DNA of 64,000 nucleotides from Anaeromyxobacter sp. (GTDB lineage: Bacteria > Myxococcota > Myxococcia > Myxococcales > Anaeromyxobacteraceae), in the NCBI GenBank assembly GCA_025360965.1, contig JANYBC010000214.1, positions 1-64,000 on the forward strand, given 5' to 3'. Position numbers and translations under genes: made by a program. Under the pieces are notes generated by a model. The model was not told the origin of the DNA. It saw only the letters and a list, made by a program, of their open reading frames with translations, and made no database searches. Below are positions 1 to 64,000 of this stretch, piece after piece; position 1 is the first letter of the stretch; every line of letters begins with the position of its first letter.

Positions 1-91
1 CGCCCCAGCACGAGGCCGTTCTCGCGCATGGCGCGGGCCATCCCCGACATGATCAGCCCGCAGAGCATGGGGCAGTCGTAGTAGACCAGCG
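1..91. repeat. Exact inverted repeat arm; the other arm is 291..381 inside the SCO1 gene; probable fold-back/assembly artefact
   Basis: Bases 1-91 (cgccccagcacgaggccg...gtagaccagcg) equal the reverse complement of 291-381 (cgctggtctac...gtgctggggcg); identity ends at position 92. Confidence 0.9.
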
Positions 92-889
92 TCCGCCCAC
101 GCCCAGTTCTGGAAGTCGAAGGGGGCCGACTCGACCACCGCCGTCGACGTCGCGCCGGCGATCCTCGAGGAGGTGCGCGTCGACGAGCAGCTCGGCGCCC
201 AGCTCCCGCTCGACGCCACCTTCACCGACTCCGCCGGCCAGCCGGTCCGGCTCGGCTCGGTCTTCGCGCAGGGCAAGCCGGTGGTGCTGGCGCTGGTCTA
301 CTACGACTGCCCCATGCTCTGCGGGCTGATCATGTCGGGGATGGCCCGCGCCATGCGCGAGAACGGCCTCGTGCTGGGGCGTGACTTCACGGCGCTCTCC
401 ATCTCCTTCGCTCCGGAGGAGAAGCCGGCGCTGGCCCGCGAGCGGCAGCGCGGCTACCTGCAGTCGATTGGCCTCACCGAGGACTCGGGCGGCTGGCGCT
501 TCTGGGTCGACCGGGCCGGGGCCGCCAGGCGGGTCGCCGACGCCGTCGGCTTCCACTACGCCAAGGACGGCGCCACCGGCGAGTGGGCCCACATGGCCTC
601 GATCTTCGTCCTCACGCCCGATGGCAAGGTCTCCCGCTACCTCTACGGCATCGAGTTCCCGGAGAAGGACTTCCGGCTCTCGCTCGTCGAGGCGGCCGGC
701 GGCCGGGTCGGCACCAGCTTCGACAAGCTCATCCTCACCTGCTTCCGCTACGACCCCGCCTCGCGCAAGTACCAGCCCTTCGCCTTCGGCATGCTGCGCC
801 TGGGCGGCGTCGCCGCGCTGCTGGCGCTGGGCGGGCTGATCGCCGGGCTGGTCTGGCGCGAGCGCAGGAAGGCGAGGCCGACGGCATGA
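92..889 (+). CDS. SCO1/SenC family copper chaperone for cytochrome c oxidase assembly (5' end truncated at the inverted-repeat junction)
   Basis: Frame is open from 92 (SAHAQFWKSKGADSTTAVDVAPAILEEVRVDEQLG...). SCO-type DCPMLCG metal-binding CxxxC, thioredoxin-like fold pattern, C-terminal TM; directly precedes coxB. Confidence 0.85.
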   Translation, partial: SAHAQFWKSKGADSTTAVDVAPAILEEVRVDEQLGAQLPLDATFTDSAGQPVRLGSVFAQGKPVVLALVYYDCPMLCGLIMSGMARAMRENGLVLGRDFTALSISFAPEEKPALARERQRGYLQSIGLTEDSGGWRFWVDRAGAARRVADAVGFHYAKDGATGEWAHMASIFVLTPDGKVSRYLYGIEFPEKDFRLSLVEAAGGRVGTSFDKLILTCFRYDPASRKYQPFAFGMLRLGGVAALLALGGLIAGLVWRERRKARPTA

Positions 890-1915
890 ACGAGTTCCTC
901 CGCAAGCTGCTCTTCCTCCCGCCGCAGCTCTCCCAGCACGCGCGCGACGTCGACGGGCTCCACTTCTTCGTCATCATCACCACCATGGTGGCCGGCCTGC
1001 TCATCTTCGCCACCGCGCTGGTCTTCATGATCCGCTACCGGCGTCGGCAGGAGGGGGAGTCGACCCCCGAGGTCCAGCCCAAGCACTGGCACGAGGCGGT
1101 CTTCGTGGGCGTGCCGCTGGCCTTCTTCCTGCTCTGGTTCGCCATCGGCTATCCCCAGTACGTCGAGACCACCCAGCCGCCCCCCGGCGCCATGGACGTC
1201 TTCGTGCAGGGCAAGAAGTGGATGTGGAAGTTCGCCTACCAGGGCGGCCCCTCCTCGCTCGACGTGCTGCGGGTGCCGGTGGGCCGGCCGGTCCGGCTGC
1301 TCATCACCTCGCGCGACGTCATCCACTCCTTCTACGTGCCGGAGCTGCGGCTCAAGCAGGACGCGCTCCCCGGCCGCTACACCCAGACCTGGTTCCAGGC
1401 CGAGCAACCCGGGCGCTACCAGGTCTTCTGCGCCGAGTACTGCGGCCTCTCCCACTCCGGCATGCTGGCCGAGCTGGTGGTGCTGCCGGCCGCCGAGTTC
1501 GACGCCTGGATCGCCGACCAGCGGCGCGGCGAGGCCCGCGCCCAGGACGCCGCGCTCAGCGCCGGCGAGCAGGCCCTGCCCGGCTCCTCGATCCTCGAGC
1601 AGGGGCGCCGCGTCGCCGCCGACCAGGGTTGCCTGAAGTGCCATTCGGTGGACGGTACGCGCCACATCGGGCCGACCTTCATCGACCTCTACGGCCGGCA
1701 GGAGAAGCTCACCACCGGCGAGGTGATCACCGCCGACGAGGCCTACCTGACCCGGTCGATGATGGATCCGGCGGCCCAGCTGGTCGCCGGCTACCAGAAC
1801 GTCATGCCCAGCTTCCAGGGGCGGATGACGCCCCCCGAGGTCGCCGCCGTCGTCGAGTACATCAAGTCGCTCAAGACCCCGGCCGTCGCAGCCGGGCCGT
1901 CGGAGGGCCCGGTCT

Positions 1916-1938
<23 letters not shown>
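886..1938 (+). CDS. coxB: Cytochrome c oxidase subunit II with fused C-terminal cytochrome c domain (caa3 type)
   Basis: MNEFLRKLLFLPPQ start; CuA motif CAEYCGLSHSGM; C-terminal CLKCHS heme site; overlaps coxA. Confidence 0.95.
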
Positions 1939-3569
<1,631 letters not shown>

Positions 3570-3577
<8 letters not shown>

Positions 3578-4193
3578 CGCCGTCGCCCACCATTTCGAGA
3601 GCCTGGAGAAGCAGGGGCAGGCGCAGCGGCTCGGCATGTGGCTCTTCCTGGCCACCGAGGTGCTGCTCTTCACGGCGCTCTTCGCCGCCTATGGCGTCTA
3701 CCGCTACCTCTACACCGGCGCCTTCTCGCAGGCCTCGCGCGGTCTCGAGACCTGGATGGGCGGCGTCAACACCTTCGTGCTGGTGACCAGCTCCTTCACG
3801 GTGGCCATGGGGCTGGACGCCATCGTCAAGGGGAAGAACAAGCGGACCGGCCTGCTCTTCGGCCTCTCCATCCTGCTCGGCTGCACCTTCATGGTGCTCA
3901 AGGGGTTCGAGTACCGGCACCACTTCCTGCACGCCGAGCTGCCGGGCCCGTTCTACGGCGGCCCCATCGCCGGTTCGGGCGGCTCGATGTTCTTCGCCCT
4001 CTACTTCCTCATCACCGGCCTGCACGCCTTCCACGTGCTGATCGGCATGACCGTGCTGGGGGTGATCGGCGCCCGCACCTGGCTCGGCAAGTACGACGCC
4101 GAGCACCACGTGCCGGTCGAGCTGGCGGGGCTCTACTGGCACCTCGTCGACCTGATCTGGATCTTCGTCTTCCCGCTCCTCTACCTGATCTGA
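3570..4193 (+). CDS. coxC: Cytochrome c oxidase subunit III
   Basis: Multi-TM; WLFLATEVLLFTALFAAY; ITGLHAFHVLIGM; VELAGLYWHLVDLIWIFVFPLLYL. Confidence 0.95.
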
Positions 4194-4205
4194 CCCGGAG
4201 CCCCC

Positions 4206-4613
4206 ATGTCCGACCACACCAGCGCCGCCGCCACCGCCGCCCACTCGCACGCCGGCCGCTACCTGGTGGTCTGGGCCGCGCTCATGGCGCTGACCGCGCT
4301 CACCTGGGGCCTCTCCACCATCCACATCCCCGGCCTCGCCGGCGTGGCGGTGGCGCTCGCCATCGCCATGGTGAAGGGGACGCTGGTGGCCCTCTTCTTC
4401 ATGCACCTCTGGGATCAGCCGGGACCCAACCGGCTGGTGCTGGTCACCTCGCTGGTCTTCGTGGCGGTGCTGGTGACGCTGCCGCTGCTCGACAACGCCA
4501 CCCGCTTCCCGCTGGCCAACCCGCCGGACGCCGAGACCGCGCCGCAGCGGATCCGCGACGCCATCCTCAACGAGGGTCCCCCAGCGCCGGCCCACGCCCC
4601 GGCCCACCCGTAG
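4206..4613 (+). CDS. Cytochrome c oxidase subunit IV family protein
   Basis: Small multi-TM protein directly after coxC; KGTLVALFFMHLWDQPGPNRLVLVTSLVFVAVL pattern typical of caa3 subunit IV. Confidence 0.85.
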   Translation: MSDHTSAAATAAHSHAGRYLVVWAALMALTALTWGLSTIHIPGLAGVAVALAIAMVKGTLVALFFMHLWDQPGPNRLVLVTSLVFVAVLVTLPLLDNATRFPLANPPDAETAPQRIRDAILNEGPPAPAHAPAHP

Positions 4614-4751
4614 CCGGAGCGCAGCCGGGGATACGGCCGTCGGCCAGCGTCGAGGGTAGCGCACCCAGAGGAGGGAGAGGCAACGGATGCGTCTGAATTG
4701 CGCGATCCGCAAAAGCTGCGCTGAATCCTGCTAGGATGGGCCTGAACTGAC

Positions 4752-4767
4752 CGGTATGCGGCTTGCT
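4752..4767 (+). promoter_or_regulatory. Candidate sigma54 -24/-12 promoter upstream of the 4795 CDS
   Basis: CGGTATGCGGCTTGCT: GG-N10-GC spacing with TTGCT at -12; two mismatches in the -24 half; 28 bp before the ATG. Confidence 0.35.
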
Positions 4768-4794
4768 TAGCGCAGTGACTGAAGTCAGCGGCCC

Positions 4795-6201
4795 ATGACC
4801 CCCTTTCGAGTCCTCATCGTCGGCGCCAACCAGCAGGATGGGACCGTCCTTCGTTCCCATCTCCGCGAGCTCGGCTTCGAGACGGCCGAGACCGGGACGG
4901 TCGAAGGGGCACAGGCGCTGGCTGCCACCTTCAAGCCGTCGGTGGTGCTGCTCGCTGCTGCGGCTCCGGACGGCCCGGCGACCTCCCTCTGCAGCGCCCT
5001 GAGAGCCGCCGGGAGCCAGGCCGCGGTGGTGGTGGTCGCCGGCGAGGCCGATACGCCGGTGGCCCTGGCCGCACTCTCGTCCGGGGCCGACGGGTACTTG
5101 TTCCGTCCGTTCCAGCTCGATGGGCTCCGGGCGACGGTGGAGCGGGCCGGAGAGCGCCGAGCCTTGCGCCACGAGATCAGCGGGCTGCGCGAGCGCATCC
5201 GCGGGCGGCTGGCGCTGGTCGGCACCTCGCCCGACCTCGCCTCGGTCTTCGAGTTGATGCGGCGCGTGGCCCCCACCAAGGCCACCGTCCTCATTCACGG
5301 TGAGTCGGGGGTCGGCAAGCACCACCTGGCGCAGCTGGTCCACGAGCTGTCGCCGCGGCGGGACCGGCCGTTCGTGGAGGTCAACTGCGCCGCCATCTCC
5401 GAGCCACTCATCGACTCCCTGCTCTTCGGCCACGGGCCCGGGGTCTTCGAGGGAGACGTCCACCGGCGCGCCGGGCAGGTCGAGGCGGCGCGCGGCGGGA
5501 CGCTCTACCTGCACGAGGTCGGGCAGCTGCCGCAGCCCATCCAGATCAAGCTGCTGCGGGTGCTGCAGGAAGGGCTCTTCGAACGGCTCGGCGGCCGTGA
5601 GCTGGTGGAGACCGACGTGCGGGTGGTGGCCGGCTCGAGCCGCGACCTGGCCGAGGAGGTGCGCGGTGGCCGCTTCCGCGACGATCTCTACTACCGGCTC
5701 AGCGTCGTGTCGGCGGCGCTGCCGGCGCTGCGCGACCGAAAGGCCGACATCCCGGCGCTGGTGGCCCACCAGCTGGCCGAGCGCTCCCGCGCCGCAGGGA
5801 CGCCGCCGCTCATGGCCAGCGCCGGGCTGCTGTCGGCCTTCTTCGCCTACTCGTGGCCGGGCAACCTGCGGGAGCTGTCGGCGGTGGTCGAGCAGGCCGC
5901 CGCCCGGGCCGTCGGCGGTGAGCTGCGCACCGAGGATCTTCCGCCGGTGCTGCTGGGCGGCACCGCCGAGCTGGGGGGCGGGAGCGGCCTGATCCCTGGG
6001 GCCACGCTCTTCGAGATCGAGCGCGAGGCGATCCTGCGGACGCTGGAGCAGGCCGGTGGCTCAACGGCGCGGGCCGCGGAGGTGCTCGGCATCTCGGTCC
6101 GGAAGATCCAGTACCGGCTCAAGGAGTACCGGGCCGGGCAGCCGGGCCGGCGCGATCCGGCCACGGTGGTCGCCTTCGGCGGCGCGGCGCGGCTGCGCTG
6201 A
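4795..6201 (+). CDS. Sigma54-dependent activator-like protein: receiver-like domain, AAA+ and Fis-type HTH, with degenerate catalytic motifs
   Basis: GESGVGKH Walker A; LFGHGPGVFEGDV at the GAFTGA position; GGTLYLHEVGQLP at Walker B; ATREVLGISVRKIQYRLKEY-like Fis HTH (STARAAEVLGISVRKIQYRLKEY). Confidence 0.9.
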   Translation: MTPFRVLIVGANQQDGTVLRSHLRELGFETAETGTVEGAQALAATFKPSVVLLAAAAPDGPATSLCSALRAAGSQAAVVVVAGEADTPVALAALSSGADGYLFRPFQLDGLRATVERAGERRALRHEISGLRERIRGRLALVGTSPDLASVFELMRRVAPTKATVLIHGESGVGKHHLAQLVHELSPRRDRPFVEVNCAAISEPLIDSLLFGHGPGVFEGDVHRRAGQVEAARGGTLYLHEVGQLPQPIQIKLLRVLQEGLFERLGGRELVETDVRVVAGSSRDLAEEVRGGRFRDDLYYRLSVVSAALPALRDRKADIPALVAHQLAERSRAAGTPPLMASAGLLSAFFAYSWPGNLRELSAVVEQAAARAVGGELRTEDLPPVLLGGTAELGGGSGLIPGATLFEIEREAILRTLEQAGGSTARAAEVLGISVRKIQYRLKEYRAGQPGRRDPATVVAFGGAARLR

Positions 6202-6242
6202 TCATCCCCTGCCGTCGCGGCACGAGTGCCTGGGTCGCGGCA

Positions 6243-7103
6243 CTAGGTCCCGGTGTAGACGTGCGCGCTCTCCTCGGCGGTGGGCAGCATGCTGATGCCG
6301 AGGTAGGTGAACATCACCACCGCGAAGCCGATGATGGCGACCCAGGCCGCCCGGTCGCCGCGCCAGCCACGCACCTTGCGCAGGTGCAGGTAGGCTCCGT
6401 AGATCAGCCACGTTACCAGCGACCAGTTCTCCTTCGGGTCCCAGACCCAGAAGTCGCCCCAGGCGCTCTTGGCCCAGACCGAGCCGACCAGCAGGCCGAC
6501 GGTCAGCAGCACGAAGCCGAAGCGGACCGCGTCGTAGGAGATGCGGTCCAGGTCGAGCGGCTCGCCCGAGAGCACCGAGCCGGCCTTCATGGTGGTGAGC
6601 CGGTGCACGAAGGGGATGCGGCTGGAGAGCAGCTGCACCACCGCCACGCCGGTGGCGATGGCCACCGCGGCGTAGCCGACGAAGTAGACCATCACGTGCG
6701 GCACGAACCAGCCCGACTGCAGGGCGGGCGGCAGCTTGACGATCTCGGCGTCCCACTTGGTGAGGGCGTAGGCCATCGAGCCGAAGGTCATGAGCCCGGC
6801 GGCGACGCCGAAGAGGCGCGTCTTGTAGAGCCGCTCGAAGACCACGTAGAGCAGGGCGATGCAGAAGGCGAAGAAGACCAGCGACTCGAAGAGCGACTTG
6901 AAAGGCGCCCGGCCGGCCTCGACCCAGCGGCCGGCTATCACGGCGGTGTTGAGCGCCACGCCAGCGACCATGAGCGCGGTCCCGGCCCGCCCCGGCAGGC
7001 GGCTGGGTGAGACCCATGCCAGCCCGTAGGCGATGGTGGAGGCCAGGTAGAGCAGGCTGGTGAGGGCGAAGAAGGGGTGCTCGACGAAGACGTACTGGAG
7101 CAT
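6243..7103 (-). CDS. ccsA: Cytochrome c biogenesis protein CcsA/ResC (system II)
   Basis: Multi-TM with tryptophan-rich heme-handling motif WGDFWVWDPKENWSLVTW; adjacent to resB. Confidence 0.93.
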   Translation of the reverse strand: MLQYVFVEHPFFALTSLLYLASTIAYGLAWVSPSRLPGRAGTALMVAGVALNTAVIAGRWVEAGRAPFKSLFESLVFFAFCIALLYVVFERLYKTRLFGVAAGLMTFGSMAYALTKWDAEIVKLPPALQSGWFVPHVMVYFVGYAAVAIATGVAVVQLLSSRIPFVHRLTTMKAGSVLSGEPLDLDRISYDAVRFGFVLLTVGLLVGSVWAKSAWGDFWVWDPKENWSLVTWLIYGAYLHLRKVRGWRGDRAAWVAIIGFAVVMFTYLGISMLPTAEESAHVYTGT

Positions 7104-7118
7104 CTGGTCTCTCCCGGG

Positions 7119-8783
7119 TTACGAGTCGGCCGGCGCGACCGGCGCCTGGCGGTCGATGCCGCCGCCACGGAAGCGCGGCTCGACGTAGAGCATGTAGAAG
7201 ACGCCGACGCAGATGAGCGCGAAGCCGACGAAGACCCAGAGCACGCCCGGGTCCCGCACCGCCTCGAGCCCGGAGTAGGTCGGGTCCTCGGGGTTGTAGT
7301 TGACCTGGTAGAGCGTCCACCCGCCGAAGTCGAAGGGGTCGTTCACCGAGATGACCGCCCTGGCGAAGGTGGGCCCCTGGCCCGCCGTGACGTGGGAGAG
7401 GAAGGCCTTGACCTCCTTGTCCCGCTTCTCGAAGACCAGCGCGGACTGCCCGTCGCGCAGGAAGACGCCCCGCGGCTGGGCGGCCGTGGCCAGGGTCTCG
7501 CTGACCAGGCCGTGGACGCTGGTCTCGATGACCACCGCCGGGTTGCGGGGCTCGCGGCTCCGGGTCTGGTAGAAGGCGCCGCGGGCCGAGTGGGCCAGCA
7601 GTCGGTCGATGCGGACCACTCCGCCGAGGAGCGAGAGCCCCTCGGCGAGCGGCTGGGCTCCGTCGCCGTCGGCCCGGTGGACCACCGCCTGCCGGTCGGA
7701 CATCGAGACCAGCACCGAGGTGCTGACGCCTGGAGGCGGGGCGGGCCGCTGCTGGCCGAAGGCGACCGCCAGCGTGCCGTCGGGCGTCGACACCACCTCA
7801 CCGGCCTGCAGCCAGGTGGACCGGCCGGCCAGCGTCACCAGCAATGCCGGCGGCCCCTCGGAAGCCGGGGTGGTGCGCGTCGCCACCTCGAAGTCGGGGT
7901 AGAACGCCTTGACCCGGAAGGAGTCCCCGCCCGGCAGGCGGTGCCGGTCGAGGTCGGGGATGGGCTCGGCCCGGGAGTTGAAGACGTCGACCCGGTAGGC
8001 GTCGAAGCTGGTCTTGAGCTTGAAGTCGTCCATGACGACGCCTTCCCGGACGATGCGAACCTTCTCGTAGTAGCCGATCCGGTACTCGGTCTCGTAGTTG
8101 ACGAGGTCGAACTGGTCGAGCCTGAGCTGGAAGGGGAGCTTCTCGAAGGCTCCGGTGGCCACGCCGCCGCGGGTGACGCGGACCTGGTGGGCCACGTCGC
8201 CGCCGGCGAAGAGGTCGATGCGCCCGCGCACCGAGAGCATGCTGGAGGCGGCGGCCCCGGCGCCCGAGACCAGCAGGCCGACGTGAGCGATGAAGAAGCC
8301 GGCCCGGCGCGCCGAGAGGGGCAGGCGCAGCGAGGCCGAGGCCAGGATGGCGGCGCCGAAGAGGGCCATCAGGCCGGCGTAGGGCAGGCCGTGGAAGATG
8401 TCGTCGAAGCGAAGCGCCAGGATCAGGCCGGCCACCGCCGGGTACTTGGCCCGGTAGAGCTCGGCTGGCTTGCCCTGCAGGATCAGCGTCCCGAGGATGG
8501 CGAAGATGGCCAGGGCGATCAGCAGGGAGGAGGTGAAGCGGAACCCCGAGAGGGTCGACCGCAGCCGCCCCGGCACCACGAAGGAGAGGCCGAGCACCAC
8601 CAGGCTGGCACCTCCGGTGGCCGCCACCAGCGTGGTCGGTCCGGGCGGGATCCAGATCTGGAGGATTGCGCCGATGGCCATGGCGCCGAAGACCAGCAGC
8701 GTGGTCAGGCGGGCCTCGCGCGCACCGGCGCTGACCGAGGCCGCCGGCGAGGGGCCGGCGGGAGTAGGAGACGTGCTCACCAT
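7119..8783 (-). CDS. resB: ResB-like cytochrome c biogenesis protein
   Basis: N-terminal TMs, long periplasmic region, YQVNYNPEDPTYSGLEAVRDPGVLWVFVGFALICVGVF C-terminal TM; partner of ccsA. Confidence 0.88.
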   Translation of the reverse strand: MVSTSPTPAGPSPAASVSAGAREARLTTLLVFGAMAIGAILQIWIPPGPTTLVAATGGASLVVLGLSFVVPGRLRSTLSGFRFTSSLLIALAIFAILGTLILQGKPAELYRAKYPAVAGLILALRFDDIFHGLPYAGLMALFGAAILASASLRLPLSARRAGFFIAHVGLLVSGAGAAASSMLSVRGRIDLFAGGDVAHQVRVTRGGVATGAFEKLPFQLRLDQFDLVNYETEYRIGYYEKVRIVREGVVMDDFKLKTSFDAYRVDVFNSRAEPIPDLDRHRLPGGDSFRVKAFYPDFEVATRTTPASEGPPALLVTLAGRSTWLQAGEVVSTPDGTLAVAFGQQRPAPPPGVSTSVLVSMSDRQAVVHRADGDGAQPLAEGLSLLGGVVRIDRLLAHSARGAFYQTRSREPRNPAVVIETSVHGLVSETLATAAQPRGVFLRDGQSALVFEKRDKEVKAFLSHVTAGQGPTFARAVISVNDPFDFGGWTLYQVNYNPEDPTYSGLEAVRDPGVLWVFVGFALICVGVFYMLYVEPRFRGGGIDRQAPVAPADS

Positions 8784-8936
8784 GAACCTCCAAGAACCTT
8801 CGGCCCGATTCTCCCGGACCGGGAGGTGAGCGAGGGCGGGAACATGTCACAACCGGCGCCTCATCGGAAGCGGAACAGGCGGGATCCTGCGCATTCCCGG
8901 TGCGACGATGTGGCACCCCAACTGTCGACTCTCAGT

Positions 8937-8981
8937 AAAAAAGAACGGAGCGAGGGCCAGCCGCGTGCGCGACTGGCCCTC
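8937..8981 (-). terminator. Rho-independent terminator of the 9008..10318 minus-strand gene
   Basis: On the minus strand: GAGGGCCAG-N12-CTGGCCCTC stem (8952-8960 / 8973-8981), then GCTCCGTTCTTTTTT. Confidence 0.85.
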
Positions 8982-9007
8982 CGGGGTGCTGCGCCGCCGA
9001 CTCCGCC

Positions 9008-10318
9008 CTACATCATGGGGGTCATCCCCGGGGCGCCGGCCGGCGGCGGCGTGGTGTCGTCCGGCGTGGCCGGTGCCGTCGGCGGGGACTGCATCCCGGG
9101 GCCGCCCATGCCCGGCTCGTCGCTGTCGTGCTCCGGGGTCTCGCCGGAGTCGCCCGGGTCGCTCAGCTCGGGCTGCTCGACGGCCAGCGTGCAGTTGTCG
9201 GCCCAGGTGCCGGCGCCGGTGACCACCGTGCCCACGCGACCCTGGCGGACCACGCAGGCGGCCGGGGCCTCGGGCCGGTCGCAGAGGTACCACTCCTTGA
9301 ACTTCATGGTGAGCGGGGCCCCGGTGGTGGCCGGCGCGTAGCAGGCCCGGCCGAGGTAGTAGCTGGCGTTCCACGGCGTCCCCGGCACGTCACCGTGCGG
9401 CGCGGCCAGGGGGTTGATCATCGGCGGCGTCGAGGTGCGGTCGAGCGGCTTCCAGTTGGTGACGATGGCGAAGGTGCGGCCCGCCACGCCAGGGACCCAT
9501 GCGGCTCGCGCCAGCAGCAGCTCGTCGCCGCCCGGCCCGGAGAGCAGCTCCTGCGGGGAGGCCACCCGGACGCGGCGGATGCCGGCGCCGTTCTTCATGC
9601 CGACGTAGGCGGCGGTGCGCGGGTTGGTCCCATCGGTCGTGAACTGGAGCAGCCGGTAGTGGACCGACTTGGCGCCCTGGCCGTTGGCGAAGCCGGCCAG
9701 CAGGAAGCCGTCGCCGCTGTAGAGGGGCTGGACCGCCTTGAGGTTGCGCAGGTTGATGGCCAGCCTGCCGACGCCGCGGTGCATGTGCCCGCCGCGCGCC
9801 AGCCAGCCGCCGGCCACCGGCTTGAAGTCCGACTGGACGTTTGAGCCGACCGGGCGGGCCTCCAGCAGCCAGCTGAAGAGGTGCTTGCGCTCCATCTTCA
9901 CGCCCAGCACGAAGTTGGCGGAGGCGGTGCAGGCCCCGCCCGCGTCACGGACCACGCAGCGGTCGGCAGGGCCATAGATCATCCGGTCCCCGACGGCTGG
10001 CGTCCCCTCGGACTGGACCGCCTCCTCGACCCGCTCCATGACCCGGCGCAGCTCGAGGTTGAGCGCCTTCAGGTCGGCGCGGATGGTGGCCAGCTCATCA
10101 CCGTCGGCCGGGGTGGTGGCGAGCAGAGCCTCGGGCGGCTGGCCGGGCTCGGCGGCCAGGGCGGCCACCGGCAGTCCCTCGCTGGCGCCTCCCTCGATCT
10201 CGAGAGTCAGGCCGGCCACGTCGGGCGTGGCGCCCGAGAAGTCGTTGCTCTTCTGGCCGCAGGCGGTCAGGGCCAGCGCCAGCGCAGCGGCGAAAAGCAG
10301 GTGGGTGGTGGTCCTCAT
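9008..10318 (-). CDS. Hypothetical lipoprotein
   Basis: MRTTTHLLFAAALALALTACGQ lipobox; good terminator downstream; no recognised domain. Confidence 0.8.
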   Translation of the reverse strand: MRTTTHLLFAAALALALTACGQKSNDFSGATPDVAGLTLEIEGGASEGLPVAALAAEPGQPPEALLATTPADGDELATIRADLKALNLELRRVMERVEEAVQSEGTPAVGDRMIYGPADRCVVRDAGGACTASANFVLGVKMERKHLFSWLLEARPVGSNVQSDFKPVAGGWLARGGHMHRGVGRLAINLRNLKAVQPLYSGDGFLLAGFANGQGAKSVHYRLLQFTTDGTNPRTAAYVGMKNGAGIRRVRVASPQELLSGPGGDELLLARAAWVPGVAGRTFAIVTNWKPLDRTSTPPMINPLAAPHGDVPGTPWNASYYLGRACYAPATTGAPLTMKFKEWYLCDRPEAPAACVVRQGRVGTVVTGAGTWADNCTLAVEQPELSDPGDSGETPEHDSDEPGMGGPGMQSPPTAPATPDDTTPPPAGAPGMTPMM

Positions 10319-10547
10319 GGTCGGTCTCTCCCGGAGCGGCGGCGGGGTCGTTCCCGCGTGACCGCACCCTCACCTCAACACGGCGGCGCGGTCCAGGTTG
10401 CGCCGATATCTCCAGCCCCGTCCGGGAGTCGCGACGGCTGCCTGCATTCCGGGCAGTTGCATGAAATCCATCAGTCGTGGCGGCCTTGACGGTCCTTCCC
10501 CGCTTGGGTCAAAATCACCGGTCCATTTCAGCGCGGACAGGGAGAAG

Positions 10548-15158
<4,611 letters not shown>

Positions 15159-15160
15159 TC

Positions 15161-16648
15161 ATGGGAAAGCCGACCGGATTCCTCGAGTACCGCCGCGAGC
15201 CGAAGCACGACCGCCCGCCGCTGGAGCGGGTCAAGGACTGGAGCGAGGCCCACCCGGCCTACTCCGAGGAGACGCTGCGCCAGCAAGGGGCACGCTGCAT
15301 GGACTGCGGCATCCCCTTCTGCCACACCGGCAAGCTCATCGCCGGGATGGCCTCGGGCTGTCCCATCAACAACCTGATCCCGGAGTGGAACGACCTGGTC
15401 TACCGGGGCCAGTGGCGCGAGGCCTACATCCGCCTGGCCAAGACCAACAACTTCCCCGAGTTCACCGGGCGGGTCTGCCCGGCCCCCTGCGAGGGGAGCT
15501 GCACCTGCGGCATCAACGATCCGCCGGTGGCCATCAAGACCATCGAGGTCGAGATCATCGACCGGGCCTTCGCCGAGGGCTGGGTGGTGGCCGAGCCGCC
15601 TCCGGTCCGGACCGGGAAGCGCGTGGCGGTGGTCGGCTCCGGCCCGGCCGGGCTCAGCTGCGCCGCCCAGCTCAACAAGGCCGGCCACCTGGTCACGGTC
15701 TTCGAGCGGGCCGACCGCATCGGTGGGCTGCTCATGTACGGCATCCCCAACATGAAGCTCGACAAGGGCGTGGTGGAGCGCCGGGTCAAGCTGATGGCCG
15801 ACGAGGGGGTCCGCTTCGTCACCTCGACCGAGATCGGGAACCACATCGCCGCCGACCGGCTCGTCAAGGACTACGAGGCGGTGGTGCTCTGCGGCGGCGC
15901 CACCGCGGCGCGCGACCTGCAGGTGGAGGGGCGCTCACTCCAGGGCATCCACCTGGCCATGGAGTTCCTGCACAAGAACACCAAGAGCCTGCTCGACTCG
16001 AGCCTGGCCGACGGCCAGTACCTCTCCGCCAAGGGGAAGCACGTGGTGGTGATCGGCGGCGGTGACACCGGCACCGACTGCGTCGGCACCTCGCTGCGCC
16101 ACGGCGCCGCGAGCGTGACCCAGCTCGAGATCCTGCCGCGCCCGCCCGACCAGCGCGCCGCCGACAACCCTTGGCCGCAGTGGCCCAAGGTCTACAAGCT
16201 CGACTACGGCCAGGAGGAGGCCAAGGCGCTGCAGGGCGCCGACCCGCGCCAGTACGCCGTGCTGACCAGGAAGCTGTCCGGCGACGCCGCCGGCCGGGTC
16301 CAGTCGCTGGAGCTGGTCTCGGTGGAGTGGCGGAAGGGGGCCGACGGCCGCTTCGGGCCGCAGGAGATCGCCGGCAGCGAGCGGGTCATCCCCGCCGAGC
16401 TGGTGCTGCTCGCGCTCGGCTTCACCGGGCCGGAGAAGACGCTGCCGGTCCAACTCGGGTGCAAGCTCGACGAGCGGAGCAACATCTGGACCGACCAGGA
16501 CAAGATGACCAGCGTGCCCGGGGTCTTCGCCGCCGGTGACATGGCGCGCGGACAGTCGCTGGTGGTCTGGGCCATCCGCGAGGGGCGGCAGGCGGCCCAG
16601 TCGGTCGATCGCTACCTCTCGCACGGCGAGACGGTGCTGCCGGCGTAG
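15161..16648 (+). CDS. gltD: Glutamate synthase small subunit
   Basis: [23 protein letters not shown] and [14 protein letters not shown] Fe-S motifs; dinucleotide-binding [10 protein letters not shown] and GGGDTGTDC. Confidence 0.97.
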
Positions 16649-16673
16649 GGCGGGCCTCCACCGCCGGAGCCCG

Positions 16674-18896
16674 CTACTTGCTGGCCGGCGCGTGGGGCGG
16701 GTGGCACTCCACGCAGGTGTTGGTCACCTTCACGGCCCGGTGCGCGGCGGCTTGCCGCGGTGAGTCAGCCGCGTGGCAGCCGGCGCAGAGCGCGGCGCCG
16801 GTCCGCTCGAGGAGGTGCTTGCCGGAGGCGGCGTGAGGCGCGTGGCACCCGAAGCAGGCCTCGCGCTGGACCGGCGCGTGCGCCCGAGGCGCCACCACCA
16901 GGCCGGCAAAGTCGTGGCAGTCGGCGCACGGCCCGATCCCGCGCCCCTTCAGTTCGGCCGGCACCGGCTTCGGCCCCGGCGGCGCGTGGCAGGCCTCGCA
17001 GCTCCTCTCCTCGAAGGGCGGGTGGAGCTCCGGGCGCAGCAGCTTCTTGGCCCGGCTGACGTGAGGCACGTGGCAGCCGCTGCAGTCCGAGGCGCCGACG
17101 TCGAAGCCACCGTGGCGGGCCGCCAGGGCGCCGCTCCCGAGGTCGTGGCAGCCGGCGCAGAGCTCCGGGATGGCCTGGCGCAGGAGCCTCCGCACCGCCG
17201 AGCCGTGGCCCTGGTGGCAGGCGAGGCAGCCCGCGGCCACCGGCCGGTGGACGGTGGCGCCCGGCTTCTCCAGCTCCCCCTTCAGGTCACCGTGGCAGTC
17301 GAGGCAGAGGGTGCGGTGGGGCCTGGCCAGCAGCCGCGGCTCCGCCGAGCCGTGAGGATCGTGGCAGTCGGCGCAGGGGCCGTCGGCGAACGGGGGATGG
17401 ATCGAGGTGGCTCGGGCGTAGGTCTTGCGCGTGCCGACGTGGCAGCCGACGCAGACGGCCGCGCCGTCGGACACCAGGGTGGCCCGGCCACCGGCGTGGG
17501 GCTGGTGGCAGGTTCGGCAGTCACCGCCGCGGAACGGGCTGTGCAACCGCTGGCCGGGGCGCATGGCCTCGGGCGCGCCGTGGCAGCGGACGCAGAGCGG
17601 CCATTCCTCCCCGGTCAGGAGCCGCCGCCGGTCGGAGACGTGAGGGGCGTGGCAGGTGAGGCAGGCTCCCTTCGGCTGCGGCCTGTGGACGTAGCTGGCC
17701 GGGCGCCAGGCCGCCTGTCCGGCGCCGTGGCACTGCAGGCAGAGCGGCTCGACCGCCTGCCTGACGAGGTGCGTGCCGCCACCGTGGGGATCGTGGCAGG
17801 CCTCGCAGCGGCCCTCGCGGACCGGGGCGTGGGCATCGGCGCGCCGGCCCCACTCGGCCACCTGCTGGTGGCATTCGCCGCAGCGCTTGCCGGGCGGGAG
17901 CTTGAGCAGGCCGGCCTGGTCGCTGGAGTGCGGGACGTGGCAGCCGGTGCACTGGCCGAGGGCGGCCGGCCGGTGCGTCGAGCCCTTGAGCTTCTCGACG
18001 ATGGCCGGGTGGCATCCGAGGCAGAGCGGCCGCTCGCCCTGAAGGAGCAGCGCCGGGCGATTGCCGGCGTGGGGAGTGTGGCAGGTGGTGCAGCGGCCCT
18101 CGCGGACCGGGGCGTGGACCACCGTCGCCCCAAGCTCCTTCGCGAGGCCGTCATGGCAGTCGAGGCAGAGCGCCGGCGGCGGCTTCTGCCGCTCGAAGGG
18201 CCGGGCCGAGGCGGGATCGGCGTGACAGCTGGAGCAGTCTGCGACCACCGGGTGGGCGGCGCTGCGGAGCAGGTGAGGCGCGCCGACGTGGACGCGGTGG
18301 CAGTCGCCGCAGCGGGCCTGGTCAACCGGGTAGCCGCCGTGGAGCTTCGCCAGGTCGACGTGGCAGCCGCGGCAGAGCGCGGGGACGGGGGCGACGAGGA
18401 GCTGCCTCTCGCGGGAGCCGTGCGGTGAGTGGCAGGAGGTGCAGCGGACCTGGGAGGCCAGGGCCTTCCCATGTACCACCTCGAAGGCCCGGTCGGCGTG
18501 GCAGGTCTGGCAGGCGATCGCCCGTTGGGGGAGGCCGGCGGAACCGATGGGGCCGCCCTGGGCCGGCGTGCGGCCCCCGTCGCCGCGGCCGTGAGGCTGG
18601 TGACAGGCCAGACAGGGCTTGTCGGCCTGGTACGGGGCGTGGACCGTCGCCAGCCCCCGATTCGCCTGGACGGCGGGGGCATGGCAGGCCAGGCAGGGGT
18701 TGCGTTCGACCTCGGCCGGATCGATGGCCACCTTCGACAGTCGGGGCTGGCCGGGGAGGACGCAGCCGGCGACCAGCAGCGCCAGGGTGGCGGCCAGAGA
18801 GGCGAGGGGTTCGCGGGATCGGGCGGGCACGGTGGCTGGCCGGCGCGCGCGGGGCCGGAGGGGTCGGAGATTGCCAAGGGACTGGCGACGAGTCAA
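16674..18896 (-). CDS. Multiheme cytochrome c lipoprotein with 28 CxxCH motifs in doubled-CXXCH arrangement
   Basis: Manual count of 28 CxxCH motifs in 740 aa, many as alternating LCxxCH / CxxCHxPH pairs; LALLVAGC lipobox-like N-terminus. Confidence 0.92.
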   Translation of the reverse strand: MTRRQSLGNLRPLRPRARRPATVPARSREPLASLAATLALLVAGCVLPGQPRLSKVAIDPAEVERNPCLACHAPAVQANRGLATVHAPYQADKPCLACHQPHGRGDGGRTPAQGGPIGSAGLPQRAIACQTCHADRAFEVVHGKALASQVRCTSCHSPHGSRERQLLVAPVPALCRGCHVDLAKLHGGYPVDQARCGDCHRVHVGAPHLLRSAAHPVVADCSSCHADPASARPFERQKPPPALCLDCHDGLAKELGATVVHAPVREGRCTTCHTPHAGNRPALLLQGERPLCLGCHPAIVEKLKGSTHRPAALGQCTGCHVPHSSDQAGLLKLPPGKRCGECHQQVAEWGRRADAHAPVREGRCEACHDPHGGGTHLVRQAVEPLCLQCHGAGQAAWRPASYVHRPQPKGACLTCHAPHVSDRRRLLTGEEWPLCVRCHGAPEAMRPGQRLHSPFRGGDCRTCHQPHAGGRATLVSDGAAVCVGCHVGTRKTYARATSIHPPFADGPCADCHDPHGSAEPRLLARPHRTLCLDCHGDLKGELEKPGATVHRPVAAGCLACHQGHGSAVRRLLRQAIPELCAGCHDLGSGALAARHGGFDVGASDCSGCHVPHVSRAKKLLRPELHPPFEERSCEACHAPPGPKPVPAELKGRGIGPCADCHDFAGLVVAPRAHAPVQREACFGCHAPHAASGKHLLERTGAALCAGCHAADSPRQAAAHRAVKVTNTCVECHPPHAPASK

Positions 18897-18936
18897 CGCG
18901 ACACCGCACCTCAGGGGGGGGCTGCCGGCCCGGCCC

Positions 18937-19881
18937 TCAACGCCCCTTCAGCTTCGCCAGCCTGACCAGGAACCGGTCCCGCGCCGCCAGCCGCTCGGCC
19001 ACCGGGCGAGCCGTCCAGTCGATCAGGCCGCGGCCGCTCTTGGCCCCCAGCTGGCCGCTGGCCACCAGTTCTCGGAGCACCGCTGGCGCCTGCTCGGCCT
19101 TCGACAGCTCCGACCCCAGGTTGTCGAGGAGGCGCAGCCAGGTGTCGAGCCCACCCAGGTCGGCGGTCTCGATGGGGCCCGCGAAGGGCCAGCGGAGGCC
19201 CGGGCCCTCGGTCACCACCGCATCGATCTCCTCGGCGCTGGCCACGCCCAGCTCGACGAGGTGGAAGGCCTCGCGCAGCAGGGCCGCCTGCAGCCGGTTG
19301 GCGACGAAGCCGGGCACCTCCCGGCGCAGCAGCACCGGGTGCTTGCCGAGCCGCCGCAGCATCGCCAGCACCTCTGCCACCGCCGCCTGGGGCATGGAAG
19401 GGTGCGGCACCACCTCGACCAGCGGGATCAGCTGGGCCGGGTTGAAGAAGTGCGCGACGACCATCCGCTCCGGCCGCCGGGCCCGGGCCGCCAGCCGGCT
19501 GATGGGGAGCGTCGAGGTGGTGGAGGCGATGAGGGTGTCGTCCCCGACCACCCTCTCGATGCGCTCGAAGAGCGCCTGCTTCTCCTCGAGGAGCTCCGGG
19601 ATGGCCTCCACGACAACGCCGGCCCCGGCCAGCGCCGCCTCGAGCCGGGTGGCGGGGCGGATCCGGGAGCGGGCCGCCGCCGCCTCGGCCGGGGAGAGCA
19701 CCTCCTCCTCGACCAGCAGCGCCAGCGAGGTCTCCACGGCGGCGAGTCCTGGGGCCAGCCTGGCCTCGTCGAGGTCGTGGAGCCTGACCCGGGCGCCGGC
19801 CTGCGCGAAGAGCTGGGCGATCCCGTGCCCCATCACCCCCGCCCCGATCACCACCACGCCCCGGTCCATGGTCGGCTCCAC
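18937..19881 (-). CDS. 3-hydroxyacyl-CoA dehydrogenase family protein
   Basis: VVVIGAGVMGHGIAQLFAQAGARVRLHD Rossmann motif; VVAHFFNPAQLIPLVEVV; GFVANRLQAALLREAF. Confidence 0.93.
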   Translation of the reverse strand: MEPTMDRGVVVIGAGVMGHGIAQLFAQAGARVRLHDLDEARLAPGLAAVETSLALLVEEEVLSPAEAAAARSRIRPATRLEAALAGAGVVVEAIPELLEEKQALFERIERVVGDDTLIASTTSTLPISRLAARARRPERMVVAHFFNPAQLIPLVEVVPHPSMPQAAVAEVLAMLRRLGKHPVLLRREVPGFVANRLQAALLREAFHLVELGVASAEEIDAVVTEGPGLRWPFAGPIETADLGGLDTWLRLLDNLGSELSKAEQAPAVLRELVASGQLGAKSGRGLIDWTARPVAERLAARDRFLVRLAKLKGR

Positions 19882-19885
19882 GTGG

Positions 19886-21316
19886 TCAGGCGGCGGTCTG
19901 GATCGTGGTGAGCAGCGGCGAGATGGCCGCGGCGTAGTACCGGAGCAGCGGCCCCTCGCCGGGCACCGTCACCCAGCCGCCGTCCCGCTCCTGCAGCACC
20001 CGCCGCTGCACCAGCGTCCGCAGCCCGACCTCGATGGCGTAGGCCTCGTCCTCGCGGGGCAGGTAGACGTGGGCACCGCTGGCGGTGAGCCGGCGCATCA
20101 GCGCCTGGGTGCGGGCGTGCAGGTCGATGGTGGAGACCGGGACCGCGGCGTCTCCCTCCAGCAGCGCCGTGGCCAGCAGCGAGACCGGCAGCGCGGGGAT
20201 GACCTTGCCGACCGCCGACATGAGCGCGGCGCCGAACTCGGCGACGCGGGCGGTGCGCGCCTCCTTGTCGAGGGTGCGCCAGTCGAGGCCCCGAGCCGCC
20301 GACCACTCCCGCATGGAGAGCGGCGTGCCGAAGTTGACGCAGGCGTAGCCGAAGCGGTGCCACCTCCCCAGCCCCCAGAGGACCGCCTGGCGCAGGCCGA
20401 AGCGGGTGGCCGAGGCGGTGGTGGCGATGAAGCCGCGCGGTGACGCACCGGCCGCCTGAGCCAGCAAGGCCCGGTCCTCCAGCACCCGGTCGTAGTTTAT
20501 GCCGACCGGCACGAAGCAGAGGTCGCGCGGTCCCCTGGGATCGAAGGAGCGCAGCATGTAGTCGATGAGGCCGAGCTTGGGGGGGCGCAGCGCCCCGTCG
20601 CGGGTCAGGCCACCCTCGGGGAAGACCGCCTGCACCACGCCGGCCTCGGTGGCCATCTGGACGTAGCGCTCCAGCACGCGCCGGTAGATCGGGTCCTTGG
20701 AGTTGCGGCGGATGAAGTAGGCCCCCATGGAGCGGATCAGGGTCTGCAGCGGCCAGACCTGGGCCCACTCCCCGACCGCGTAGGAGAGGGCGGTCTGCTC
20801 GGCCGCCAGGTAGGCGACCAGCACGTAGTCCATGTTGGAGCGGTGGTTGACGACGAAGACCACGCTGGCGTTCGGGTCGACGCGGGAGAGCCCCTCGTCG
20901 TCCTGGTAGCCGATGCGGACGCGGTAGAGCAGGCGGGCCACGGTGCGGGCGATCCGGTACCCGACCTGGAAGTAGGCGTAGGGCTTGAAGGCCGGGACGA
21001 TCTCTCCGGCGTAGCGCGCCACCCGGGCCTGGACGGCGGCCCGCGGCTCGCCCGACTCGCGGGCCAAGGCCTCGACGGCCTCGAGCACCTTCGGGTCGAA
21101 GGTGAGCCTATCGACCAGCACCTCGCGGCGGGTCAGCTTGAAGGGCTGGATGTGGAGCCGAAGGCGGGAGTTGAGCCGCGCGATGACCACGTTGACCCGC
21201 CGGCGCAGGTACCAGCGCAGGCCGGGGACCAGGAGCCGATCGAGGAGCGCCACCACCGCGAGCGCCAGCAGCAGCAGCGCGCCCCAGAGCGGCAAGGTCA
21301 CGGTCCGGTCCATCAA
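19886..21316 (-). CDS. Glycerol-3-phosphate / 1-acylglycerol-3-phosphate acyltransferase (PlsB/PlsC-like)
   Basis: NHRSNMDYVLV (HxxxxD acyltransferase motif) and FPEGGLTRDGALRPPKLG. Confidence 0.88.
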   Translation of the reverse strand: MMDRTVTLPLWGALLLLALAVVALLDRLLVPGLRWYLRRRVNVVIARLNSRLRLHIQPFKLTRREVLVDRLTFDPKVLEAVEALARESGEPRAAVQARVARYAGEIVPAFKPYAYFQVGYRIARTVARLLYRVRIGYQDDEGLSRVDPNASVVFVVNHRSNMDYVLVAYLAAEQTALSYAVGEWAQVWPLQTLIRSMGAYFIRRNSKDPIYRRVLERYVQMATEAGVVQAVFPEGGLTRDGALRPPKLGLIDYMLRSFDPRGPRDLCFVPVGINYDRVLEDRALLAQAAGASPRGFIATTASATRFGLRQAVLWGLGRWHRFGYACVNFGTPLSMREWSAARGLDWRTLDKEARTARVAEFGAALMSAVGKVIPALPVSLLATALLEGDAAVPVSTIDLHARTQALMRRLTASGAHVYLPREDEAYAIEVGLRTLVQRRVLQERDGGWVTVPGEGPLLRYYAAAISPLLTTIQTAA

Positions 21317-21449
21317 GGGACCATAACCAGGATCCTCCTGGAGGAACCGGCTATCTGACGCAGAAACCGCCGGGCGTGCCTGCCCCGGCGGTCCCTGCTC
21401 GAGCTGCCGGAGGACCGGGTCCGCGAGCGAGCGGCCCGGTCCGTCGGCA

Positions 21450-23168
21450 TCAGCTGACCTTGACCACCCCGGTCTCGGTCCCGTCGGCGTCGTGGGTGTG
21501 GATTGCGCAGGCCAGGCAGGGATCGAACGAGTGGATGGTGCGCAGCGCCTCGAGCGGCAGCTTGGGGTCGGCGATGGGGTTGCCGACCAGCGAGGCCTCG
21601 TAGGGACCGGGCTGCTCCTTGCCGTCCCGCGGGCCGGCGTTCCAGGTCGAGGGGACCACGCACTGGTAGTTCTTGATCTTGCCGTTCTCGATGACGCACC
21701 AGTGCGAGAGCGTGCCGCGCGGCGCCTCGTGGAAGCCGACGCCGTGGTAGGTGCCGGAGGCCATCTTGGGGAGGGGGTCGACGAAGATGCTGGTGTCGCC
21801 CTTGCCGATGTTGGCCACCAGCAGGTTCCAGTGCTTGAGCGTCAACTCGGACATCATGGCGCAGCGGATGGCCCGCGCCGCGTGCCGGCCCAGGGTGGAG
21901 TGGAGCATGGCCGGGGTCACGTCGATCTTGTGGATGGTCTTGACGGTCGAGATGGCCGCCCCCACCCACTTCACGGTGAGCGGGTGGTTGGTGAGGAAGC
22001 CGACCAGCACCTGGGCCAGCGGGCCCACCTGCATGGGCTTCCCCTCGAGCCGCGGCGCCTTGACCCAGCTGTACTTCTGCGGGGGCGCCGTCTCGGCCTT
22101 CCACTCGCCGCTGAACTTGGGGACGGTCTCCTCCTCCCACGGGCCGCGCTGCCAGTCGCCGTCGTAGTGCGAGTGGGCGATCGACTCGGTGACGTTCTTC
22201 TTGAGGTAGTCGTCGTTCCAGTTCTCGATCTTCCGCACGCCGGCCTGGCCGGCCATGATGACGCCGCCGGGGAGATCGAACTGGGTCATCTTGGCGTCGG
22301 TCGGCAGGTCGGGCACGGCCAGGTAGTTGGTGACGCCGGCGCCGTACTTGAACCACTCCGGGTAGAAGCCGGCCACCGCGGCCACGTCGACCAGGTAGCA
22401 CTGGGTGACGAAGCCGCTGACCTCGTCGAGCAGCGCCTTCACCTGGTAGAGCTTCGACATGTTGAGGGTGGAGGGGCTGTCGAGGTTGATGGCGTTGGCC
22501 ACGCCGCCCACCGCCAGGTTCTGGATGTGCGGCGTCTTGCTGCCGAGGATGGCCACGATCTGGTTGGCCTTGCGCTGGATCTCCAGGGCCTGCAGGTAGT
22601 GGGCGACCGCCAGGAGGTTGACCTCGGGCGGCAGCTTCATGGCCGGGTGGCCCCAGTAGCCGTTCTGGAACGGCCCCAGCTGGCCGGCGGCGACGAAGCC
22701 CGCCAGCTTCGACTTCACGGCGGTGAGCTCTTTGACCGAGTTTCCGGGCCAGTTGGAGATCGACTCGGCCAGCGCCGAGGCCTTGGCGGGATCGGCCTTG
22801 AGCGCCGAGACCACGTCGACCCAGTCGAGCGCCGAGAGGTGGTAGAAGTGGACGATGTGGTCGTGAAGCGAGTGCGCCGAGATGATGATGTTGCGGATCA
22901 GCTGGGCGTTGAGCGGCACCTCGAGCCCGAGCGCGTTCTCCACGCTGCGCACCGAGGTGATGGCGTGCACGGTGGTGCAGACGCCGCAGATGCGCTGGGT
23001 GAAGGCCCAGGCGTCGCGCGGGTCGCGGCCCTGAAGGATGGTCTCGATGCCGCGCCACATGGTGCCGCTCGACCAGGCGTTCTTGATCTGGCCGCCGTCG
23101 ACCTCGACGTCGATCCGCAGGTGCCCCTCGATGCGGGTGATGGGGTCGATGGTGATGCGCTGGCTCAT
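21450..23168 (-). CDS. hybC: [NiFe] hydrogenase large subunit (Hyb-type)
   Basis: RICGVCTTVHAITSVRS N-terminal Ni ligands; DPCLACAIH C-terminal Ni ligands with cleavable tail THDADGTETGVVKVS. Confidence 0.95.
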   Translation of the reverse strand: MSQRITIDPITRIEGHLRIDVEVDGGQIKNAWSSGTMWRGIETILQGRDPRDAWAFTQRICGVCTTVHAITSVRSVENALGLEVPLNAQLIRNIIISAHSLHDHIVHFYHLSALDWVDVVSALKADPAKASALAESISNWPGNSVKELTAVKSKLAGFVAAGQLGPFQNGYWGHPAMKLPPEVNLLAVAHYLQALEIQRKANQIVAILGSKTPHIQNLAVGGVANAINLDSPSTLNMSKLYQVKALLDEVSGFVTQCYLVDVAAVAGFYPEWFKYGAGVTNYLAVPDLPTDAKMTQFDLPGGVIMAGQAGVRKIENWNDDYLKKNVTESIAHSHYDGDWQRGPWEEETVPKFSGEWKAETAPPQKYSWVKAPRLEGKPMQVGPLAQVLVGFLTNHPLTVKWVGAAISTVKTIHKIDVTPAMLHSTLGRHAARAIRCAMMSELTLKHWNLLVANIGKGDTSIFVDPLPKMASGTYHGVGFHEAPRGTLSHWCVIENGKIKNYQCVVPSTWNAGPRDGKEQPGPYEASLVGNPIADPKLPLEALRTIHSFDPCLACAIHTHDADGTETGVVKVS

Positions 23169-24385
23169 GACGCCGTCCCTTCAGTGAGGCCGGCCGGAAC
23201 GTCACGCCCAGGAGGGGTGGAGACGCCGGCGAGGATGGGGAACTTCCGGACTACCAGGACGTAGATGACCGTCTCGGTGGCAATCAGCCCGAGTGTGACG
23301 AGGATCTCCGAGACGCTGGGGAAGTAGACCCAGCCGTTGCCCGGGTCGTAGGCGATCAGGAACACGTCGACGCGGTAGAGCGCGCCGCCCAGCATGGCCA
23401 GCAGCGCCGCCTGGAGCTGCTGGTGAGGGCGCCCGAGCTGCCCCTGGCGCAGGAAGATGACGGCCGAGGCCAGGAAGATCACGATCTCGGCCCAGAAGAA
23501 GAAGGCCATCCGGCCCGCCGAGTAGACCAGGCCGAGCTTCCCCTCCAGGCCGAGCACCACGAAGCGGAGCGCCAGGAAGGCCAGGATGGCGCCGGCCACG
23601 TACCTGCCCAGGGTGGCCAGCAGCCGGTTCTCCAGCGGCCGCATGAAGGCGGCGCTGGAGAAGATCGACTCGAAGTAGAGCACCCCGAAGCCCATGGCGA
23701 AGGCGGTGAACAGGAAGTAGAGGGGCAGGAAGCCGCTGTGCCACAAGGGGTGCAGCTTCAGGCCGGCCATCATCATCAGGCCGCCCAGGCTCGACTGGTG
23801 CATGGTCGGGAGCAGGAGCCCGAAGGCGATGAGGAAGGGCAGGGCCTTCTCGGCGCGCGGCAGCCAGCGGGCGGCGAAGCGCGCCCGGCCAGGAACCATG
23901 CCGGCCGCAAGCCCCTCCAGCCAGGCCGGGGAGAGCTCGAGGAAGATGACCACGGTGTAGGCCATCATGCAGAGCGCCACCTCGAGGAGGACCGAGGTGC
24001 TGCTCCAGTATTGGGGCGAGACCGGGATGCGCCACATGGTCCAGTAGCGGCCCAGGTCGAAGGCCACCGCCACGCCGGCCACGCCGTAGCCGAGCAGGCT
24101 GGTGAGCAGCGCCGGGCGGACCAGCGGGTGGTACTTCCCCTTGTTGAGGATGAAGACCAGGAAGGCCAGGACGTAGCCGCCGCTGGCCAGGCCGGTACCG
24201 ACCACCACGTCGATGGCGATCCAGATGCCCCAGGGATAGCCGTCGTTCATGGAGGTGGCGGCCCCCAGCCCCATGATGAAGCGATAGAGGCCGGCGATGG
24301 TGCCGAGCCCCCAGAGCAGGAGGAGGAACGTGACGCCGGGGGTGAGGAGCTTCCCGTGGACCGGGCGCGGCGGGGCGCTGCTCAT
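23165..24385 (-). CDS. hybB: NrfD/HybB-type membrane subunit of hydrogenase
   Basis: About 10 TM segments; operon position between HybA and large subunit; NDGYPWGIWIAIDVVVGTGLASGGY. Confidence 0.92.
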   Translation of the reverse strand: MSSAPPRPVHGKLLTPGVTFLLLLWGLGTIAGLYRFIMGLGAATSMNDGYPWGIWIAIDVVVGTGLASGGYVLAFLVFILNKGKYHPLVRPALLTSLLGYGVAGVAVAFDLGRYWTMWRIPVSPQYWSSTSVLLEVALCMMAYTVVIFLELSPAWLEGLAAGMVPGRARFAARWLPRAEKALPFLIAFGLLLPTMHQSSLGGLMMMAGLKLHPLWHSGFLPLYFLFTAFAMGFGVLYFESIFSSAAFMRPLENRLLATLGRYVAGAILAFLALRFVVLGLEGKLGLVYSAGRMAFFFWAEIVIFLASAVIFLRQGQLGRPHQQLQAALLAMLGGALYRVDVFLIAYDPGNGWVYFPSVSEILVTLGLIATETVIYVLVVRKFPILAGVSTPPGRDVPAGLTEGTAS

Positions 24386-25260
24386 GAGTCGTTCTCCTCG
24401 GCAGCGGTGACGGCATGGCGGTTCTTCCAGGCCACGATGGCGAAGGTCCCGAAGAGCACCATGGGGGCGAAGGCGCCCTGGTAGATGGCGTGCTGGACCG
24501 TCTCCACCAGCGCCGGCGCCGGCTCGTTGCCGAGGGCCGGCAGCCCGAACGGCGCGAAGCCGACCGGGGAGAGGTAGAGGCAGGCCGTGCCGCCACCCTG
24601 GGTCTCACCGTAGATGCCGCCCTGGTAGGCGGCCGGCTTCGCCGCCAGGCGGCGCTTGGCCTCGGCCAGCAGCTCGGGCCGGCTGCCCGACACCACCGCG
24701 CCGCGCGGACAGACCTCGGCGCAGGCTGGGCCCTTGCCCTGGTCCCACCGATGGCGGCAGAGCTCGCACTTGATGATCTTCGGCGAGGCCGAGGCCCACT
24801 GGAACTTCGGCACGTTGAAGGGGCAGGCGATCTGGCAGTTGCGGCAGCCGACGCACCGATCGACGTCGTACTGAACCACCCCGCGCTTCCCCTTGTGCAG
24901 CGCGCCCATCATGCAGACCGAGGAGCAGGCCGGGTCGGCGCAGTGCATGCATTGCGCCTTGAGGTAGCCGGTCTCGCTCTCGGTGCTCCACTGCCGGATG
25001 ACGCTGAGCGTGCTGCCGTTCAGGTCGGCCGGGGCATCGTAGGGCGCCCCGCCGATCATGGCGACGTCGGGCGCCAGGCCGTTGGCGTCGCGGCAGGCGA
25101 TCGAGCAGGCCCGGCACCCGACGCAGCGGGTGGCGTCGAAGAGCAGGCCCAGGTCGTCGGGGCCGCTTGGCTTGGGCGTGCGCGCCTCGGCCGTGGTGAC
25201 CGCGGCGGCGCCGGCGGCGGCGCCGAGGACCTTGAGCGCACCGCGACGGGTCATGGTCAT
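24382..25260 (-). CDS. hybA: Hydrogenase 4Fe-4S ferredoxin-type subunit HybA
   Basis: TAT-like MTMTRRGALKVLGAAAGAAAV; CVGCRACSIAC, CMHCADPACSSVC, CVGCRNCQIACPFNVP, CELCRHRW cysteine clusters; C-terminal TM. Confidence 0.93.
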   Translation of the reverse strand: MTMTRRGALKVLGAAAGAAAVTTAEARTPKPSGPDDLGLLFDATRCVGCRACSIACRDANGLAPDVAMIGGAPYDAPADLNGSTLSVIRQWSTESETGYLKAQCMHCADPACSSVCMMGALHKGKRGVVQYDVDRCVGCRNCQIACPFNVPKFQWASASPKIIKCELCRHRWDQGKGPACAEVCPRGAVVSGSRPELLAEAKRRLAAKPAAYQGGIYGETQGGGTACLYLSPVGFAPFGLPALGNEPAPALVETVQHAIYQGAFAPMVLFGTFAIVAWKNRHAVTAAEENDS

Positions 25261-26369
25261 GGCTTCTTCTCCTCGCCTTCGGCCCTCTTGACCTGGACAT
25301 TCAGCTTGCGGGAGGCGACGTAGCTGGCGCCGGCCGCCGCGCCGACCACCAGGCCACCGAGGCCGGCAGCGATGGCGCCCACCTCGCCCTTGCCGCCGCC
25401 GACGTTCGGGTAGGCCATGGGAGCGGTCGGCCTGTCGATCGGCATGTTCTGGTGGATCGGCACCGTGAAGGCGATCCCCTGCTCGGTGCAGCCGATGCAC
25501 GGGTGGCCGATGCCGATGGGCCAGGCCCCCGGCACCTCGCAGAAGTGGAGCAGCGAGCAGTTGGCGTGGGTCTGCGGCCCCTTGCAGCCGAGCTTGTAGA
25601 GACACCAGCCCTCGCGGTGGCCGGCGTCGCCGAAGGCCTGAGCGAAGCGGCCGTTGTCGAAGTGGGCGCGGCGCGGGCAGTCGTCGTGGATGACGCGGGC
25701 GTAGGCGAACTTGGGCCGGCCCTTGTCGTCGAGCGCCGGCAGCGTCCCGAAGGTGGCGAACTGCAGCACGGTGCCGAGCAGGTTGTAGGGGTTGGCCGGG
25801 CAGCCCGGGAGAGTGACCACGGTCTTGCCGGGGAGCGCCTGCGCCACCCCGACCGCGCCGGTCGGGTTGGGCGACGAGGAGGGGATGCCGCCCCACGAGG
25901 CGCAGGAGCCGATGGCGATGACCGCGGCCGCCTTCTCCGCCACGCGCCTGACCGTGTCGATGGCCTTGTGGCCGCCGACGTAGCAGTAGATGCCGTCGTC
26001 CTTGAGCGGGATCGAGCCCTCGACGATCAGCACGTACTTGCCGGCGTTCTCCTTCATGGTCTTCTCGAGCACGGCCTCGAACTGGTAGCCGGCGGCCGCC
26101 GCCAGCGTCTCGTGGTAGTCGAGCGAGATCAGGTCGAGGATCAGCTCGCCGAGGTCGGGCGCGCTGGAGCGCAGCAGCGACTCGGTGCAGCCGGTGCACT
26201 CCTGGAAGTGCAGCCAGATGACCGAGGGCTTCTTCCCCTTGGCCACGTTCTCCGCCATCTTCTCGCCGGCCCACGCCGGCATCCCGACCGAGGCGGCCGC
26301 CGCGGTGCAGATCTTGACGAAGTCTCGGCGGGTGACGGCGGAGGGTTCGGCTACCTCTGGGTGCGGCAT
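25257..26369 (-). CDS. hybO: [NiFe] hydrogenase small subunit
   Basis: TAT signal AVTRRDFVKICTAAAASVG; CTGCTESLLRS proximal cluster; C-terminal TM anchor; start taken as MPHPEVAEP. Confidence 0.93.
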   Translation of the reverse strand: MPHPEVAEPSAVTRRDFVKICTAAAASVGMPAWAGEKMAENVAKGKKPSVIWLHFQECTGCTESLLRSSAPDLGELILDLISLDYHETLAAAAGYQFEAVLEKTMKENAGKYVLIVEGSIPLKDDGIYCYVGGHKAIDTVRRVAEKAAAVIAIGSCASWGGIPSSSPNPTGAVGVAQALPGKTVVTLPGCPANPYNLLGTVLQFATFGTLPALDDKGRPKFAYARVIHDDCPRRAHFDNGRFAQAFGDAGHREGWCLYKLGCKGPQTHANCSLLHFCEVPGAWPIGIGHPCIGCTEQGIAFTVPIHQNMPIDRPTAPMAYPNVGGGKGEVGAIAAGLGGLVVGAAAGASYVASRKLNVQVKRAEGEEKKP

Positions 26370-26451
26370 CTTGAACCTCCCTGGGGCAGGCCCTGGAATA
26401 GGCCGCCAAACTGTTCCGGGAGATTTCGCCCTATCGGGGTATGACTTGGCG

Positions 26452-26465
26452 TTGACACAAATCAA
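26452..26465. promoter_or_regulatory. FNR/CRP-family half-palindrome upstream of the hydrogenase operon
   Basis: TTGACACAAATCAA versus FNR consensus TTGATNNNNATCAA (one mismatch), in a local AT-rich island about 83 bp before the hybO start. Confidence 0.55.
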
Positions 26466-26582
26466 TTGACGTAAAATCAGCGCGCAATGGCTGCGGCAGT
26501 CAATAAAATCAATATGTTCGTAAATGCACCTGGATGGGTATGCGGCCAAAGTGACCAGGCCCTTCTGAACGTTTTCTGCGAC

Positions 26583-26684
26583 GGAGCCCCGAAAGGAGGG
26601 GCTCCCCGGGTTGCAGCGGGAGCGGTCGAGGTGGCGACGGCGGCGCCCGTGAAGCGGCCGCCAGGTGTCAACGGAGGAGACACC
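26583..26684 (+). promoter_or_regulatory. Three consecutive hairpins in the leader of the 26710 gene
   Basis: GGAGCCCC-N7-GGGGCTCC (26583-26605); GGCGGC-N12-GCCGCC (26639-26662); GGTGTC-N9-GACACC (26664-26684). Stems read directly; RNA function unknown. Confidence 0.5.
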
Positions 26685-26709
26685 TTCACCACCTCGAAAG
26701 GATCCTCAC

Positions 26710-27221
26710 ATGAAGAGCACCGCCACCCCCAACCGCTTCCTGCAGGGCGCCATCGCCAGCTGATCGACCGGTCAACTGGTGGTGAACGGCGTCACCCTCA
26801 GCACGCCGGCCACCGTCAGGATCGAGGGGGTCGAGCGGCCGGAGAGCGAGCTGCGCGAGGGGATGGAGGTGCGGGTCAAGCTCCACGCCGACGCCAGCGG
26901 CCGGCACGGCGAGGGGCTCGAGATCCAGGCCGAGGACGCCGTGAACGGCGCCGGGCTCGGCACCTTCACGGTCAACGGCGTCACGGTCCGGATCGACGCC
27001 CTCACCGAGCAGCGCGACGCCGCAGCCGCCCTGATCAGCGGTGACCTCGTCGAGGTCCGTGGCGCCCCGGGCCGCGACGGCACCTCGCTGGTGGCCACCC
27101 GGCTGCAGCGGTCCAGCGACGCCCGGCCCGTCATCCGCGGCCTGTCTCGGCCAAGGACGCCGCCGCCTGGGCCGAGCCGGTGCTGACCGCCAAGGAGGTC
27201 GAGCTGGAGGGCGACGACTAA
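26710..27221 (+). pseudogene. Disrupted DUF5666-like gene (in-frame TGA plus 1-nt frameshift)
   Basis: MKSTATPNRFLQGAIAS*STGQLVVNGVTLSTPATVRIEGVERPESELREGMEVRVKL...; stop at 26761-26763 with open frame continuing; adding one C near 27142 joins ...RPVIRG to PVSAKDAAAWAEPVLTAKEVELEGDD* (stop 27219). Confidence 0.6.
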
Positions 27222-27364
27222 CCCCCTCCCGCGAAGGGGCGGCCGGGAGATGGCGTCCGGGTTAGGCTGGGAGGCGGCGTCCCGGGGCTCCCAGGCCGGG
27301 ATCCTTGGAGAGGCTGGCACGTCCAACCCGGCTCCGGTGTCACTTCGAGAGGAGGCTGTTCAAC

Positions 27365-27853
27365 TTGAGCGAGCACCGCAGCAAGGCGGCGGAGCTGTAC
27401 CGGACCTGGGGTCCGGCCGTCTACCGCCGCTGCCTCCGCATCCTGAAGGACCAGGAGGCGGCCAAGGACGCCACGCAGGAGGTCTTCGTGAAGCTGATCC
27501 GCGACATGTCGAAGCTCGAAGACCGCGAGACCGTGCTCCCCTGGATCTACCGGGTGGCCACCAACCACTGCCTCAACCAGCGGCGCAACGGCTCGCGCCG
27601 GGGCGAGGACTTCGAGGCGCCGCCGCTGGAACTGGTCGCGTCGGCCGACCACGACACCCTGCCGGACCGGCTGCTGGTCCAGAGCATCCTCTCCAGGTTC
27701 GACGCCACCACCCAGACCGTCGCCGTTGGGGTGCTGGTCGACGGCATGGAGCAGGAGGAGGTGGCCGTGGTGCTCGGCCTCTCACGCCGCACGGTGGCCC
27801 GCAAGCTGGCTCGCTTCCTGGACCTCGCCCGACACCACGTCGACCGGAGCTGA
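27365..27853 (+). CDS. ECF-type RNA polymerase sigma factor
   Basis: AKDATQEVFVKLI, WIYRVATNHCLNQRR region 2; QEEVAVVLGLSRRTVARKLARFL region 4; TTG start assumed. Confidence 0.9.
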   Translation: MSEHRSKAAELYRTWGPAVYRRCLRILKDQEAAKDATQEVFVKLIRDMSKLEDRETVLPWIYRVATNHCLNQRRNGSRRGEDFEAPPLELVASADHDTLPDRLLVQSILSRFDATTQTVAVGVLVDGMEQEEVAVVLGLSRRTVARKLARFLDLARHHVDRS

Positions 27854-27855
27854 CG

Positions 27856-28608
27856 ATGACCGCCCGCTGCCCTTCCGATCTCGCGCTGGAACGCCACCTG
27901 CTCTCTCCGGAGGGCACCGCGCTCATCGGCCACCTGGCGGCCTGCCAGGACTGTGCGGCCCGCCTCGCCACCATGCAGCGGCAGGGCGACGACTTCCTCC
28001 GCTTCGTCTACCCGGCCACCGTCGAGGCGGTCGAGGCGGCCGCCGCGCGCCCCTCCCTGGCGCTGGCCTGGCGCCGCTGGTTCGCGCTGGTCCCGGCCCT
28101 CGGTGGCGCCGCGGCGCTCCTCTTCTTCCTGGCCCGCCCGCAGGCCCCGCCCGACGACTACCTCGGCACCAAGGGCGGGGGACCGCTCGGCCTCGCCGTC
28201 TTCGTCCAGGATGGGCCGAGCCCTCGCCTGGCCCGCGACGGCGAGCCGGTGCCGGCCGCCGCCGCGCTGCGCTTCCGCGTTCGCATCGCCCGGCCGTGCC
28301 ACCTCTGGCTGCTCTCGGTCGACGCCCGCGGCCAGGTCTCGCGCCTCTACCCGACGGCGGGTGAGGGCGGGGCCTCGGTGGAGCAGAGCGCCGACCTGCC
28401 CGGCGGCGCGGTGCTCGACGGCCAGCCCGGTCCGGAGCGGATCGTCGCGCTCTGCGCGCCTGCGCCGCTCGGCTGGGCCGCGGCCGAGTCGGCGGTGCGC
28501 GCCTCGCTCGGTGCGCCCGGCCCGGATTCGGTGCGGCGCGCGGCCTCGATCGGCGGGCTTCCGGCCGGCACCGCCCAGGACTCGCTGCTGCTCGAGAAGA
28601 AGCCCTAG
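27856..28608 (+). CDS. Putative anti-sigma factor: N-terminal zinc finger, single TM, periplasmic DUF4384-like domain
   Basis: HLAACQDCAARL zinc-finger pattern; TM WRRWFALVPALGGAAALLFFLA; FRVRIARPCHLWLLSVDARGQVSRLYP; directly follows the sigma factor. Confidence 0.8.
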   Translation: MTARCPSDLALERHLLSPEGTALIGHLAACQDCAARLATMQRQGDDFLRFVYPATVEAVEAAAARPSLALAWRRWFALVPALGGAAALLFFLARPQAPPDDYLGTKGGGPLGLAVFVQDGPSPRLARDGEPVPAAAALRFRVRIARPCHLWLLSVDARGQVSRLYPTAGEGGASVEQSADLPGGAVLDGQPGPERIVALCAPAPLGWAAAESAVRASLGAPGPDSVRRAASIGGLPAGTAQDSLLLEKKP

Positions 28609-28611
28609 ACC

Positions 28612-30111
28612 ATGCGCCGCCTGCTCGCCACCCTCGCGCTCACCCTGCCGCTCAGCGCCGCCGCCCTGTCCGGGCGCGTGGCGGTGGTGGCGGGCATGAA
28701 CCAGGGGGCCGCCGGCCGGCCCAAGCTCTGGTTCGCAGAGAAGGACGCCGAACGGTTCGAGCGGGCGCTGGTCGAGCTGGGCGACTTTCCGCCCGATGGC
28801 GTCGAGCTTCTGCGCGGCCCGACCGCGGCCACCTTCCGCGAGGCGCTGGTCCGCGCCGAGGCCCGCGTCCAGGCTGCTCGCGCCAGCGGCGAACGGACCC
28901 TGCTGCTGGTATTCTACTCCGGCCACGCCGGCGCAGGCGGCCTGGAGTTCGGCGCCGACCGCGTCGGCTACGACGAGCTCAGGGCGGCGGCGGCCAACTC
29001 CAGCGCCGAGGCCAAGGTGGTGGTGGTCGACGCCTGCGAGGCCGGCGCGCTCACCCAGGTGAAGGGGGCGCGGGCCGAGGCGCGGCTCGACTTCGCCCTG
29101 CCGGTCGACGAGGTGCGCGGCACCGCCTTCATCGCGTCGACCGCGGTGGGCGAGGCGGCCCAGGAGTCGGCCGCCATCGGCGGCAGCTTCTTCACCCACC
29201 ACCTCGAGGTGGCGATCCGCGGCGCCGGGGACGCCAACGGAGACGGCCAGGTCACGCTGGCCGAGGCCTTCCGCTACACCTCGCAGGCGACCGTCTCCGA
29301 CACCTCGGCGACGCGCACCGGGGCCCAGCACCCGACCTACGACTTCCGCATGTCCGGCCGCGGCGACGTGGTGCTGGCCGACCTGCGCCGCGCCGAGGCC
29401 AGGCTGCTGGTGCCGGTCGACCCGGGGGCCCTCTACGTGCTGCGCGGTCCGCGCGGCCTGACCGCCGAGGTGCCGGCCGGCGCCACCGAGCTGGCGCTGG
29501 CGCTCCCGGCCGGCGAGTACGCCGTGGAGCGGCGCGCCCGCAACGGCCGCGCCCTCGGGCAGGTCACGCTCGGCCGCGGCGAGACCCGCGCGCTGCCGCA
29601 GCTGATCCCGACCCGCTACGAGGTGGCCCGCTCCAAGGGCGGCCCGCTGCCGACCGAGATCTGGGTCGGCGCCGGCCTGCAGACCACCGGCCTGCCCGGC
29701 AGCCTGGCGCTCCCGGGCTTCCGGCTCGGCCTGCGACGCGAGGTCGGACCGCTGGCGCTGGTGGTCCACGCCGACTACGCCGTCGGTGACGTCACCGAGC
29801 GGGCCCTCACCTACGGCTACACCCGCGCCGGCGGCGGTCTCAGTGCGCTGGTTCCGGTGGCCGGCGGCCGGGCGCTGCTGGAGGGCGGCCTCGACCTCGG
29901 CGGCGGCTGGAACAGCCAGTCGCTCCCCGACGGACGCCACTTCGAGACCGGCGACCTGACCGCCGGCCTGGCGCTGCGAGGCTCGATGCCGCTCGGGCCG
30001 CTCCGCGCGGCGCTCGATCTGACCGGGGGCGCCAAGATCTTCAGCCTCGACGGCGGCCGGGTGGTCCGACCTGTCGCCAACCTCTCGCTCCTCCTGCTCT
30101 ACGGGCTCTGA
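28612..30111 (+). CDS. Secreted caspase-family (peptidase C14) protein with C-terminal beta-barrel-like region
   Basis: Signal peptide; catalytic His YSGHAGAGG and Cys VVDACEAG; DANGDGQVTLAEAF EF-hand-like loop; alternating barrel-like C-terminus ending LSLLLLYGL. Confidence 0.85.
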   Translation: MRRLLATLALTLPLSAAALSGRVAVVAGMNQGAAGRPKLWFAEKDAERFERALVELGDFPPDGVELLRGPTAATFREALVRAEARVQAARASGERTLLLVFYSGHAGAGGLEFGADRVGYDELRAAAANSSAEAKVVVVDACEAGALTQVKGARAEARLDFALPVDEVRGTAFIASTAVGEAAQESAAIGGSFFTHHLEVAIRGAGDANGDGQVTLAEAFRYTSQATVSDTSATRTGAQHPTYDFRMSGRGDVVLADLRRAEARLLVPVDPGALYVLRGPRGLTAEVPAGATELALALPAGEYAVERRARNGRALGQVTLGRGETRALPQLIPTRYEVARSKGGPLPTEIWVGAGLQTTGLPGSLALPGFRLGLRREVGPLALVVHADYAVGDVTERALTYGYTRAGGGLSALVPVAGGRALLEGGLDLGGGWNSQSLPDGRHFETGDLTAGLALRGSMPLGPLRAALDLTGGAKIFSLDGGRVVRPVANLSLLLLYGL

Positions 30112-30113
30112 CC

Positions 30114-31550
30114 ATGCGCCGTCGCTCCCAGCCGGGTGCTGCTCACCTCCTCGTCTTCCTGCTGGCCGGGCTGCTGCTCGGCGCCTGCGGCGGGACGCTC
30201 TACGACGCCGCCGGTGTCCCGCCGCTGATCGGCGGGGGTGGCCCGGCCTGCGATGCGCCGCAGCACGTCTGCAGCGGGGCCTGCGTGGCCCAGTCGGTGG
30301 CCGCCTGCGGCCTCTCCTGCGCTGCCTGCAGCGCCAGCGATCCAAACGCCACCGCGGTCTGCGAGCCGGGGGTGAGCGGGGCCTTCGCCTGCGGGGAGGT
30401 CTGCCAGCCCGGCTGGTTCAGCTGCACGGCCGGCTGCTGCCGGGCCACCGTGGTCGCGGCCGGCGACGACCACGCCTGCGCCGTCACCAGCGACGGGGCG
30501 CTGCTCTGCTGGGGCAAGAACGACGCCGGCCAGCTTGGGCCGGGCGCCGCGGGGCTGCTCCGGTCGGTCCGCCCGGTCACCGTGCCGCTCTCCGGCGTCA
30601 CCGCGGTGGCGGCCGGCGGACGCCACACCTGCGCGGTGGCGGGCGGGGTGGTCCAGTGCTGGGGGGCGAACGAGTCCGGGCAGCTCGGCGGCGGTGGCAC
30701 CGCGGCCACCTCGACCATCGTCTCCGGCGTGCTGACCGGCGCCACGGCGCTGGCGCTCGGGTCCCGCCACACCTGCGCCGTCGTCGGCAGTGGCCTGGCC
30801 GCCTCGGTCCAGTGCTGGGGGGCCAACGACAAGGGCCAGCTCGGCACCGGAACCCTCGTTGGCCAGGCCTCGCCGGTCGCTTCGCTGGTCTCGCCCGGGG
30901 CGACCTCGCTCTCGGCGGCCGGGGACAACACCTGCGTGGTGACCGGCGGGCAGGCGAAGTGCTGGGGACTTGACCTCGAAGGGCAGACCGGCTTCGGCGC
31001 CTCCGCGCCATCCCGTGCGACTCCGGTCAACGTCCCCCTCCCTCCCGCGCTCCCGGGTCCCTTCATCAAGATCGCCGCTGGCCGGAAGCACGCCTGCGCC
31101 AACGTCACTTCGAGTGGCGTGACGCCGCTCTTCTGTTGGGGCTCAGGAGGGGAGGGCGAGATGGGGACCCGCTCGACCACACCCAATCCCCAATACGTGC
31201 CGGTCCAGGCCTCGCGGATTGACGCTGGCCAACTGGCTGGCGCCTTCGCTGCTGGCGAGGCCTTCACCTGCACAGCCAAGGCCGGTGATCTCACCATGAA
31301 GTGCGCCGGCCGGAACGACCAAGCGCAGTGCGGCGGACCGCCCTCCGGACCCGCCGTCCTCGAGCTCGAGGTGACGTTCGGCGGCGGAACCGCGCTTGCC
31401 GCCTCGGCCGGGCGCGCCTTCACCTGCGCGCTCGTCAACCTGGCTGGCCAGCATGTGGTCATGTGCTGGGGCAGCAACGCCGAGGGCCAGCTCGGCCGAG
31501 CCACCTCGGCCTCGGCCCCGTCCCAGACGCCCGAGCTGGTCGGGAACTGA
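30114..31550 (+). CDS. RCC1-repeat (beta-propeller) lipoprotein
   Basis: Lipobox LLLGACGG; seven repeats of form HTCAV...CWGxNxxGQLG. Confidence 0.9.
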   Translation: MRRRSQPGAAHLLVFLLAGLLLGACGGTLYDAAGVPPLIGGGGPACDAPQHVCSGACVAQSVAACGLSCAACSASDPNATAVCEPGVSGAFACGEVCQPGWFSCTAGCCRATVVAAGDDHACAVTSDGALLCWGKNDAGQLGPGAAGLLRSVRPVTVPLSGVTAVAAGGRHTCAVAGGVVQCWGANESGQLGGGGTAATSTIVSGVLTGATALALGSRHTCAVVGSGLAASVQCWGANDKGQLGTGTLVGQASPVASLVSPGATSLSAAGDNTCVVTGGQAKCWGLDLEGQTGFGASAPSRATPVNVPLPPALPGPFIKIAAGRKHACANVTSSGVTPLFCWGSGGEGEMGTRSTTPNPQYVPVQASRIDAGQLAGAFAAGEAFTCTAKAGDLTMKCAGRNDQAQCGGPPSGPAVLELEVTFGGGTALAASAGRAFTCALVNLAGQHVVMCWGSNAEGQLGRATSASAPSQTPELVGN

Positions 31551-31638
31551 GCCGGCCGGTCGGCCCACTCCGACCGCCCCAACAGGGCTGTCCCGCCGAA
31601 TCGAGACTGAGTGTCATCCAGCTGAAAGGGGACACACC

Positions 31639-32172
31639 ATGACTCGAAACCTCCGGAACGCCTTCCTCATCCTCACCACCGCCACCCTCGCCGCCTGCGG
31701 CAACGCCAGCTCAAAGGGGACCATCGGTCCCCAGGGCGGCACGCTCCGCTCGCCGAGCGGCGTCACCCTCGCCGTCGCGGCAGGCGCCGTCGCCACCGAG
31801 ACGCAGTTCGAGATCATCGACGCGGCACCCCGCCACGGCGAGCACCGCCGCATCCAGCTCGAGCCGCGCGGCCTCAAGCTCACCGCCAAGGCGACCGTCA
31901 CCGTGGTGGTGGACGACTCGAAGGGGCCGGTCAAGCTGGTCGAGGTCGAGACCGAGCACGGCGCCGAGGGGGAGGTCGAGGTCGAGCACGCCATCGAGGC
32001 CGAGCACGGCGTCGAGGTGGAGACCGAGCACGGCCGCGAGGCCGAGATCGACCATCTCGGCGAGCTCGAGGTCCGCGACGCCGCGCCCTGCGACCCGGCC
32101 TGCGACACCGGCCTCGAGTGCGACGACGGCGTCTGCAAGGCGCACGGCGGTGGCGGCCACTCGGGTCCGTAG
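31639..32172 (+). CDS. Lipoprotein with ZU5-like N-terminus, Glu/His-rich repeats and Cys-rich C-terminus
   Basis: LTTATLAACGN lipobox; GTIGPQGGTLRSPSGVTLAVAAGAV; EVETEHGAEGEVEVEHAIEAEHGVEVETEHGREAEIDHL; CDPACDTGLECDDGVC. Confidence 0.75.
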   Translation: MTRNLRNAFLILTTATLAACGNASSKGTIGPQGGTLRSPSGVTLAVAAGAVATETQFEIIDAAPRHGEHRRIQLEPRGLKLTAKATVTVVVDDSKGPVKLVEVETEHGAEGEVEVEHAIEAEHGVEVETEHGREAEIDHLGELEVRDAAPCDPACDTGLECDDGVCKAHGGGGHSGP

Positions 32173-32280
32173 CCCGAGCAGGCGCCGAAGCGCAGCGGAG
32201 CGCCGCGGAGGGGCCACCAGCCCACCGCGGCGTTGGCGCGTTCGAGGACTGCTCATGTAGAGTCCGGCTCGAGGAGGTCC

Positions 32281-33432
32281 ATGCACCTGCGCCAGCCGGC
32301 GGCCGCCGCCACGTTCCTCCTGCTGCTCAGCTCGTGCGCACTGGTGCGCCCGGTCCGGGTCTCGCCAGATGGGCGAGAGCTGGAGGTCGATGGGGAGCGC
32401 TGGCGTGCCCAGGACGGCCTCACCCTCTTCGAGCGGGATGGCCGGGTCCACGTGGTCTCGGTCGGCCCCGACAGCGGCTTCGACGTGGCGGTCCCGTTCG
32501 GTCCCGACGGCCGCCCGGCCTGGCCGGCCCGGGCGCCCTTCGAGGTCACGGGTGGCACGATCCGGCTCCTCGACAAGGGCGGGAGCGTGGCGGCGCTGGT
32601 CGAGTCGCGGCAGCTCCACACCCACGCCGAGCACTTCCACCTCACCAGCCGCTATGCCAACGCCGACTGGCAGGCGCTCTACGCGCTGCGTGCCGAGGGG
32701 TCGGCGCTCGACCCGGTGCGGCGGCAGCTGGCCGCCAGCGTGCTGGCCGAGCTGCTCGATGAGAGGCTGCCGGGGAAGTCGGAGCAGGCCACCTTGGCGG
32801 CGCTGCGCCGCCTCGACTCGGTGATGGCCAAGGCGCACCGGGCGGTGCTGTCCGGCCAGTCAGGCCAGGAGGTCCTCGGCATCCTCGGCCACGACCTCGA
32901 GATCTCGGAGGGAGGCCGGAAGCTGGAGATCGAGGGGCAACGCTTCCGCGCCGCAGAGGGGGTCCGCTTCGTATACGACGCCGGCCACTTCCACGTGGAG
33001 TCGACGGCCGGCACCTGGGTGCAGGTGGTCCAGCTCGACGCCGTGGATCCCGGCAGCTTCGAGCTGCCGCCCTCGATCTTCTACGAGCTGAAGGACGGCG
33101 TCATCGAGGCCCGGCCGACGCTCGGGCTCTGGCAGACCCTGGCCGAGTCGCATCAGCTCCGGTTCACCAACGACCACTGGCACCTGACCGAGGCCTACCG
33201 GCCGGTCCGGCCGCTGCTGATCGCGGCCGAGGACAAGAAGCTGTCCGAGGGGCAGCGTGATCGGGCCCGGGGCAGGGCGCTGGAGGTGCTGCGGGTCCGC
33301 CTCGACCTCACCAGCGAGCAGGAGCTCCAGTCGCAGCTGGCGGCGCTCGACCAGCTCATCGCGCGGCTGATCGCGGAGACCGAACGGGAACGGCGCAGTC
33401 CTCCTGCCCCCCCGGGGCCGAAGAGGCGCTAA
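32281..33432 (+). CDS. Hypothetical lipoprotein with two homologous tandem domains
   Basis: LLLLSSCALV lipobox; LEVDGERWRAQDGLTLFERDGRVHVVS... and LEIEGQRFRAAEGVRFVYDAGHFHVES... align. Confidence 0.75.
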   Translation: MHLRQPAAAATFLLLLSSCALVRPVRVSPDGRELEVDGERWRAQDGLTLFERDGRVHVVSVGPDSGFDVAVPFGPDGRPAWPARAPFEVTGGTIRLLDKGGSVAALVESRQLHTHAEHFHLTSRYANADWQALYALRAEGSALDPVRRQLAASVLAELLDERLPGKSEQATLAALRRLDSVMAKAHRAVLSGQSGQEVLGILGHDLEISEGGRKLEIEGQRFRAAEGVRFVYDAGHFHVESTAGTWVQVVQLDAVDPGSFELPPSIFYELKDGVIEARPTLGLWQTLAESHQLRFTNDHWHLTEAYRPVRPLLIAAEDKKLSEGQRDRARGRALEVLRVRLDLTSEQELQSQLAALDQLIARLIAETERERRSPPAPPGPKRR

Positions 33433-33953
33433 CGAGAGAGGGCGGTGAGCCGCGCCTGCCACTCCGGCGAGAGACCGGCCTGACGCGCCCCTTTCACCAT
33501 CACTTCGAGGTAGGCCGGCGAGGGCGGGGCCTCGGCCGTCAGGCGCCGGCCGGCGGCGGCACGGAAGGCGACCGCCGGCAGCGGCGCGCTCCCGTCGAGC
33601 GGCTGCAGCGACACCTCCAGGGCGGTGTAGAGGCCGGAGACCGCCCCCTCCTTGTGCTCGACGAGGCCGCGGGCCGACCCCGGAACGGGGACCGCGAGCC
33701 CTTCCACGAACTGCCCGGGCGCCTCGGCGAGGCTGGCCACCGCCCCGCCCCAGTGCTTCGAGACCACGTCGAAGGCGAGCCGCCAGCCCGGCAGGCGCGC
33801 CGGCCGGGCCTTGGTGAAGTCGGGGACCACGTAGCCGTGGCTCCCGGCCCAGGTGGCGAAGGCGACCCGGTCGAGCGAGGAGCCATAGACGAACCAGGTG
33901 AAGTCGGCGCCGGCCTGGGCCTCGTGGGCCTTGCCGAAGATGGGGATGGACAT
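33429..33953 (-). CDS. Gamma-glutamylcyclotransferase-like (GGCT fold) protein
   Basis: FTWFVYGSSLDRVAF resembles the GGCT (F)AYGSNL motif; about 175 aa. Confidence 0.6.
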   Translation of the reverse strand: MSIPIFGKAHEAQAGADFTWFVYGSSLDRVAFATWAGSHGYVVPDFTKARPARLPGWRLAFDVVSKHWGGAVASLAEAPGQFVEGLAVPVPGSARGLVEHKEGAVSGLYTALEVSLQPLDGSAPLPAVAFRAAAGRRLTAEAPPSPAYLEVMVKGARQAGLSPEWQARLTALSR

Positions 33954-33963
33954 GCCCCACCAT

Positions 33964-35163
33964 CTAACCGGCCGGTGGCCTCGCCACCACCGGCAGCACG
34001 ATCGCCAGCGCCAGCACCCCGGCCATCACCGGCAGGGCCCCCAGATAGGAGCCGGTCAGGTCCTTCACCGCCGCCACGAAGATCGGCCCGGCCACGCCGG
34101 CCAGCCCCCAGGCCGAGAGGATCCAGCCGTAGGTGACGCCGAGGTGTCGGGTGCCGAACCAGTCGGCGCAGAGCGAGGGCATGGTGCCGAAGCCGCCGCC
34201 GTAGCAGAGCAGCACCAGCGCGAAGAGGGCAGCCACGGCCGGCAGGGCGTGGACGCCCCCCACCAGGGCGAAGACCGCCGCCTGCAGCCCGTAGATGAGG
34301 CCAAAGGCGAGCCGCCGGCCGAGCCGGTCGGAGAGGGCGCCCCAGAAGAAGCGCCCCAGCCCGTTGGCGACCGCGATGGCCCCGTAGACCGCCACCGCCC
34401 GGTCGGCAGGGATGCCGGTCAGCTCCTGGAGCAGCGGCACGGCGCTGGAGATGAAGAGGATGCCGGCGGTGACGTTGAGGAAGAGCATGGCCCAGAGGGC
34501 CCAGAACTGCGGCGTGCGCAGCGCCAGCGAGGGGGGCCAGCCATCGGCGGCCGGGGCGGCGGCGGTCGGACCGGCGCTGGCCGTGCCGCTGGCGCCGGCC
34601 GGCGGGTCTCGCAGCAGCGCGGCGGCGCCCAGCCCGACGACGCCGAAGACCAGCCCGGAGCCGGCGAAGCGCGCCCCGATCGCCTCGACGCCGACCATGG
34701 GCCCGAGCGCCCGCATCGCCAGGCTATAGAGAAAGGCGCCGAGCCCGAAGCCCATCACCACCAGCCCGGTGCCGAGGCCGCGCTGCGTTCGGAACCACTT
34801 GGCCACCGCCACCACCGGCGTCACGTAGCCGAGACCGAGCCCGAGGCCGCCCACCACGCCGTAGCTCAGGTAGAGCCAGGGGGCACCGAGGCGGGCCGTC
34901 CCGAGCCCGGCCGCCAGGTTGCCGAGCGCCCAGAGCGCGGCGCCGGCCAGCGCCACCGGCCGCGGGCCGTGCCGGTCCTGCAGCCTCCCCCCGGTGATGG
35001 CCCCGACGCCGAGGAAGAAGATGGCGGTGGAGAAGGCCCCGGTGGTGGTCCTGGCCGACCAGCCGTGTGCTGCCGCCAGGGGCTGGGCGAAGAGGCTCCA
35101 ACTGTAGACGGCGCCGAGGACCGCCATCAGGGCGGTGCCGGCGGCAGCGACGATCCAGCGCAT
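33964..35163 (-). CDS. MFS transporter, OFA (oxalate/formate antiporter)-like family
   Basis: 12-TM; WSLFAQPLAAAHGWS, GGRLQDRHGPR, LSYGVVGGLGLGLGYVTPVVAVAKWF. Confidence 0.88.
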   Translation of the reverse strand: MRWIVAAAGTALMAVLGAVYSWSLFAQPLAAAHGWSARTTTGAFSTAIFFLGVGAITGGRLQDRHGPRPVALAGAALWALGNLAAGLGTARLGAPWLYLSYGVVGGLGLGLGYVTPVVAVAKWFRTQRGLGTGLVVMGFGLGAFLYSLAMRALGPMVGVEAIGARFAGSGLVFGVVGLGAAALLRDPPAGASGTASAGPTAAAPAADGWPPSLALRTPQFWALWAMLFLNVTAGILFISSAVPLLQELTGIPADRAVAVYGAIAVANGLGRFFWGALSDRLGRRLAFGLIYGLQAAVFALVGGVHALPAVAALFALVLLCYGGGFGTMPSLCADWFGTRHLGVTYGWILSAWGLAGVAGPIFVAAVKDLTGSYLGALPVMAGVLALAIVLPVVARPPAG

Positions 35164-35264
35164 GCGCTTGTCGTGACACGGCCGGGTGGCCCCGTCGAGG
35201 GAGAAGCCCGCAGGAAGCAGGTCTCGAGTGCGCCGCGGCCGCGCCCGGCTTACACTGGCGGACC

Positions 35265-37373
35265 TTGCCGACGCGCAGACCGCCCGCCGACGCGCCCCCC
35301 GAGGCCCTCACCCCGGCCGAGCGGAAGCTCGTCGCCGAGGAGGAGGCGCTGCTGGCCGCGGTGCTGGCGGCGCTCTCCAGCCGCCGCACCGGGCGCGACG
35401 ACGGGGCCGAACTGGAGGGGCGGCTCCGAGAGCTGCGCGAGGAGGCGCAGGAGTTGACCGCCAAGGACCTACCGACCGTCTTCCAGGAGATGGGGCTGGT
35501 GCGGGCGGTGATGGAGCGGAGCCGCGGCGGCGCCCTCCCGGATCCGGCAGCCCCCTACTTCGCCCACCTGCGGCTGCGCGAGGGGAAGGAGGTGCGCGAC
35601 TACTGTCTGGGCCGCGCCACGTTTTATGACCGCGAGGCTGAGGTGCGGGTGGTCGACTGGCGGGCCGCGCCGGTGGCAGGGCTCTTCTACCGTTACCGCG
35701 ACGGCGAGGAGTACGAGGAGCCGTTCCCGGGGCGGGTGGCGCGCGGCGTCGTCGAGGCGCGACGGGTGGTGGTGATCGACCGCGGCCGGCTGGTCCGGAT
35801 CACCGCCGGCTCGACGGCGCTGCTGCGCGCCCCGGACGGCTGGCGGCGGGCCACGGTCTCCGGGGCCCGGCTCGGTGGCGGGGCCGGCACCGCGGCGCGG
35901 GCCGGCCTGCTCGGCGTCGGGGTCGGGGCCAGGGACCGGGCCGCCGACCCCGAGGTGACGGCGCTGCTCGACCGCGAGCAGTGGGAGGCGGTCAGCGCCC
36001 CGGCTTCGGAGCCGCTGCTGGTGCTCGGCAGCGCCGGCAGCGGCAAGACCACCGTGGCCCTGCACCGGCTCGCCCGGATCGCCGCCGCCGACCCGCGCCG
36101 CTACCCGGCTTCGCGCATCCAGGTGGTGGTGCCCGAGCCGGGGCTGGCGCGGCTGGCGCAGCGGCTGCTGGCGCCGCTCGGCCTCGACAAGGTGGCGGTC
36201 CGCACCCTCGACGACTGGGCCCGGGCGGCGTTCCAGTCGGCCTTCGCCACCCCGCCCCCGCGGCTCTGCGCCGAGCCTCCGGCGTTGGTCTCTCGCCTGA
36301 AGCGCCACCCGGCCCTCCACGCCGCGCTGGTCGCCCAGCCTCACCCGGCCGGCGCCGCGACCCTGCGCGGGCTGCGGCGTGATCTCGGCGACCTGCTGGT
36401 CGACCCGAAGTTCGTGGCCGGGGTGGTGGCGCGGGCCGAGGGCGATCTCCCCACCACCGCCATCGAGGAGGTGGTGCGCCACACCCGGCTGCAGCTGGCC
36501 GACCCGGCGGCGCAGGCGCTGGCCGGCATCGACCCGGAGCGGCTCGCCACCATCGACGGCCTCCCGGTCGACGAGGACACGCCCGAGGCGCTGGGCGGCA
36601 CGCTCGACGCCGAGGACCTGCCGCTGCTGATCTTCCTGGCCGCCCTGCGCGGCGGCAGCGGGGCGCGCCGGCTCTCGCATCTGGTGGTCGACGAGGCGGA
36701 GGACGTCTCGCTGGTGGAGCTGGCGGTGCTCGGCAGCTCGCTGGAGGGGGAGCGGAGCGTCACCATCGCCGGCGACGAGGCCCAGCAGACCTTCAGCTCC
36801 TACGCCGGCTGGCCCCAGGCGCTCGAGGCGGTCGGGGCGCCGCGGGCGGCCACGGTCCGGCTCGCCACCACCTACCGCTGCCCGGCCCCGGTGGCGGCGC
36901 TGGCCCACCATATCCTCGGTCCGCTCGCCCCGCCCGAGGCGCCGCGCGCCGGCAAGCAGGGCTCGCCGGTGGTCCGCTTCGACTTCCCCGGCGAGGCCCA
37001 CGCCCAGCTCTTCCTCTCCGGCGCCATCCGCGAGCTGCTGGAGCGCGAGCCGGAGGCCTCTGTGGCGGTGGTCGCCTCCTCGGCCGAGACGGCCCGCGGC
37101 TTCCACAAGCTGCTCGCCGACCTGCCCGAGGCCCGGCTGGCGCTCGACGGCGCCTTCGCCTTCAAGCCGGGGGTCGACGTCACCGACGTGGCCAGCGTCA
37201 AGGGGCTGGAGTTCGACTACGTGATCATCCCCGATGCCTCGGCCCGGGCCTACCCGGACGAGCCGGAGGCCCGCCGCCGCCTCCACGTGGCGGTGACGCG
37301 CACCGCCCACCAGCTCTGGATCGCCGCCACCGGGACACCGTCGCCGCTGCTGGCGTCGCTTCGGCCCGCTTGA
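35265..37373 (+). CDS. HelD-like superfamily 1 ATPase/helicase
   Basis: GSAGSGKTTVALHRLARI Walker A; YFAHLRLREGKEVRDYCLGRATFYD and VVDWRAAPVAGLFYRYRDGEEYEE HelD-like N-terminus; VDEAEDVS, VASVKGLEFDYVI, VAVTRTAHQLWI. TTG start assumed. Confidence 0.82.
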   Translation: MPTRRPPADAPPEALTPAERKLVAEEEALLAAVLAALSSRRTGRDDGAELEGRLRELREEAQELTAKDLPTVFQEMGLVRAVMERSRGGALPDPAAPYFAHLRLREGKEVRDYCLGRATFYDREAEVRVVDWRAAPVAGLFYRYRDGEEYEEPFPGRVARGVVEARRVVVIDRGRLVRITAGSTALLRAPDGWRRATVSGARLGGGAGTAARAGLLGVGVGARDRAADPEVTALLDREQWEAVSAPASEPLLVLGSAGSGKTTVALHRLARIAAADPRRYPASRIQVVVPEPGLARLAQRLLAPLGLDKVAVRTLDDWARAAFQSAFATPPPRLCAEPPALVSRLKRHPALHAALVAQPHPAGAATLRGLRRDLGDLLVDPKFVAGVVARAEGDLPTTAIEEVVRHTRLQLADPAAQALAGIDPERLATIDGLPVDEDTPEALGGTLDAEDLPLLIFLAALRGGSGARRLSHLVVDEAEDVSLVELAVLGSSLEGERSVTIAGDEAQQTFSSYAGWPQALEAVGAPRAATVRLATTYRCPAPVAALAHHILGPLAPPEAPRAGKQGSPVVRFDFPGEAHAQLFLSGAIRELLEREPEASVAVVASSAETARGFHKLLADLPEARLALDGAFAFKPGVDVTDVASVKGLEFDYVIIPDASARAYPDEPEARRRLHVAVTRTAHQLWIAATGTPSPLLASLRPA

Positions 37374-37524
37374 ACGCTGCGTGACCTAGCGTGACAATGG
37401 GTGGCGCGGCGGGTGCTCCGTCGGTATGTACCCGGGTGGGCTCTCGATCGGCGTGCCGATCGGCACAAGACTCGGCCCCCAGACCAACCCTTCTTACGAC
37501 CACCTGAACCAGGAGAGACGGCAC

Positions 37525-38022
37525 ATGGCCAACATCACCCTCGGCGGCAACCCCATCCACACCAGCGGCAACCTGCCGGCGGTCGGCGCCAAGGCGCCCG
37601 ACTTCAAGCTCACCGCCGGTGACCTGAAGGACCTCTCCCTCGCCGACTTCAAGGGCAAGAAGAAGGTGCTCAACATCGTGCCGTCGCTCGACACGCCGGT
37701 CTGCGCCACCTCGACCCGCAAGTTCAACGCCGACGCCGGCAAGCTCCCCAACGTGGTGGTGCTGGTGATCTCGGCCGACCTGCCCTTCGCCGCCAAGCGC
37801 TTCTGCACCACCGAGGGGCTGGCCAACGTCACCCCGCTCTCGACCTTCCGCTCCAGCTTCGCCAAGGACTACGGCATCGCGCTGGTCGACGGCGCGATGG
37901 CCGGCGTCACCGGCCGGGCCGTCATGGTCCTCGACGAGAACGACAAGGTGGTCTACGAGGAGCTGGTCCCGGAGATCAGGCAGGAGCCGAACTACGAGAA
38001 GGCGCTGGCCGCGCTCAAGTAG
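37525..38022 (+). CDS. tpx: Thiol peroxidase
   Basis: [27 protein letters not shown]; peroxidatic [15 protein letters not shown]; resolving KRFCTTEG. Confidence 0.96.
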
Positions 38023-38047
38023 GGCGCCACCGAACCGCGCACCACCG

Positions 38048-38079
38048 CGCCGCCGCTCCACCTCGCGTGGACGGCGGCG
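38048..38079. terminator. Bidirectional hairpin between convergent tpx and ABC-F genes
   Basis: CGCCGCCG(C)TCCAC-CTCGC-GTGGACGGCGGCG stem with one bulge; no clear U-tract. Confidence 0.55.
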
Positions 38080-38082
38080 TCT

Positions 38083-40062
<1,980 letters not shown>

Positions 40063-40129
40063 CGGCAGCGGTCAGTATCGCGTCCCGGCGCGGGCGGCAA
40101 GCCGCGCGCCGGGCTCATCGGGCAGGCTG

Positions 40130-40762
40130 CTACATGTAGTAGCGGAGGAAGGCCAGGCCGTTGGTGCCGAAGTCGACGGCGGTGCTGCCGCCGCCGGTGC
40201 GGATGATCAGGCCGAGCTGACCTTCGATGCCGACCGAGAAGTGCGGGTCGGGCAGGTACTCCAGGCCGGCCGCCGGCAGCAGGCCGATGTCGACGCCGGT
40301 GTCGGAGGTGGAGGCGTTGGTGAGCGGGTCGGTGCGGCTCACCGTGGTGATGCCGAGGCCGAGACGGGCGCCCAGGTAGGCGTTGATCCGGTTGACCGGC
40401 TTCATGAGCATGAAGCCGCCGGCGCCGAACTCGATGCCGAAGGCGCTGTTGCCGCCGGTGCCGCGGGCGCCGGAGCGGCCCACGCCGAACCAGGGCTCGA
40501 TGCGGAACTTCCCGCCCAGGTCGATGGGGACGTAGAAGGCGACCAGGCCGCCGCCGGCGCCGGCGGAGGGGACCAGCGTGCTGCCCATGACGGCCAGGCC
40601 AACGCCGAGCTTCATGCCGTCATTGCTGGGCGGCGGGGGCGGCGGCTCGTCGTAGGTCTTCCTGGGGGGCGGGGGAGCGGCAGGGGCCGGAGCAGCGAAG
40701 GCCGGGGTGGCGCAAGCGAGCGCGGCGAGCAGCGTGAGGCGGTTCAGGGTGAGGAAGCTCAT
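40130..40762 (-). CDS. Outer-membrane beta-barrel-like protein
   Basis: MSFLTLNRLTLLAALACATPAFA signal peptide; Pro-rich linker; barrel-like strands; C-terminal FLRYYM. Confidence 0.75.
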   Translation of the reverse strand: MSFLTLNRLTLLAALACATPAFAAPAPAAPPPPRKTYDEPPPPPPSNDGMKLGVGLAVMGSTLVPSAGAGGGLVAFYVPIDLGGKFRIEPWFGVGRSGARGTGGNSAFGIEFGAGGFMLMKPVNRINAYLGARLGLGITTVSRTDPLTNASTSDTGVDIGLLPAAGLEYLPDPHFSVGIEGQLGLIIRTGGGSTAVDFGTNGLAFLRYYM

Positions 40763-40934
40763 GAATGATGACCTCGCATCAAGGGGAGGAGCAGGTTCGG
40801 CGCGGCAAGTCGCCACCATAGCCGACCGGCACCCCGGCGGCTCGCAGGAAAACAGGCTCCAAGAGGAGGCGTCACATCTGGCCGGCCCGGACCACGTGAC
40901 ACCGGCCTGCGGTCCCTGGCTCGCTGGCACCCCT

Positions 40935-42566
40935 TCAACCCTCGCGCTGGTGGGGGTAGGGCACCGAGCGCGGCGGATCGAAGTTCTCCTTGAGGCTCCG
41001 GATCGAGGTCCAGCGGATCAGGTTGGCGAGGCTGCCGGCCTTGTCGTTGGTGCCGGAGGCCCGGGCGCCGCCGAAGGGCTGCTGGCCCACCACGGCGCCG
41101 GTCGGCTTGTCGTTCAAGTAGAAGTTTCCGGCCGCGTCGGCCAGCTGGCCGGTGAGCCGGGCCAGCGCCCCGCGGTCGCGGGCGAAGACCGCGCCGGTCA
41201 ACGCGTAAGGCGAGGTCGAGTCGCAGAGCGCCACCGCCTCCTCGAGCCTGGCGTCGTCGTAGACCCAGAGGGTGAGCACCGGGCCGAAGATCTCCTCCTG
41301 CATCAGCTTCGAGCGCGGGTCGGTCGTCTCCACCACGGTGGGGGCCACGAACCAGCCGGTCGAGTCGTCGCAGGTGCCGCCGCAGTGGATGGTGTGGCCC
41401 GGGGTGGCCCGGGCATGGTCGAGGTAGCCCTTGATGCGCGTGAAGGCGTTCTTGTCGATGACCGCCGAGAAGAAGCTGCGGAAGTCCTCGACCGGGCCGA
41501 CGGCCAGCGCCGCCACCTCGGCCAGCAGCCGCTCCTTCAAGGCCGGCCAGAGCGAGCGGGGCACGTAGGCGCGCGAGGCGGCCGAGCACTTCTGCCCCTG
41601 GTACTCGAAGGCGCCGCGGCAGAGCGCCACCGCTGCCGCCTCCACGTCGGCCGAGGGATGGAGGAAGACGAAGTCCTTGCCGCCGGTCTCACCGACGATG
41701 CGCGGGTAGCCGCGGTACTTCTCGAGGTTGGCGGCGATGGTGCGCCACATCCCGTTGAAGACCGCGGTCGAGCCGGTGAAGTGGAGGCCGCCCAGCGCCG
41801 GGTGGGCCAGCGCCGCGTCGCCTACCGTGGCGCCCGGGCCGGGGACGAAGTTGATGACGCCGGGCGGCAGGCCGGCCTCCTCCAGCACCTTGAGGAGGTA
41901 CCAGTTGGAGAGGACCGCCGTGGAGGCCGGCTTCCAGACCACGCCGTTGCCCATCAGCGCAGGCGCGGTGGGGAGGTTGGCGGCGATGGCGGTGAAGTTG
42001 AAGGGGGTGAGGGCGAAGACGAACCCCTCCAGCGGCCGGTACTCGGTCCGGTTCCAGAGTCCGGGGGAGGAGACGGGCTGGTCGGCCAGGAGCTGCGCCA
42101 TGAAGTGCGGGTTCCAGCGCCAGAAGTCGATCACCTCGCAGGCCGCGTCGATCTCGGCCTGCTGCACCGTCTTTCCCTGGCCGAGCATGGTGGCGGCGTT
42201 GAGCGTGGCCCGCCACGGCCCCGCCGCAAGATCGGCCGCCTTGAGCAGGACGGCGGCGCGGTCGTGCGGTCCGAGCGCCGACCAGTCCTTGCGGGCCTTG
42301 ACGGCGGCCTCGGCGGCTGCGGCCACCTCGGCCGGGCCGGCCTGGTGGAAGCGGGCCAGCACCTGCTGGTGCCGGTGCGGGGCGCGCACCTCGGCGAGCC
42401 GGCCGGTCCGGACCTCCTTGCCGCCGATCACCAGCGGGATCTCGATCGGGTCGGCCGCCAGCGCCTTGAGCTTCGCCTGCAGCGACGCGCGCTCGGGCGT
42501 GCCGGGGGCGTGGGTCAGGTTCGGCTCGTTGCGGGGGGCGGGGATGCGGAAGCTGGCGTTGGACAT
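40935..42566 (-). CDS. pruA: L-glutamate gamma-semialdehyde (1-pyrroline-5-carboxylate) dehydrogenase
   Basis: MSNASFRIPAPRNEPNLTHAPGTPER; GETGGKDFVF; FEYQGQKCSAASRAYVP; GTNDKAGSLANLIRWTSIRSLKENFDPP. Confidence 0.93.
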   Translation of the reverse strand: MSNASFRIPAPRNEPNLTHAPGTPERASLQAKLKALAADPIEIPLVIGGKEVRTGRLAEVRAPHRHQQVLARFHQAGPAEVAAAAEAAVKARKDWSALGPHDRAAVLLKAADLAAGPWRATLNAATMLGQGKTVQQAEIDAACEVIDFWRWNPHFMAQLLADQPVSSPGLWNRTEYRPLEGFVFALTPFNFTAIAANLPTAPALMGNGVVWKPASTAVLSNWYLLKVLEEAGLPPGVINFVPGPGATVGDAALAHPALGGLHFTGSTAVFNGMWRTIAANLEKYRGYPRIVGETGGKDFVFLHPSADVEAAAVALCRGAFEYQGQKCSAASRAYVPRSLWPALKERLLAEVAALAVGPVEDFRSFFSAVIDKNAFTRIKGYLDHARATPGHTIHCGGTCDDSTGWFVAPTVVETTDPRSKLMQEEIFGPVLTLWVYDDARLEEAVALCDSTSPYALTGAVFARDRGALARLTGQLADAAGNFYLNDKPTGAVVGQQPFGGARASGTNDKAGSLANLIRWTSIRSLKENFDPPRSVPYPHQREG

Positions 42567-42682
42567 GCGGGCCTCGCGTGGGCGGGTGGCGGCGGGGAAG
42601 ATACTCCAGATCGCGGCAGGTCTTCGGCGCGTCATGCGTGGAGCGGTAGGCGGGCAAGTCACGGTAGGCTGCGCCTGTCACC

Positions 42683-43210
42683 TTGGTCCTCCTCATCCAG
42701 CTCCTCCTCTTCGCCGCCGTCTTCGCCGTTCGCTGGTGGCGGCTGGCCGGGCGCCACCTCGCTCCGGCGAGGTGGAGGTCGGCGACGCCGCGCTCGACGC
42801 CAGGTGGTTCGTGGTGGCCGGCCGCCCCGATCACCTGCGCTGGGCGCTCCACTCGGCCCCGCTTCGGGCTTCGCTGAAGCGGCTGCTGGCGCTGCCGATC
42901 AGCTGGTAATGGGCGTCGCGGGCTTGGTGGTCCCCTTCCCGGATCGCGAGACGCTGATCGCCGATAAGGCCGGTCTCTGGACCCGCTCCGCCCTCCTCGG
43001 GGCCCTGGTGGCCGCGGCCTGGTTCCTGGCGCTCCGCCTGCGCTTCGCCGGGACCGGCTGGCTCACCTGGCTCACCGCCGACTTCGTCTTCGTCGGCCTG
43101 GCCGGCATCCTCCTCTGCACCTCCCACGTCGCCCGCGCCCCCAACCTGGGACTCGGCTCGTACCACTCGACCCCGAGGGCGCCGGTGTGGACCGGGAGGT
43201 CACGCGGGGG
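42683..43210 (+). pseudogene. Possible decayed membrane protein spread over three reading frames
   Basis: TM segment LVLLIQLLLFAAVFAVRWWRL (frame of 42683), then VEVGDAALDARWFVVAGRPDHLRWALHSAPLRASLKRLLALPISW* in another frame (stop 42907-42909), then TAATG overlap into MGVAGLVVPFPDRETLIADKAGLWTRSALLGALVAAAWF with two TMs. Confidence 0.4.
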
Positions 43211-43269
43211 CTGGCGCCGACGAGCGCTCCCCGGTAGCGTTCCCTCTCCACGCTCCGCAGGGGGTTCAC

Positions 43270-43644
43270 ATGGTGAAGAGGCTCGGTGCCGTGCTCGTGC
43301 TGGTCGCGCTCTCCGGCTGCGGCGACGTCATCAAGGAGCTGCTCACCCAGGCCTCCTGCAACATCGCCACGGCCGGCATCTGCCTGGACTACAGCGGCCC
43401 CGCCGGCACCTCCCTCACCCGGTTCGAGACCACCTGCGCCACCTCGCTCGGGACCAACAGCTCGGCGGCCTGCCCGGGCGCCAACCGGATCGGCAGCTGC
43501 TCGCTCTCTCCCTTCACCGGGGTCACCGAGGCCATCCGCTACTACTCGGGGGCCCCGATGCCCTGGACGGTCCCCCTGGCGATCACCGACTGCGCCACCG
43601 CCGGGACCAAAGCCGGCGTCAGCGCCACCTTCACGCCCGGTTAG
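43270..43644 (+). CDS. Small hypothetical lipoprotein
   Basis: MVKRLGAVLVLVALSGCGDV lipobox; Cys-containing 124 aa. Confidence 0.65.
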   Translation: MVKRLGAVLVLVALSGCGDVIKELLTQASCNIATAGICLDYSGPAGTSLTRFETTCATSLGTNSSAACPGANRIGSCSLSPFTGVTEAIRYYSGAPMPWTVPLAITDCATAGTKAGVSATFTPG

Positions 43645-43686
43645 TGTCACACCCCTCGTCACGGAACACGCCCGCCGCCCGCGACA

Positions 43687-43705
43687 TGTCACGCCGCATG
43701 TGACA
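43687..43705. promoter_or_regulatory. Perfect palindrome, candidate upstream activator site for the ALDH operon
   Basis: TGTCAC-GCCGCAT-GTGACA, about 65 bp upstream of a sigma54-like promoter; another TGTCAC at 43645-43650. Confidence 0.5.
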
Positions 43706-43770
43706 GCGCGGCGATGACGCACCCGCCCTACGATCGAGCAAGTCCGACCGGTTGAGCGCCCGTGCGCGGA

Positions 43771-43786
43771 TGGCCCGCCCGTTGCT
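43771..43786 (+). promoter_or_regulatory. Sigma54 (RpoN) -24/-12 promoter for the aldehyde dehydrogenase gene
   Basis: TGGCCCGCCCGTTGCT: TGGC...TTGCT with exact GG-N10-GC spacing; about 53 bp before the ATG at 43839. Confidence 0.7.
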
Positions 43787-43838
43787 CTCCCTCCGTGCAG
43801 ACCCCCGCGCCGCGGTCTGGCGCTCACACGGAGCCACC

Positions 43839-45359
<1,521 letters not shown>

Positions 45360-45364
45360 CCTTC

Positions 45365-45757
45365 ATGGAGCTCCCGCCCCGCGTCGTCGCCACCGAGGCC
45401 GCCCTGGCGCTCATCGAGCGCCTGGCGGCCAAGCACGGGGAACTGCTCTTCCACCAGTCGGGAGGTTGCTGCGACGGGAGCGCGCCCATGTGCTTCCAGC
45501 GCGGCGAGCTGCTGGTCGGCGACTCCGACAAGCTGCTCGGTGAGATCGGGGGCCAGCCCTTCTACATGGGGCTGGCCCAGTTCGCCGCCTGGCGCCACAC
45601 CCAGCTGATCATCGACGTGGTTCCCGGTCGCGGCGGCATGTTCTCGCTGGAGGGGGTCGAGGGGGTCCGCTTCCTCACCCGCTCCCGCGTCTTCACCGAC
45701 GAGGAGCACGCCGCGCTGGTCGCCGCCGAGGGGCCGGAGCGGCTGCGGTACGGCTGA
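45365..45757 (+). CDS. DUF779 domain protein
   Basis: LLFHQSGGCCDGSAPMCFQRGEL, YMGLAQFAAWRHTQLIIDVVPGRGGMFSLE; family is commonly beside aldehyde dehydrogenases. Confidence 0.92.
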   Translation: MELPPRVVATEAALALIERLAAKHGELLFHQSGGCCDGSAPMCFQRGELLVGDSDKLLGEIGGQPFYMGLAQFAAWRHTQLIIDVVPGRGGMFSLEGVEGVRFLTRSRVFTDEEHAALVAAEGPERLRYG

Positions 45758-45766
45758 GCCGCCGGC

Positions 45767-47743
45767 TCAGCGCGGCGGCCGGACCAGGCTGTGGCGCTGC
45801 AGCCGGCGGTAGAGGGTCATCCGCGAGACCCCCAGCTCGGCGGCGGCGCGGGCCACGTTCCACTCGCAGGTGGTGAGCAGGTGGGCGAGCGCCTGGGCGT
45901 CGGTCTCACCGGGCGCCGGCGCGGCGGCTGGCGTCGGCGGCGGCTGTGCCCGCGGCGCGAGCAGCTCGGCCGGGAGGTGGCAGGCGTCGATCTGCTGGCG
46001 CGGAGCGGTGGCGGCGGCGCGCAGCACCACGTTGCGGAGCTGCCGGACGTTGCCGGGCCAGGAGAAGGCCTGCAGCGCCGCGATGGCCTCGTCGGAGAGG
46101 GTGAGGCCGCTGCGCCCGACCTCGGCCTCGGCCTGCTCGAGGAAGGCCTGGGCCAACCCCGGGATGTCCTCGACGCGCTGGCGCAGCGGCGGGACGGTGA
46201 TGGAGAGGACGTCGAGCCGGTAGTAGAGGTCCTCGCGGAAGCGCCCCTCCGCCACCGCGACCCGGAGCTCCTTGTTGGTGGCGGAGATGACCCGCACGTC
46301 GATGCGGCGCCGGGCCCCACCGCCGAGCCGCACCACCTCGCTCTCCTGCAGGACCCGCAGCAGCGCCGTCTGGCCGGTCGGCGAGAGCTCGCTCACCTCG
46401 TCGAGGAACAGGGTCCCGCCGCTGGCCTGCTCGAACTTGCCGGCGCTGCCGTCGCGGCGCCCGCCGGTGAAGGTGCCGGCCTCGTAGCCCAGCAGCTCGG
46501 CCTCGACCAGCGACTCGGGGAGGGAGCCGCAGTTGACGGCCACGAACGGCGCCCCGGCCCGCGGCCCGGCGCCGTGGATGGCCTGGGCATAGAGCTCCTT
46601 GCCGGTGCCCGACTCGCCGAAGAGGACCACCGGCAGGGCGTTGCGCGTCGCCACCCGGGCCAGCTCGACCGTGGCGCGCATGGCCTCAGACTCGAAGAGG
46701 ATCTGGTCGAAGCCCCAGCGCAGCGCCGGCGCGGCGGGCGCGGCCGGGTGACCCGGGGCGCGGGGCCGGTGGGTGACCAGCGAGGGCTCGCCCACCGCGC
46801 GCAGCACCGCCCCGACCGGGCAGCCCTGGTGGAGCACCGGCTGGACCACCAGCCGCAGGTCGCGCCAGGCCACCTCGCCATCGGACAGGCCGTCACCGGT
46901 CACCAGCCGCTCCACCTCCAGCCGCAGGTCGGGCGGGAGCCTACCGGCGGTCTGCCCGACGCGCGACGCGCCAGTGCCGTTGGTGGCCAGGATGCGCCCC
47001 GACTCGTCGACCGCCAGGAGCGCCTCGTCCCTGCCACGGGCGGCGCGGAAGGCGAAGCGGATCACCTCGTCGCGCACGCTGGCGGCCACCGCCAGCCGCT
47101 CCTCGATGGCGCGGGCGATCGCCTTGGCGATGACCAGCGCCTGCGGGTGGTGGGCCTCCCACGGGCCGGTGATGTCGACCAGCCCGACCGGGGTCTCCTC
47201 GCCGGGCCGGAAGACCGGGGCGCCGGCGCAGGACCAGGGCTGCCAGGCCTCGACGAAGTGCTCGGAGGCGAAGACCTCCACCGGCTTCCCCTCGGCGATG
47301 GCCGTGCCCGGGCCGTTGGTCCCGGCCGACTCCTCCGACCAGCAGGCCCCCGGGGCGAAGTTGATCTCGGCGACCCCCTCGACCGCCGGCTGGTGGCCCT
47401 GCAGCGAGAGCATCCACCCGGCCGCGTCGAAGTAGGCGAGGACGTGCTGGATGGAGCCGAGGCGGCGCGCGAACTCCTCGAGGATGGGCTGGGCCAGGCG
47501 GTAGGCCGGGTCGCGGCGGCAGCGCTCCTCCAGCTCCCCGGCGCGGAGGGTGCGGAGCGGGCGGCGCAGCGTCGGATCGACGCTGTAGTCCTCGCGGGCG
47601 CGGTGCCAGGAGCGGGCGATCTCGGGAGGCAGCCCCGGGGCCTCCTCGCCGTCCTCGACGAAGCGGAGCCAGGCGCGGTCGAGGAAGCGCCGCCGCTGGA
47701 GCGGCATCGAGTGCGGTGGAATCAGGACGGCGCGGTCGGTCAT
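45767..47743 (-). CDS. Sigma54-dependent transcriptional regulator, AcoR-like (GAF/PAS, AAA+, Fis HTH)
   Basis: [63 protein letters not shown]-terminal sensor region; [20 protein letters not shown]. Confidence 0.92.
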
Positions 47744-47875
47744 GTGACCCTCGCAGCTCCCCCCGGCGATCGACGTGATGCCGGGAAATCTAACCCGAAC
47801 CCGAGCTGCATGTCGCACCCACCAAAGGACCAGTCCCGCCGAGGCCGGTTCGCCCGGTCCGGGGGGGCCGGAGGC

Positions 47876-49236
<1,361 letters not shown>

Positions 49237-49240
<4 letters not shown>

Positions 49241-50535
49241 CCGCCCACCTTCCCGGCGCAGTCGCCGGGGGCGGGCTGGGCCGTCTCGGGGCCGGGGAGC
49301 AGCAGGACCGCCTCGGTGCCGCCCCCGGGTCGCGACGCGAGCGAGAGGTCCCCGCCGTGCTGGCGCGCCAGCGCCCGGGCGATGGTCAGGCCCAGGCCGC
49401 TCCCCTGCGCCTTGGTGGTGACCCCCGGCTCGAAGACCTGCCGCCCCAGCGAGGGATCGAGCCCGGGCCCGCGGTCGGCCACCAGCACGCGGGCTCCGCC
49501 CCCCGGCTCCGAGGTGATGCGCAGCAGCACCTTCGACTCGGGCGGCGAGGCGTCGAGGGCGTTCTGCACCAGGTTGATGAGCACCTGCTTCACCTTGCGC
49601 GGGTCGCAGCGGGCCGGGGCCGGCGCCGGGGCGTCGACCTCGAGCTCGACGCCGCGCTCGTGGGCCAGCCCCTCGTGGAGCGCCGCCACCTCCCGGCAGA
49701 GCTCGCCGGCGTCGTGGTCGCCGAGCGCCAGCGGGACCAGCGGGCGCGAGAAGTTGAGGAACTCGTCGAGGATGGCCTGCATCCGGTCGACCTCGTGGCG
49801 CAGCACCGCCAGCCGCTCGGCCCCCTTGCCTGCCGCCAGCGCCGGGGCCAGCAGCCCGGCCAGCCCCTTCACCGAGGCCAGTGGGTTCTTCAGCTCGTGG
49901 GCGATCTCGGCGGAGAGGGCGGTCAGCTCCTCGGCCCGCTCGGCGTGGGCGCGCAGCGACTCGGTCTGGGCTCGAACCGTCCGCCGCAGCATGGCGTCGA
50001 AGGCCCGGCGCACGAAGCGCCCCAGCTGCCGGCTCAGCCCCAGCAGCACTGTGAAGGTGACGGCCACCGTGAGCGTCCGGGAGGTCGGGATCCGCCCGGG
50101 GTCGGTGAGCAGCGGGAGGCGGAGCCAGAGGTCGCCGCGCGTCAGCTGCAGGACCGTGAAGGTGAAGACCGCGAACATCTCCAGGGCCATCAGGTAGGTG
50201 GCCACCGCCGGCGAGCCGAAGAGGCCGATGGCGACCGTCACCAGCACCATGACCGGCAGGAACGGGCTCTCCAGCCCGCCGCTCACCACGCTGAAGGTGA
50301 CGATGGAGGCCACCGCCACCACCAGGTTGCGGTCGATGGCGTGCCGCGACAGCCCGCGCCGCTGCCAGCGCCGGAACTCGATGACGAAGATGGCGGCCAG
50401 CAGCGGGACCGCCACCGCCAGGATGATGATGCGCCAGCCGGTCGGATCGACCCACCAGGTCCAGGCGAAGAGGACCACCAGCGCCGGGATCAGCGAGAGC
50501 CGGGCGCGGGTGAAGAGCCCGAAGAGCCGGGACAT
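49237..50535 (-). CDS. Membrane sensor histidine kinase, partner of the 47876..49240 regulator
   Basis: Multi-TM N-terminus; AEIAHELKNPLASVKGLAGLL H-box; LINLVQNALDAS; DRGPGLDP; GSGLGLTIARALARQHGGDL; 4-bp overlap with the regulator gene. Confidence 0.94.
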
Positions 50536-50672
50536 CTCCTGCCGCTGGATCTCCTCGAAGCCGTCCCTGGGGGTCAATCGCCGATCCTCGCGCGGCGCTG
50601 GCCGCAGCAGGAGGATACGACGGGGCGGGCGATCGCGCACCTCGTCCGTCCGTTCGCGTTTCCGTACCGCCT

Positions 50673-50686
50673 GTCGGAATCCCGAC
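50673..50686. promoter_or_regulatory. Inverted repeat, candidate upstream activator site
   Basis: GTCGG-AATC-CCGAC, about 65 bp upstream of the sigma54 promoter at 50749. Confidence 0.4.
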
Positions 50687-50748
50687 GGCCGGGCGCGGCT
50701 CCAACACCGGGAAGGCGCGCCGCAGGCCCTTGGGGCCTCTCGCGACGC

Positions 50749-50764
50749 CGGCACGCCGCTTGCC
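50749..50764 (+). promoter_or_regulatory. Sigma54 (RpoN) -24/-12 promoter of the efflux operon
   Basis: CGGCACGCCGCTTGCC: GGCACG-N4-TTGC, exact GG-N10-GC spacing; about 50 bp before the ATG at 50813. Confidence 0.75.
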
Positions 50765-50812
50765 CTTGTGCCGGTGGCGCGGTCCAATGCGCCACCTTCA
50801 GGAGATCCAGAC

Positions 50813-51853
50813 ATGCGCCGCGTCGTCATCGCCCTCGCCAGCTTCACGCTCCTGCTCGCCGCCCTCATCTCGCTCAAGGTCTGGTCCCAGGCGCGCGCCC
50901 TGGCGGCGCCGGCCGGCGGGTCGGGCCAGATCGAGGCGGTGGTGATCGACCTGGCCTCGCGGGTCGGCGCCCGCGTTCTGGAGGTGAAGGTGCGCGAGGG
51001 GCAGGCGGTCAAGGCCGGCGACCTGCTGGTGCGGCTCGACTGCGCCGACCCGGACGCGGCGCTGGCCGAGGCCGAGGCCCGGCTGGCCACGGCCCGGGCC
51101 CAGGCGGTGGCGGCGGCGGCGCAGCGGCAGTCGGCGGTCGGCTCCACGGCGGCGGCGCGCGCCGGACAGTCTGCGGCCGGGGCCCAGGCCGCCTCGCTGG
51201 CCGCCCTGCGGGACGTGGCCGAGCGGCAGGCGAAGCGGACCTCCTCCATGGGCGAGGCGGTCTCGGAGGCCAGCCTCGATCAGACCCGGGCGGCAGCCGA
51301 CGGGCTGCGCCACCAGGCCGAGGCGGCCGCGGCGCAGGCGGTGGCCAGCGAGGCGCAGGCCCGGGCGGCCAACGCCGGGGTCGGCGCCGCCGAGGCCCAG
51401 GCCCGGGCGGCCGAGGCCCAGGTCAAGGCGGCGGAGGCGGCGGTCTCCCGCACCCGGCTGCTGTCAGGGGAGTGCGAGCTCAAGGCGCCGCGCGACGCCG
51501 AGGTCTCGAAGCTGCCGCACCAGGCGGGCGAGCTGGTCGGCCCCGGGGCGGTGCTGGTCCGGCTGGTCGACCTCTCCGAGCCGAAGGCGACCTTCTACCT
51601 GCCCAACGCCGAGGTCGGCGCCGTGAAGGCCGGGGCGGCGGCCGCGGTGGTGGCCGACGCCTGGCCCGGGAGGACCTTTGAGGGGACGGTGCGGACCGTC
51701 TCGCTGGAGGCCGAGTTCACGCCGCGAAACATCCAGACCCGCACCGACCGCGATCGGCTGGTCTACCCGGTCGAGGTGACCGTGAAGGACCCGGAGCACC
51801 GGCTGCGCGCCGGGATGCCGGTCCAGGTCACCATCCCGGGCACGGGCCGGTAG
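50813..51853 (+). CDS. HlyD-type periplasmic adaptor subunit
   Basis: N-terminal TM; VGARVLEVKVREGQAVKAGDLLVRLD biotinyl/lipoyl motif; Ala-rich coiled coil; ELKAPRDAEVSKLPHQAGELVGPGAVLVRLVD. Confidence 0.93.
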   Translation: MRRVVIALASFTLLLAALISLKVWSQARALAAPAGGSGQIEAVVIDLASRVGARVLEVKVREGQAVKAGDLLVRLDCADPDAALAEAEARLATARAQAVAAAAQRQSAVGSTAAARAGQSAAGAQAASLAALRDVAERQAKRTSSMGEAVSEASLDQTRAAADGLRHQAEAAAAQAVASEAQARAANAGVGAAEAQARAAEAQVKAAEAAVSRTRLLSGECELKAPRDAEVSKLPHQAGELVGPGAVLVRLVDLSEPKATFYLPNAEVGAVKAGAAAAVVADAWPGRTFEGTVRTVSLEAEFTPRNIQTRTDRDRLVYPVEVTVKDPEHRLRAGMPVQVTIPGTGR

Positions 51854-51855
51854 CC

Positions 51856-52623
51856 GTGCAGGAGCGGTCCAGCAGCGCAGCCGGCCAGCCGGCCATCGTC
51901 GCCCGCGACCTGCGGCGCCGCTTCGGCGCGGTGCAGGCGCTCGATGGGCTCGGCTTCACTGTGGCGCGCGGCGAACTCTACGGCCTGGTCGGCCCCGACG
52001 GCGCCGGCAAGACCACCGCCATCCGGGCGCTGGCCGGCCTCATCGATCTCGACGGCGGCGAGGCGCGCATCCTCGGGCTCGACCCGGCCCGCGACGGCGC
52101 GGTGCGGGAGCGGCTCGGGCTGATGCCGCAGCAGTACAGCCTCTACCGCGACCTGACCGTGGGCGAGAACCTGCGCTTCTTCGGACGGCTGGCGACGCTC
52201 CCGGCCGCGCGCTACCGCGAGCGCGCGGCGCGCCTGCTGGCGCTCACCCGGCTGGCCCCCTTCGTCGACCGGCGCGCCGACCAGCTCTCCGGCGGGATGT
52301 ACAAGAAGCTGGCGCTCTCCTGCGCGCTGCTCACCGAGCCGGAGGTGCTGCTGCTCGACGAGCCGACCAACGGGGTCGACCCGGTCTCGCGCCGAGAGCT
52401 CTGGGCCCTGCTCCACGAGTTCGTCGACGGCGGCATGGCGGTGGTGATCAGCACGCCCTACATGGACGAGGCCGAGCGCTGCCACCGGGTCGGGCTGGTC
52501 CACCACGGCCGGCTCCTGCTCGAGGGCCCGCCGGGCCGCCTGCTGGCCGACTTCGAGCGCGCCGGCCACGCCCGGCCGACCTTCGAGGAGCTCTTCATCG
52601 ACTCGATCGGGCGGGCCGCGTGA
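51856..52623 (+). CDS. ABC transporter ATP-binding protein
   Basis: GPDGAGKTTAIRALAGL; LSGGMYKKLALSCALLTEPEVLLLDEPTNGVDP. Confidence 0.95.
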   Translation: MQERSSSAAGQPAIVARDLRRRFGAVQALDGLGFTVARGELYGLVGPDGAGKTTAIRALAGLIDLDGGEARILGLDPARDGAVRERLGLMPQQYSLYRDLTVGENLRFFGRLATLPAARYRERAARLLALTRLAPFVDRRADQLSGGMYKKLALSCALLTEPEVLLLDEPTNGVDPVSRRELWALLHEFVDGGMAVVISTPYMDEAERCHRVGLVHHGRLLLEGPPGRLLADFERAGHARPTFEELFIDSIGRAA

Positions 52624-53588
52624 CCGCCTCGGCCCCCGCGGGCGCCGCGGTCGACCACGCCATCGTGGTCAGCGACCTGACCCGCCGCTTCGGCGAATTC
52701 ACCGCCGTCGACCGGGTCTCCTTCGAGGTCGAGCAGGGGGAGATCTTCGGCTACCTCGGCGCCAACGGCGCCGGGAAGAGCACCACCATCCGCATGTTGA
52801 TCGGGCTGCTGGCGCCCAGCGGCGGGAAGGCCACCGTGGCCGGCCACGACGTGGCCACGGCGCCGAACCGGGTCAAGGAGTCGATCGGCTACATGTCGCA
52901 GAAGTTCTCGCTCTACCTCGACCTGCCGGTGGAGGAGAACCTGCTCTTCTTCGGCGCCGCCTACGGCCTGGAGGGCAAGGCGCTGCGGCTCCGCTCGGCC
53001 GAGTTGCTGGAGCGGGTCGGGCTCGACGCCCAGCACGAGGCCACCACCGGCGACCTGCCGGGCGGGCAGCGGCAGCGGCTGGCGCTGGCCTGCGCGCTGC
53101 TCCACCGCCCCGGCATCGTCTTCCTCGACGAGCCGACCGCTGGGGTCGACCCGGTGGCGCGGCGGGCCTTCTGGGAGCTGATCCGCGAGTTGGCCCGGGG
53201 CGGCACCACGGTCTTCGTCACCACCCACTACCTCGACGAGGCCGAGTACTGCCGGCGCATCGGGCTGATGGTGGACGGCAAGCTGGTGGCGCTCGACACC
53301 CCGGCCGGCCTGAAGCGGACCTGGGTGCCGGACCGGGTGCTGGTGGCGCGTGGCCGCGGCCTGGCGGCGGCCGGCAGCAGGCTGCAGGGCGCGGCCGGGG
53401 TGCGGGCGGTGGCCCCCTTCGGCGCCGGGCTGCACCTGCGCGTCGACCCGGCCAGGCTCGACGGCGCGGCGGTGGCGCAGGCGCTGCGCGAGGCGGGCGC
53501 CGAGGCGGTCGAGGTGGAGGAGGCGTCCCCCTCGCTGGAGGACGTCTTCCTGGCGGTCGTCGACCGCAGCGCGGAGCGCAGGCCATGA
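52620..53588 (+). CDS. ABC transporter ATP-binding protein
   Basis: GANGAGKSTTIRMLIGLL; LPGGQRQRLALACALLHRPGIVFLDEPTAGVDP. Confidence 0.95.
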   Translation: MTASAPAGAAVDHAIVVSDLTRRFGEFTAVDRVSFEVEQGEIFGYLGANGAGKSTTIRMLIGLLAPSGGKATVAGHDVATAPNRVKESIGYMSQKFSLYLDLPVEENLLFFGAAYGLEGKALRLRSAELLERVGLDAQHEATTGDLPGGQRQRLALACALLHRPGIVFLDEPTAGVDPVARRAFWELIRELARGGTTVFVTTHYLDEAEYCRRIGLMVDGKLVALDTPAGLKRTWVPDRVLVARGRGLAAAGSRLQGAAGVRAVAPFGAGLHLRVDPARLDGAAVAQALREAGAEAVEVEEASPSLEDVFLAVVDRSAERRP

Positions 53589-54721
53589 CCGGCTCCCGGC
53601 TGCTCCGCTCGCTGCTCCGCATCGGCGCCATGGCCGGCAAGGAAGCCATCCACGTCCGGCGCGACCCGCGCACCCTGGGGTTGGCGCTGGTCATGCCGGT
53701 GGTGATGCTCTTCCTCTTCGGCTACGGCGTCTCCTCCGACCTCGATCACATCCCGCTGGTCTTCGCGGACCAGGACCAGAGCGAGGCCTCGCGGGCGCTG
53801 GCGCGGGCCTTCGACGGCTCGGGCGAGTTCACGGTGGTGGGGCGCCCGGCGCCGGAGGGCGTCGAGGCGCTCTTCCGCGGCGGCGTGGCGGTGGCGGCGC
53901 TGGTGGTGCCGCGGGGCTACCAGCGGGACCTCCTGCTCGGCAAGCGGGCCGAGGTCCAGCTCATGCTCGACGGCGCCGATCCGGTGGTCGGCAACCAGGT
54001 GCTGGCCAAGGCCGACGCCATCGCCCGCGTCGAGAGCCAACGGCTGGCCGGCGCCGCCTTCGCCCGGCTGCAGCCGCCGCTGCAGGTCAAGGTCTGGACC
54101 CGCTACAACCCGGAGGGGCGCTCGGCGCTCTACATGGTGCCGGGGCTCTCGGCCTTCCTGCTGGCCATCACCGCGGTGATGCTGACCGCCCTGGCCATCG
54201 CCGGCGAGTGGGAGCGAGGTTCGATGGAGCAGCTCTTCGCCTCGCCGGTGGGGCGCCTGGAGATCGTGCTCGGCAAGCTGCTCCCCTACCTGGTGCTCGG
54301 CCTGCTCGAGCTCCTGCTGGTGGTCGCCTTCGGCGCGCTGGTGTTCGACGTCCCCATCCGCGGGAGCCTGCCGCTGATCATGCTCTTCGGGCTGGTCTTC
54401 ATGGCCGGCATGCTCGGGCAGGGGCTCTTCATCTCGGTGGTGGCCAAGAACCAGCTGGTGGCCACCCAGGCCGGGGCGCTCTCGGCCATGCTCCCCGCCA
54501 TCATCCTCTCCGGCATGATCTTCCCCATCGAGAACATGCCGCTGCCGCTGCGGACCATCTCGCGCCTCATCCCGTCGCGCTACCTGGTCCACGGGCTGCG
54601 CGGCATCCTGCTCAAGGGGAACGGGCTCGACGTGCTCTGGCCGGACCTGCTGGCCATGGCGCTCTTCGCCGTGGCCATCCTCGGGCTGGCCACAGCCCGC
54701 TTCAAGCGGAGGGTGGCGTGA
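53585..54721 (+). CDS. ABC-2 type transporter permease
   Basis: KEAIHVRRDPRTLGLALVMPVVMLFLFGYGVSSD; C-terminal TM bundle. Confidence 0.93.
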   Translation: MTGSRLLRSLLRIGAMAGKEAIHVRRDPRTLGLALVMPVVMLFLFGYGVSSDLDHIPLVFADQDQSEASRALARAFDGSGEFTVVGRPAPEGVEALFRGGVAVAALVVPRGYQRDLLLGKRAEVQLMLDGADPVVGNQVLAKADAIARVESQRLAGAAFARLQPPLQVKVWTRYNPEGRSALYMVPGLSAFLLAITAVMLTALAIAGEWERGSMEQLFASPVGRLEIVLGKLLPYLVLGLLELLLVVAFGALVFDVPIRGSLPLIMLFGLVFMAGMLGQGLFISVVAKNQLVATQAGALSAMLPAIILSGMIFPIENMPLPLRTISRLIPSRYLVHGLRGILLKGNGLDVLWPDLLAMALFAVAILGLATARFKRRVA

Positions 54722-54749
54722 GCGCCCTCCGGGCCCGGCGAGGTGCACC

Positions 54750-55895
54750 ATGAGCGGCTTCTGGCACACCGGCCGCCTGCAGCTCGGCGCGGTCTTCCGC
54801 AAGGAGGTCCGCCAGACCATCCGCGACCGGCGGGTGATGTTCCTGCTGGTGGTGGCGCCGCTGATCCAGACGGTCATCTTCGGCTTCGCCGTCGACTTCG
54901 ACGTCGACCGGGTGCCGGCGGTGCTGGTCGACCAGGACCGGAGCGACGAGAGCCGGCTCCACGCCCGGCGCGTGCTGGCCGACCAGACCCTGCGTCACGC
55001 CGGCGAGGTGGCCGGGGTGGCCGAGGCCGACCAGGCCCTCGACGACGGCCGCGCCGCGGTCGCGCTGGTCTTTCCACCCAGCCTGGCCCGCGACCTCGCC
55101 AGCCAGCGGCCCGCCGAGGTGCAGCTGCTGCTCGACGGGACCGACCCGAACCGGGCGCTGGTGGCCAGCGGCGCCGTCTCCCGCTACTTCGGCGAGGTGG
55201 GGGAGCGGCTCATCCGCGAGCGGCTCGAGGCGGCCGGGCGCCCGGCGCCGGCGCAGGTGGTGCTGGTGCCGCGCATCCTCTACAACCCGCGGCTCAAGAC
55301 CGCCCCGTACATCGTCCCGGGCATCGCCGGGACCCTGCTGGTGATCGTCACCACGCTGGTCACCGCCATGGGGCTCTCCCGGGAGCGGGAGATGGGGACC
55401 ATGGAGCAGGTGCTGGTGACCCCCATCAGGCCGATCTGGCTGCTGGTGGGGAAGCTGCTCCCCTTCCTGGTGATCGGCATCTTCGACGTCCTGCTGCTGG
55501 TGGCGGTGGGGAGCTGGGTGTTCGAGGTGCCACTGCGCGGCAACCTGCTGGTGGGCGCCGCCGGCGTGCTGCTCTACGTCTTCACGACGCTCGGCGTCGG
55601 GCTGCTCATCTCGACGGCCTCGCAGAACCAGCAGCAGGCCTTCCTCGGAGGGTTCATCTTCACGATGCCCGCCATCCTGCTCTCCGGGGTGATGACGCCC
55701 ATCCGCGGCATGCCGGGCTGGCTCCAGGTGATCACCTGGTTCAACCCGACCCGCCATTTCGCCGAGGTGATGCGGGGGGTCCTGATGCGCGGCGCCGGTT
55801 TCGGCGACCTCTGGTTCCAGCTCGCCTTCCTTGCCGCCCTCGGACTCGGGGTGATGGCGCTGGCCGTCTCCCGCTTCCGCACCCAGCTCGGCTGA
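54750..55895 (+). CDS. ABC-2 type transporter permease
   Basis: RKEVRQTIRDRRVMFLLVVAPLIQTVIFGFAVDFDVDRVP; REREMGTMEQVLVTPIRPIWLLVGKLLPFL. Confidence 0.93.
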   Translation: MSGFWHTGRLQLGAVFRKEVRQTIRDRRVMFLLVVAPLIQTVIFGFAVDFDVDRVPAVLVDQDRSDESRLHARRVLADQTLRHAGEVAGVAEADQALDDGRAAVALVFPPSLARDLASQRPAEVQLLLDGTDPNRALVASGAVSRYFGEVGERLIRERLEAAGRPAPAQVVLVPRILYNPRLKTAPYIVPGIAGTLLVIVTTLVTAMGLSREREMGTMEQVLVTPIRPIWLLVGKLLPFLVIGIFDVLLLVAVGSWVFEVPLRGNLLVGAAGVLLYVFTTLGVGLLISTASQNQQQAFLGGFIFTMPAILLSGVMTPIRGMPGWLQVITWFNPTRHFAEVMRGVLMRGAGFGDLWFQLAFLAALGLGVMALAVSRFRTQLG

Positions 55896-55922
55896 GGGCC
55901 CCCGGCCCTTCGCCGCCGCGCC

Positions 55923-58397
55923 TCAGTCGGTCGGGAGGTGGAGCCGGCTGAGGATGTCCGCGAAGCGCGGGTCGGTGGTCAGCCCGCGCATCAGCGGGTC
56001 GAGCCTCAGGTCCATGACGCCGCCGTCGTGCGCGGCCATGGCCCGCTCCAGCCAGGCGAAGGCCTGGTCCTTGTCGCCTCGCCAGGCGTAGACGGTGGCG
56101 ATCTGGAACGGCCCTTCGTCCTGGCGGGTACGCAGCATCTGGTCGAGCACGGCCTGCGACTCGGCCTTGCGCCCCATGGAGTGGAGCGCCACCGCCTGGA
56201 CCTGCAGCTTGAAGACCCCCGGCTCGCACTGATCGGCCGCCGCCAGCGCCGCCTCGGGGTGTCCATCGACCAGTTCGGCCATGGCGAGGTAGGTGGCGGC
56301 GAAGTTCTGTTTCGGCTGAAGCTCGATCGACCGTGCGGCGGCCCGGCGCGTCGCGTCGAGGTCGCCCGCGGCAAGGTGGATGGCGGCCAGCGAGGACCAG
56401 GCGCTGTTGGAGAGCGGATCGAGGCGCGTCGCCAGCAGCGCTGCTGACCGGGCCTCGTCGAGCAGGCCCAGGGGCGCGAGGACGTCGCGGGCGTAGCGCT
56501 GCCGGATCTCGGCGCTGCCCGGCTCCAGCTCGACGGCGCGCTCCAGATCGGAGCGGGCCCCGATCCAGTCGGTCTGCAGGCAGGCGCGCAGGAAGCCGCG
56601 AGAGGCGTACCCCTCGGCGAGCTCGGGGGCCAGCGAGACCGCCTGCTCGGCCGCCGCCATGGCATCCTTCCCCGCCCGCGCCAGCGCCTCCGCGGTCCCA
56701 TCGACATTGGCGAAGCCCCAGAAGAGGGCCTGGGAGAGGCCGGCCCAGGCCGGGGCGTAGGTCGGATCGAGGTCGAGGGCGCGCCGGAAGGCCGTCACCG
56801 CGTCGCGGAAGGCCCGGGTATGGTCCTCCCGGGTCAGCTGGCGACCGAGCAGGTACTGCGCATAGGCCTCGGAGTTGGCGGTGCGGTGGAGCTGCGAGGT
56901 GGGCATCCGCCCCCCCAGCAGCTGGACCTTGAGGGCCTGCACCACGGCCCCGGCGATCTCGTCCTGCACCGCGAAGAGGTCGGCCATGGGCCGGTCGAAG
57001 GTCCGCGACCAGAGGTGGTTGCCGTCGGTCGCCTGGACGAGCTGCGCGGTCACCCGCAGCCGGTCGCCGTCGCGCCGCACGCTCCCCTCGAGCACGGTCG
57101 CCACGCCGAGGTCGCGGCCGACCTTACGCAAGTCGGGGGACGGTTCCCTGAACCGGACCGACGAGCGCTGTCCGGTGACGCGGAGCCCCTCGATGCGAGT
57201 GAGCGCCGTGACGATCTCCTCGGCCAGCCCATCCGAGAGGAAGTGATGGTCGTGGGCCTCGCTGAGATCGACGAAGGGGAGGACGGCCACCGAAGGGGAC
57301 CGGTCCGGGCCCCCGGCGCCGCGCTGGCGCCAAGCCTGCCACCCCGAGGCCAGCCCCGCCACCAGGGCCAGCGCCGCGACCCCGGCCAGGGCCGGCCGGA
57401 CCCAGCGCCGCCAGGCGGGCAGGATGCGGACCGAGCCGGCCGCCGGGCCGCCGGCTTCGGGCGGCGGCAGCTCGGCCTGCACCAGCAGCAGCTCGGAGAG
57501 CGCCGCGGCGCCGTCGCGCAGCCGCCGCACCGGGTCCTTCTCCAGCATGCGCGCCACCAGCCGGTCGAGCCCGGGGTGGCCGGGGACCTGGAGGCGCGGC
57601 GCCGGCTTCGGGCCGAGCACCGAGCGCCCCCCGTCGTCGGGGAAGGGGAGCTGACCGGTGAGCATGCGGTAGAGCACGACACCGAGCGCGAAGACGTCGG
57701 TCCGCTCGTCCTCCGGCGCCTCGCGCCACTGCTCGGGCGCCATGCAGTTGGGTGTGCCCCCGCCCATGCGCCGCCGGCCGAAGGCCTGCGCCAGCCCGAA
57801 GTCGAGCACCTTGGCGCCGCCGCCTTCGACCAGGAAGATGTTGGAGGGCTTGAGGTCGCGGTGGACCACGCCGTGGGCGTGGGTCCAGGCCAGGCCGCGG
57901 GCCACGTCGACGGCGATGACCACCGCCGCGGCGGGCGTCAGCGGGCCGCGCCCCAGCCGCGCCGAGAGGGTCTGGCCTCGAAGCAGCTCCAGCACCAGGT
58001 AGGGACCGTGCGCGCAGGTGCCGAAGTCGTAGAGGGTCACCAGGTTGGGGTGGGCGAGGCGGGCGATGGTCTCGGCCTCGCGCCGCAGCTGGTCCTCGGC
58101 CACGCCGGAGAGGCCGGCCCGGACCACCTTGAAGGCCACGGTGCGGCCCAGCGTCGTGTCGAGGGCTTCGAAGACCACGCCGAAGGCGCCGCGCCCCAGC
58201 TCGCGCACCAGCTCGAAGCGGTCGACGTGGGCCCCGGGCCGCAGCTCAGGTGACCAGGCGACGCCGGCCGCCACCGCCGGGGTGCTGGCGAGATCGGCCA
58301 GCAGCGCCGAGATGGAGCCTGGCTCGGGCAGGTCCCGGTCGGAGGGTATGGGCGGCACGGTCAGCGAACGTTGGCACGCCCAGAGATCCGCCGGCAA
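55923..58397 (-). CDS. Serine/threonine protein kinase fused to a TolB-like/CadC-associated region and TPRs
   Basis: [45 protein letters not shown]; then [30 protein letters not shown]...[24 protein letters not shown]-terminal TPR-like repeats. Confidence 0.93.
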
Positions 58398-58448
58398 GTC
58401 AGGGGTTGGAGGGACGGATTGCCCCCACCCGGGTTAAGTTCCCCGCCC

Positions 58449-59185
<737 letters not shown>

Positions 59186-59189
<4 letters not shown>

Positions 59190-59947
59190 GCTCGCTCGGC
59201 TTCCGCACCCTGCTGGTGAAGGAGATCCGGCGCTTCCTGCGCGTGCCCGGTCAGACCCTGGCCACGCCGCTCCTGACCACCACGCTCTACTTCGTGGTCT
59301 TCGGCGTCTCCATCGGCCACCAGCTCCGCGAGGTGGGCGGTGTCCCCTACGCCCGCTTCATCGTTCCCGGGCTGATGCTGATGGGCGTGATCCAGAACGC
59401 CTACCTCAACAGCGCCTCCTCGCTCTTCGTCATGAAGCTGCAGGGGACCATCGTCGACGTGCTGGTCTCGCCGCTCTCCTACGCGGAGATCCTCGGCGCC
59501 TTCGTGCTGGCGGCGGTGGTGCGCGGCCTGCTGGTCGGCGGCATCACCTTCGCGGTGGCAGCTGCCTTCACCGGCTTCGAGGTGGCCCACCCGCTACTGG
59601 CCGTGGCGGTCGTGACGCTGGCGGCGGTAGCCTTCGCGGCGGGGGGCGTGGCCAGCGCCATCTGGGCGGAGACCTTCGAGCAGGTGAACTTCTTCCCCAC
59701 CTTCTTCATCCTGCCGCTCACCTTCCTCGGCGGGGTCTTCTTCTCGGTGCGGATGCTGCCGCCCGGGCTCTCGACGGTGGCCCATGCCAATCCGGTTTTT
59801 TACCTGGTGGACGTCCTGCGCTTCGCCATGCTGGGGGCGGGCGACGCCTCGCCCTGGGCTGGATTCGGGCTGGTCACGCTGCTGGCGGCCGGGGCGCTCA
59901 CCGGGGCCTACATGCTCCTCAGGTCCGGCTGGCGGCTCCGCAGCTAA
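59186..59947 (+). CDS. ABC-2 type transporter permease
   Basis: VKEIRRFLRVPGQTLATPLLTTTLYFVVFG; overlaps the ATPase gene by 4 bp. Confidence 0.94.
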
Positions 59948-60075
59948 AGGTGGTAGACGGAGCCCCTCCGCGACTTCTTGTCCGAATCCCGGAATCCGCG
60001 CCGGGGTCGAATTGGTTTAGTGTACGGCCCCTCACCGGGCACCAACCGTTTCCCGACATCATGGAGGTTTCACCG

Positions 60076-60867
60076 ATGCGTCGTCTGAGTGCCGTCCTGT
60101 TCGTCGCCGTCGCCCTGGCGGGCTGCAAGAAGAGCGAGCCGGCCATGCCGCCGCCGCCGCCGGCCGCCGCCCCCAACGCCATGGAGGCCGCCCAGGCCGC
60201 CCCCCCGTCGGCCAGCATCAAGGGCAAGGTACTGGAGCGCCTCGACGCCCCGCCATACAGCTACCTCAAGATCCAGTCGGGCAAGGAGGAGGTCTGGGCC
60301 GCCGTCCCCAAGGCCGAGGTCGCCAAGGGGGCCGAGGTCACCGTCCTCAACGCCATGCCCATGGCCGACTTCGAGTCGAAGACGCTGAAGCGGAAGTTCG
60401 CCGTGGTCTTCTTCGGTACGCTGGAGGGAGCTCCCGGGAGCGCCCCGGCCGCGGGCGCAGCAGCGGGCGTCCTCGACAACTCCCCGGCCGGCATGGCCCA
60501 GCAGCACGCCAAGGCCGCCCAGGGTCCGGGCAACGTCGGTGACGTCAAGGTCTCCAAGGCGGCCGGGGCCGACGCCCGCACCGTCTCCGAGGTCTACGCC
60601 CAGAAGGGCGCGCTCAAGGAGAAGCCGGTCAGCATCCGCGGCAAGGTCGTCAAGTTCAACCCCGGCATCATGGGCAAGAACTGGGTCCACCTTCAGGACG
60701 GCAGCGGCAAGGCCGACAAGGGCGACAACGACATCACCGTCACCACCCAGGACATGACCTCGGTCGGCGACACGGTGCTGGTCCAGGGCGTGGTCCGGAT
60801 CGACAAGGACTTCGGCGCCGGCTACGCCTACCCGGTCATCGTCGAGGACGCCAAGCTGTCGAAGTGA
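60076..60867 (+). CDS. Lipoprotein with two OB-fold-like (NrfJ-like) regions
   Basis: VALAGCKKSEP lipobox; GKVLERLDAPPYSYLKIQSGKEEVWAAVP and VSIRGKVVKFNPGIMGKNWVHLQDGSG. Confidence 0.8.
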   Translation: MRRLSAVLFVAVALAGCKKSEPAMPPPPPAAAPNAMEAAQAAPPSASIKGKVLERLDAPPYSYLKIQSGKEEVWAAVPKAEVAKGAEVTVLNAMPMADFESKTLKRKFAVVFFGTLEGAPGSAPAAGAAAGVLDNSPAGMAQQHAKAAQGPGNVGDVKVSKAAGADARTVSEVYAQKGALKEKPVSIRGKVVKFNPGIMGKNWVHLQDGSGKADKGDNDITVTTQDMTSVGDTVLVQGVVRIDKDFGAGYAYPVIVEDAKLSK

Positions 60868-60969
60868 CGGCCCGGCTCCCGGCTTCGCCATGGGCGCTGA
60901 CCTCGCGGTCGGCGCCCGTCGCATGTCGGGGAACGCGCCTCCACCGGCGCGTGGGAGGCGCGGTATAAG

Positions 60970-62499
60970 GTGGCTCGAATGAAGGGCGGCGCGCGGGTGG
61001 CGGTGATCGAGGACGAGGTGGCGGCCGTGGCCCGCGCCGTCGAGGTCCCCGCTGGCGCAGGCCGCGGCGAGGCAGCGGCACGGCTCACCGAGCTGCGCGC
61101 CCGCTACCGGGCCCGCCCCGGCGACTTCTCCACGGACCTGGTCGACCGGCTGCGGCTGCTGGCCGAGTCGCTGCGCCGCCCGCCGCCGCGGGCCGTCCCC
61201 ACCCTCGACGCCGCCCGCGCGGTGCTGCGCGAGCTCTTCGGTCACCGGGACTTCCGCCCAGGGCAGGCGCAGATCGTCGAGGCGGTCCTCTCCGGGCGCG
61301 ACTGCGTCGGCGTGATGCCGACCGGCGCCGGCAAGTCGCTCACCTACCAGCTCCCGGCCCGCCTGCTGGGCGGCACCACCCTGGTCATCTCGCCGCTGAT
61401 CGCGCTCATGAAGGACCAGGTCGACGCCATGGCCAGGGCCGGGCTGCGCGCCACCTTCCTCAACTCGACGCTCGCTCCCGAGGAGCGCCGCGCCCGGGTG
61501 GCGGCGCTGCGGCGTGGCGAGGTGGAGCTGCTCTACGCGGCCCCCGAAGGGCTGGAGGCCTCGGTGGGGAGCGCGCTCTCCGGCCTCGGACTCTCGCTGC
61601 TGGCCGTCGACGAGGCCCACTGCATCAGCGCCTGGGGGCACGACTTTCGCCCCGCCTACCGGAACCTGGCCGGCCTGAAGGACCGCTTCGGCGCGCCGGT
61701 GCTGGCGCTCACCGCCACCGCCACCCGCGAGGTGACCCGGGACATCGCCGGCCAGCTCGGCATGGTGGCGCCGCTGCTGGTGACCGGCTCCTTCCTGCGC
61801 ACCAACCTGAAGCTCCACGCCGTCAAGAAGGGGGGCGACGGCCCCTCCTCGCGCGACGCCATCCTCAAGCTCATCAAGGCGCGGCGGAAGCAGAGCGGCA
61901 TCGTCTACGCGCTGGGGCGCAAGACCGTCGAGGGGCTGGCCGAGTTCCTCGCCAGCCACGGGGTGCGGGCCGCCGCCTACCACGCCGGGCTCGAGGCCGT
62001 GGAGCGGGAGCGGGTGCAAGACGCCTTCGCCGCCGGGGCCGTCGAGGTGGTGGTGGCCACCATCGCCTTCGGCATGGGGATCGACAAGGCCAACATCCGC
62101 TACGTGATCCATCGCGACATGCCGCGCTCGCTGGAGGCCTACTACCAGGAGATCGGGCGGGCCGGCCGCGACGGCAAGGACTCCGACTGCGTCCTCTTCT
62201 ACTCCTGGGCCGACGTGGCGGCGCTCGACCGGATGGCCGGCGACGACGAGCAGTTCGCCACCCTGCAGCGGCGCCAGTCGCGGGCCATGTTCCGCTTCGC
62301 CGACGAGCCGGGCTGCCGCCACGAGCGGCTGGTGGGCCACTTCGGCGAGGTGGCCAGCGCCTGCGGCGAGGCCTGCGACGCCTGCGGCCTGGAGCCGGCC
62401 GTGGCCGCTACTTCATCGCCTTCAGGTAGTCGGCGTGCACCTTCAGGTAGAAGCCCGCGCCGACGTCGGCCTTCCACTCGGGGATGGCCCCGCCCGTAG
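60970..62499 (+). CDS. RecQ-like ATP-dependent DNA helicase
   Basis: [97 protein letters not shown] zinc site; no visible winged-helix or HRDC domain. Confidence 0.9.
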
Positions 62500-62971
62500 C
62501 CGAGATCGCCTTGAACTGGAGCCTCAGGTCGCCGCCCAGGATGTAGGGGGCGAGGTCGAGGTTGGACATGCCGGCCACCTCGATGCTGCTCGGGTTCTGG
62601 GCGGCCGGCGGCGGCGGCTTGACGTAGGAGGCGATGATCGCCTCCTCGGGCAGGGTCTGGGTCGGCGGGGGCAGCACCGAGACCGTCACCGACTCGATGT
62701 CGCCGAAGTCGCCCACGCCCGAGGTGGCCGCCATGGCCACCCCCAGCCGCGTCAGCTTGAGCTGGAAGGTGACCCCCTTCTCGGTGATGACGGTCAGGTC
62801 CTTGCCGATGGGGAAGGTGACGAGCTGGACGAGCGGCACGCCGACGGCCGTGGCCGGGAAGACCTGGCCCTTGAGCGTGATGGTGGTGCTCGGGATCTCC
62901 AGCTCGGCGTAGAGCATGCCGCAGGCGGCGAGGGAGAGGAGGGCGGGGAGGGCGATCAGGAGTTTGCGCAT
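62408..62971 (-). CDS. Hypothetical lipoprotein
   Basis: [20 protein letters not shown] lipobox; about 187 aa. Confidence 0.75.
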
Positions 62972-62981
62972 GGTCGCCTCG

Positions 62982-63767
62982 CTAGAAGTAATAGAGCATG
63001 CCGAGCCGCAGCGACGGCAGCATGGCCTTGAAGGACGGGTCGGTGACGGTCACCGTCACCTCGTCGGGGGTGCCGGCGTTCTGGATGGTGGTGGCGGTGC
63101 CGTGGATGTTGGTCCAGAACCAGCTGAGGCCGACCCCGAGCGAGAAGGTGAAGCCGCGCGGCGAGCCGAACTCCAGGGCGAGCTGGCCGTTGAGGTAGTC
63201 GTAGCCGACGTCGGCGACCAGCGGCTTCAGCTCGGGTTCGATCGACTTGAAGGTCCTGTTCAGGTCGGTGCTGAAGAAGTGGCCGTAGCGCACCTCGATG
63301 ACCGGCGAGATGGCCCAGCGGATGGGCGTGAAGGCGACGCCGCCCTGAAAGCCCCAGGCGAGGTAGTTCCAGGCCGGGCCGGCCTGCAGGCGGAGCCAGC
63401 GCTGGGGGCGGTAGACGAAGTCGGCGGTGGCGCCGTCGGGGAACCCGGCGCCGAGACGGAGGCCGAAACGCGGCAGCGGCGCCTCGGCCGGTGGCGGGAG
63501 CGGCGGGGCCGGGACGTTCTCGGCCGGCGGCGGTGGCGGCGTCGCGGCGGCCGGTGCGACCGGGGCGGAGACCGGCGCCGCGGTGGGCGGAGGGGTCGCC
63601 TCGGGCGGTGGCTGGACCGGCGCAGGAGCAGCTGCGGCCGGAGGCGCCTCCACCACAACCACCGCGGGCGGCGCTGCCGGGGTGGTTGTGGCCGCGGGCG
63701 GCGCTGCCGGGTCGTCGGCGAGCGCTGGGGAGGCCAGCAGGAGCAGGAGCAGCGTGAGCTGGCGCAT
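62982..63767 (-). CDS. Outer-membrane beta-barrel-like protein with long Ala/Pro linker
   Basis: MRQLTLLLLLLASPALADDP signal peptide; Ala/Pro-rich region; barrel-like strands ending LRLGMLYYF. Confidence 0.8.
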   Translation of the reverse strand: MRQLTLLLLLLASPALADDPAAPPAATTTPAAPPAVVVVEAPPAAAAPAPVQPPPEATPPPTAAPVSAPVAPAAATPPPPPAENVPAPPLPPPAEAPLPRFGLRLGAGFPDGATADFVYRPQRWLRLQAGPAWNYLAWGFQGGVAFTPIRWAISPVIEVRYGHFFSTDLNRTFKSIEPELKPLVADVGYDYLNGQLALEFGSPRGFTFSLGVGLSWFWTNIHGTATTIQNAGTPDEVTVTVTDPSFKAMLPSLRLGMLYYF

Positions 63768-63896
63768 CGAACCTCCAGGGCGAGGGGTCGCCCGGACCAC
63801 TGGCCTCTGATCCTAGGGCTCCTGCCACCCGACGCCAAGTCCCCTGAGTACGGCTAGGTGGTGAATCGAGCGCGCTTCTGCGATAGACGGTGGCCC

Positions 63897-64000
63897 ATGG
63901 CGCTCCCCTCCACGCTTCACCACTTCGACGTCGCCCTCTCCCACGTCGACCGCGGGCTCGACCTGCAGCTCGGGATCAAGGCGGCGCGCCACCCCTCCGA
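63897..64000 (+). CDS. yaeQ: YaeQ family protein (5' part only, runs off the window)
   Basis: MALPSTLHHFDVALSHVDRGLDLQLGIKAARHPS matches the YaeQ N-terminal pattern. Confidence 0.75.
   Translation, partial: MALPSTLHHFDVALSHVDRGLDLQLGIKAARHPS

Follow-up and report, generated by a model that had tools for sequence, protein, structure and literature searches.

The locus lies in a 64,000-nt stretch from the draft genome (3.8 Mb) of an Anaeromyxobacter sp., hereafter the window, in which we studied positions 27365-33432 of the + strand. The six open reading frames that a preliminary description had reported there were all recovered, identical in coordinates, strand and spacing:

27365-27853, + strand: ECF sigma factor, 162 aa, with a TTG start behind GGAGG
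27856-28608, + strand: membrane anti-sigma, with a DUF4384 match, an HxxxCxxC motif and an AlphaFold2 model
28612-30111, + strand: secreted caspase, 499 aa, with signal peptide, caspase domain, beta domain and eight-strand barrel
30114-31550, + strand: RCC1-repeat lipoprotein (RCC1_2, 4e-30), directly downstream of the caspase in close orthologous loci
31639-32172, + strand: ZU5-like, Glu/His-rich lipoprotein with its own predicted promoter and a homologue downstream of the quartet elsewhere
32281-33432, + strand: 'tandem' lipoprotein, with nothing over the cut-off in Pfam

All six genes had been grouped into one system, an envelope module under sigma control that combines a propeller lipoprotein with a secreted, barrel-bearing caspase. 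That module is real and conserved, and the evidence supports an operon of four genes (27365-31550: sigma, anti-sigma, caspase and RCC1 lipoprotein); the fifth gene is probably a co-regulated neighbour with a promoter of its own, and the sixth is unrelated. Searching the caspase against 60 related genomes returned a first tier of full-length matches at 55-64% identity; a second tier, large in number, lay at roughly 35-43%. In first-tier loci, including L036 at 49%, an RCC1-repeat lipoprotein gene directly follows the caspase (the L046 locus ends inside RCC1 at a contig end), and an ECF sigma and an anti-sigma gene precede it in all except L038, an extra copy lacking both. Conservation of the neighbourhood had been set beforehand as a check, and the order sigma, anti-sigma, caspase, RCC1 was found in nearly every close orthologous locus, a recurrence that rules out a chance neighbourhood. 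Second-tier loci usually keep the order sigma, anti-sigma, caspase, frequently with 4-nt overlaps (ATGA), and the gene downstream of the caspase is commonly another lipoprotein; RCC1 therefore characterises one subfamily within a broader design. The same genome carries a second, divergent copy on another contig, with yet another lipoprotein (L056). Several copies per genome occur in myxobacteria, and the sigma/anti-sigma/caspase triad recurs across Myxococcota. The seven repeats reported for the RCC1 protein can be made out by eye as RCC1-like units, while HMMER counts 5-6.

The sigma factor matches Sigma70_r2 (1.2e-14) and a region-4-type model in Pfam as well as TIGR02937 (3.4e-18, over the cut-off), has no long extra domains, and shares 54-68% identity with orthologs in the same position. 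Its neighbour is laid out as an HxxxCxxC helical domain, one transmembrane helix (residues ~75-93), a disordered linker and a DUF4384-like beta domain (111-249), with a Pfam match to DUF4384 of 1.3e-5, just under the cut-off. The HxxxCxxC motif is invariant in six aligned orthologs; in the AlphaFold2 model (mean pLDDT 81), the beta domain covers the DUF4384 match and the linker (80-108) falls below 50. The pair fits an ECF sigma with a class I (ZAS-type) anti-sigma, for which binding and inhibition of the sigma factor are predicted.

The caspase matches Peptidase_C14 (PF00656) at 6.6e-9, over the Pfam cut-off, and the following features were mapped onto it:

28924-28926, + strand: catalytic His105, in 95/95 homologues and 15/15 caspases from outside the taxonomic order
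29035-29037, + strand: catalytic Cys142, with the same conservation (95/95 and 15/15)
29230-29265, + strand: EF-hand-like loop DxNxDGxVTLxEA in the caspase domain, kept in nearly all homologues; calcium binding putative
29653-30105, + strand: eight-strand outer-membrane beta-barrel, residues 348-498, from AlphaFold2 and Foldseek

The dyad previously described as intact is thus present (H105 and C142). Acidic residues that we matched by position to the S1-pocket residues Asp95 and Asp211 of TbMC2 (PMC6426788) are D45, in 95/95 homologues, and D140, in 90/95. An orthocaspase-like enzyme with an acidic S1 pocket suited to a basic P1 residue is indicated, and proteolysis after K/R is predicted. 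An AlphaFold2 run that used six orthologs produced a beta domain, eight long barrel strands (348-498) with block pLDDT mostly of 82-94, and a caspase-like domain modelled poorly between residues 143 and 260. Foldseek searches of the PDB related the barrel to OmpX (5.8e-6), OmpA, Ail and NspA (TM-score 0.71), and the caspase part to procaspase-7 (rank 18, E 1.5e-3); a sequence search of solved structures gave only weak matches to metacaspases (metacaspase-4, 7e-4). The barrel fold of this protein, a second check set beforehand, is thereby supported. The protein is thus predicted to carry, behind a signal peptide, an eight-strand meander barrel of the OmpX/OmpA-like outer-membrane type; it ends in ...LLYGL, and several orthologs have Phe or Tyr as last residue. 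By this topology, the caspase domain is inferred to face the periplasm.

Basic-Gly pairs stand out in both the caspase and the anti-sigma:

29062-29067, + strand: K151-G152 of the caspase, proposed activation (p20/p10-type) self-cleavage site, from conservation and a segment with pLDDT < 50
29635-29640, + strand: K342-G343 of the caspase, proposed self-release site between beta domain and barrel, from conservation
28171-28176, + strand: K106-G107 codons, proposed caspase cut site in the juxtamembrane linker of the anti-sigma, from column conservation

Only two [KR]G pairs of the caspase are conserved above 90%, namely K151-G152 (95%) and K342-G343 (96%). The former lies 9 residues after the catalytic Cys (K 94, R 1 and G 95 of 100), and caspase-family enzymes are commonly processed shortly after that residue. 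The latter is [KR]G in 91/95 homologues (K 73, R 18; G 95), amid columns that are mostly variable, with entropies mostly of 2.3-3.4 bits as opposed to 0.97 and 0 at the pair. A divergent class with Ala at position 140, which includes this genome's second caspase (L056), is without K151-G152, and most of its members are without K342-G343 too; the L056 anti-sigma nonetheless has the K-G pair.

Across 34 diverse anti-sigmas aligned at a mean column identity of 33%, G107 was the sole invariant column, and K106 was among three others at 90% or above. The pair is conserved although the linker is predicted to be disordered, and it follows the transmembrane helix by 8-25 residues in the different anti-sigmas. 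In a set of 122, [KR]G was present in 107/107 anti-sigmas encoded beside a caspase and in 8/15 without one. Caspase-less loci with the site are five barrel-only relics, L174, L089 and L082 (as RG); caspase-less orthologs without it include L125, from the window's own genus, and the L081, L083-L085 clade. On the tree, caspase presence changes 7 times and the site 4 times, and the site is missing from caspase-less rows only. Caspase-less branches make up 9.5% of the tree length, giving a post hoc probability of 8e-5, while a phylogenetic pair test (5 pairs, about 2 for and 0 against, p 0.5) had too few pairs for significance. The coupling between caspase and K-G across the tree is suggestive.

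One explanation of this conservation would leave the caspase out: the K-G might have a structural role, leading into strand one of the DUF4384-like domain, or be a target of some other protease in the periplasm, and would then resemble the caspase sites by coincidence. K106-G107 does sit just ahead of that strand (residue 111), it is kept in some caspase-less anti-sigmas, such as L174 and L089 (which adjoins matrixin-like genes), and the class with Ala in place of D140 retains it as well. Orthologous DUF4384 anti-sigmas without K-G exist, however (L125; L081, L083-L085), and the fold therefore does not need it; moreover, the pair stays fixed while linker length and flanks vary, and K is replaced by R in L040. 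We regard this explanation as improbable. Interchange of K and R at the sites is what a protease with a basic P1 preference would allow.

The pattern was then confronted with 15 caspases from outside the taxonomic order, one from the same class and the others from the same phylum only, fetched after the pattern had been fixed. In all 15, the catalytic H and C as well as D45 and D140 were present, a K-G followed the Cys and a [KR]G preceded the barrel. A recognised sigma and anti-sigma adjoined 13/15, and K-G followed the transmembrane helix in 13/13 of these anti-sigmas, mostly as R-x-K-G.

Upstream regions of the sigma genes gave no clear motif in a MAFFT global alignment; a fixed-spacing motif search succeeded. 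In group-A orthologous loci, TGKCMC and RGTGT-like elements separated by 15-16 nt almost always precede the sigma gene, and TGKCMC-N15-RGTGT is a putative promoter that the sigma factor of the module itself would recognise. Two such sites fall in the region:

27315-27340, + strand: TGGCAC-N15-GGTGT, predicted sigma promoter, 24 nt ahead of the start of the sigma gene
31589-31614, + strand: TGTCCC-N15-AGTGT, a further predicted sigma promoter, 24 nt ahead of gene 31639

A matrix built exclusively from sites upstream of sigma genes, among them 27315 but not 31589, ranked these first (19.3) and second (17.5) on both strands of the 64-kb window, the next site scoring 14.1. The exact pattern has 5 matches in the 3.8-Mb genome, two of which are these sites, both lying 24 nt ahead of a start codon; no evident start adjoins the remaining three. 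Gene 31639 is thus a probable regulon member with its own promoter, because its site is the second best in the window and among the 5 exact genome matches. Its product matches ZU5 in Pfam at 0.003, under the cut-off. A homologue with 44% identity lies downstream of the quartet in L037/L032, with matrix sites there too. In L043, L044 and L036, the top two matrix sites belong to the sigma gene and to a gene for a secreted protein further downstream; in L037, these are two of the top four. Such downstream targets carry DUF5666, DUF4382-like or ZU5-like domains. Relatives have 0-12 motif matches per genome; the motif is not confined to genomes with the caspase and also occurs beside caspase-less paralogous sigma loci. 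Gene 32281, whose membership had been proposed, was rejected: it is an orphan with relatives in 0 of 40 related genomes, and its promoter score is 2.7 vs 19.3 and 17.5. Neither the linked basic-Gly sites nor the promoter motif had been noticed in the preliminary description.

Placement of the caspase gene within a sigma-controlled operon would also suit a different arrangement, in which caspase, barrel and RCC1 protein are outputs, a housekeeping site-1 protease frees the sigma factor, and the caspase's basic-Gly pairs serve self-processing only. The caspase would then act on other envelope or foreign proteins, in surface remodelling, predation or cell death. Sigma/anti-sigma pairs do persist without a caspase, apparently controlling secreted YceI, Rieske and cupredoxin proteins; in the L081, L083-L085 clade, the promoter motif precedes a divergent YceI gene. 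Left unexplained, however, is a linker site that occurs in 107/107 anti-sigmas beside caspases and has disappeared from caspase-less loci only, and we consider this arrangement unlikely.

Myxobacteria are known for multicellular behaviour, developmental lysis occurs in them, and the role of bacterial caspases is mostly discussed as cell death. The cell-death or contact-dependent function raised earlier for this module draws on caspase family membership and on a distant similarity to EACC1-type caspases (6.5e-15, far under the cut-off). The locus offers no specific evidence for it: the genes encode no killing domain and no NTPase or death-domain partner, the predicted regulon consists of secreted lipoproteins, and we rate this function as very improbable indeed. 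PADLOC models matched none of the six window proteins, and an anti-phage defence reading was dropped on the same result.

We lean, with modest confidence, towards the outer-membrane-tethered caspase acting as site-1 protease in a switch that controls the ECF sigma factor, and infer all cleavage steps from conserved sequence. At rest, the membrane anti-sigma would hold the sigma factor, and the C-terminal barrel would tether the caspase, located in the periplasm, to the outer membrane, with the RCC1 lipoprotein as a probable partner or sensor. Upon a signal, the caspase would process itself at K151-G152, release itself from the barrel at K342-G343 and, once freed, cut the anti-sigma at K106-G107, in the stretch that links the membrane to the DUF4384-like domain. 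Further proteolysis, assumed to follow the usual RseP/ClpXP-type steps, would free the sigma factor to transcribe its own operon in positive feedback, together with nearby secreted lipoprotein genes such as 31639. On the simplest reading, one basic-specific protease would act at all three sites for self-activation, barrel release and the anti-sigma cut, and the self-release would account for the access of an outer-membrane protein to the inner membrane. More tentatively still, and with considerable doubt on our part, this may extend to a Myxococcota-wide, paralogously expanded family in which the caspase self-activates, sheds its barrel and cuts the cognate anti-sigma at the shared basic-Gly, with exchangeable secreted lipoproteins as receptors, here the RCC1 propeller and in sister systems lipoproteins unrelated to it.

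Several counterpoints belong beside this scheme. With the proposed cut site some 13 residues away from the inner membrane, an outer-membrane protease would need self-release or a long reach. In the class to which L056 belongs, D140 and both caspase sites are missing, but the anti-sigma retains K-G; several caspase-less loci likewise retain the pair, and the caspase core at 143-260 was modelled poorly.

The gene association itself has been known since 2012. Operons of sigma-70 and metacaspase genes with a conserved layout were described in Myxococcus, Anaeromyxobacter, Haliangium, Sorangium and a few others (Asplund-Samuelsson et al. 2012, PMC3501461), and one passage of that paper concerns the same association as the window module. 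The preliminary description, which knew of no described system with such a composition, had missed them. The paper's section on operons does not mention a DUF4384 anti-sigma, a barrel, an RCC1 lipoprotein, basic-Gly sites, a promoter or a mechanism. Activation of the RseA/DegS/RseP type likewise involves a membrane anti-sigma with a periplasmic part and a periplasmic first cut, as proposed here, but its site-1 protease is DegS, whereas ours would be the tethered caspase. In type III-E CASP/Craspase (Csx29, Csx30, CASP-sigma; PMC10028731), a caspase-clan protease cuts, and thereby relieves, an ECF-type sigma inhibitor within a CRISPR system, a precedent for the step proposed here, and the locus promoter is autoregulated; that system is, however, cytoplasmic and RNA-guided, with a CHAT protease, no membrane parts and an unrelated inhibitor. 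Cas7-11, Csx29 CHAT and Csx30 are absent among the module genes, which encode as protease a C14 caspase that has a signal peptide and a barrel. EACC1/EACC2 (PMC8195603; NCBIfam NF047832) share a caspase domain and sometimes a nearby ECF sigma gene, but the window caspase is secreted, with a barrel and a transmembrane anti-sigma; identity with the EACC1-associated caspase was rejected at 55.2 vs 140 bits, under the curated cut-off. ECF54 has been mentioned with CHAT-domain neighbours (PMC8999054). TonB-dependent cell-surface signalling also runs from an outer-membrane barrel protein to an inner-membrane anti-sigma; here there is no TonB receptor, and an eight-strand barrel bears the protease. 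Closest in enzymology are orthocaspases (PMC6426788, PMC8283722), with an HC dyad, an acidic S1 pocket and an expected basic P1; metacaspases cleave behind Arg or Lys residues, as is presumed for orthocaspases too (PMC8283722, PMC6426788). Orthocaspase fusions to DUF4384 (23 cases in cyanobacteria; PMC8283722) and to beta-propellers (WD40) are known, while here DUF4384 sits on the anti-sigma and an RCC1 propeller on a separate lipoprotein; unlike orthocaspases, the window caspase carries an outer-membrane barrel. Within the literature covered, with subscription papers mostly outside it, searches for a caspase acting on an anti-sigma returned Csx29/Csx30 and no envelope case. The envelope architecture, sites, regulon and mechanism appear undescribed in that literature.

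Overall, a large conserved caspase family now has a predicted natural substrate, predicted self-cleavage sites, a predicted cognate promoter and natural caspase-less controls, and the idea that caspases originally were, or have served as, signal-transduction proteases becomes directly testable. The proposed switch, if true, would bring in a site-1 protease of a new type and an equally new signalling route from the outer membrane to the cytoplasm; on the wider, more tentative reading, a caspase cascade would pass the signal through the bacterial envelope and on to transcription.

Five Myxococcaceae-type loci related to the sigma/anti-sigma/caspase module (L148, L150, L152, L169 and L177) lack the caspase domain and retain, directly 3' of the anti-sigma gene, a signal peptide, the conserved [KR]G pair and the barrel. 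These loci are natural barrel-only derivatives. At a further locus (L089, genome G024), the DUF4384 anti-sigma keeps the K-G pair and is followed, as judged by eye, by matrixin-like genes in place of the caspase.

Orthologous sigma/anti-sigma pairs without a caspase were also found at L081 and L083-L085 (genomes G011, G017, G006 and G019), where the same predicted sigma promoter motif precedes a divergent YceI gene. A Rieske-type gene comes next, and a CHRD lipoprotein is encoded nearby. Two more caspase-less pairs, L082 (G016) and L086 (G013), adjoin a cupredoxin-like lipoprotein that is divergent; in L082, it matches Copper-bind at 3.7e-4. The anti-sigma linkers of these two pairs carry RG and QG, respectively. 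A cupredoxin-like lipoprotein gene with a sigma-type promoter site 5' of it occurs in L042:

L042 10383-12752, minus strand: sigma-type promoter site with downstream lipoprotein and YceI genes

There, two further genes come after the cupredoxin-like gene, the first encoding a lipoprotein of 378 aa and the second a YceI protein. In L125, from the window's own genus, a relative of this 378-aa lipoprotein, recognized by eye, directly follows a caspase-less anti-sigma.

Two features lie upstream of the module in the window:

21450-26369, minus strand: membrane-bound [NiFe] hydrogenase-like operon (translations inspected by eye)
26680-27219, plus strand: DUF5666 gene remnant (Pfam, 4.4e-16)

Judging from its translations, the opposite-strand neighbor resembles an operon for a membrane-bound [NiFe] hydrogenase. 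The DUF5666 remnant, immediately 5' of the sigma gene, carries a frameshift as well as an in-frame stop, which break its reading frame; sister loci contain intact DUF5666 lipoproteins that apparently represent sigma targets.
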